A DNA stretch of 37,119 bases from Bacteroidota bacterium (GTDB taxonomy: Bacteria > Bacteroidota > Bacteroidia > NS11-12g > UBA9320), in assembly GCA_016124755.1 (NCBI GenBank), contig WGNA01000026.1, positions 1 through 37,119 of the forward strand. Reading direction: 5' to 3'. Numbering within the stretch: position 1 is the first letter of the stretch; each line of letters opens with the position of its first letter. Below the pieces are notes generated by a model. That model was given only the letters and a program-made list of their open reading frames with translations. It ran no database searches and was not told the origin of the DNA. The position numbers and the translations under genes are program-made. Below, in pieces: positions 1-37,119 of the stretch.

Positions 1-1
1 T

Positions 2-322
2 AAAACTGAATCTTCACGTGAAGTAACAGCTAAAATATCCAGCGGTAATGTACCCGACGGAATGCTCCTGAAAGTTACGGCTGCTTCTGACGCCGGAAAC
101 GGAGACGGAACCGTAGGTGCTTCTGCCGGAACCGTTACTCTCAACGGAAAAGACCAAACCGTAATCGGAAAAATCGGTTCTTGCTACACAGGTGACGGTG
201 CTAAAAACGGTCACAACCTGTACTACTCACTCGAACTCGATCCGACTGCCGGTAGCTACGCAAACCTCGACTTCGATCAGGCAACTACTTTGACAATCCT
301 TTACACGATTTCAAACAACTAA
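2..322 (+). CDS. 3' end of a secreted/surface protein of unknown function (partial)
   Basis: The frame is open from the first bases of the window and ends at a TAA at 320-322, so the start codon lies upstream and only about 106 C-terminal residues are visible. They are rich in Gly, Thr, Ser, Asn and Ala, have alternating hydrophobic residues, and end in a beta-strand-like run (TTLTILYTISNN). This resembles the C-terminal beta-sandwich of Bacteroidota exported proteins. An internal ATG at 62 is not a convincing start because the same compositional bias continues upstream of it. One cysteine is visible. No catalytic motif and no T9SS-type sorting domain are seen. A terminator follows directly. 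Function unknown; that it is surface or secreted is inferred from composition only. Confidence 0.6.
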   Translation, partial: KTESSREVTAKISSGNVPDGMLLKVTAASDAGNGDGTVGASAGTVTLNGKDQTVIGKIGSCYTGDGAKNGHNLYYSLELDPTAGSYANLDFDQATTLTILYTISNN

Positions 323-350
323 TCGGAACTAAAATTTCTAACGATAACGA

Positions 351-378
351 AAAAGCCTCCGGGAAACCGGAGGCTTTT
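351..378. terminator. Bidirectional intrinsic terminator with GAAA tetraloop
   Basis: A perfect stem (AAAAGCCTCCGG / CCGGAGGCTTTT) closes a GAAA loop at 363-366. An A-run lies on the left and a T-run on the right, so it can end transcription both of the plus-strand gene ending at 322 and of the minus-strand gene ending at 428. Confidence 0.85.
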
Positions 379-427
379 TTTGTGTTTATCATTCTTTAAA
401 ACAAAGCCAAAGGATGGAGCAAAATCA

Positions 428-1735
428 TTAAACCAGAATTTCTGAAGCAAGCTTGCAACCGACATGGCCATTAGGAAGAATCATATCCAGTTTCACCCGA
501 ACCGGTTGGTTGATGAGTGTTTCGTCAAACGGCAACTCAACTCGGATGTAATTATCCGTGAAACCAAACATCACTCCATCGCGATCGGAACCCTCGAAAA
601 GTACTTCTCTTTCGGTGCCCAAATGTTCGCGGTAAAAAGCCTGTCGCTTTTTCTCTGATAAAATCCGAAGCATCTGAACCCGTTCATTTTTTACTTCCTG
701 TTTCACTTTTCCGGGAAGTTTTTTCGCGGTTGTATTCGGTCGTTCGGAATACGGAAAAACGTGCAAATAGGAAATGTCGAGATCGCGCAGGAATTCATAA
801 GTCTCCATAAAATGCTCCTCAGTTTCACCGGGAAATCCGACAATTACGTCTACTCCGATACAAGCATCCGGCATTGCTGTTTTAATGTGCTTTACTCTGT
901 CTGCATAAAGTTCCCGCTCGTATTTACGGCGCATTTTCTTTAGTAATTCGTTAGAACCACTTTGCAACGGAACATGAAAATGAGGAACGAAACGCTTCGA
1001 ATGAGAAACAAATTCGATAATGCGGTCTTCCAGTAAATTCGGTTCAATCGAACTTATGCGGATCCTGTCAACACCATCAAGATCGTCGAGAGAAACTACC
1101 AGATCATAAAATTCTTCGTCGTGCTGAATTCCGAAATCGCCGATGTTGACGCCGGTTAGAACGATTTCACTTACTCCGGTTGCGGCTGCTTCTTGTGCAA
1201 CCTTCATCGTATCTTCTATTGTCTGACTCCGGCTTTCACCACGCGCAAGGGGAATCGTACAAAACGTACAGAAATAATCACATCCATCCTGAACTTTGAG
1301 AAAGGTTCGGGTGCGATCACCAAATGAAAATCCCGGAACAAAATCCCGGGTTTCTTTAATGTTGGCATTGTGAACGATAACTTCTTCCCGGTTGCTTTCC
1401 AATTCCTGAAGATGTGCCATGAGATTAAATTTTTCCGCGGCACCCAAAACCATATCAACCCCTTTTATCTCACTAATTTCTTTCGGTTTTAACTGAGCGT
1501 AACATCCGATTATAATTACAGAAGAAAGCGGATTGGTTTTTTTTGCCTGTTTAACTATGCGGCGGCACTTCCTGTCGGCATTTTCGGTAACCGAACAGGT
1601 GTTTATCACATAAATATCGGCTGGCGATTCAAACTCAACTACCTCAAAACCCTCGTCACGAGCCTGACGCCCGATCGTGGAGGTCTCCGAAAAATTGAGT
1701 TTACACCCGAGTGTATGAAATGCGATAGATGACAT
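428..1735 (-). CDS. mtaB: tRNA (N6-threonylcarbamoyladenosine(37)-C2)-methylthiotransferase MtaB
   Basis: A radical-SAM enzyme that converts t6A37 to ms2t6A in ANN-decoding tRNAs, using two [4Fe-4S] clusters. At 435 residues it is normal for the family. The N-terminal UPF0004 domain carries the three cluster cysteines C11 (TLGCKLN), C47 (NTCSV) and C78 (IGCYAQ). The radical-SAM motif CDYFCTFC supplies C152, C156 and C159. The SPxxGVDVIVGFPGETEEHF-type region and a C-terminal TRAM-like tail follow. The TLGCKLN opening and FCTFCTIP motif fit the MtaB branch better than MiaB or RimO. The ATG at 1733-1735 lies seven bases after a TATCTTTG box, giving a very short leader. It runs convergently into the terminator at 351-378. 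The subfamily call is by motif recognition, not phylogeny. Confidence 0.9.
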   Translation of the reverse strand: MSSIAFHTLGCKLNFSETSTIGRQARDEGFEVVEFESPADIYVINTCSVTENADRKCRRIVKQAKKTNPLSSVIIIGCYAQLKPKEISEIKGVDMVLGAAEKFNLMAHLQELESNREEVIVHNANIKETRDFVPGFSFGDRTRTFLKVQDGCDYFCTFCTIPLARGESRSQTIEDTMKVAQEAAATGVSEIVLTGVNIGDFGIQHDEEFYDLVVSLDDLDGVDRIRISSIEPNLLEDRIIEFVSHSKRFVPHFHVPLQSGSNELLKKMRRKYERELYADRVKHIKTAMPDACIGVDVIVGFPGETEEHFMETYEFLRDLDISYLHVFPYSERPNTTAKKLPGKVKQEVKNERVQMLRILSEKKRQAFYREHLGTEREVLFEGSDRDGVMFGFTDNYIRVELPFDETLINQPVRVKLDMILPNGHVGCKLASEILV

Positions 1736-1742
1736 TAGCCGG

Positions 1743-1750
1743 CAAAGATA
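1743..1750 (-). promoter_or_regulatory. Bacteroidota -7 promoter box for mtaB
   Basis: Read on the minus strand the octamer is TATCTTTG, an exact match to the Bacteroidota primary-sigma -7 consensus TAnnTTTG. The mtaB ATG is seven bases downstream. No clear -33 TTG is seen. Confidence 0.5.
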
Positions 1751-1800
1751 TAATGCGAATTAATTCTTACCATAAATGGCGCATCGCAATACATCCAGCA

Positions 1801-3057
1801 CTAAACGGCAATAATTTCAGATTGCATTAGTTCCAGTTTGCTAAAATCTGCGGGATTGGATTTTGAAAATTTCCGCCATTGCATATTCACTTTCCAGCGT
1901 CGGAGGTGTTCTTTAGAAGAAGCGTATCCAACCGAAATCCAGCGAAAAAGTGAATAAAGAAGAAAGCCTTTAAAACCAAAACAGACAGTGAATATTATGA
2001 TTGCAACAATGTCAAGAATCATATTAACGGCAACTCCTACTCCGAAAACTACACTGTCGTGCAACTCAAATTTTTTAACTTTTTGATTCGCCACTTTAGA
2101 ACCATAATTAAACGCCCATTGCAACGGAAGCCAGGAAATAAAAGCGGGAATTATCAATAAAACTGAAATCAATAGTGTGATAAATCCGGGTTGTTTCGGA
2201 CGATCGTTTAATTCAAATTTTTTAAGTTCTTCCTTATATACATTCAGTTTATTCGCCAAACCAGAATCCTCTTTACATAGCATTGCTGCCATGCGATGAT
2301 GGTGTTTAAAAAGTTCTTTGTTGCGATCAAAAATCCGGAAACCAAACCGATGCTGATTGCGAACCACTTCCAAAGCGAAATCCTGTAAATGTTGCACCTC
2401 ATCTTCAAAATGAATGATGAGAGAGCTCATTCTTTTATGCAAATCAGCAGTGAATTTATTGATGGTGAAGCTTTCACTTTTTCCTTCTTCCTGATAATTT
2501 TTGAGAAAAACAGGTTTCGCATAATTCATAAAAACCTCTTTACCGAATCCCCGATAAAAGCTGTAATTAATTCCCATAGGAACAACCGTAACCTGTAAAT
2601 TGCCTTCTCCCCGTCGCTCCATATCGGCAACCATTCTTGCGGTTCCCTTTTTTAACGGACGAAGTTTCATGGCCGGCACAGAATCCGATTCCGAAAAAAT
2701 CAATACTCTCTTTTTTTTGCAGAATAAATCAAAAAGCTGATCGTAAGACCGGTTGTTTTCGGTAACACTCTGTCGCATATCATCTGCATCGCGAACCCGG
2801 AAAATCGGAATCAGATGAAGATCCCGCAGAATAAAATTTGCCCAACTCTTTTTAAAAACATCTCCTCTCACGAAAATGTAGGTTGGCTTTAGCAAAATGG
2901 CCGTTAAGATCGTCCCGTCTAAAAATCCGTTTGGGTGGTTAGAAGCAATAAAGGTGGGTTTGTTTGTGGGAATTAAACCGGCATCATGCAGATAGATTTT
3001 CCGGAAGTAAATCCGGTAATACAACTGAATAAACACCTTGATTATATAGTAAATCAT
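1801..3057 (-). CDS. PlsC-type 1-acyl-sn-glycerol-3-phosphate acyltransferase family protein with C-terminal membrane domain
   Basis: 418 residues. The N-terminal half is a lysophospholipid acyltransferase domain. The catalytic block is SNHPNGFLDG around residues 39-48, giving H41 and D47; the spacing is HX5D rather than the textbook HX4D, and I recall HPNxFLD as the form usual in Bacteroidota members. A second acyltransferase block is seen near LIFSESDS and the following basic PLKKGTARM segment. The C-terminal half has at least two hydrophobic segments (around ITLLISVLLIIPAFISWL and IVAIIIFTVCFGF), so the protein is probably an integral inner-membrane enzyme of phospholipid synthesis or remodelling. 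Its exact substrate cannot be read from sequence. It lies 87 bp behind dnaG with its own promoter-like box. Confidence 0.8.
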   Translation of the reverse strand: MIYYIIKVFIQLYYRIYFRKIYLHDAGLIPTNKPTFIASNHPNGFLDGTILTAILLKPTYIFVRGDVFKKSWANFILRDLHLIPIFRVRDADDMRQSVTENNRSYDQLFDLFCKKKRVLIFSESDSVPAMKLRPLKKGTARMVADMERRGEGNLQVTVVPMGINYSFYRGFGKEVFMNYAKPVFLKNYQEEGKSESFTINKFTADLHKRMSSLIIHFEDEVQHLQDFALEVVRNQHRFGFRIFDRNKELFKHHHRMAAMLCKEDSGLANKLNVYKEELKKFELNDRPKQPGFITLLISVLLIIPAFISWLPLQWAFNYGSKVANQKVKKFELHDSVVFGVGVAVNMILDIVAIIIFTVCFGFKGFLLYSLFRWISVGYASSKEHLRRWKVNMQWRKFSKSNPADFSKLELMQSEIIAV

Positions 3058-3088
3058 CTCAATTCTCCGCTTCCAACTTGCTTCGATG

Positions 3089-3096
3089 CAAAACTA
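3089..3096 (-). promoter_or_regulatory. -7 promoter box for the acyltransferase gene
   Basis: The minus strand reads TAGTTTTG, an exact TAnnTTTG match, about 30 bases before the ATG at 3057 and inside the dnaG-acyltransferase gap. It suggests the acyltransferase can be transcribed independently of dnaG. Confidence 0.4.
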
Positions 3097-3143
3097 AAAT
3101 GCTTCAGAAATTACCGGTTAACGTTTGATAAAATTAAACGCTT

Positions 3144-5075
3144 CTATTTGGGAAGCGCCCCTTCAATCCCCAACAATTGTGTTATCTGCTTGCGGATTTC
3201 ATTGATCTGATGGATTTTTTGCTGAATGATTATTATGTCTTCATCCGTCTCCGCAACTTTTAGTTCATCCAACAATCGGTGGCGAAACTTCTCAACTTTA
3301 TAAAGCTTCAGATAATTGAGATTGGCAATCAGTTCTTCCCGGTAATTCTCTTTATCGGTTTTAACAAAAATTTCGTTGGGGTCTAACCAATGCGGACTCA
3401 AATGGTATTTTACAGACAGCAAATCCGCTGTTAATTTCCCGAGCAAACGATGTCGGGTGAAAAAGACTTCATCCAGTTTTGAGTGAAAATCGTAATACTC
3501 TTTCGCTTCTACATACACTTCTCCGAGTTCCGGATTTTCGAATTGATACTGATCCCGATCCAATTCTGAAATAACATATCCGGCAACATCCACTTCCTCG
3601 GAATACGGTTGTTCGCCATACAGAATCATGGTTTGAAAAAGTGCTTTCTCTTTGTTTTTAAATTCCTCTTCCTTCTCCGGATCAACCTCCAGTTCCGGTC
3701 GTAAAAAAGTAATCTGAGGATTTTCAACAGCTTTGGTGCGTTTCCCGGCTTCCTGAAACTGAATGTTTCGCTGACGTTTGGCCTCCGCCATCATCAGATC
3801 TTCATCGAAGTTCAGCAGTGTGGCGCATTGTCTTAAATACGCATTCCGTTTAATCGGATCGGAAATTCGCACAATTGAACTCACCACTTCCCGCGCGGTT
3901 TCACTGAGCCCAACCGGGTCCCGGCCTTTTTCGGAAAGCAGCAATTCGGTTTTAAAAAGAACAAAGTCCTGCTCGCTCTCTTTTATGTAAGATTCCATCC
4001 GTTCACCGCCAACTTTGCGGCACCACGAATCCGGATCTTCTCCCTCCGGAAATACCACTACTTTTACATTCAGACCGCCTTCGAGCAAAAGATCAACTCC
4101 GCGCAAAGCCGCTTTTATCCCGGCAGAATCGCCATCATAAAGGAGTGTTACATTATCAGTAAATCGCTTTATCAGTTTAACCTGATCGGCTGTAAGGGCT
4201 GTTCCGCTGGTGGCCACAACGTTTTTCAATCCGCTCTGGAACAACATCAATACATCCAGATACCCTTCAACTAATAAAGCGCGATCGAGACTTCGTATTT
4301 CTTTCCGGCTTTCGTACAAACCATAGAGAACCGATGACTTGTGATAAATTTCGTTCTCGGGTGAGTTAACGTATTTCGGACTCTTCTCCTCCTTTTTTAA
4401 TTGACGACCTCCGAGTCCGACAACCTTGCCCGACAGATTGCGGATCGGGAACATTACCCTCTCGCGATACGCATCGTAGAAACCGGCAGACACATCATCT
4501 CCGCGCTGTTTAATTAAACCGGTTTTAGTAAGGATGTCTGAATCGTAACCCGATTTTGTAGCCGTATTCAGAAAATGATCCCAGCCACTCATTGCATAAC
4601 CCAAAGAGAATTCTTCCATAGTCTGGTGCGTAATGCCCCGTTGCATGAAATAAGAATAGCCGATGTTGCGACCTTCTTCCGAGTTCATCAGGTTGTCGTT
4701 AAACAATCGGGTGGCATAATCCATCGCCAGATACATCGCGTCGCGCAGCTTAACCTGATCCGAAAGTTCTTCCCGATTGGTATTGTCTTCTTCAATTTCG
4801 ATGTGATACTTCGACGCGAGTTGCCGCAGTGCTTCAGGATAGGATAGCTTATCCATTTCCATCACAAAATCGACAACGTTTCCGCCTTTTCCGCAGCCGA
4901 AACACTTGTATATTCCGAGTGTAGGACTAACCCGGAACGAAGGGGTTTTTTCGTTGTGAAACGGACACAAACCGGCCAGACCGCTTCCCGACTTTTTTAA
5001 CTGAACATAATCTCCAACCACTTCTTCGATGCTTGCGGCGGAAAAAATCTGATCAATTGTCGACTGTCGGATCAC
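3144..5075 (-). CDS. dnaG: DNA primase DnaG
   Basis: Synthesises RNA primers for lagging-strand replication together with DnaB helicase. I chose the GTG at 5073-5075 (643 residues, opening MIRQSTIDQIFSAAS), which matches the usual family N-terminus; a TTG at 5090 would add five residues and overlap the promoter-like box. The CHC2 zinc finger is complete (C37, H40, C58, C61). The TOPRIM core follows: the LLVEGYLDVL segment supplies the catalytic Glu, and LLYDGDSAGIKAA the Asp-x-Asp. The RNA polymerase domain motif ERVMFPIRNLSGKVVGLGGR is recognisable in between. The C-terminal third is the helicase-interaction region and is poorly conserved, as is normal. The gene is not next to rpsU or rpoD. 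It ends 87 bp before an acyltransferase gene and is divergent from the M20D amidohydrolase gene. Confidence 0.95.
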   Translation of the reverse strand: MIRQSTIDQIFSAASIEEVVGDYVQLKKSGSGLAGLCPFHNEKTPSFRVSPTLGIYKCFGCGKGGNVVDFVMEMDKLSYPEALRQLASKYHIEIEEDNTNREELSDQVKLRDAMYLAMDYATRLFNDNLMNSEEGRNIGYSYFMQRGITHQTMEEFSLGYAMSGWDHFLNTATKSGYDSDILTKTGLIKQRGDDVSAGFYDAYRERVMFPIRNLSGKVVGLGGRQLKKEEKSPKYVNSPENEIYHKSSVLYGLYESRKEIRSLDRALLVEGYLDVLMLFQSGLKNVVATSGTALTADQVKLIKRFTDNVTLLYDGDSAGIKAALRGVDLLLEGGLNVKVVVFPEGEDPDSWCRKVGGERMESYIKESEQDFVLFKTELLLSEKGRDPVGLSETAREVVSSIVRISDPIKRNAYLRQCATLLNFDEDLMMAEAKRQRNIQFQEAGKRTKAVENPQITFLRPELEVDPEKEEEFKNKEKALFQTMILYGEQPYSEEVDVAGYVISELDRDQYQFENPELGEVYVEAKEYYDFHSKLDEVFFTRHRLLGKLTADLLSVKYHLSPHWLDPNEIFVKTDKENYREELIANLNYLKLYKVEKFRHRLLDELKVAETDEDIIIIQQKIHQINEIRKQITQLLGIEGALPK

Positions 5076-5079
5076 GGAG

Positions 5080-5087
5080 CAAAGAAA
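5080..5087 (-). promoter_or_regulatory. -7-like box immediately before dnaG
   Basis: The minus strand reads TTTCTTTG (one mismatch to TAnnTTTG), followed by four bases and the GTG at 5075. With the box at -7, transcription would begin at or next to the start codon, implying a leaderless mRNA. This also favours GTG 5075 over the upstream TTG. Confidence 0.35.
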
Positions 5088-5198
5088 CAATCTACGCGTT
5101 AAAATTCTCAGTGAAGCAAAAGTTCTGGCGATCAGTTTTTAGAATAAAGCGCTCGGAAAAATCGAATCCGACGTTTGGCTGATCTGCGAAAGGATATG

Positions 5199-5207
5199 TA
5201 ATCTTTG
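5199..5207 (+). promoter_or_regulatory. -7-like box immediately before the M20D amidohydrolase
   Basis: TAATCTTTG is a TAnnTTTG-like box with a three-base instead of two-base spacer. TTTG at 5174-5177 lies 21 bases upstream and could serve as the -33 element. The ATG at 5211 begins three bases after the box, so the transcript may be leaderless. Confidence 0.35.
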
Positions 5208-5210
5208 CAC

Positions 5211-6413
5211 ATGCTTCAGCATAAAATCAAAGAACTCGCATCGCATAACCACGAACGCATCGTAGCTTTTCGTCGGGAAATGCACCGCAATCCGGAGTTG
5301 TCTTTTCAGGAGGTTGAAACACAGAAACGCATCCGTAATTTTCTCGAATCAAACGGTATTCATGATATTAAAGAATGCGCCGACACGGGATTGGTGGTTC
5401 TTATTAAAGGCAAAAATCCGGATTCAACAACGCTTGGTTTGCGTGCCGATATTGATGCGCTTCCAATTCATGAACAAAACAAAACAGATTACTGCTCGCA
5501 CAATTCAGGAGTAATGCACGCATGTGGTCATGATGTACACACCTCTTGTTTGTTGGGTGCCGCGTTAATATTAAATGAACTGAAGAATGAATTTAACGGT
5601 ACTTTAAAACTGGTTTTTCAACCCGGAGAGGAGAAGTTGCCGGGAGGTGCCAGTCTGATGATAAAAGAAGGTGTTCTTCAGAACCCGGCGGTAAAGTCGA
5701 TGATCGGACAACACGTAATGCCTTTAATAGAAGTCGGCAAACTCGGATTCCGGAAAGGGCTTTACATGGCGAGTGCCGATGAAATTTACATCACGGTTAT
5801 CGGGAAAGGCGGACATGCAGCTCATCCACATCAGAACATCGATCCGGTTTCGGTTGCCGCTCAGATTATTACATCGCTACAAACCATTGTTTCAAGAATG
5901 GCAAAACCGTCGATTCCATCGGTTCTGAGCATCGGAAAAGTGATTGCAGACGGCGCCACCAATGTGATTCCGGATACGGTGGTGATGGAAGGTACGTTTC
6001 GCACTTTTAATGAGGAATGGCGTGAAGAAGCCCACTGGAAAATAGAAACAATGGTGAAATTAATAGCAGAGGCGAACGGTGCTAAAGTAGAAGTGGAAAT
6101 CAGAAAGGGATATCCGTATCTGGAGAATAATCCGGAAGTAACGGACAGAACCCGACAAGCTGCAGTTGAATATATCGGAGAAGAGAATGTGGTTGATTTG
6201 GAAATATGGCCGGCCGGAGAAGATTTCGCATTTTACTCGCAGCAGGTTCCGTCTACTTTTTATCGTTTGGGAACCCGAAACGAATCGAGAGGAATTACGT
6301 CGATGCTGCACACCCCAACTTTTGATGTTGACGAGGAAGCTTTGCGATTGGGTTCCGGTTTTATGGCGTATGCTGCCATTTCTGAATTAAAATTTCTGGA
6401 AGAAGATTCATGA
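5211..6413 (+). CDS. M20D-family metal-dependent amidohydrolase/aminoacylase
   Basis: A roughly 400-residue zinc hydrolase of the M20D group, which removes N-acyl groups from amino acids or cleaves related amides (hippuricase, IAA-amino-acid hydrolase, N-acyl-diaminopimelate deacetylase types). Visible hallmarks are HRNPELSFQE at the start, LRADIDALPI, the metal-ligand block HACGHDVHTS, the PGEE catalytic Glu pair, the dimerisation-domain motif GKGGHAAHPH, TNVIPD, and GEDFAFY followed by a C-terminal HTPTFDVDEEAL ligand region. All catalytic residues are present. There is no signal peptide, so it is cytoplasmic. ATG 5211 is preferred over a TTG two codons upstream. Its stop overlaps the yraN start by four bases (ATGA), so they are co-transcribed. 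Substrate is not determinable from sequence. Confidence 0.85.
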   Translation: MLQHKIKELASHNHERIVAFRREMHRNPELSFQEVETQKRIRNFLESNGIHDIKECADTGLVVLIKGKNPDSTTLGLRADIDALPIHEQNKTDYCSHNSGVMHACGHDVHTSCLLGAALILNELKNEFNGTLKLVFQPGEEKLPGGASLMIKEGVLQNPAVKSMIGQHVMPLIEVGKLGFRKGLYMASADEIYITVIGKGGHAAHPHQNIDPVSVAAQIITSLQTIVSRMAKPSIPSVLSIGKVIADGATNVIPDTVVMEGTFRTFNEEWREEAHWKIETMVKLIAEANGAKVEVEIRKGYPYLENNPEVTDRTRQAAVEYIGEENVVDLEIWPAGEDFAFYSQQVPSTFYRLGTRNESRGITSMLHTPTFDVDEEALRLGSGFMAYAAISELKFLEEDS

Positions 6414-6793
6414 ACCGTAAGTCCGCATCCCATTCTCAAAAAAAAGCTCTTGGCAGAAAAGGGGAGGAGATGGCGGTGCGGTATCTTATTAAAAACGGAT
6501 TCGAGATTATCGATCGGAACTTTCGTATTGGAAGAGCTGAGATCGATATTATAGCAAAGGAAAATGAGGAATGGGTTTTTGTGGAAGTGAAGACCCGTTC
6601 GTCTGTAAAGCAGGGTTACCCCGAACAATCAATTAGCATAAAGCAGGAGGAAACATTGAGAAGTGCTGCACTCGATTTTATGTTCGACCGCCCGGAAATT
6701 CCCTTTATCCGGTTTGATGTTGTTGCAATTCACAAGGAAGAAAACCGAACACATCTGAAACATTTCCGGGATATTTTTCCGTCGTGGGGGTAA
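6410..6793 (+). CDS. YraN/UPF0102 family endonuclease-like protein
   Basis: A 127-residue protein of the UPF0102 family, which has a restriction-endonuclease-like fold but no firmly established role. Signature residues are visible in order: ALGRKGEEMA (residues 13-22), RNFRIGRAEIDIIA with E44 and D46 in the usual acidic position, and VFVEVKTR with the E59-V60-K61 nuclease triad. The usual GEIDLIA here reads AEIDIIA. The gene starts inside the stop of the amidohydrolase gene (four-base overlap). No terminator is evident before the ribosomal operon promoter about 50 bp downstream. A role in DNA repair or processing is inferred only from the fold. Confidence 0.85.
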   Translation: MNRKSASHSQKKALGRKGEEMAVRYLIKNGFEIIDRNFRIGRAEIDIIAKENEEWVFVEVKTRSSVKQGYPEQSISIKQEETLRSAALDFMFDRPEIPFIRFDVVAIHKEENRTHLKHFRDIFPSWG

Positions 6794-6817
6794 ACCGAAA
6801 AAACTTGTGTTTGCGGG

Positions 6818-6848
6818 TTGTGTAGAATGTCTCGGATTACTATTTTCG
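6818..6848 (+). promoter_or_regulatory. Promoter of the rpsF-rpsR-rplI operon
   Basis: TTG at 6818-6820 (-33) and TATTTTCG at 6841-6848 (-7, one change from TAnnTTTG) are separated by 20 bases, the usual Bacteroidota spacing. This would give a leader of roughly 35 bases before the rpsF ATG at 6890. Confidence 0.5.
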
Positions 6849-6889
6849 CGGACTTTTTGTAATAAAACAAAAGTCATTAAATATACCTA

Positions 6890-7270
6890 ATGGAAAAAAA
6901 TCAGTATGAATCTGTGATCATTTTGACACCCGTACTGTCTGAAAAACAAATGGATGATGCCATTGCAAGCTTTAGACAGTTGATCACGGAAAACAATGGT
7001 GAGATCGTCCACGAAGAAAACTGGGGACTCACTAAGCTTGCGTATCCAATTCAAAAGAAGGTGACAGGTTTTTACCACATCTACGAATTCTCAGCTCCGG
7101 CCGACATCGTTGGCAAACTGGAACTGGCTTACCGACGTGACGAGCAGGTTATGCGATATGTAACCATTCGCCTCGACAAACACGCCGTTAAGTACAATGA
7201 GCGTCGAAGAAAAGGTGAATTCAACAAGCCTAAGTCAACAGAGAAAACGGATAAAGAATTAGCATCATGA
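6890..7270 (+). CDS. rpsF: 30S ribosomal protein bS6
   Basis: 126 residues with the complete bS6 ferredoxin-like fold. Recognisable segments are [42 protein letters not shown] and [13 protein letters not shown]. In the 30S platform it pairs with bS18, which is encoded next. A basic, charged C-terminal tail after residue 105 is somewhat longer than in short bS6 proteins but is normal for Bacteroidota. The stop overlaps the rpsR start by four bases (ATGA), so translation is coupled, consistent with the stoichiometric S6:S18 dimer. Confidence 0.95.
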
Positions 7271-7539
7271 GTAAGAAAAAACAAAAGAACAGCTACGTTT
7301 TCAGTAACCGACCTGTTAACCGGAATCAAAAGAAATACTGCCGTTTTAAGAAGAGCGGAATTAAGTATATCGATTACAAAAACCCTGAATTCCTTTTGAA
7401 GTTTGTGAACGAGCAAGGTAAAATACTTCCACGAAGAATCACCGGAACTTCATTGAAATATCAGAGAAAGATAGCTCAGGCTGTGAAGCGCGCCCGCCAC
7501 ATTGCCGTGTTGCCTTTCGTAACGGATCAATTAAAATAA
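7267..7539 (+). CDS. rpsR: 30S ribosomal protein bS18
   Basis: 90 residues. The C-terminal two thirds carry the typical bS18 sequence: [20 protein letters not shown], then [16 protein letters not shown] and [13 protein letters not shown]. The N-terminus is a short Lys/Asn/Gln-rich extension. Only one cysteine is present, so no zinc-binding set is expected. Translation is coupled to rpsF by the ATGA overlap. rplI follows after 22 bp. Housekeeping component of the 30S platform. Confidence 0.95.
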
Positions 7540-7561
7540 ACAACCAGCAATTTAGACGACG

Positions 7562-8005
7562 ATGAAAGTAATTTTAAAAGACGACGTTCAGAAGCTCGGC
7601 TACAAAAATGATGTGGTTGAAGTGAAACCGGGATTCGGAAGAAACTATCTGATCCCGCGGGGACTTGCTGTTCTGGCAACTCCATCGAGCATTAAAGTGC
7701 TGGAAGAAGAAGTTAGACAAACGCAGAGAAAACAAGAGCAGGTTAAAGCCGATGCATTGGCACTTGCCGAAAAACTCAGCGGTCTTACTTTGAATATCGG
7801 AACAAAAGCCGGATCAAACGGAAAAATTTTCGGTTCGGTTACCAATATTCAGATCGCTCAGGCATTGAAAGAACTCGGACACGAAATCGACAGAAAGAGA
7901 ATTTCTCTTAACAGCGATATCAAAGAACTCGGAGATTATTCTGCGAAAATTAACCTGCACAGAAATGTGGATGTTGAAATCGCTCTCCATGTAATTAACG
8001 AATAA
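7562..8005 (+). CDS. rplI: 50S ribosomal protein bL9
   Basis: 147 residues, the standard bL9 length. The N-terminal domain shows MKVILKDDVQKLGYKNDVVEV and VKPGFGRNYLIPRGLA, containing the family signature around GFGRNYLIP. A long charged connecting helix (about residues 45-75) and the C-terminal domain (GKIFGSVTNIQIAQAL, HRNVDVEIALHV) follow. It is the last gene of the rpsF-rpsR-rplI operon and is followed by a strong terminator at 8024-8052. Confidence 0.95.
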   Translation: MKVILKDDVQKLGYKNDVVEVKPGFGRNYLIPRGLAVLATPSSIKVLEEEVRQTQRKQEQVKADALALAEKLSGLTLNIGTKAGSNGKIFGSVTNIQIAQALKELGHEIDRKRISLNSDIKELGDYSAKINLHRNVDVEIALHVINE

Positions 8006-8023
8006 TTCTATTTTGGAATAATA

Positions 8024-8052
8024 AAAAAGCCGGTCGATGACCGGCTTTTTTT
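8024..8052. terminator. Bidirectional terminator between rplI and the Fe-S carrier gene
   Basis: GCCGGTC / GACCGGC stem (8029-8035 and 8039-8045) with a GAT loop, flanked by an A-run on the left and a T-run on the right. It can end both the rplI operon (plus) and the convergent minus-strand gene ending at 8081. Confidence 0.85.
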
Positions 8053-8080
8053 ATGCTCTTTTTTTTTAAAGTGAATTGGG

Positions 8081-8437
8081 TCAAGTTGAAAAAGACTCCC
8101 CGCATCCGCAGGTGGTTTTTGCATTCGGATTTTTAAATTCAAATCCTCGGGAATTGAGACCTTCAGAAAAATCGACTTCCATGCCGAGAACATACATGAT
8201 GTGGGCACGATCGATTACTACATCGAAATCCTCAAAGTGATAAACTTCATCGCGATCGGTTGAACCATCAAACGCCAGAAGATAAGAAAGACCGCTGCAA
8301 CCTCCGCCTTTCACACCTATTCGAAGAAAAGGAGCAACTTCACTTTTTTGAGTCGCTCGTATTTCCCGTAGTTTTTTTACAGCTCCTTCTGTAAAACTTA
8401 CCGGAATCGCTTGTGTTATCTGTTCATCTTTTTTCAT
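8081..8437 (-). CDS. A-type iron-sulfur cluster carrier (IscA/SufA/HesB family)
   Basis: 118 residues. Fe-S carriers of this family accept clusters from the SUF or ISC scaffold and pass them to apo-proteins. The three cluster cysteines are present: C47 in GVKGGGCSGLSY, and C110 and C112 in the C-terminal TTCGCGESF. The C-terminal CGCG motif is the family hallmark. No suf or isc genes lie nearby, so it is a stand-alone carrier. It has its own TAAATTTG promoter box upstream and ends at the shared bidirectional terminator. Whether it is SufA-, IscA- or ErpA-like cannot be settled by eye. Confidence 0.9.
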   Translation of the reverse strand: MKKDEQITQAIPVSFTEGAVKKLREIRATQKSEVAPFLRIGVKGGGCSGLSYLLAFDGSTDRDEVYHFEDFDVVIDRAHIMYVLGMEVDFSEGLNSRGFEFKNPNAKTTCGCGESFST

Positions 8438-8451
8438 GGGAATCGCTTAGG

Positions 8452-8459
8452 CAAATTTA
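8452..8459 (-). promoter_or_regulatory. -7 promoter box for the Fe-S carrier gene
   Basis: The minus strand reads TAAATTTG, an exact TAnnTTTG match, 14 bases before the ATG at 8437, implying a short leader of about ten bases. Confidence 0.45.
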
Positions 8460-8502
8460 GTTTTTTCGGAAACTTAACCGGGAGCAGTCACCGTTTAAGC
8501 CA

Positions 8503-8510
8503 TAACTTTA
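8503..8510 (+). promoter_or_regulatory. -7-like box for the gene at 8521
   Basis: TAACTTTA differs from TAnnTTTG only at the last base and lies ten bases before the ATG at 8521. No good -33 element is seen. Confidence 0.3.
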
Positions 8511-8520
8511 CACACTCAAT

Positions 8521-9075
8521 ATGATCACACCCGCAGAAATTACGGTCACCGAAATTCTGGTGAATATTCTTCAGTTTACCATTCCGGCCCTCATTGTTTT
8601 CGGCGTCACCTATATGATGCTGCAAAAATTTTTTGAAGAAGGATTAAAAAGACGAAAGCTCGAATTAATGTCTAAAACGGCCGATGAACTTACACCGGTT
8701 AAACTTCAGGCATACGAGCGACTCACCTTGTTACTCGAAAGACTAAAACCCGACAATCTGGTTTTGAGGAACGCCGATGCCAGATTGAATGCATCTCAGT
8801 TTAAGCAGGTTTTAACGAATGCGGTGAACGACGAATTTAATCACAACGTTTCGCAACAAATTTATGTGAGTGATCAGGCGTGGAGTCTTATTAAGGTAGT
8901 GAAGGATAATACACTCGAAATAATTTCTTCATGTAATAAGGATATGATTGAAGGAAGTTCTGCCACGGATTTGGGAAAAGCAATTCTTCAGGAAGTTGTG
9001 GCACGAAATGAAAATTCAGCTCAGGTTGCCATCAACTTTATTAAACGTGAAATCGGAATTGTTTTCGGGAATTAA
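8521..9075 (+). CDS. Conserved hypothetical protein with one N-terminal transmembrane helix
   Basis: 184 residues. A single hydrophobic segment at about residues 12-34 (ILVNILQFTIPALIVFGVTY) is followed by a basic stretch (KRRKLELMSK) and a soluble, helix-rich domain of about 130 residues. This topology predicts an inner-membrane anchor with a cytoplasmic or peripheral domain. The segment PVKLQAYERLTLLLERLKP and the DEFNHNVSQQIYVSDQAW region recall a widespread uncharacterised Bacteroidota family (I believe DUF7935, not verifiable here). No catalytic motif is evident. The end of the gene overlaps the likely start of the following 5'-nucleotidase-domain lipoprotein gene, so the two are probably co-transcribed. 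Confidence 0.7.
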   Translation: MITPAEITVTEILVNILQFTIPALIVFGVTYMMLQKFFEEGLKRRKLELMSKTADELTPVKLQAYERLTLLLERLKPDNLVLRNADARLNASQFKQVLTNAVNDEFNHNVSQQIYVSDQAWSLIKVVKDNTLEIISSCNKDMIEGSSATDLGKAILQEVVARNENSAQVAINFIKREIGIVFGN

Positions 9076-9823
9076 GAAATACTTCTTCATTCTTTTTTGG
9101 GGTGTTCTTTCTGGAATAACGGCATGCCACAGGCCGGTTATGAATACCTATTCAGGAGCAGCGATGCAGCATCTCGATAGCAACAAGGTTGCGACCGATA
9201 AAAAAATGGATGCGTTTATCGCACCTTATGCTGAAGAAATTAATTCGAAAGTTCAGGAAGTAATCGGATACACTGCAAAGGCAATGGCAGTTCAAAAACC
9301 CGAGAGTGATTTGGGGAATCTGCTTTCAGATTATCTGTTGAAATATAGCATTCAACATATTGATCACGATATTGATATGGCATTGTTTAACACAGGCGGG
9401 TTTCGGATTCCGCTTCCTCCAGGAGAAATTAAAGTGAGACACATTATGGAAATAATGCCTTTCGATAATACGCTGGTAGTTGTAAATATGAGCGGCGCTA
9501 ATCTGAATGAATTGGTGAAACAAATTATTGCGGCGGGAGGTGATCCGGTTGCAGCTCCGAATGGTATTTCCATAATTTCTGAATCAGACACCATCCGATT
9601 TTCGCTCAACGGGAAAGCCGTTTATCCCAAACAGATGTACAAAGTTGTTACTTCTAATTATCTCGCTGATGGTGGAGATCGCTACACGGTTCTGGCATCT
9701 GCATCATCGAAGTTCGACAGTGGGATTTTAGTTCGCGACGCAATTGAAGAAGCTTTCCGGTTGAACACGACTTCCGATAACAGAGCCAGTTCGGATGTTG
9801 AAGGACGCATTATTATAAGGTGA
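9059..9823 (+). CDS. 5'-nucleotidase C-terminal (substrate-specificity) domain lipoprotein
   Basis: The protein corresponds to the C-terminal domain of UshA/5'-nucleotidase family enzymes. Visible blocks are NLLSDYLLKY, ALFNTGGFRIPLPPGEI, IMPFDNTLVVVNMSG and YKVVTSNYLADGGDRY. The metallophosphatase domain is missing here and is encoded by the next gene. The start is uncertain: the frame is open from an ATG at 8948, but a lipoprotein signal (KKYFFILFWG through the lipobox SGITAC) is best served by TTG 9059 or GTG 9047, or by ATG 9008 with a long n-region. All of these overlap the end of the preceding gene. Its stop (9821-9823) comes two bases before the next ATG. The inferred job is to supply the substrate-binding half of a two-protein periplasmic nucleotidase. 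Confidence 0.75.
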   Translation: MFSGIKKYFFILFWGVLSGITACHRPVMNTYSGAAMQHLDSNKVATDKKMDAFIAPYAEEINSKVQEVIGYTAKAMAVQKPESDLGNLLSDYLLKYSIQHIDHDIDMALFNTGGFRIPLPPGEIKVRHIMEIMPFDNTLVVVNMSGANLNELVKQIIAAGGDPVAAPNGISIISESDTIRFSLNGKAVYPKQMYKVVTSNYLADGGDRYTVLASASSKFDSGILVRDAIEEAFRLNTTSDNRASSDVEGRIIIR

Positions 9824-9825
9824 TC

Positions 9826-10740
9826 ATGAAACGTAGAGAATTTATTTCATCTGGGATAAAAGCCGGATTGGCACTGGCGGCATCATCGGCTTTTCCGAAT
9901 ATTTCGGTTGGGAAAAACCGTTCGGCACTGGCAGTAATGTACACAAACGACTGGCACAGCCGGATTGATCCGTTTCCAATGGACGGCGGAAAATATCAGG
10001 GACTTGGAGGAGCTTCGAAGCGTTCGGCTCTTATCAACTCCATCAGAAAAGAATACAAAAACAATTTGTTGTTGGATGCAGGAGATATGTGGCAGGGAAC
10101 TCCGTTCTTCAATTTCTTTCACGGGGAATTGGAATTCAAACTCATGTCGGAAATGCAGTATGACGCCGTTACGCTTGGAAATCATGATTTTGATGCAGGA
10201 TTAGACGGCCTTCAAAAACAACTGCCTCATGCAACATTTGAAATTTTAACGGCGAACTACGATTTTGGAAGAACGATTTTGAAAGACCGATTTAAACCGT
10301 ACAAAATATTTACGAAGGGGAAAACGAGAGTTGGCGTCTTTGGAATAGGGATTCAGCTCGATGGTTTGGTTCCGCCAAAATTGTGTGAAGGCGTGATATA
10401 TCAGGATCCTATTATTCGTGCAAATGAAGTTGCTAACAAATTGAGAAAGGAAGAACAATGTGATGTAATCATTTGCCTCTCACATTTGGGGTACACTTAT
10501 AAGTCTGAAAAAGTTTCCGACATCGTTTTGGGGAAGTCGACAAACGAGATCGATTTAATTATCGGAGGACATACCCACACGTTTTTAGAGGAGCCTGTTT
10601 CCGTTATCAACAATCAAAATAGAGTTATTCACATAACACAAACAGGATGGGCGGGGATAAATTTGGGGAAAATTGATTTTGAACAACATAGCAGTTCTGA
10701 CCTCCAAACTACCTCATCTGCCATGTTAAAAATTTCTTAA
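9826..10740 (+). CDS. 5'-nucleotidase N-terminal metallophosphatase domain protein, Tat-exported
   Basis: A calcineurin-like metallophosphoesterase matching the N-terminal domain of 5'-nucleotidases. Metal-binding motifs are present in order: YTNDWHSR (TNDxHS), LLDAGDMWQGTP, TLGNHDFDAG, CLSHLGY and IIGGHTHTF. The N-terminus MKRREFISSGIKAGLALAAS is a twin-arginine signal, which suits a protein folded with its metals before export. I chose ATG 9826; a GTG two codons upstream overlaps the preceding stop. The protein ends after the phosphatase domain, at about 305 residues, without the C-terminal domain found in full-length enzymes; that domain is in the upstream gene. The likely product releases phosphate from nucleotides in the periplasm. 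Confidence 0.8.
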   Translation: MKRREFISSGIKAGLALAASSAFPNISVGKNRSALAVMYTNDWHSRIDPFPMDGGKYQGLGGASKRSALINSIRKEYKNNLLLDAGDMWQGTPFFNFFHGELEFKLMSEMQYDAVTLGNHDFDAGLDGLQKQLPHATFEILTANYDFGRTILKDRFKPYKIFTKGKTRVGVFGIGIQLDGLVPPKLCEGVIYQDPIIRANEVANKLRKEEQCDVIICLSHLGYTYKSEKVSDIVLGKSTNEIDLIIGGHTHTFLEEPVSVINNQNRVIHITQTGWAGINLGKIDFEQHSSSDLQTTSSAMLKIS

Positions 10741-10864
10741 ATAGCCATACGAATTTTATTTTTTTTCTAATTTTTTTTTATTCAATTTTACCTCCGATTT
10801 AAGCCGGAATCGCCCGTAAACACTGGCTTTCATCTTCTAATCTACTTATAACTAAAAACTTAAA
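10741..10864 (+). other. dnaA upstream region
   Basis: A 124-bp gap with long T-runs at 10758-10785 after the nucleotidase stop, then an AT-rich leader to the dnaA ATG. I see no cluster of DnaA boxes (TTATCCACA-like) and no clear TAnnTTTG box, so neither oriC nor a promoter can be placed here with confidence. Confidence 0.3.
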
Positions 10865-12301
10865 ATGATTGAACACGGAGAGGTCTGGAAGAATTGTTTG
10901 TCTCTAATAAAAGACAATGTAAATCCACAAAGTTTTAAGACCTGGTTTGAGCCTATTAAACCCTTAAAGCTTGAGGATAAGATTCTAACGATCCAGGTCC
11001 CCAGTCAGTTTTTTTATGAGTGGCTCGAGGAACATTATGTTACGCTGCTCAAAAAAGCGTTGGAGCGGGAACTTGGTGCCGGCTCCAAACTGGAATACAA
11101 CATTATTGTCGACAACAACAGCAGTTCACGAAACCCGCATGCATACACCATTAATATGCCTACGAAAAATGCAGGGTTCAACAACAAGAATGAAGTTGGA
11201 ATTCCACTCACCGGTGGAGCCAATATCCACAATCCGTTCATAATCCCCGGACTCAAAAAACTGAATATTGACAGTCAGTTAAACCCGAATTACACTTTCG
11301 AGAATTTTATCGAAGGAGATTGCAACCGGCTTGCACGTTCTGCAGGATATGCAGTAGCCAACAAACCCGGAGGAACTGCTTTCAATCCGTTGATGATTTT
11401 TAGCGCAGTTGGTTTGGGAAAAACACATTTGGTGCACGCCATCGGTAACCGGATTAAAGAAGTTTCACCGAATAAATCAGTGTTGTTTGTTTCTTCCGAG
11501 AAGTTCGTAAATCAATATGTGGATTCGTGTAAAAACGGAAACAACAACGACTTCCTGAATTTCTATCAATTACTGGATGTGTTGATTGTTGACGACGTTC
11601 AGTTCTTTGCCAAAAAGGAAAAAACACAGGAAATTTTCTTCCAGATTTTTAATCACCTGCATCAAAACGGAAAGCAGATAATTCTTACATCCGATCGGGC
11701 ACCACGCGATTTAAAAGATGTAGACGAAAGACTTCTTTCCCGTTTCAAGTGGGGATTGTCGGCCGATTTGCAGGTTCCCGATCTGGAAACCCGTATTGCC
11801 ATTCTCGAACATAAAATGTACGAAGACGGAATTCAGCTCAGTTCCGAAGTGGTGGAATATGTGGCACATAACATCGACACGAATGTTCGCGAACTGGAAG
11901 GTGCTTTAATTTCACTTTTGGCTCAGGCATCATTGAACCGAAAAGACATTGATCTGGATCTGGCGAAGAAAATGGTGAAGAATTTCGTGAAGAATGCCTC
12001 CCGCGAAATTTCCATCGAATACATTCAGAAACTGGTATCCGATTATTATTCATTGTCGATCGACCAGCTCAAATCCAAAACAAGAAAACGCGAGATTGTT
12101 CAGGCCCGACAGATTTCAATGTATTTCGCAAAGCAGCTAACCAAAGCTCCGCTTAAAAAAATCGGAATGCATTTCGGCGGCCGCGATCACTCAACCGTTA
12201 TTCACGCGTGTCAGACAGTTAGCGACCTGATGGACACCGACAGAAAATTCAAAAGCGATGTAGAAGAGATCTCAAAAAGAATTAAGATCAACACCTTCTG
12301 A
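10865..12301 (+). CDS. dnaA: Chromosomal replication initiator protein DnaA
   Basis: 478 residues with all four domains. Domain I (EHGEVWKNCLSLIKDNV, SFKTWFEPIKPL) occupies about residues 1-80, followed by a linker rich in Asn and Ser. The AAA+ domain III begins with NYTFENFIEGDCNRLARSAG. Walker A reads SAVGLGKTHL at residues 180-189, Walker B VLIVDDVQFF, and sensor motifs LTSDRAPRDL and RLLSRFKWGL are intact. Domain IV has the DNA-binding signature GGRDHSTVIHACQTV. The oddity is that the first Walker A glycine pair (normally GG) is Ser180-Ala181. The gene stands alone; dnaN is not adjacent. It is followed by an unusually long terminator hairpin. Confidence 0.97.
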   Translation: MIEHGEVWKNCLSLIKDNVNPQSFKTWFEPIKPLKLEDKILTIQVPSQFFYEWLEEHYVTLLKKALERELGAGSKLEYNIIVDNNSSSRNPHAYTINMPTKNAGFNNKNEVGIPLTGGANIHNPFIIPGLKKLNIDSQLNPNYTFENFIEGDCNRLARSAGYAVANKPGGTAFNPLMIFSAVGLGKTHLVHAIGNRIKEVSPNKSVLFVSSEKFVNQYVDSCKNGNNNDFLNFYQLLDVLIVDDVQFFAKKEKTQEIFFQIFNHLHQNGKQIILTSDRAPRDLKDVDERLLSRFKWGLSADLQVPDLETRIAILEHKMYEDGIQLSSEVVEYVAHNIDTNVRELEGALISLLAQASLNRKDIDLDLAKKMVKNFVKNASREISIEYIQKLVSDYYSLSIDQLKSKTRKREIVQARQISMYFAKQLTKAPLKKIGMHFGGRDHSTVIHACQTVSDLMDTDRKFKSDVEEISKRIKINTF

Positions 12302-12319
12302 AACAAGAATTTATAATTT

Positions 12320-12365
12320 GTAAAAACAAAAAAGGCGTTCTTCGGGACGCCTTTTTTGTTTTTAC
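12320..12365 (+). terminator. Long dnaA terminator with TTCG loop
   Basis: A 19-bp perfect inverted repeat (12320-12338 and 12347-12365) extends through two more pairs to a TTCG tetraloop at 12341-12344. The A/T-rich lower half supplies the T-run. It lies 18 bases after the dnaA stop. Confidence 0.85.
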
Positions 12366-12468
12366 AAGTAATAAGGTTTGAGACTAATTGGGAAATAAAA
12401 GATTTCTTCGGGTATTGTATTTTAGATCCTTTTATTATCTGAAGTCTTCAGTTTATTTAGTTAAAGAA

Positions 12469-13096
12469 TTACCGTTTAATTCCGGTGATCTTAAAATGAA
12501 GAGTTGACTTGTTCATTTCCATTCGCACGAACATCGGGTCTCCGCAAAATCCTTTAATTCTTCCCGGTTAAAAAAAGAATCAACTACAACAGTTCCGTCT
12601 TCCAGAATCAGTTGGAAATTGATTTCTGAAGACTCCCATACACCATAATATTTAATGTTTCTGGCATAATTAAACCAACCTGTGGATCACATGAATTTTA
12701 GTATTAAGAATAACAAAATGAATTGTGCGAAGCGGATCTAAAACAAGAATAGGATCGCGTGGGTGGGACGTCGGAAAGGCGGGATAGCCCCGGCAGGAAT
12801 TTGTCATTTGGTAGAAAATCGGGAAAGTGCTTGACACTTCTTTCCCCAGATTTTCAACAAATGATAAAGGGCGCTTGGGCAGCTTTCTTTCCGACTTGAT
12901 TTTTTGCTTACTTTTTTATCAAGAAAAAAGTGAGAGGAAAAGTGATTGTTCATCGATCCCAAAACCGATTCGCAATCCTAGTGTATCCAAACGGAGAACA
13001 GTAATATTTTTCATTTGGATCGGCAGGTTCCGGTTTTTCTTTTTTACAGGAAATAATTGTGATTATCAGGAATAATGGGATCAGAATTTTTTTCAT
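12469..13096 (-). pseudogene. Disrupted small lipoprotein gene (split by an insertion and frameshifted)
   Basis: On the minus strand ATG 13094-13096 opens a lipoprotein signal (MKKILIPLFLIITIISC, Cys17 at the lipobox) that continues through KKEKPEPADPNEKYYC and RIANRFWDR to a TGA at 12950-12952, only 48 residues. A second coding-like stretch, about 12682 to 12469, reads NYARNIKYYGVWESSEI, then INFQLILEDGTVVVDSFF, and after a one-base frameshift near 12551 GDPMFVRMEMNKSTLHF to a TAA at 12469. Deleting 12677-12961 plus one copy of a 5-bp direct repeat joins both halves in frame (ANRF-NYARN), giving a lipoprotein of roughly 110 residues. I infer one ancestral gene inactivated by insertion. Its function is unknown. 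Confidence 0.6.
12677..12961. mobile_element. Roughly 285-bp non-coding repeated element inserted in the lipoprotein gene
   Basis: Flanked by AAACC direct repeats (12672-12676 and 12962-12966). Its left half is repeated without gaps at 36978-37119, including two identical cores (GTGCGAAGCGGATCTAAAAC at the start of a 29-bp core, and the block containing GGCGGGATAGCCCCGGC). Its ends are weakly inverted relative to each other (TGTGGATCACATGAA at the left; TGGGATCGATGAA read from the right). It has no credible open reading frame, so it is MITE-like. Boundaries are inferred from the gene reconstruction; similarity to copy 2 continues about 12 bp beyond the left boundary, which leaves the exact edge open. 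Confidence 0.5.
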
Positions 13097-13162
13097 CGAA
13101 TCTGGTTTTGATTTTCTCAAATCTAAATTAAACCAAATCGAATCCGCCAGATTTTATTAAAC

Positions 13163-13193
13163 AAAAAAGCTCCGGGTTTCTCCGGAGCTTTTT
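13163..13193 (-). terminator. secDF terminator
   Basis: A GCTCCGG/CCGGAGC stem with a six-base loop, flanked by A-run and T-run. On the minus strand it gives a GC-rich hairpin followed by a T-run, 19 bases beyond the secDF stop. It may also work on the plus strand. Confidence 0.8.
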
Positions 13194-13211
13194 ATTGAAA
13201 TTATGAGTTTA

Positions 13212-16200
13212 TTATTTTTTCTTCTTTTTAATGAAGTCAACCACAATCGGAGTAGCAATGCAGATGGAAGAATAGGTTCCAACACCCACACCAATCAGAA
13301 TGGCGAATGTAAATCCTTTAAGACCTTCCCCCCCGAAAAGGAACAAAATCAATACAACCAGCAAGGTTGTTAAAGAAGTTACCAATGTTCTGCTGAGTGT
13401 CTGATTGATCGCATCGTTAATTACTCCCGCAGTGTTTGTCTCGTATTTATGTGTTCCGAGGAATTCACGAACCCGGTCGAATACAACCACCGTATCGTTA
13501 ATTGAGTAACCCACTACCGTAAGAATTGCCGCAATAAATGCCTGATCTATGTCAAGTGAGAAAGGAAGAATTCCTTTGAAAATTGAATACACAGAGAATA
13601 CGATTAATACATCGTGGAATAACGCAATTGTGGCTCCGAGACCATAACCGAATTTGCGGAACCGGATTACGATGTAAAGGAACATACCGATCAACGAGAT
13701 AATAACTGCCAATGTTGAGGCAAATTTGATGTCCTCGGCAATCGTTGGCCCAACCCGGCTTTCCGAAAGAACCTCATCTTCCGTGGTTTTGAATTTTGAC
13801 AAACTTCTCATCATCGTGTTCTTTACAGAATCTGCAGCGTGGGGATCGTTGCTGCTGATGAGGAATGATGTTGTAATCTTATACTGATTATCAGTACCGT
13901 ATTTTTTAACCTCTATATTATCCTGAATATTTTGCTTGAGGGCCTGACGAATTTCTTCTGTGTTTTTGGCATCATCGATCTGAACCACATACGACCATCC
14001 ACCCTGGAAATCGACCCCGGTGCTTAGCCCTTTTGTAAAGATCGAAACGATACCTGCAAGAATAATAACAGAGGAAATTATGTAGAATTTCTTACGGTTG
14101 CCGATAAAGTCGATGTTGGCATTTTTCAACCAGTTTTTAGTAGCCTTACTGCTGAAGGAGGTTTCTCTTCCTTTCGCAATATCACGTTCAACAAACAATC
14201 GGGTGAGGGCAATAGATGTGAAGAGGGATGAAAGAATACCAATAAGAAGGATGATACCGAAACCGGCTACCGGACCTTTACCCAGTACTTTCAAAATGAT
14301 CGCAGCAATCAGGGTAGTGATGTTCGCATCAACAATGGATGAATATGCAGCAGAATAACCTTGTTTAACGGAGGCTTTAAATCCTTTACCCGTTTCGAGT
14401 TCTTCTTTAATCCTTTCGAAGATCAGTACGTTCGCATCTACCGCCATACCAATCGTTAATACCAAACCTGCCATACCCGGCAAGGTGAGCGCCGCACCAA
14501 AACCAGCCAGAACTCCGAGAATGAAGAACAGGTTGGCAAGCAATGCGATTACCGCGTATACTCCGCCTCTTCCGTAATAGAATATCATGAAGGCGATTAC
14601 CGAGAAAAATCCGATGAACAGTGACCAAAGACCGGCGGTGATTGCCTTTTGTCCTAAGGTTGGTCCAACAGTAGTTTCTTCTACAATAACAGCAGGAACG
14701 TCAAGTTTACCGGCTTTCAAAATGTTCGCGAGGTCTTCCGCATCTTCCATGGTGAAGTTTCCTTCAATAGAAGATTGTCCGTTTGGAATCGGGCCATTAA
14801 CCGTTGGGGCTGAGTAAACCGCTCCGTCAAGTACGATGGCAATCGCTGCTTTCGGAGTTTGTTCTGATGCCTGAGTGGTGATAATTTTCCATTCGTGTGA
14901 ACCGGTTGTGTTCATACTCATGGAAACTTTGTATTCTCCGTTTGATTCCAGCGTTGGGCGGGCGTTGGTTACAACATCTCCATCCAGAGCAGGCTGACTA
15001 CCACGGCTGGTTTTCAGCGCATATAACATGAAGTAATTCCCTTCCTTATCGGATGGTTTGTAACTCCATTTAAACCGGATATTCGCCGGCATTACTTCTC
15101 TAACATCCGGATCGTTGAGGAACGAATCGAAGAACTGAATGTATTTGTGATGAACATACGCCACGTGAGCAGAATTGTTCCACTGAGTTCCGTCTTCATT
15201 AACGTTCGGATACCAGCGTGCAAACAACGGCTGTTTGATCATCGCCTCTTCCTGTGTAAGCTTTTCGGTGGTATCTGTTCCGGTATTGGGTTTTGAAATT
15301 GAATCCTTGTTTTTAGAAGAATCTGCGGATGCAATTAATGGTTTGATCGTGGAGTCGGTTGAGCCAAGATCAACTGCTACCGGTGCAGGAGAGGCCGAAC
15401 CGCTATCAGATTTGTTCGCTGAACTTTTACCGGCAGCTTCTTCTGCTGCCTGAAGTTTTAAAGCGATAACCTTATCGGCTTCCTCTAAATATTTAATTGC
15501 TTCTGAGTTTCGGTAAACCTCCCAGAATTCCAGTTTTGCGGAGTTGGTGATAATTCGCCGAACCCTTTCCGGATTGTCGACACCCGGGAGCTCAACGAGT
15601 ATTCTTCCATTGTCCAAAAGCTGAACGTTTGGTTGAACAACACCGAACTGGTCGATACGTGTTTTTACGATTTCGAAAGTTCTGGCAACTGCACTTTTTG
15701 CTTCCTTTTTTAAATAGGCAAAGATTTCGTCGTTGGTACTTTGAAACTGATTCGGGAGAACATCTTTAAGTTCTTTCCGATAGAAAATCAGCCCCAGACC
15801 TTTATTGGAATTATTGAGCGCCTGATATTTCTGTTTAAACAGATCGATGAAATCCATCTGTCCGTGAAAATCTTTCTCAGCTTCTTCCAATGCCTGGATG
15901 AATTTAGGATCTTTCACATCTTCACCGGCAAGCGATCGGATCATGGTTGGTACAGAGATCTCCAGTGTAACATTCATTCCACCCTGAAGGTCAAGACCAA
16001 GGTTGATCTCCTGCTGCTTGCATTCCTGATAAGTGAATTTGGCAAAGCCGAGATTAAAAACTGTTTCTGGTCGCAAAGAGTCAATTACGTCTTTGTACGA
16101 TCTGTTTGTGCGTTCAGCTTCTGTTCGGGCTTTCCCTTCTACGCGTTTTGTAATCAACGTAAAAGAGAGCTGATAGATGCAGACAACGGCCAACACGATC

Positions 16201-16232
16201 ACCAGAAATCTAACAAAACCTTTGTTCTTCAT
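13212..16232 (-). CDS. secDF: Protein translocase subunit SecDF (SecD-SecF fusion)
   Basis: 1006 residues; an RND-type membrane protein that uses proton motive force to help proteins leave the SecYEG channel on the periplasmic side. The first TM helix is at about residues 8-28. The SecD half shows EINLGLDLQGGMNVTLEI, the P1 region, ILVELPGVDNPERVRRI, and its TM bundle with LTIGMAVDANVLIFERIKEE. The SecF half starts around DFIGNRKKFYIIS, with STGVDFQGGWSYVVQ, ESRVGPTIAEDI and VVGYSINDTVVVFDRVRE. Between P1 blocks lies a low-complexity Ser/Ala/Asp/Lys-rich insert of about 70 residues, which seems common in Bacteroidota SecDF. It is a single-gene unit with its own promoter and terminator. Confidence 0.95.
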   Translation of the reverse strand: MKNKGFVRFLVIVLAVVCIYQLSFTLITKRVEGKARTEAERTNRSYKDVIDSLRPETVFNLGFAKFTYQECKQQEINLGLDLQGGMNVTLEISVPTMIRSLAGEDVKDPKFIQALEEAEKDFHGQMDFIDLFKQKYQALNNSNKGLGLIFYRKELKDVLPNQFQSTNDEIFAYLKKEAKSAVARTFEIVKTRIDQFGVVQPNVQLLDNGRILVELPGVDNPERVRRIITNSAKLEFWEVYRNSEAIKYLEEADKVIALKLQAAEEAAGKSSANKSDSGSASPAPVAVDLGSTDSTIKPLIASADSSKNKDSISKPNTGTDTTEKLTQEEAMIKQPLFARWYPNVNEDGTQWNNSAHVAYVHHKYIQFFDSFLNDPDVREVMPANIRFKWSYKPSDKEGNYFMLYALKTSRGSQPALDGDVVTNARPTLESNGEYKVSMSMNTTGSHEWKIITTQASEQTPKAAIAIVLDGAVYSAPTVNGPIPNGQSSIEGNFTMEDAEDLANILKAGKLDVPAVIVEETTVGPTLGQKAITAGLWSLFIGFFSVIAFMIFYYGRGGVYAVIALLANLFFILGVLAGFGAALTLPGMAGLVLTIGMAVDANVLIFERIKEELETGKGFKASVKQGYSAAYSSIVDANITTLIAAIILKVLGKGPVAGFGIILLIGILSSLFTSIALTRLFVERDIAKGRETSFSSKATKNWLKNANIDFIGNRKKFYIISSVIILAGIVSIFTKGLSTGVDFQGGWSYVVQIDDAKNTEEIRQALKQNIQDNIEVKKYGTDNQYKITTSFLISSNDPHAADSVKNTMMRSLSKFKTTEDEVLSESRVGPTIAEDIKFASTLAVIISLIGMFLYIVIRFRKFGYGLGATIALFHDVLIVFSVYSIFKGILPFSLDIDQAFIAAILTVVGYSINDTVVVFDRVREFLGTHKYETNTAGVINDAINQTLSRTLVTSLTTLLVVLILFLFGGEGLKGFTFAILIGVGVGTYSSICIATPIVVDFIKKKKK

Positions 16233-16283
16233 TCGTCTAAATCAATAGTATAAAGCGTGCGTTATGCTTTTTTTCAAAGTCCG

Positions 16284-16291
16284 CAAAAGTA
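16284..16291 (-). promoter_or_regulatory. -7 promoter box for secDF
   Basis: The minus strand reads TACTTTTG followed by CGGAC, an exact TAnnTTTG match, about 50 bases before the ATG at 16232. A -33 TTG at the usual spacing is not evident. Confidence 0.5.
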
Positions 16292-16479
16292 AGCGAATTT
16301 TTTAACCGCATTGAATTGGTCAAAAGGTTTTGTAAATCTTATGTTCTCCTGTTTTTTGAGCGATGCGCAATCTGATTATTCAGTATTTAAGTCACAACTG
16401 TCTAATAGTTTAAGAGCCGGATGTTTAACAAACCCGATAGACTTAATTTCGATCTGAGACTACCTCATGAATTCTGAAA

Positions 16480-18498
16480 ATGATTTGTTCCAAACGACAC
16501 ACAACTCTGCTCTTTCTGTTTTTCGTTCCGTTTGCAATGTCAATGGTTTCAGCCGGCAATCCCTTTGTCGCCCGGAGTTCTCAAAAAAATACCAACGCCT
16601 TTATTGCCAACGACTCCAACGAGTTTGCCTTGGTTAGTTATCACGATACACTTGCCGATTCGTACATCACGCTGATTCGCTACGATTTCAATCACCGCGT
16701 TATCGACAGTCTGCCGTTTCTCAAAACAGATCTTACTTCAGATCCTTATGAACCCAAAACATTAATTTATACCTCTTCAAATCTCTTTTGGAAAGGCGAT
16801 ACGTTGCTTACGGTTTTGCGTACCCGGAATAAATCGGGGGAGTTAAAATTTTTTCTGGTGAAAATATATCAGATGCAGTTGGTGGGTTCAGTGGAGTTTC
16901 CGGAAATCAGCTCTGATTATTTTGTAACCGGAAGAATTTCTTCTGTGCATTCTGAATTACTTATTCAACTGGATTTTTCACTCCCGAGATCACTTCTGTA
17001 TAAGGTTGACGCATTTGGAAAACCTCAGAAAATATTCGGCATTTCCGAATCTGTTTCCCATCTTGAATTCGATAATAAGGGTAAACGGATTCTTGCCGTA
17101 AGTAATAAATCAACCTATAATTCATCCGAGTTTGAAGTAGCACTTTACACCATTGATGAACAAAAACTCTGGACTAAATCTTTTGACGCTTCCGACCGAC
17201 AAATTTGTCTCGATGCCTCTTTCTATGGGGAAGGTGTTGCTGTTCTAATGATTGACCCGCAGTATTTTCCCGGCAAAAAGATTAGTAAAACTGCTACGTA
17301 TTTAGAAAGAACTCAATTCAGCAATAACTATCTCTCAAAGGTTAACCTGTTAAAAATAGATGGAGTTTCGGGCACTGTTACATCAACACTCAATCTCACA
17401 GATTATCTCCGTTCGGGTTTTTCTGAGTTTTATCCGCAGATGGTTACCGGTGTTATCACAAAATCATCGATCGGCAACGACTCGCTTTTAGTTTGCATGA
17501 AGGTGATCGACGAACTGGAAGTTACAGCAAATCTTTTTTATCAGGTTGCTGATGATCGGGTTAGCAATTTCCGGAATTATGAACCGGACCTTAATGACCA
17601 CGAAATAATCGGTTTGAAACCTGTTGAAATGCAGTGGTCTTCAAACGGTTCTGTTTACGTAATGGGATATTTTCAGGGCAGTATTTTCGGGTTGAATTCA
17701 ACGGCATTCGGTTGCTTTAAAACAAATACTTCCGCTTGTTTACATCCGGGTTGTCAATACGAAGGTTGTAATGATCCGGCGGCTTTTAATTACAGCGGAG
17801 ATTCAGCCATTAATGAAAAAGCCTGTCGTAAATCGAGCTGTGGGGAATACGAAAAAGAATTGATCATTCGGTCGGATATGCGTTTTGAGACGAGCGACAA
17901 ATCCAAAGGTCCCGCTTCCACTATCTGGCTGAAGGTAATTGGTTTAAAAGATGGCGTGAAGTATATGGATGAACAACTGTACGGACTCATGAAAACGCGT
18001 TTCTTAAATGTTGCCGATAATGTTGTTGGTATCGGCAATCTGGAAACCCGGGTTTGTGTACCCGACTACGATCAGTGTTATTCACTTGCAATTGAAACAA
18101 CCGTTCAGTATGCGGGAATTCTGGAAATGGTGGTGGAGTCGGATTTCTACACTATTAGTCATGGCTTTTTTGAATTGGGTGGTAGTTACATGAGTGACAC
18201 GTTGTATATTTTTAATGATGTTTTAACAGACAATGCAACCTGTGAGAAGCCATTAGAAATGAAATTAGAGCTGAACCCGAATCCGGTTGAGAGTAGTTTT
18301 ATTATTGAATTTCCCGGAGAAAATTCTGAAGAATACAAATTGGAAATATTTAATACCATGGGGGGGCTGGTTCAAACCCAAATGGTGAAAGCTTACTACC
18401 GGCAAATAATTTATGTGGATGAACTGTTAAGCGGAATGTATCTGGTAAGAATTTCGGGCACATCTGATCCTGTTTTCACGCGCTTCATCAAATTATGA
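16480..18498 (+). CDS. Secreted T9SS cargo protein of unknown function (paralogue 1)
   Basis: 672 residues. An N-terminal Sec signal (hydrophobic LLFLFFVPFAMSMV, cleavage near VSAG) precedes a beta-rich region of about 400 residues with propeller-like repeats. A cysteine cluster at about residues 420-455 (HPGCQYEGCNDPAAFNYSG) is of the GCxxPxAxNY type frequent in exported Bacteroidota proteins. A second beta domain follows, then a C-terminal type A T9SS sorting domain from about residue 597 (LNPNPVESSF, YKLEIFNTMGG, LLSGMYLVRI). It is therefore exported through Sec and T9SS to the surface or medium. It overlaps the next gene by four bases (ATGA), and both share the same architecture. No enzymatic motif is recognised; an adhesive or structural role is only a guess. 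Confidence 0.8.
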   Translation: MICSKRHTTLLFLFFVPFAMSMVSAGNPFVARSSQKNTNAFIANDSNEFALVSYHDTLADSYITLIRYDFNHRVIDSLPFLKTDLTSDPYEPKTLIYTSSNLFWKGDTLLTVLRTRNKSGELKFFLVKIYQMQLVGSVEFPEISSDYFVTGRISSVHSELLIQLDFSLPRSLLYKVDAFGKPQKIFGISESVSHLEFDNKGKRILAVSNKSTYNSSEFEVALYTIDEQKLWTKSFDASDRQICLDASFYGEGVAVLMIDPQYFPGKKISKTATYLERTQFSNNYLSKVNLLKIDGVSGTVTSTLNLTDYLRSGFSEFYPQMVTGVITKSSIGNDSLLVCMKVIDELEVTANLFYQVADDRVSNFRNYEPDLNDHEIIGLKPVEMQWSSNGSVYVMGYFQGSIFGLNSTAFGCFKTNTSACLHPGCQYEGCNDPAAFNYSGDSAINEKACRKSSCGEYEKELIIRSDMRFETSDKSKGPASTIWLKVIGLKDGVKYMDEQLYGLMKTRFLNVADNVVGIGNLETRVCVPDYDQCYSLAIETTVQYAGILEMVVESDFYTISHGFFELGGSYMSDTLYIFNDVLTDNATCEKPLEMKLELNPNPVESSFIIEFPGENSEEYKLEIFNTMGGLVQTQMVKAYYRQIIYVDELLSGMYLVRISGTSDPVFTRFIKL

Positions 18499-20549
18499 AA
18501 TCCATCCAAAAGAGATTTGTACAACTGCATTCGGGCAGTTTTCTGAGAATTCTGATGCAGTGCATTCCGGTAGTTTTTACCCTTTCGTTGAATGCTCAAC
18601 CGCAATGGCTGATTAAAGATCTGGGTTTACCTGGTATTAACGGGAATCGAAGCGCGGTAAGCGAAGATCGGCTTGTGTATGTTGAAACCGCATACGAGGT
18701 AGATACATCAACCCAGATGTCTTACCAACGTATTAAAATTAGCCGGCACGACGTAGAAACGAAAACGGATATTAGTCTTGTCGTACAGCCCGAAGATCTG
18801 GGTATTTATCTGAAGGATTCATTGAAGATTCACCTTTCCATCGCCGGGAATCCGGTTATTATGGGCGATACGGATTATGTACTTGCCAGATTGTTTGAAC
18901 CGGATAAAGGCATAACCGTGTTCCTGATTGCAACTGTAAATGGAAAGCTTGCCAGGATCTACCAAGGGCCGGTTGCTGTTTACGATTATCAGAATATACT
19001 GGAAGTTCACAACGACAAAATTCTTTTTTACCTGAGGGATTTAACTCAAACACTGATTTACACTTATTCCTCTGGTAGATTTCAAAAAATCACAACCTTG
19101 CCATACCAATTGGGATTTATCCGAATCCGATACAATTCGTTTACCGACCAATTTCTGATTGCCGAACGGAAAGATGATGGGAGTGATGATCGCAAACTAA
19201 CTCTTCATCGAACGGATGGCTCCGTAGTTTGGACAGTTGATTTTGCCGCAAGACCTTTTTTATACTCGACCTTCGACGCGGTTTTTAGTTCACCAAAACA
19301 CATACTTTTATCTACCGTAAATGCCTATTACAATAAATATCAACATCCGTATATCGACAACAATTACGGATACGCAAATGCGGATGCGAGGTGGAAATTA
19401 TATAAGATTAATGCCTATACCGGAGTAATTGAAGACTCGAACGATATCACCGCGCAGGTTCGGGCAAAGAAGGGCAGATGGCTGTTGCAAAATCTGAATT
19501 CGTTGCCGGAAAGCAGAGGAGACGGTTCGGGTGAAGTTGGTTTTTATTTTAACCTGCCGAATTCCGTGAATGTTCCGGGCATGTCGTTTCTGATTGCAGA
19601 CAGCAATTTGCAGATTAAATTCATTCGCTCGTATGAGACCGAATTAAAAACGGAAGGCCTGACTTCATTTTACGCTGAGCGAATTCTTTTTGCCGATAAC
19701 TCCAAAGCTATTTTCGGCGGAGAGAGTTATGTAGATTCAATTGGATCTTACCGAATAGCGGCGTTCAAGACTCAGGAAAATTTTTGTCTTTCTGCCAATT
19801 GTGAAACCCGGGGTTGTACAAATCCGGCGGCGTATAATTATGATCCCGATGCAAAAACAGACGATGGAAGTTGTGTACTTTCTTCGTGCGGTGAGAATTT
19901 TCGGGAAATTAATTTTTCATCAACTCAGACTTTCGCAAAAGTTCTGGATGAACAAAAAGCTCAGCCTCCGGATCTGAAAATCAGAATTACCGGCTCGGTA
20001 GATGGCATCACGTATCTTGATAAATCGATTTCAGATTTGTGTCGCAATGTCTCCTTCTCACAGAATACCAATACCGTATTTTTTAATCAATTAGAAGAAA
20101 CTGTTTGTCTGCCGCGAGATCAGCCCTGTTACCGAATGCAGTTTTATCCCAACGTTAAAATGAGAGATGGTATATTATTTATGGTTCGCGAAGGTTTTGA
20201 TCATTATCAACTCATGTACATTCCGAACTCTACGATGGTGGATACGGTTCATCAGTCAATTTGGGAGGGAAATATTACCATAGATTTTTGTGGTGATGCG
20301 AATACGGATGAAGTTCAAGTTTATCCCAATCCATCCGATGGTTTTATTAATGTTCAATTTCCGGAAATCTGGGAAAGGGTTACAGCCACTTTGTACAATA
20401 CGTTGGGAGAATTAATGTTTCAGCAAACGTATTCCGCTATCTCGGGAACTACCCTTGATATTTCGTCGCTAACACCGGGAATCTATTTCCTGAAACTTCA
20501 AAACGAATCCAATAATTATTCTCAGGTTTTTCGCATTCAGAAATTATAA
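18495..20549 (+). CDS. Secreted T9SS cargo protein of unknown function (paralogue 2)
   Basis: 684 residues with the same order of parts as the upstream gene: N-terminal signal (LMQCIPVVFTLSLNA), a roughly 400-residue beta-rich region, the motif CETRGCTNPAAYNYDPDA and TDDGSC at about residues 431-460, a second beta domain opening SSCGENFREINFS, and a C-terminal T9SS sorting domain (VYPNPSDGFINVQF, TLYNTLGELMFQ, LTPGIYFLKL). The Cys motif matches the common GCTxPxAxNYxPxAxxDDGSC form better than paralogue 1 does. Four-base overlap with paralogue 1 implies translational coupling. The 3' end overlaps the convergent udk gene by six bases, with no obvious terminator between them. Function unknown. 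Confidence 0.8.
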   Translation: MKSIQKRFVQLHSGSFLRILMQCIPVVFTLSLNAQPQWLIKDLGLPGINGNRSAVSEDRLVYVETAYEVDTSTQMSYQRIKISRHDVETKTDISLVVQPEDLGIYLKDSLKIHLSIAGNPVIMGDTDYVLARLFEPDKGITVFLIATVNGKLARIYQGPVAVYDYQNILEVHNDKILFYLRDLTQTLIYTYSSGRFQKITTLPYQLGFIRIRYNSFTDQFLIAERKDDGSDDRKLTLHRTDGSVVWTVDFAARPFLYSTFDAVFSSPKHILLSTVNAYYNKYQHPYIDNNYGYANADARWKLYKINAYTGVIEDSNDITAQVRAKKGRWLLQNLNSLPESRGDGSGEVGFYFNLPNSVNVPGMSFLIADSNLQIKFIRSYETELKTEGLTSFYAERILFADNSKAIFGGESYVDSIGSYRIAAFKTQENFCLSANCETRGCTNPAAYNYDPDAKTDDGSCVLSSCGENFREINFSSTQTFAKVLDEQKAQPPDLKIRITGSVDGITYLDKSISDLCRNVSFSQNTNTVFFNQLEETVCLPRDQPCYRMQFYPNVKMRDGILFMVREGFDHYQLMYIPNSTMVDTVHQSIWEGNITIDFCGDANTDEVQVYPNPSDGFINVQFPEIWERVTATLYNTLGELMFQQTYSAISGTTLDISSLTPGIYFLKLQNESNNYSQVFRIQKL

Positions 20550-21197
20550 TCCGGATTTTTCTCCGGTAAGTCTGTCCTGAAGCAATTTATTAAAATGGTC
20601 TAAAAGAACCTGAAAACTGTTGTCGAAATGGCTGTTGTTCATAATAACCATATCCACCTCATCTCTGTGCGGCATCATGTGTTGCTGATACGCCGGCAGA
20701 AAGTGCGATTCCCACTGGTAACGAATCATCTCTTCCGGAATTCCGCGTTCGTTGAGATCTCTTTTTAACCGGCGCTCGAACATTATATCGGTTCTCGCCT
20801 CAATAAAAATTTTAAGATCAAACAGTTTGGCTAATGGTTTATTCGAAAAAATAAAAAGCCCTTCAACAATGATAACAGGTGCCGGGTCGAACCGGATTTC
20901 TTTTGGAAATGCATTCGGATTATTAAAGGTGTATTCGATCATTGAAACCGATTTTCCCTGCATAAGGCTTTTTACATCTTTAATGAGCCTCTTGAAATCA
21001 ATGGCTTCCGGAAGATCAAAATTTACTTCACCATTTTCATCAACCAATTGTTCGGTTAAAGAGCGATAATAATTATCCTGCGAAATGACACATAATTCCT
21101 GATGGTGATACACTTCTCGCAGTTTATTAATAAAGGTCGTTTTTCCGGAAGCGCTTCCTCCGGCAATGCCGACGATGTATGGCGGGTTTGTTGACAT
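20544..21197 (-). CDS. udk: Uridine kinase
   Basis: 217 residues; phosphorylates uridine and cytidine to UMP and CMP in pyrimidine salvage. The P-loop GIAGGSASGKTTF places GGSASGKT at residues 13-20. The substrate-binding segment ISQDNYYRSL, FDLPEAIDF, VIIVEGLFIF (Walker B-like) and the lid region ARTDIMFERRLKRDLNERG are all present, with HFLPAYQQHMMPHRDEVDM toward the C-terminus. ATG at 21197 is eight bases after a TATTTTCG box. It is convergent with the T9SS gene pair and shares their last six bases. Confidence 0.93.
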   Translation of the reverse strand: MSTNPPYIVGIAGGSASGKTTFINKLREVYHHQELCVISQDNYYRSLTEQLVDENGEVNFDLPEAIDFKRLIKDVKSLMQGKSVSMIEYTFNNPNAFPKEIRFDPAPVIIVEGLFIFSNKPLAKLFDLKIFIEARTDIMFERRLKRDLNERGIPEEMIRYQWESHFLPAYQQHMMPHRDEVDMVIMNNSHFDNSFQVLLDHFNKLLQDRLTGEKSGL

Positions 21198-21205
21198 TCG
21201 GGCTT

Positions 21206-21213
21206 CGAAAATA
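21206..21213 (-). promoter_or_regulatory. -7-like promoter box for udk
   Basis: The minus strand reads TATTTTCG, one base from TAnnTTTG, eight bases before the udk ATG; predicted leader of only a few bases. Confidence 0.35.
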
Positions 21214-21361
21214 AATTTTTAAAATCCATACTGATAGATAAAACACTTCCAAAAGTTTGTTGTTAGAGGAACTAAACCGGGCAGCCATCTATCTAAAAAC
21301 TTCTTTCATCGATCTCTCGATAAAACTTTAGAAACTTTTAACACAGCAAAAGTTTCCATCT

Positions 21362-21369
21362 TACTTTCG
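21362..21369 (+). promoter_or_regulatory. -7-like promoter box for the tetR-efflux operon
   Basis: TACTTTCG, one base from TAnnTTTG, followed by CGCCCG and the ATG at 21381. It is the only promoter-like element seen for the four-gene operon. A dyad suitable as TetR operator was not convincingly seen in the 183-bp gap. Confidence 0.4.
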
Positions 21370-21380
21370 CGCCCGATTTT

Positions 21381-21998
21381 ATGAACCCATCCGAAAAACT
21401 TATGGAGACCGCGGTGTCGATGTTCATGCGATACGGAATTAAAAGCGTTAGCATGGACGACATTGCCCGCGAAATGGGCATGAGTAAGAAAACGCTGTAT
21501 CAATATGTAAACGATAAGCGCGATCTTGTTCTGAAGGCAGTAAACCATCACTTTGAAAAGGATCAGGAAGAGTGCGACCACGTATTACTCGAAGATGAAA
21601 ACGCCATTGTTCAGATGCTCAACATCAGCCGGCATGTGAGTCAGTCGCTCTCCAATTTAAACCCTTCTACCTTATACGATCTGCAGAAATATTATCCGGA
21701 AGGCTGGAAATTATTCGATACCCACCGACAGGATTTTATTGTCGGTTGTGTTGAGTCGAATATTCGCAACGGAATGGCCAGCGGACTTTATCGCGATGAC
21801 GTAGATCCTGTGATGGCAGCTAAGCTTTACATCACACTGATTGAGGGTTCAATGAAGCCGAATTTTTTGCCGGACAAAATCACGAGTCATGGCAAAATCG
21901 TAAAAATCATTATCGACTATCACCTGCACGCCATGTTGAGCGATGCGGGACGTACATATTTATCTAAACATCTGGAAGCAATCAATTCTACAAAATGA
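21381..21998 (+). CDS. TetR/AcrR family transcriptional regulator
   Basis: 205 residues. The N-terminal HTH is typical: EKLMETAVSMFMRYGIKSVS, then MDDIAREMGMSKKTLYQYVN (recognition helix around SKKTLYQYV) and DKRDLVLKAV. The C-terminal ligand-binding domain is all-helical and unspecific, as usual. It is the first gene of an operon encoding an outer-membrane factor, an adaptor and an RND pump, overlapping the next gene by four bases, so it is very likely the local repressor of this efflux system. Ligand unknown. Confidence 0.88.
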   Translation: MNPSEKLMETAVSMFMRYGIKSVSMDDIAREMGMSKKTLYQYVNDKRDLVLKAVNHHFEKDQEECDHVLLEDENAIVQMLNISRHVSQSLSNLNPSTLYDLQKYYPEGWKLFDTHRQDFIVGCVESNIRNGMASGLYRDDVDPVMAAKLYITLIEGSMKPNFLPDKITSHGKIVKIIIDYHLHAMLSDAGRTYLSKHLEAINSTK

Positions 21999-23452
21999 AC
22001 CACAACAAAACATTGCTGGCGTCTGTGGATGAAAGACCCTACACCCGGAAGCTCCGGCGATTCCGGAAGCTATTCCAACTCGCGGTACTCACCGTTTTCT
22101 TCTCGATTCCTGCTGCGATTTCACTTGCACAGGATGCCGTAACCATGAATCTTGATCAGGTAGTTCAATATGCTTTGGCCAATAGTGCCGAAGTGAAAAA
22201 CTCTCTGCTCGATATTCAGAACTCAAAGCAGGAAGTAAAGAGCATTGTTGCATCTGGACTACCTCAGCTTAATGCCAACGGAAATTTCACACACAATGTG
22301 CAAATCGCAAGCATGCAGTTGCCCGACTTTATCTCGCCCGCCGTTTACGGTGTGCTGATCAACGAAGGATTACTGCCGCAGGACCGATTTCGCGCAGGAA
22401 CTCCTCAAACGGTACAGTTCGGGGCACCGAGCTCTCTTACCGGATCGATAACGCTCAATCAACTTGTTTTCGACGGAACCTATTTTCTGGGACTAAAAGC
22501 GGCGAAGGAGTATGTGCAACTTTCAGAACTCATCAGTAAAAACACAGAAGCAGCCATCATCGAAACGGTGAAGAAAGCCTTTTACGGAGCTTTAATCACG
22601 CAGAAGAACATGCATCTGGTGGATGAAAGTTTAACCCAAATCACAAAGTCTTACTCCGAAACCATGGAGTTGCAGAAAGCAGGATACGCAGAGCAGTTGG
22701 ATGTTGATCGTCTGTTACTCTCTAAAAAGACATTAGAGACAAGAGCTAACAATCTGAAAATGCAGAATGAGATTATGATGCAGTTACTCAAGGTAACCAT
22801 CGGAATGAAACTCGATAGAAAGTTAGTTCTCGAAGGGAAGGTTGAAGATTACTTATTGCAACAGAATAAGAATCAGGATCTCAATCTCACCAATCGCACG
22901 GAGTTTAATGTGCTCAAGCAACAAATGGTGATGGATAGTCTCAATATTAAAAGGTATAAGGTTGGCTATCTCCCGACATTAACCCTGAGTGCCACAGTTC
23001 AGCGAAATAGTTTTGCCTCTTCTGCGCCCTTTCACGATTTGGGTAAAACCTGGAATCCGGGAACGAACTACGCCTTTAATCTGAGCATCCCCATTTTCGA
23101 CGGATTTTACAAACAAGCCAAAATCTCTCAGGCTAAAATCCAGATTGAAAAGGATAAAAACATGCTGGATCAGCTTACGAATAATCTGATGTTTCAGGTT
23201 GAACAGGCGAAACTCAATTTAAAAATGCAGGAAAAAAATGTTGAAATACAAACCTCTTCCCGCGAATTAGCAAATAGTATTTACAACACCACTCTAAAGA
23301 AATTCAATGAAGGACTGGCCACATCCTTCGAATTAGTACAGGCAGAGGCAGATAAAACCAACACGGAAATAGAATATTTCAATGCGCTCTACCAACAATT
23401 GCTGGCACAAATTGAACTTGATAAATCACTCGGACAACTAAAATCAAAATAA
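21995..23452 (+). CDS. TolC-family outer-membrane efflux protein
   Basis: 485 residues. After a basic n-region a signal peptide (LAVLTVFFSIPAAISLA) ends before QDAVTMNLDQVVQYALANSA, the usual opening of outer-membrane efflux proteins. Two repeats with long coiled-coil helices follow (for example QKAGYAEQLDVDRLLLSKK and FNEGLATSFELVQAEADK, the paired GxxxxxDVxxA-like motifs of the family). It forms the trimeric outer-membrane channel of a tripartite pump with the two following genes. The start is ATGA-coupled to tetR, and the stop (TAATG) shares one base with the next start. The 35-residue basic N-terminal extension before the hydrophobic core is longer than average. Confidence 0.9.
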   Translation: MNHNKTLLASVDERPYTRKLRRFRKLFQLAVLTVFFSIPAAISLAQDAVTMNLDQVVQYALANSAEVKNSLLDIQNSKQEVKSIVASGLPQLNANGNFTHNVQIASMQLPDFISPAVYGVLINEGLLPQDRFRAGTPQTVQFGAPSSLTGSITLNQLVFDGTYFLGLKAAKEYVQLSELISKNTEAAIIETVKKAFYGALITQKNMHLVDESLTQITKSYSETMELQKAGYAEQLDVDRLLLSKKTLETRANNLKMQNEIMMQLLKVTIGMKLDRKLVLEGKVEDYLLQQNKNQDLNLTNRTEFNVLKQQMVMDSLNIKRYKVGYLPTLTLSATVQRNSFASSAPFHDLGKTWNPGTNYAFNLSIPIFDGFYKQAKISQAKIQIEKDKNMLDQLTNNLMFQVEQAKLNLKMQEKNVEIQTSSRELANSIYNTTLKKFNEGLATSFELVQAEADKTNTEIEYFNALYQQLLAQIELDKSLGQLKSK

Positions 23453-24606
23453 TGAAACCTACCCCTATGAAATTGAATATTCTGTTTCTGGCAATTATGG
23501 CGCTGGCAGCGTGTTCTTCGAAAGAGAGCAAACTGGATGAGGCAAAAAAGAAACTTGCCGGTAAGGAAAAAGAACTCACAGAACTGAAAGCTGAAATTAA
23601 AAAAATTCAGGATGAGATTTCTAAACTTGATACCACCGCCCGCAAAAAAACAATAGCGGTTTACGCACAGACTTTAACCACCGGAGAATTCAAAAATCCT
23701 TTTCAGATGCAGGGTTTAGTTGAATCAGACGAAAATGTTCTGATTACACCGGAAGTTCCTGCCCGGATAATTTCGATTGATGTACGCGAAGGACAAAGAG
23801 TTGGAAAAGGTCAGGTGATTGCCCGGTTGGATGCATCCATTGTTGAATCTCAAATTGCAGAATTGAAATCGGCTTTGTCTTTAGCCGAAACGAATTATCA
23901 AAAGCAAAAGAGTTTATGGGAACAAAAGATCGGATCGGAAATGCAATATCTGCAGGCGAAAAACCAGTACGATAATCTAACTAAGAATTTGCAAACCGCA
24001 CAAAAGCAACTCGACAAATATGTTTTGCGTTCGCCGATCAACGGTTCGGTTGATGAGATTATGGCGAATGTGGGAGAACTTGCCGGCAGCATGACCGGCG
24101 GACCCGTTGCCAGAATTGTGAATCTGAACGACATTAAAATCCGGGCGAATGTTTCGGAAAAATACGTTGGTCAGATCAAGGCCGGTCAGCATGTTGAGAT
24201 TTATTTCCCGTCTATCAATCTTACCCTCCGCGAAAAAGTGGATGCGGTGAGCAACGTAATCGACGTGAACAACCGAACCTTTTCTGTGTACATCCGTCCG
24301 ACTTCCAATAAATCACAACTTAAACCGAATATGCTGGCAATGATTACGGCTTACGACTTTGTGAAAAGTGATGTGATATCGGTTCCGACCAAACTCATTC
24401 GCAACGACGGCGGTAACGACTACATCATGGTGATTCAGAAAAAAGGCTCGAAGAATATTGTTAAGAAGGCGAAGATTACGGTAGATCGTGAATTTGCTTC
24501 AACAACAATTGTGAGCGAAGGACTGAAAGCCGGTGACCAGATAATCACAGAAGGTTACAACAGTGTAATCGAAGGTGATGAAGTAAAAATCATGAACGAG
24601 AAATAA
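23452..24606 (+). CDS. RND efflux periplasmic adaptor (membrane fusion protein), lipoprotein
   Basis: 384 residues. A lipoprotein signal with the lipobox ALAAC puts the acylated Cys at residue 21; ATG 23467 is an alternative start that would shorten the n-region by five residues. A charged coiled coil (about residues 25-62) precedes the barrel-sandwich domain (VPARIISIDVREGQRVGKGQ), the alpha-hairpin (SQIAELKSALSLAETNYQKQ), the returning half (LRSPINGSVDEIMANVGE) and the beta-barrel and membrane-proximal domains. It links the TolC channel to the RND pump encoded seven bases downstream. The extra coiled coil before the lipoyl domain is not universal in the family. Confidence 0.9.
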   Translation: MKPTPMKLNILFLAIMALAACSSKESKLDEAKKKLAGKEKELTELKAEIKKIQDEISKLDTTARKKTIAVYAQTLTTGEFKNPFQMQGLVESDENVLITPEVPARIISIDVREGQRVGKGQVIARLDASIVESQIAELKSALSLAETNYQKQKSLWEQKIGSEMQYLQAKNQYDNLTKNLQTAQKQLDKYVLRSPINGSVDEIMANVGELAGSMTGGPVARIVNLNDIKIRANVSEKYVGQIKAGQHVEIYFPSINLTLREKVDAVSNVIDVNNRTFSVYIRPTSNKSQLKPNMLAMITAYDFVKSDVISVPTKLIRNDGGNDYIMVIQKKGSKNIVKKAKITVDREFASTTIVSEGLKAGDQIITEGYNSVIEGDEVKIMNEK

Positions 24607-24613
24607 ACCGGCA

Positions 24614-27600
24614 ATGGAAAAACTGAAGGAAGTAATAAAGGAATTCAAACTCTCTTCGTGGTCGGTAGACAATCGTATCAGTGTTTATGTGATGATGTTT
24701 ATCATCCTCATCATTGGTATGAGCAGCTACAATTCGATGCCGAAGGAGAGTTTTCCTGAAATTAAGCAACCCACCATTTATGTAAATACAGCGTATCCCG
24801 GAAACTCTCCGATTGATATGGAGAATCTGGTAACACGCCCGATCGAGAAGGAAATCAACACCATAAGCGGATTGAAGAAACTCTCGTCAACCTCCATCCA
24901 GGATTATTCGATCATTATTGCTGAATTTGAGCTCGACGAACCTTCTGCAGAAGTTTTGCAGGAAGTGAAAGACGCGGTTGACCGCGCAAAGTCGGATTTG
25001 CCAAACGACCTACCGGCAGATCCGAACGTAATGGAACTCGACTTCTCCGAATTTCCGGTAATGAACGTAAACGTGTCTGGCGATTATTCCCAGAAGAAAC
25101 TCAAAGAATATGCAGAGTATCTTCAGGATAAAATGGAGAAACTACCGGAAGTTTCGGCAGTTGACATCAGTGGATTAACCGAGGAGGAAGTTGAAGTTTC
25201 GATCGACCGTGTTAAAATGGAATCTCTGGAGATTTCTCTCGGAGATGTTGAACAAGCCATAACCGGGGAAAACGTAACCATGTCGGGTGGCGATATTAAA
25301 AGCATCGAGGGCAACGAAATAACCCGAAGAAATATTCGGATTGCCGGTGAATTCAAGAATTACAAAGACATCGAAAATGTAATTGTAAAAAATGAACATC
25401 AGAAGATTGTTTACCTGCGGGATATTGGTGAGGTAAGTTTCGGGCCGAAAGAACCGACGAGTTTCGCCAGACTAAATGGGAATCCGGTTGTTACACTCGA
25501 CGTGAAGAAGAAGAGCGGCGGAAACCTGCTCGATGCAGCCGATAGCATTCAGGCTATTATTAAACATGCTCAGGCGAACACACTTCCCAAAGATCTTGAA
25601 ATCGTAATTACCAACGACCAGTCGAAGTTCACCCGAATGATGGTCGACAACTTAGAAAACAGCATCATCATGGGCGTAATTCTCGTGGTGGTAGTTTTGA
25701 TTTTCTTCCTCGGATTGCGAAACTCTTTGTTTGTGGGAATTGCCATTCCGCTTTCCATGCTCATGGGAATTGCCATCCTGAATTTTGCCGGAACCACACT
25801 AAACATGATGGTGTTATTCTCGCTGATTTTAGCGCTCGGGATGTTGGTTGACAACGGCATTGTCGTCGTCGAGAACATTTACAGGTTACGGGGAGAAGGG
25901 AAAACAGCCGAACGTTCTTCGAAGGAAGGAGTAGGAGAGGTGGCAATGGCAATTATTTCATCAACTGCCACAACGGTTGCGGCCTTTGTTCCCTTGTTAT
26001 TCTGGAAAGATTTAATGGGAGAATTTATGAAGTACCTCCCGATTACGCTGATCATCGTGCTTTCATCTTCATTGTTTGTCGCGCTGGTGGTGAATCCGGT
26101 TCTAACAACCGACTGGATGAAAATCGGCAAAACCGTGCAGTCGTCGAATCGCAAGTTCTGGATCCGTATGTCTATTGTTTTTGTTCTGGGTATTTTGTTC
26201 AGAATGATTGATATGAAGATGTTGGGGGGCTTGTTCATAGCCGGCTTCCTGATTTCACTTCTCAACCGGTATTTATTAACGCCGGGTGGAGATTATTTCA
26301 TGGAGAACATTATGCCGAAGCTGGAGAATTCGTATGCCAATTTTGCGAGTTATGCCTTGCACGGAATTAGACCTTATTTGTTCTTCTTTGGAACAATTCT
26401 CCTCATGATTTTAACAATGACCTTTTATGGAATGAGTAATCCGAAGGTTGTTTTCTTTCCGGAAAATGATCCGAACTACATAAACATTTTCATTGAAGCC
26501 CCATTGGGAACCGACATTCAGAAAACGGATGTGATTGCTCAAAAGCTGGAGAAGGTGGTTCAAAAAACCATCAAACCCTACAGCAACATTGTGGAAGCAA
26601 CTTTAGCCCAGGTTGGAGAGAAAACCTCAGACCCGAATGAAGGTCCGCAAAGCGGTTCATCTCCAAACAAAGCGAGAATCACGGTTTCCTTTATCGAATA
26701 TCAAAAGCGGGCATTGCTCGAAGGAAAAGTTGCCACAACATCAGAAGTGATGGCTAAAATTAAAGAAGCCTGCCGCGACTTTCCGGAAGCACAGTTGACT
26801 TTCTCTAAAGATGCGATGGGACCTCCGGTTGGTAAGCCGATTAACGTTGAGGTTAAAGGTGAAGATTATCTCACGCTGATCGGGGAAGTGGAGAAGATCA
26901 AAAAGAAAATGGAAGATGCCCAGATTCCGGGAGTTGACCAATTAAAAACGGATCTCGAACTCGGAAAACCGATGCTGGAAATTTCGATTGACCGGGAAGC
27001 CGCCCGACGTTTCGGACTCAGCACAATGCAGATTGCGGGAACTATCAGAACTGCTTTGCTCGGAAAGGAAATCAGCAAATACAAAGAAGGAGAGGACGAC
27101 TACGAAGTTCAACTGCGGTTTGAAGATGATTACCGTTACAATCTGAGCAATCTGCTGAATACGGTAATTACTTTCCGCGATATGGCGAGCGGACGAATCG
27201 CTCAGGTTCCGATTTCTGCGGTGACCAAAATTGATTTCAATTCAACATACGGAACGGTTAAGCGGAAAGATCTCGATCGGGTAATTACGATTTTCTCGGA
27301 AGTTGAAGAGGGATATAATGCGAATGAGATTGTCGGGAAGTTTAAAGCTTTGCTGGCCGATCACAACATTAAAGAAGGTTACGAATTCAAATTCACCGGA
27401 GAGCAGGAAGAACAATCTGCATCCACCGACTTTTTAATGGGCGCGATGATGCTGGCCGTGTTCATCATCTTCCTGATTATCGTAACCCAGTTCAATTCTG
27501 TTGTGGGACCACTTATCATTATGTTTTCGGTTATCTTCAGTACCATTGGTGTGTTCCTCGGTTTCGGAATTTTCCGAATGCCATTCAGTATTATGATGAG

Positions 27601-28096
27601 TGGTATCGGTATTATTTCACTCGCCGGTGTTGTTGTTAATAATGCGATTGTATTGATCGATTATACGAACCTTCTGCGGGATCGGAAACGTGCCGAACTG
27701 GGTATTGATAAATCAATGCGGTTACCAAAAGAGATCATTCTCGAAACTATTGTGGAGGCAGGCAGAACCCGTTTGAGACCGGTGTTGTTAACGGCAATCA
27801 CCACTGTTCTGGGATTGGTTCCGCTGGCAATCGGTATGAACATCAACTTCTTCAGTTTGCTCACGAGTTTAAATCCGGAGTTTTATGTAGGAGGGGATAA
27901 TGCAGTTTTCTGGGGCCCGATGGCGTGGACGGTAATTTTCGGACTTGTGTTCGCAACCTTCCTCACACTTATTATCGTTCCGGTAATGTACTGGTTGAGT
28001 GATCAGTTAACCTTAGGAGCCAGAAGGCTTGCAGGCTTAAGTGTTGAAGAAGCCAAAATCACAGATGAGGCCGATAGCCTTGTCGATAACGAATAA
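24614..28096 (+). CDS. RND-family multidrug efflux pump (AcrB-like) inner-membrane transporter
   Basis: 1160 residues; proton-driven exporter of the resistance-nodulation-division superfamily, working with the TolC-like channel and adaptor encoded upstream. TM1 is at about residues 23-43. The porter domain includes TAYPGNSPIDMENLVTRPIE. The TM4 proton-relay motif reads GMLVDNGIVVVEN, with D413-N414 in place of the classical Asp-Asp. TM10-12 regions include GIISLAGVVVNNAIVLIDY and RTRLRPVLLTAITTVLGLVP. Between the two RND halves there is an extra hydrophobic hairpin (about IVFVLGILFRM and LGGLFIAGFLISLL), suggesting two additional membrane segments. The Asn is also seen in other Bacteroidota RND proteins as far as I recall. 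Substrate range cannot be predicted. A terminator follows 22 bases after the stop. Confidence 0.92.
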   Translation: MEKLKEVIKEFKLSSWSVDNRISVYVMMFIILIIGMSSYNSMPKESFPEIKQPTIYVNTAYPGNSPIDMENLVTRPIEKEINTISGLKKLSSTSIQDYSIIIAEFELDEPSAEVLQEVKDAVDRAKSDLPNDLPADPNVMELDFSEFPVMNVNVSGDYSQKKLKEYAEYLQDKMEKLPEVSAVDISGLTEEEVEVSIDRVKMESLEISLGDVEQAITGENVTMSGGDIKSIEGNEITRRNIRIAGEFKNYKDIENVIVKNEHQKIVYLRDIGEVSFGPKEPTSFARLNGNPVVTLDVKKKSGGNLLDAADSIQAIIKHAQANTLPKDLEIVITNDQSKFTRMMVDNLENSIIMGVILVVVVLIFFLGLRNSLFVGIAIPLSMLMGIAILNFAGTTLNMMVLFSLILALGMLVDNGIVVVENIYRLRGEGKTAERSSKEGVGEVAMAIISSTATTVAAFVPLLFWKDLMGEFMKYLPITLIIVLSSSLFVALVVNPVLTTDWMKIGKTVQSSNRKFWIRMSIVFVLGILFRMIDMKMLGGLFIAGFLISLLNRYLLTPGGDYFMENIMPKLENSYANFASYALHGIRPYLFFFGTILLMILTMTFYGMSNPKVVFFPENDPNYINIFIEAPLGTDIQKTDVIAQKLEKVVQKTIKPYSNIVEATLAQVGEKTSDPNEGPQSGSSPNKARITVSFIEYQKRALLEGKVATTSEVMAKIKEACRDFPEAQLTFSKDAMGPPVGKPINVEVKGEDYLTLIGEVEKIKKKMEDAQIPGVDQLKTDLELGKPMLEISIDREAARRFGLSTMQIAGTIRTALLGKEISKYKEGEDDYEVQLRFEDDYRYNLSNLLNTVITFRDMASGRIAQVPISAVTKIDFNSTYGTVKRKDLDRVITIFSEVEEGYNANEIVGKFKALLADHNIKEGYEFKFTGEQEEQSASTDFLMGAMMLAVFIIFLIIVTQFNSVVGPLIIMFSVIFSTIGVFLGFGIFRMPFSIMMSGIGIISLAGVVVNNAIVLIDYTNLLRDRKRAELGIDKSMRLPKEIILETIVEAGRTRLRPVLLTAITTVLGLVPLAIGMNINFFSLLTSLNPEFYVGGDNAVFWGPMAWTVIFGLVFATFLTLIIVPVMYWLSDQLTLGARRLAGLSVEEAKITDEADSLVDNE

Positions 28097-28117
28097 TTCA
28101 ATTTGAATAAAGCATTG

Positions 28118-28149
28118 AAGGCCGTTCGAAAGAGCGGCCTTTTTTTTTG
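28118..28149 (+). terminator. Terminator of the efflux operon
   Basis: Ten-pair stem (28118-28127 and 28132-28141, one G-T wobble) closing a GAAA loop, followed by a T-run to about 28148. Confidence 0.85.
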
Positions 28150-28170
28150 GAGAAACGGAAGATGAGGAAT

Positions 28171-29545
28171 CGGTAACAGTAACTGTAACAGTAACGGTAA
28201 CATAGAGCCAAGAGCGAAAGAGCGAAAGAGCGGTAACGGAAATAGTAACCGTATCAAGAACGGAGATAAAAAACGAAAACCTATAGAGCGATATCGATTC
28301 TGAGCTATGCGAAGAATCTCTTATATCACAGAAACGCAAATCGTCATGCTGAGCGGAGCGAAGTAACCAAAGCGGAGAACAAAAGAACAAAGAGTGGAAA
28401 CAGTAACAGTAACAGTAACTGTAACATAGAGCGGAGAGAGGAAGAGCGGTAACGGAAACCGTAACAGTAACCGTAACAGTAACCGTAACAAGAACGGAGA
28501 TAACAAACGAATACCTAGAGAGCGATATCGATTCTGAGCCGTGCGAAGAATCTCATAACTCTCCGAACTCAAATCGTCATGCTGAGCGAAGCGAAGTAAC
28601 CAAAGCGGAGAACAAAAGAACAAAGAGTGGAAACAGTAACAGTAACAGTAACTGTAACATAGAGCGGAGAGAGGAAGAGCGGGGTTGTATTAACTGTAAA
28701 GGTAACGGCATGATAGAGCCAAAAGCGAAAGAGCGAAAGGGCGGAAACAGTAACCGTAACTGTAACCGTAACCGTAACCGTAACAAGAACGGAGATAACA
28801 AACGAATACCTAGAGAGCGATATCGATTCTGAGCCGTGCGAAGAATCTCATAACTCACGAAAGGCAAATCGTCATGCTGAGCGAAGCGAAGTAACCAAAG
28901 CAGAGAACAAAAGAACAAAGAGTGGAAACAGTAACAGTAACAATAACAGTAACTGTAACATAGAGCGGAGAGAGGAAGAGCGGGGTTGTGTTAACTGTAA
29001 CGGTAACGGCAAGATAGAGCCAAAGCGAAAGGGCGGAAATAGAAACAGTAACTGTAACCGTAACAGTAACCGTAACAAGAACGGAGATAAAAAACGAATA
29101 CCTAAAGAGCGATATCGATTCTGAGCCGTGCGAAGAATCTCTTATTACACCGAAAGGCAAATCGTCATGCTGAGCGAAGCGAAGTAACTGAAACGGAGAA
29201 CAAAAGAACAAAGAGCGGTAACGGAAACAGAAACAGTAACTGTAACCGTAACCGTAACCGTAACAAGAACGGAGATTAAAAACGAATACCAAGAGATCGA
29301 TATCGATTCTGAGCTGTGCGAAGAATCTCTTATTTCACCGAACTCAAATCGTCATGCTGAGCGGAGCGAAGTAACCAAAGCGGAGAACAAAAGAACAAAG
29401 AGTGGAAACAGTAACGGTAACTGTAACAGTAACATAGAGCCAAGAGCGAAAGAGCGAAAGAGCGGTAACTGTAACCGTAACCGTAACCGTAACAAGAACG
29501 GAGATAAAAAACGAATACCTAAAGAGCGATAGAGCGAGGAGGATC
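28171..29545. repeat. Composite tandem repeat array with degenerate GTAACN hexamer tracts
   Basis: Five full units and one partial unit of 188-295 bp. Each has, in order: a run of hexamers GTAACN; ACAAGAACGGAGATAA; CGAATACCTAGAGAGCG; the module CGATATCGATTCTGAGC (positions 28289, 28523, 28818, 29110, 29298, and truncated at 29527); GTGCGAAGAATCTC; TCGTCATGCTGAGCG (positions 28341, 28574, 28869, 29162, 29349); GAAGCGAAGTAACC; and AGAACAAAGAGTGG leading into the next hexamer run. AGAGCGAA octamers occur between. GATTCT and AGAATC within each unit can form a short hairpin. Units differ mainly in hexamer copy number. The array fills most of the gap between the efflux operon and lgt. No credible gene lies in it. 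Confidence 0.9.
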
Positions 29546-29828
29546 TGTCGATTGTTTTTTATCTTACAGCAAAGCAAGTTTTACCGGCACGATCCGCATT
29601 TGTAGAGGCGAGGCATGTCTTGCCCCTACAAACACAGCCGCCGAATAAGACTTCAAATGATCAAGAACACCGGAGATTGAATACAACTGAACCAATTTTA
29701 TCCCATGTAGAAAAATTACAGTGAATGATGAATTATCCCGAATGATCGCCAAACTTCTCAATCGCTTAATCTCAATGCGGGATTTAAACCCTATTATCGC
29801 TGAATATTTCTGACCAGATCTCAGCAGA
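29546..29828. other. Gap between the repeat array and lgt
   Basis: Apart from the palindrome at 29599-29632, this stretch holds one short protein-like frame on the plus strand, open from 29691 to 29813, with a possible GTG start at 29721 (VNDELSRMIAKLLNRL and so on, 30 residues). It could be a remnant of a longer gene, but nothing identifies it. No clear lgt promoter was found. Confidence 0.3.
29599..29632. repeat. 34-bp near-perfect palindrome of the GTAGGGGCGAGGCATG type
   Basis: TTTGTAG at 29599 and CTACAAA at 29626 bracket AGGCGAGGCATGTCTTGCCC. Seventeen pairs form with one mismatch and two G-T wobbles. Such short palindromes recur between genes in many unrelated bacteria (general knowledge); here it stands alone, next to but distinct from the hexamer array. 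Confidence 0.7.
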
Positions 29829-31061
29829 ATGTTTCCAAACTTTTATTTCCTGTTCAAAGACCTCTTCGGAATTGAAGCTTGTGCTTTAGTCTATATAAAC
29901 ACCTTCGGTTTCTTTGTTGCCATTTCGTTCCTGCTCGCAAACCTCACCATGACCTGGGAGTTACAACGAAAGGAAAAAGACGGCCTCATAAAAGGAATGC
30001 CCGGAAAGCAGTGGGTGGGAGTGATGCCGAATATGTCGGATTATGCCTGGAATGCCGCAATGGGATTTATTCTCGGCTGGAAATTCCTGTATCTGATTGT
30101 AAATGCCTGCGATTTTTTCAGCGATCCGCAAAGCAAAATTCTCAGTAGTGAAGGTTCTTTAACCATGGGACTCATCGCTGCGGCAATTGCTGTGGGAATG
30201 AAATATTATCAGGGGTGGAAAACCAAAAACAAACACACCGAAGCGAAATTGGAAGCGGTAACAATTCATCCGTATCAGCGAATGGGGAATTTTACCATTA
30301 TCGCAGCGGTCGCGGGTTTATTGGGTGCTAAAATTTTCGACCACATGGAGCACTGGGATGAATTCATTAAAAATCCTCTGGGTGCTTTTCTCAATCCATT
30401 TTCGGGTCTTACGTTTTACGGCGGATTGATCGTGGGCGGTGGTGCGGTTCTTTGGTACGCACGAAAAGTAAATATTCACTGGCGTCACATGCTCGACGTT
30501 GGTGGTCCTGCCATGATGTTAGCTTATGGTGTTGGCAGAATAGGTTGTCACATGGCGGGTGATGGTGACTGGGGAATTGTGAATACACGTCCAAATCCGG
30601 GATGGCTGCCCGACTGGCTGTGGGCTTATACTTACCCGAATAACGTTGCGCATGTTTGTGATCCGATTGGCGGTGTGCCCTGTGAACCGGGTGTGATTCC
30701 CCAATTGTCGGTTCCGGTTTGGCCGACTCCGATTTACGAAGCAATGATGGGAATCGGACTCTTTTTTATTCTGTGGTCGTTGCGAAAGCGAATTAAAGTC
30801 CCCGGAGTTCTGTTTTGCATCTATCTCATTTTTGCCGGATTCGAACGATTCTGGATTGAGAAAATTCGGGTGAACGCTGTTTATCATATTGGCGGTATGA
30901 ACATCACTCAGGCAGAAATTATTTCCGTGGTTTTAATGATTGTAGGAGCCATTGGTTGGTGGTGGTTTAAAAAACATCCAGAAGTTAAATTGCTTTCTTC
31001 GGCTTCGGGATCGGATATCGGTTCAACACCTGCTGAAACCGCTCAATCCGAAGAAAAATAA
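29829..31061 (+). CDS. lgt: Prolipoprotein diacylglyceryl transferase (Lgt)
   Basis: 410 residues, longer than the roughly 290 of E. coli Lgt because of an N-terminal segment and a loop of about 60 residues before TM helix 3. It attaches diacylglycerol from phosphatidylglycerol to the lipobox Cys of prolipoproteins in the inner membrane. The signature region reads YGVGRIGCHMAGDGDWG (G236, R237), then PTPIYEAMMGIGLF and FAGFERFWIEKIRVN, which correspond to the GRxxNFxNxExxG, HPTQLYE and R/E-containing motifs. The HGG motif is FYGGLI here. These changes fit my recollection of Bacteroidota Lgt. Several lipoproteins in this window (the adaptor, the nucleotidase domain, the M14 peptidase) would be its substrates. 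Confidence 0.9.
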   Translation: MFPNFYFLFKDLFGIEACALVYINTFGFFVAISFLLANLTMTWELQRKEKDGLIKGMPGKQWVGVMPNMSDYAWNAAMGFILGWKFLYLIVNACDFFSDPQSKILSSEGSLTMGLIAAAIAVGMKYYQGWKTKNKHTEAKLEAVTIHPYQRMGNFTIIAAVAGLLGAKIFDHMEHWDEFIKNPLGAFLNPFSGLTFYGGLIVGGGAVLWYARKVNIHWRHMLDVGGPAMMLAYGVGRIGCHMAGDGDWGIVNTRPNPGWLPDWLWAYTYPNNVAHVCDPIGGVPCEPGVIPQLSVPVWPTPIYEAMMGIGLFFILWSLRKRIKVPGVLFCIYLIFAGFERFWIEKIRVNAVYHIGGMNITQAEIISVVLMIVGAIGWWWFKKHPEVKLLSSASGSDIGSTPAETAQSEEK

Positions 31062-31104
31062 CCGGATCGATTTCAACATCAATTTGAAAATGTAAATTGG
31101 GAAG

Positions 31105-31950
31105 GTGTTACGAAACCTCCTGACCGCCTTCATTTTCTTATGCTCAATTATCGGGATTCGGGCTCAGGTTGTGCTGGAGAAATATGTTGAGTTTGGGGTT
31201 CCGGTTCTCATTGGCACTGCCGATCAGAACAACTTAGGTTTCCCCGATCGATTAGGCAGGGTTGCGACAATTGACGTAAATAAACTGGAAGCTGAAAGGA
31301 AAAAATTTTCGGCTTTGCGATATAAATCCAGTTTTGGTCTTTCCGCAGGTCACATTATTTCTACTTCTAAAAGCACTTTTTTAAAGATCGCATTTGGTTA
31401 TTCCCAATATTCATTAGAAAGCTCAGGAAAATATTTACGTCTTTCCGATGCGAGGGGCAGTAACAATCCGTCGATTTACTCGGTACAAAAATTCAATTAC
31501 GTGTTTCGAGTTGTTAATATGGATATCTCGGGAAAGTCAACGTATGCCGGCAAGAAAAATCATCACTCTTTTTCGTGCGGAATTCGATCTTCGATTTTAA
31601 CTCAGAGTAAGTATCTGGTGGAATTGAAGCATTCGACTACCGGGCAAGAGAAATATACTTACCAAAAAGATCTGCGGTTTACCGACGGGGTTTTTAATTG
31701 TAGTCCTTTTTTTCAATATGATTTCACGCCGCAGATCTCAAAAGGAAGAACCAAATACTCTTTGTTGGTTTCCAATATCAACCTCATGTACAGGAATAAT
31801 TTCGGAGGAGAGATCAAAAAGTTCACTTCTGTGAATCGGCTTTTCGTAGCACAGATAAGTGTTTCAAAGGTTTTAAGAAGAACGGTGGTTGACAATAAGC
31901 ATGAATCGGGAGACGAATGGAAAAGCAGTTTGAAGTTTTATTATTCTTGA
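31105..31950 (+). CDS. Exported protein of unknown function, tandem paralogue 1
   Basis: 281 residues from a GTG start. A signal peptide (LLTAFIFLCSIIGIRA) is cleaved before QVVLEKYVEFG. The mature part is rich in alternating hydrophobic and aromatic residues (SSFGLSAGH, IAFGYSQYSLES, YSLLVSNINLMYR), suggesting an outer-membrane or periplasmic beta-barrel-like fold. The most conserved stretch shared with the next gene is FTDGVFNCSPFFQYD followed by KGRTKYSLLV. Two cysteines lie in the mature region (FSCGIRSS and FNCSPF). It overlaps the next gene. No known family was recognised. Confidence 0.7.
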   Translation: MLRNLLTAFIFLCSIIGIRAQVVLEKYVEFGVPVLIGTADQNNLGFPDRLGRVATIDVNKLEAERKKFSALRYKSSFGLSAGHIISTSKSTFLKIAFGYSQYSLESSGKYLRLSDARGSNNPSIYSVQKFNYVFRVVNMDISGKSTYAGKKNHHSFSCGIRSSILTQSKYLVELKHSTTGQEKYTYQKDLRFTDGVFNCSPFFQYDFTPQISKGRTKYSLLVSNINLMYRNNFGGEIKKFTSVNRLFVAQISVSKVLRRTVVDNKHESGDEWKSSLKFYYS

Positions 31951-32777
31951 GGAAGTTCAGTTTTCGCCGCTTCGTGACTTTATTTATTCTGTTCTATTCT
32001 TTTGTCGGCATTCAAGCTCAGGTAATTCATGAAAAATATATTGAGTTCGGAATTCCGGTGATCATCAAACATACCTCAGAGCCAACAGTTTCCAGATACC
32101 CATTTGCGGTCGGACCATTTACCACCATTGATGTGAATTCACTGGTAACACAAAAAAGGAAAGCTTCCTTTCTTCGATACGAATCCAGTTTTGGATTTTC
32201 AGCAGGGCATAGAATAACTTCGGAAAAATCAAATTTTATTAATATTCAATTTGGATATGCTCAATATTCTCTGAAAAGTTCAGAGCAAACATTAAGATTT
32301 TCTGATATGGTTGACCCTTTAAGAGGATTTGTAAATCCATCCTTTTACTCCGTTGAAAAATTAGCCTACGCTTTCCGTTTGGTAAATCTGGATATCTCCG
32401 GCGGGACAGCTTTGAATGGCAAGAAATTTCTTCATTCGTTTTCCTGCGGACTTCGGTCCTCGATTCTGACGCAGAGTAAATATATGGGAGAATTAAAGCA
32501 TGGAAAAACCGGCCAGAAAAAATTCACATATCAAAAAGATCTGAGGTTTACCGACGGGGTTTTTAATTGTAGTCCGTTTTTTCAGTATGATGTTACACCA
32601 CAGATAGCAAAAGGAAGAACTAAATATTCTTTGTTGGTAACCGACATGAATTTACTGTACCGGCTCAACTCCGTTTATCCATCGGCGAGCAACGACAAAA
32701 CGTTCAGACGGAAAAACAATTTATTCATAGCCCGGATCAGTGTTTCGAGAGTTTTGAGGAGAGTTGAAAGAGATTGA
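31917..32777 (+). CDS. Exported protein of unknown function, tandem paralogue 2
   Basis: 286 residues if ATG 31917 is used. A TTG at 31947, whose last two bases form the start of the upstream stop (TTGA), would give RKFSFRRFVTLFILFYSFVG as a more ordinary signal peptide and fits the layout of paralogue 1. Cleavage is expected before QVIHEKYIEFG. Shared landmarks with paralogue 1 are FSAGHRITSEKS, FGYAQYSLKSS, HSFSCGLRSSILTQSKY, FTDGVFNCSPFFQYD and KGRTKYSLLVTDMN; the two mature cysteines are conserved. Near-identical DNA around the FTDGVFNCSPFFQ codons indicates a fairly recent local duplication. Function unknown. Confidence 0.7.
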   Translation: MEKQFEVLLFLRKFSFRRFVTLFILFYSFVGIQAQVIHEKYIEFGIPVIIKHTSEPTVSRYPFAVGPFTTIDVNSLVTQKRKASFLRYESSFGFSAGHRITSEKSNFINIQFGYAQYSLKSSEQTLRFSDMVDPLRGFVNPSFYSVEKLAYAFRLVNLDISGGTALNGKKFLHSFSCGLRSSILTQSKYMGELKHGKTGQKKFTYQKDLRFTDGVFNCSPFFQYDVTPQIAKGRTKYSLLVTDMNLLYRLNSVYPSASNDKTFRRKNNLFIARISVSRVLRRVERD

Positions 32778-32825
32778 TGCTTTGGGATTGTTCAAACCAC
32801 GTATTGGAACCATACGATTCTTTTT

Positions 32826-32902
32826 TGTTTCACTTTTTATGACATAAATGTTTTTGTTTCACTTTTTGTGACACAATGTGGCTTGTTCCAATTTTTTTGA
32901 CA
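32826..32902. repeat. Three 19-bp direct repeats at an exact 29-bp period
   Basis: TGTTTCACTTTTTATGACA at 32826-32844, TGTTTCACTTTTTGTGACA at 32855-32873 and TGTTCCAATTTTTTTGACA at 32884-32902. Starts are 29 bp apart both times. The first two also share most of the 10-bp spacer. Each unit begins TGT and ends ACA. The array lies 12 bases before the truncated open frame at 32915. Confidence 0.75.
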
Positions 32903-32914
32903 TAAAATTGGTAG

Positions 32915-33046
32915 ATGAAAAACTATATTTTGATGAGTGATATAATTGGAAGCAGCTTGAAAGATCAAAAGAGTTTGATGGCAAATTTTAAAAAATGCAC
33001 AAAACACTTTAATGAAAAACACGATCAGAACATATTATCGCACTAA
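32915..33046 (+). pseudogene. Short open frame resembling the truncated N-terminus of a SatD-like protein
   Basis: An ATG at 32915 opens 43 residues beginning MKNYILMSDIIGSSLKDQ and ending NEKHDQNILSH before TAA at 33044-33046. The opening ([IL]xMxDIIxSS) resembles the N-terminus of SatD-family and related Bacteroidota proteins, which are several times longer. The frame stops where it meets the end of the convergent flavoprotein gene. I infer a 5' remnant of a lost gene, perhaps trimmed by the rearrangement that joined it to the neighbouring gene. A genuine small protein cannot be excluded. Confidence 0.4.
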
Positions 33047-34263
33047 AAACTTCCGGCAATAGTTTTCCCGGCTAAATAACCACTTGTCCAGGCGGACTGA
33101 AAATTAAATCCTCCCGTAACGGCATCAATGTTTAACGCCTCGCCGACAACATACAAATGCGGATAACGAAGACATTCGAACGTATCTGAATTTATTTCAG
33201 ACAAATCCACACCACCGGCGGTAACAAATTCCTCTTTAAACGTGCTTTTTCCGTGAACGGGAAGTCTTGAGGCACACAGCAAATCCACCAAAATCTGCCG
33301 GTTCTTTTTTCCGGTTTCCGCCCAATTTCGGTTCTCATTTAATCCGGCAGTAAGGCACACTTTTTCCCAGAATCGTTTAGGCAATCCGAACAAAGGATTT
33401 TTTAATACATAACTTTTGGGATGCTGTTCTGCATAACTCAACAACTCGCGATTCACCTGATCTTTGGGCAATCCCGTCCAATTGATTTTTAGTTCAAACT
33501 GATAATTTACTTCTGCAAAATCCCGTGCACCGAATGCCGATAATTTTAAAACAGCCGGCCCCGAAAGACCGCGATGCGTGATGAGCAGAGGGCCGCTCAC
33601 TTGTGTATTTTTATAACTAAGTACAGTTTCCGGAAAACTGATTCCAGCTAATTCTGAAATAAGTTCGGAACGGATTTCAAATGTAAAAAGCGACGGAACC
33701 GGTGAAATCATTTTTAACCCGAGCTGCGACAACAAATTCCAGATCTGTTTATTTCCACCGCTCGCCACAACCAATTTAGAACAGGTAAATCGATTTTTAT
33801 CGGAATAAACAGAAAAACAGTTTTCAGTGATTTCTATTTTTACAATCCGGCATTTGGTTTCTATTTGTACATGGTAATCATCGGCCGTTCGCATAAGGCA
33901 ATTTGCGATGGTGAGTGATTTATCGGTAACCGGAAACATCCTTCCATCGGCTTCTGTCTTTAATTCAACACCTTTATCTGCAAACCATTCAACTGTGTTT
34001 TTACAATTAAATTTTTTAAAAGGTTTCAGAAGAAATTCCTTTCCGCGAGGATAAAATTCAATGAGTTCTTTGGGATTAAAACAAGCGTGCGTTACATTAC
34101 ATCGACCGCCTCCTGAAATCAAAACTTTGGAGAGCACTTTATCGCTTCCTTCCGCAATTAATATGTTCAGTGAAGGATGTTTTTCTGCAATCGAATTCGC
34201 TGTAAAAAATCCGGCTGCTCCTCCGCCGACAATAATTACATCAAAATGCCGGTCGGAAATCAT
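33043..34263 (-). CDS. HI0933/BaiN-type NAD(P)/FAD-dependent oxidoreductase (aminoacetone oxidase-like flavoprotein)
   Basis: 406 residues. The N-terminal dinucleotide-binding motif is FDVIIVGGGAAGFFTANSIA, and the family signature KVLISGGGRCNVTHA follows at about residues 45-60. Further landmarks are FPVTDKSLTIANCL, VVASGGN, LITHRGLSGPAVLKLS and the C-terminal FAD-binding end VTAGGVDLSEI, LYVVGEALNIDAVTGGFNFQ and SAWTSGYLAG. All parts are intact. The physiological substrate of the family is not well established. Its ATG overlaps the stop of the upstream DUF2797 gene (TGATG), indicating a two-gene operon. Confidence 0.88.
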   Translation of the reverse strand: MISDRHFDVIIVGGGAAGFFTANSIAEKHPSLNILIAEGSDKVLSKVLISGGGRCNVTHACFNPKELIEFYPRGKEFLLKPFKKFNCKNTVEWFADKGVELKTEADGRMFPVTDKSLTIANCLMRTADDYHVQIETKCRIVKIEITENCFSVYSDKNRFTCSKLVVASGGNKQIWNLLSQLGLKMISPVPSLFTFEIRSELISELAGISFPETVLSYKNTQVSGPLLITHRGLSGPAVLKLSAFGARDFAEVNYQFELKINWTGLPKDQVNRELLSYAEQHPKSYVLKNPLFGLPKRFWEKVCLTAGLNENRNWAETGKKNRQILVDLLCASRLPVHGKSTFKEEFVTAGGVDLSEINSDTFECLRYPHLYVVGEALNIDAVTGGFNFQSAWTSGYLAGKTIAGSF

Positions 34264-35075
34264 CAGGCTTCAAATGCGATTTTATAACCGGAATGGCTTC
34301 GGATATTAATTACGCTGCCGTCTTCGAAAATCAAATACTGACCTTTTATTCCTATTAATTTTTTTTCAATCAACGGTGATTTGTCGAGTTTCAAACTGGT
34401 GACTTTCGCCGGATTCGCCAATAACGGATAATGAATTTCTGTAATCGAATCATTCGAAGAAATATATTGGGAAAGATTATCCGGAACGTGTTGCGCCATT
34501 TCTGATTTTAATGCTAAAAGATCCGCCTTTTCGTGCCCGCCTTTCAGCATTTGTTGCCAGTTTGTTTTATCCGAAATAAAATCCTTGAGTGCAACTTCTA
34601 TTAATCCTGCCGCCTGTCGATACGGAGTTTCTGCCAACCGGATTGCCTGTTCCGCTCCCTGATCAATCCAGCGAGTCGGAATCTGCAAATTGCGGGTAAC
34701 GCCGACTTTTACATCCGCTGTTTGTGCCAGATAAACCGTGTGCGGTGTCATGTGATGCTTCATTTCATATTCAAAATCACGCAGGGCAATTCCCTCGTGA
34801 ATTCGGCTGAGTTCGGGACGAATGATGCTTGGAGATGCTTCCGGAGAATTTTGAAATGCATCGTAACTCATTCCTTCGCCAAACGTTTTTTTTATTTTTT
34901 TACCGGTTACCACGCAATGGATTTCATGCAGAAATTCGATGTGAACTTCTTTGCCGATAAAAGGATTCAGGTGTACGAATTCGCCTTCTTCTAAAATGTT
35001 ATAAAGTGGAAGATCGTATCGAACCGTTTCCTGAAGTTCGGTTTCCATCTTCCGCAGATTGCCTTCCCATCTCAT
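34263..35075 (-). CDS. DUF2797 family protein
   Basis: 270 residues from the ATG at 35075 (a second Met at residue 10 is possible). The family core is clear: CVVTGKKIKKTFGEGMSYDAF, SIIRPELSRIHEGIALRD, KHHMTPHTVYLAQTADVKVG and VTRNLQIPTRWIDQGAEQA. Only one of the usually multiple zinc-type cysteines is visible (in HCVVTG), so metal binding as in other lineages is doubtful. The biochemical function is not established. It is translationally coupled to the flavoprotein gene and divergent from the M14 peptidase gene. Confidence 0.88.
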   Translation of the reverse strand: MRWEGNLRKMETELQETVRYDLPLYNILEEGEFVHLNPFIGKEVHIEFLHEIHCVVTGKKIKKTFGEGMSYDAFQNSPEASPSIIRPELSRIHEGIALRDFEYEMKHHMTPHTVYLAQTADVKVGVTRNLQIPTRWIDQGAEQAIRLAETPYRQAAGLIEVALKDFISDKTNWQQMLKGGHEKADLLALKSEMAQHVPDNLSQYISSNDSITEIHYPLLANPAKVTSLKLDKSPLIEKKLIGIKGQYLIFEDGSVINIRSHSGYKIAFEA

Positions 35076-35128
35076 GCGGCGAATATGCGCTCTTTTCGTG
35101 AATTGAATTTTGTGATGTTGTCACATCC

Positions 35129-35136
35129 TATTTTTG
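35129..35136 (+). promoter_or_regulatory. -7 promoter box for the M14 peptidase gene
   Basis: TATTTTTG is an exact TAnnTTTG match, followed by ATGA and the ATG at 35141, so the predicted transcript is leaderless. A TGTGA-N5-TCACA dyad (35111-35125) sits just upstream and could be an operator. Confidence 0.5.
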
Positions 35137-35140
35137 ATGA

Positions 35141-36880
35141 ATGAAATTTCCTTTCGTTTTCGCGATAATAATTAGTCTGATGGCATTTGGTTGTGGCAAA
35201 AAAAGCGATCCACCTGTGCCTCCGTTTTTGCTTCCCGGCCATCAGAATAAAACGCCTACATACGAAGAAGGAATTGAGTTCTGGAGAGAAATGGCGGATC
35301 ATTATGCCGAAATACAATTGTTTGAATTCGGCGAAACCGATGCCGGATATCCGTTGCATTTGGTGGTTATCAGCAACCGGATTTCTCCCGATTTGCGAAC
35401 GGCACTCGAAACACCGCATCAGAAATTATTAATCAATAATGCCATTCATCCGGGTGAACCAGATGGTGTTGATGCGTCCATGGTTTTTGCACATGAACTC
35501 ATGACAGTTGATTCATTGAAATTAAATTTAGCCGCAACCGATATTTTTATTATTCCTTTTTACAACATTGGAGGGGCGCTGAACCGAAACAGTACTTCGC
35601 GTGCAAATCAGAACGGACCGGAGGAATACGGTTTCAGAGGAAACGCACAGAATCTGGATCTCAACCGGGATTTTATTAAATGCGATTCTAAAAATGCCAG
35701 ATCATTTGCCTGGCTGATCCATCAATTAGATCCCGATTTTTATATCGAAACCCATGTTAGCAACGGCGCTGATTATCCTTACGTAATGACGTATCTCGCA
35801 ACTCAGGAAGATGTGATTGGAGGAGAGATGGGTAAGATTTTACGCAATTCAGTTACTCCGATTCTAAAACAAAGTATGATCGCCCGTGGGTTTGAAATGG
35901 CACCATACGTAAATGTTTTCAACCAGTCACCCGATTCAGGATTCGCTTGTTTTTACGATCAACCCAGATATTCGTCGGGATATCTGTCGCTTTTCGGAAT
36001 TCCGGGATTTATAACCGAAACCCACATGCTGAAACCCTATGCTCAAAGGGTGAATGCGACGCTGGCTTTCTTACATTGCGGGCTTGAAATGATGCAAAGA
36101 ACAAGATTGCAGGATATCAAAGATGCCGACCGAGAATACTTGAAAGGAGCAACTCGTATTTCCATCGATTGGGCATTAGATTCAACCGTACTTGATTCCA
36201 TTTATTTTAAAGGATATGAAGCAGGGTTGCGGGAAAGTGAAGTGAGTGGTTTTGACCGGTTGTTTTACGATCGTACGAAAAGATGGGAAAGAAATATACC
36301 GTATTGGAGTCGGATGAAACCCACAGTTACGGTAACCGTTCCCGACCGTTATATTTTAAGACGTGGATTTTCGGATGTGGAAGATCGCCTGCGAATGAAC
36401 GGAGTGCGTATGGAGCCGGTGGGGAAGGATACAGTGCTGGAAGTGGAGGTTTATTTAATTGATACATTTTCGACCTCAACGGCACCTTACGAAAAGCATT
36501 ATTTTCATTACAAAACCCGAATTAAAAAAGAACAACGACGGGTAAAAATTCATGCGAATGATTATTTTATTTACACCAACGATACGTATAAAAAATACCT
36601 TGTTACAGTGTTAGAACCCGAATGCCCGGATGCGTTTTTTAACTGGAATTTTTTCGATGCGATTTTGCAGCAGAAGGAATGGTTTTCATCTTATGTTTTT
36701 GAAGACGAGGCAGCGCATTTATTAGAAGAAAATCCGGAATTAAAAGCGGAGTTCGAAAAACAAAAATCTAATCCGGAATTTGCAAATAATCCGAACGAAC
36801 AACTCATCTGGATTTACCGGCACAGCGATCGGTATGAAAAAGAGCATTTGTTGTATCCGGTGTATCGATATTTTGAATAA
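35141..36880 (+). CDS. M14-family zinc carboxypeptidase-like lipoprotein
   Basis: 579 residues. A lipoprotein signal (MKFPFVFAIIISLMAFGC, acylated Cys18) is followed by a proline-rich linker. The catalytic domain shows the M14 zinc set HPGEPDG (H103, E106) and H205 in IETHVSNG, with LNLDLNRDF-like residues near 171-178 and a candidate catalytic Glu at ITETHM (residue 293). The last roughly 240 residues form a beta-rich C-terminal region of unknown role. It is predicted to cleave peptides at the cell envelope. Upstream are a TAnnTTTG box and a dyad; no neighbouring gene points to a specific substrate. Some Bacteroidota M14 members have atypical specificity, so carboxypeptidase activity is inferred. 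Confidence 0.85.
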   Translation: MKFPFVFAIIISLMAFGCGKKSDPPVPPFLLPGHQNKTPTYEEGIEFWREMADHYAEIQLFEFGETDAGYPLHLVVISNRISPDLRTALETPHQKLLINNAIHPGEPDGVDASMVFAHELMTVDSLKLNLAATDIFIIPFYNIGGALNRNSTSRANQNGPEEYGFRGNAQNLDLNRDFIKCDSKNARSFAWLIHQLDPDFYIETHVSNGADYPYVMTYLATQEDVIGGEMGKILRNSVTPILKQSMIARGFEMAPYVNVFNQSPDSGFACFYDQPRYSSGYLSLFGIPGFITETHMLKPYAQRVNATLAFLHCGLEMMQRTRLQDIKDADREYLKGATRISIDWALDSTVLDSIYFKGYEAGLRESEVSGFDRLFYDRTKRWERNIPYWSRMKPTVTVTVPDRYILRRGFSDVEDRLRMNGVRMEPVGKDTVLEVEVYLIDTFSTSTAPYEKHYFHYKTRIKKEQRRVKIHANDYFIYTNDTYKKYLVTVLEPECPDAFFNWNFFDAILQQKEWFSSYVFEDEAAHLLEENPELKAEFEKQKSNPEFANNPNEQLIWIYRHSDRYEKEHLLYPVYRYFE

Positions 36881-36977
36881 AAGCCAAAAACGAAAATGCG
36901 AAAATCGAATTTTCGTCGCACGCTGGATTTCGTTTAAGCTTCATGTTGGATTTCGCTTAAGTTTTAATGCTTCTCCG
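36881..36977. other. Hairpin and short tandem repeat downstream of the M14 gene
   Basis: A seven-pair stem CGAAAAT-CGA-ATTTTCG lies at 36899-36915 without a strong T-run, so it is at most a weak terminator. It is followed by two imperfect copies of TGGATTTCGTTTAAGCTTCA (starting 36924 and 36947, period 23). Confidence 0.4.
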
Positions 36978-37119
36978 CATAATTACACCAACTTCTGGAT
37001 CACTTCATTTTTTGTATTAAAAAGTTCAAAATGAATCGTGCGAAGCGGATCTAAAACAAGAATAGGAACGCGTGGGTGGTCCGTCGGAAAGGCGGGATAG
37101 CCCCGGCGGGAATTTGTCA
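36978..37119. repeat. Second copy of the repeated element found at 12665-12806 (truncated by the window end)
   Basis: It aligns without a gap to 12665-12806 over 142 bases with about 17 differences by my count. The blocks starting GTGCGAAGCGGATCTAAAAC and containing GGCGGGATAGCCCCGGC are identical. It lies downstream of the M14 gene in intergenic DNA and presumably continues past the window. Confidence 0.8.

Follow-up and report, generated by a model that had tools for sequence, protein, structure and literature searches.

Bacterial minisatellites of the VNTR/MIRU type consist of tandem intergenic units that vary in length and copy number. In the REP/BIME systems, inverted REPs lie on either side of the RAYT transposase genes, and the REPs stay palindromic through complementary changes (Nunvar 2010, PMC2817692). 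Other families of repeated intergenic sequences that fold as stem-loops were described by Cozzuto 2008 (PMC2267715). The terms "Bacteroid-", "Porphyromonas", "GIY", and "transposase" are not mentioned in the text of that paper, indicating that the tandem-GA hairpin family reported here is not described there. Among possible partner enzymes, the small GIY-YIG proteins of COG2827/UPF0213, which have a UvrC-like domain, were regarded as putative repair nucleases in a Caulobacter paper (PMC1839093), and no role of these proteins in repeats was found in the open-licence literature. Many Bacteroidota have numerous intergenic palindromes of the form CTGAGC...CGAAG, and a mover for these was likewise not found in the open-licence literature. 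The same literature, which omits most subscription journals, contained nothing related to the motif strings of the array and no link between GIY-YIG proteins and REP, REPIN, or Bacteroidetes repeats; because our search was confined to open-licence papers, the novelty of the present findings is provisional.

In this study, we analysed an intergenic repeat array from a member of the Bacteroidota. It resembles the VNTR/MIRU minisatellites in having intergenic units that are repeated in tandem and are uneven in length and copy number, but differs from them in that the units carry covarying hairpins and that copies of this composite unit are scattered across some 26 sites. The likeness to REP/BIME extends further: imperfect palindromes are dispersed between genes in many copies (26 arrays, 74 A-B pairs, and 103 motif sites versus 4 for a control), they form clusters, double changes maintain the pairing of their stems, and an enzyme gene has inverted copies on both sides. 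However, whereas REP/BIME elements are linked to a RAYT (Y1, PF01797), the gene linked here encodes a GIY-YIG nuclease, which has a PF01541 domain as the small COG2827/UPF0213 proteins do. Furthermore, unlike a REP, the hairpin combines a tandem GA mismatch that is fixed with a stem that varies freely, and within an array the units follow one another head to tail as direct repeats and include a hexamer tract. The RAYTs of Nunvar are proteobacterial (PMC2817692), whereas the arrays described here are in Bacteroidota. Since the defining Y1 gene was looked for and not found, we do not class the family as a member of REP/BIME. Instead, we propose, with a probability of about 0.5, that it is a REP/BIME-like non-coding repeat that has a GIY-YIG nuclease as its partner and has grown locally by recombination.

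Structure of the composite array

The window, i.e., the whole stretch of DNA analysed, is one entire contig of 37,119 bp. The source genome, that of an uncultured Bacteroidetes bacterium, has a size of 4.05 Mb in 39 contigs. A first-pass annotation had placed a composite array of about 1.4 kb between an acrB-type efflux gene and lgt; this array was real, and its TRF scores of 781 and 1190 were far above chance. Each unit contained two hairpins, A and B, as well as AGAGCG-rich DNA and a tract of GTAACN/GAAACN hexamers (Table 1). All of the modules named before, namely the GTAACN hexamers, the AGAGCGAA octamers, the CGATATCG module, and the TCATGCTGAGCG(A/G)AGCGAAG module, were found, and the tandem units with their hexamer tracts support the description of the locus as a composite minisatellite with a microsatellite inside. 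Active expansion and contraction of the locus, which that annotation also put forward, is a conjecture. The count of five and a half units was also correct, five being complete and the sixth being broken off just past CGATA. The hairpin A starts were spaced by 234, 295, 292, and 188 bp, which gives exactly the unit length range of 188-295 bp that had been stated. This variation had been ascribed to the numbers of hexamers and octamers. These numbers contribute to it, but it is mostly a larger block that is present or absent (e.g., 28660-28740).

Table 1 Features of the array and of its neighbours in the window.
Feature	Position	Strand	Basis
Entire composite array (five complete units plus a truncated sixth)	28173..29539	+	sequence, tandem-repeat analysis
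Hairpin A, unit 1 (GATTCT-GA-GC-TAT-GC-GA-AGAATC)	28296..28318	+	
Hairpin B, unit 1 (GTCAT-GC-T-GA-GC-GGA-GC-GA-A-GT-AAC)	28343..28367	+	
Hairpin A, unit 2	28530..28552	+	
Hairpin B, unit 2	28576..28600	+	
Hairpin A, unit 3	28825..28847	+	
Hairpin B, unit 3	28871..28895	+	
Hairpin A, unit 4	29117..29139	+	
Hairpin B, unit 4	29164..29188	+	
Hairpin A, unit 5	29305..29327	+	
Hairpin B, unit 5	29351..29375	+	
GTAACN/GAAACN hexamer tract, example	28449..28490	+	
Further hexamer tracts	28173-28202, 28397-28426, 28630-28659, 28744-28785, 29042-29077, 29218-29265, 29405-29434, 29465-29494		
AGAGCGAA octamers, three copies	28211..28233	+	
AGAGCGAA octamers, second site	29443-29465		
Sixth, truncated unit: hexamers and spacer, ending before hairpin A	29376..29539	+	
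Terminator-like stem and T-run 3' of the efflux gene; the array begins past it	28120..28148	+	sequence
Left neighbour, AcrB/AcrD/AcrF-type RND efflux gene	24614..28096	+	PF00873
Right neighbour, lgt, prolipoprotein diacylglyceryl transferase	29829..31061	+	PF01790

The gap from the end of the array to lgt was about 290 bp. The nearest relatives of this lgt were found in Bacteroidetes MAGs, in which a different gene was present upstream of lgt and the site was not syntenic. A protein-coding array was rejected: the only ORFs of at least 100 aa were overlapping minus-strand ones with TTG starts, made of the repeats, and the unit lengths are not all multiples of three. A known RNA was rejected as well, the one weak Rfam match (sroB, 30.7 vs 44 bits) covering the terminator region and not the array, and no tRNA genes were found in the window. 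A second dispersed palindrome, TTTGTAGAGGCGAGGCATGTCTTGCCCCTACAAA, was observed directly past the array (29599-29632), with a near-identical copy beside the array on contig C7 of the source genome (L063, around 450-520). Downstream of lgt, an AT-rich 29-bp tandem repeat of 2.9 copies (32822-32906) was present, which is unrelated to the array.

Outside the source genome, the GTAACN/GAAACN hexamer tract gave only three matches, all in coding sequence and apparently due to chance. Degenerate short-period intergenic tracts (TCTAACC-like and CAATGTAG-like) were seen in relatives near similar hairpin motifs or lgt (L034 and L036 in genome G046, and L038 upstream of lgt).

A genome-wide family of arrays

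The genome-wide search with the composite unit gave 109 matches in the source genome, in which about 26 intergenic clusters contained hairpins together with hexamer or octamer tracts. The pattern CTGAGC-N3-6-CGAAG occurred at 103 sites in this genome, against 4 sites for the reversed control pattern. Hexamers and hairpins were on the same strand in 23 of the 26 arrays, tied in two, and opposed in one, and the arrays occurred in both orientations relative to the neighbouring genes. The earlier statement that the modules recur between genes was therefore borne out by these 26 arrays and by the occurrence of the motif in other Bacteroidota. The accompanying idea that such motifs had been captured into one tandem array was not; what was found instead is a genome-wide family of arrays with conserved polarity.

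Over 74 adjacent A-B pairs, the identity was 0.88 within an array and 0.66 between arrays, suggesting that seeding is rare and that the copies are homogenised locally. Strong homogenisation of this kind would also be expected of a passive satellite that arises by slippage and unequal recombination only. Such an origin agrees with the sharing of the variable base by adjacent hexamers (41% versus 29% expected), as slippage predicts, and with the absence of a nuclease gene from the window array. It would require, in addition, that the covariation of the hairpins be due to templated quasi-palindrome correction and that the nuclease genes described below be bystanders in tolerant intergenic DNA. 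On the evidence of the hairpins and of the nuclease genes given in the following sections, we consider this origin rather unlikely.

Fourteen of the 78 contig ends, counted from coordinates, were located no more than 600 bp from such an array, indicating that the repeats break the assembly and that the copy number of the arrays may be underestimated. The contigs with these ends were C2, C4, C7, C8, C11, C12, C15, C17, C18, C19, C21, C26, C31, and C32. This would also suit a reading of the array in the window as a collapsed or chimeric repeat. However, the units in the window differ from one another and lie inside one contig with ordinary genes on both sides, and arrays of this architecture are present at about 26 loci, each with variants of its own, so that there is only the slightest chance of the array being an assembly artefact.

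Conserved structure of the hairpins

The segments CGATATCG...GCGAAGAATCTC (A) and TCATGCTGAGCGAAGCGAAG (B) were found to be two hairpins with one common core, which consists of a stem, GA, GC (or GT/AC), a loop of 2-3 bases, GC, GA, and the other arm of the stem. The stem of hairpin A was constant (ATTCT/AGAAT), and hairpin B had the pattern GTCAT-N1N2-T-GA-GC-nnn-GC-GA-A-N2'N1'-AAC. A tandem GA in both arms and a variable complementary stem were observed in all ten hairpins of the window and in 74 copies genome-wide. Among the 74 copies of hairpin B, the outer pairs N1N2 comprised eight dinucleotides and were complementary in 71, the two GA steps were kept in 72 and 73, respectively, and the loop was GAA in 52. 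REPs have a conserved head sequence adjoining the palindrome; here, GTCAT stood before hairpin B in 70 of these copies, but of the 65 hairpins near GIY-YIG genes elsewhere, only 22 were preceded by GTCA/GTCT.

When the 33 distinct copies of hairpin B were compared, 96.5% of the cells were paired. Changes on both sides were found in 33 cells versus 11.0 in shuffles, with none of 500 shuffles giving as high a value, although such counts of double changes are inflated by relatedness among the copies. Sliding of the partner arm as a control abolished the pairing signal. The test is not circular, because N1 and N2 were free in the search pattern.

It is known that d(GCGAAGC) forms a very stable DNA mini-hairpin and that tandem sheared GA is stable in a pyrimidine-GA-purine context. 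The templated correction invoked for a passive satellite, if it acted as plain correction of a palindrome, would erase the GA mismatch too, yet the mismatch persisted in 72-73 of the 74 copies under eight different stems. This argues that the mismatch-bearing hairpin is the recognised form, and judging from the pattern of substitutions, this form looks to be under selection.

Tandem GA is also common in structured RNA. ViennaRNA predicted the hairpin for each of five tested sequences when these were folded as RNA and for four when they were folded as DNA, with modest energies that were lower for RNA; as the hairpin is predicted in both forms, folding does not choose between DNA and RNA. These features would suit a function at the RNA level, in which the hairpins are kept as attenuators, stabilisers, or small-RNA arrays. 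Such a function nevertheless seems quite improbable to us, given that the window array is located past a terminator-like site, that the arrays occur in both orientations relative to their neighbours, and that no Rfam match was obtained within the array. It would, moreover, leave the linkage to a clade of DNA nucleases unexplained.

Linkage to small GIY-YIG nuclease genes

The array on contig C18 of the source genome contained a gene for a 97-aa GIY-YIG protein (PF01541, E = 5e-15) that was flanked by inverted A-B pairs, the flanking hairpins being oriented opposite to the usual direction. Another GIY-YIG gene was located on contig C32 among copies of a different palindrome, and the remaining intact small GIY-YIG genes of this genome were situated at tRNA or tmRNA genes. 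The closest solved structure to the array-borne GIY-YIG protein was PDB 1ywl (UPF0213) with an E value of 0.009, and no NCBIfam name was above the cut-off for any of three GIY-YIG proteins.

In genomes of the order, CTGAGC-N3-6-CGAAG was found at 25 sites within 300 bp of 67 small GIY-YIG genes, against 0.20 expected. In a second sample, consisting of 77 small GIY-YIG genes from 148 Bacteroidota genomes, 38 sites were found against 0.52 expected, the count being somewhat inflated by two overlapping reading frames at one locus (L270). The intergenic setting might perhaps account for a tenfold enrichment, but not for a seventy- to hundredfold one. The density of the motif dropped with distance from the GIY-YIG genes, and of 18 nearest downstream copies 16 were inverted (P = 0.0013). 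Beyond the motif itself, 60 of the 65 hairpins near these genes had at least two additional outer pairs, whose sequence varied. A distant genome (G168) that had been chosen on motif matches alone contained a hairpin array with a nuclease gene of the same subclade in the middle.

Near Y1 transposases in the same genomes, the motif was found at 0 sites for 29 loci (0.18 expected), and the three Y1 genes of the source genome were without hairpins. The dispersed palindromes, their clusters, the complementary mutations, and the genes between inverted copies all resemble the REP-RAYT system (PMC2817692). With no motif at the Y1 genes, however, it is highly improbable that the family is REP/BIME proper and is moved by a Y1 (RAYT) transposase.

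The number of motifs correlated weakly with the number of GIY-YIG genes (rho 0.23 across the 148 genomes of the phylum; rho 0.54 within the order), and the two genomes richest in the motif, with 291 and 231 copies, had few GIY-YIG genes. It may be that the nuclease acts in trans, that it is lost once the repeats have spread, or that it is not required.

Two clades of small GIY-YIG proteins

A tree of 141 small GIY-YIG proteins had few columns for its rows, and its inner branches are uncertain. One branch, with an SH-aLRT support of 98%, placed 25 of 25 hairpin-associated genes on one side and 41 of 41 tRNA-associated genes on the other (Fisher P = 7e-9 for the hairpin label across that branch). 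With a wider definition of the hairpin (at least five Watson-Crick pairs, GA, a closed inner loop, and GA), 32 of the 73 genes in the hairpin clade had tandem-GA hairpins nearby, versus 2 of the 68 in the tRNA clade; such hairpins were found at 2 of 73 distal controls and at none after shuffling. Over half of the hairpin-clade genes had no tandem-GA hairpin under the definitions used. The tandem-GA hairpins are genomically linked to one GIY-YIG clade. A clean split between clades and a seventy- to hundredfold enrichment at GIY-YIG genes, with none at Y1 genes, would not be expected if the nuclease genes were bystanders of a passive satellite.

Genes of the sister clade were located at or inside tRNA and tmRNA genes (L095, L097, L101, L102, and many loci in L105-L167), frequently as tandem copies; repeats of tRNA ends and CCTGCCTG-type palindromes accompanied them. 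This position at tRNA/tmRNA genes with repeated tRNA ends is like that of homing endonucleases, and from the sequences the sister clade looks like one that homes into tRNA genes. The small GIY-YIG genes in general resemble GIY-YIG homing endonucleases in being small, free-standing, and apparently able to settle at specific sites, but differ from them in that no intron is involved. Tentatively, and at somewhat less than even odds, we suggest that the hairpin clade reads DNA shape, namely that of a hairpin or cruciform in which tandem G.A mismatches are combined with a freely covarying stem, and is the autonomous partner of phylum-wide REP-like repeats, and that its sister clade is specialised for tRNA genes.

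Proposed mechanism

In the mechanism that we propose for a REP/BIME-like repeat with a GIY-YIG partner, a dispersed composite unit would have been seeded at the window site and would then have expanded through tandem duplication and gene conversion as well as through slippage within the hexamer tract. Hairpins A and B are the probable recognition or cutting sites, as a single strand or a cruciform, for a clade of small, COG2827-like GIY-YIG nucleases; as the hairpin stems differ between loci, this recognition would need to be by shape. Recombinational repair of the breaks from other copies would carry hairpins to new intergenic sites, and the same repair would expand and homogenise the arrays, inside which nuclease genes might also settle. 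Whereas the genomic linkage and the structural conservation are observed, binding or cutting of the hairpins by the nuclease, the repair of the breaks, and the spread that these would drive are inferred. As the window array carries no nuclease gene, the mechanism applies there by extension, and the hexamer tract, which is private to the source genome, has no role in the nuclease model.

If this mechanism is true, a second type of enzyme, unrelated to RAYT, would join the REP-transposase story, and the covarying stems with a fixed mismatch would be explained. It would also suggest what some of the COG2827 GIY-YIG proteins do and account for repeat arrays that break draft assemblies. With the linkage to one nuclease clade, a single protein and a single oligonucleotide allow the question to be tested directly.

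Other palindrome arrays and a possible decayed mover

A second array family was observed in the source genome on contig C32 (L099, G000:C32:1-2190). It was built of units of about 110 bp that carry GTCATCCCGGAC..GTTCCGGGATCTC palindromes, and also had a GIY-YIG gene between inverted copies of its palindrome. Arrays of a different family were seen in the distant genome G168 (L334 and L335, on contigs C26 and C33), in which GTCATCCTGAGC..GCGAAGGATCT hairpins alternated in units of about 110 bp and one array had a GIY-YIG gene. In the motif-richest genome, with 291 copies, a hairpin-flanked GIY-YIG gene with an in-frame stop was found (L294, G149:C11:186624-186842), which is possibly a decayed mover.
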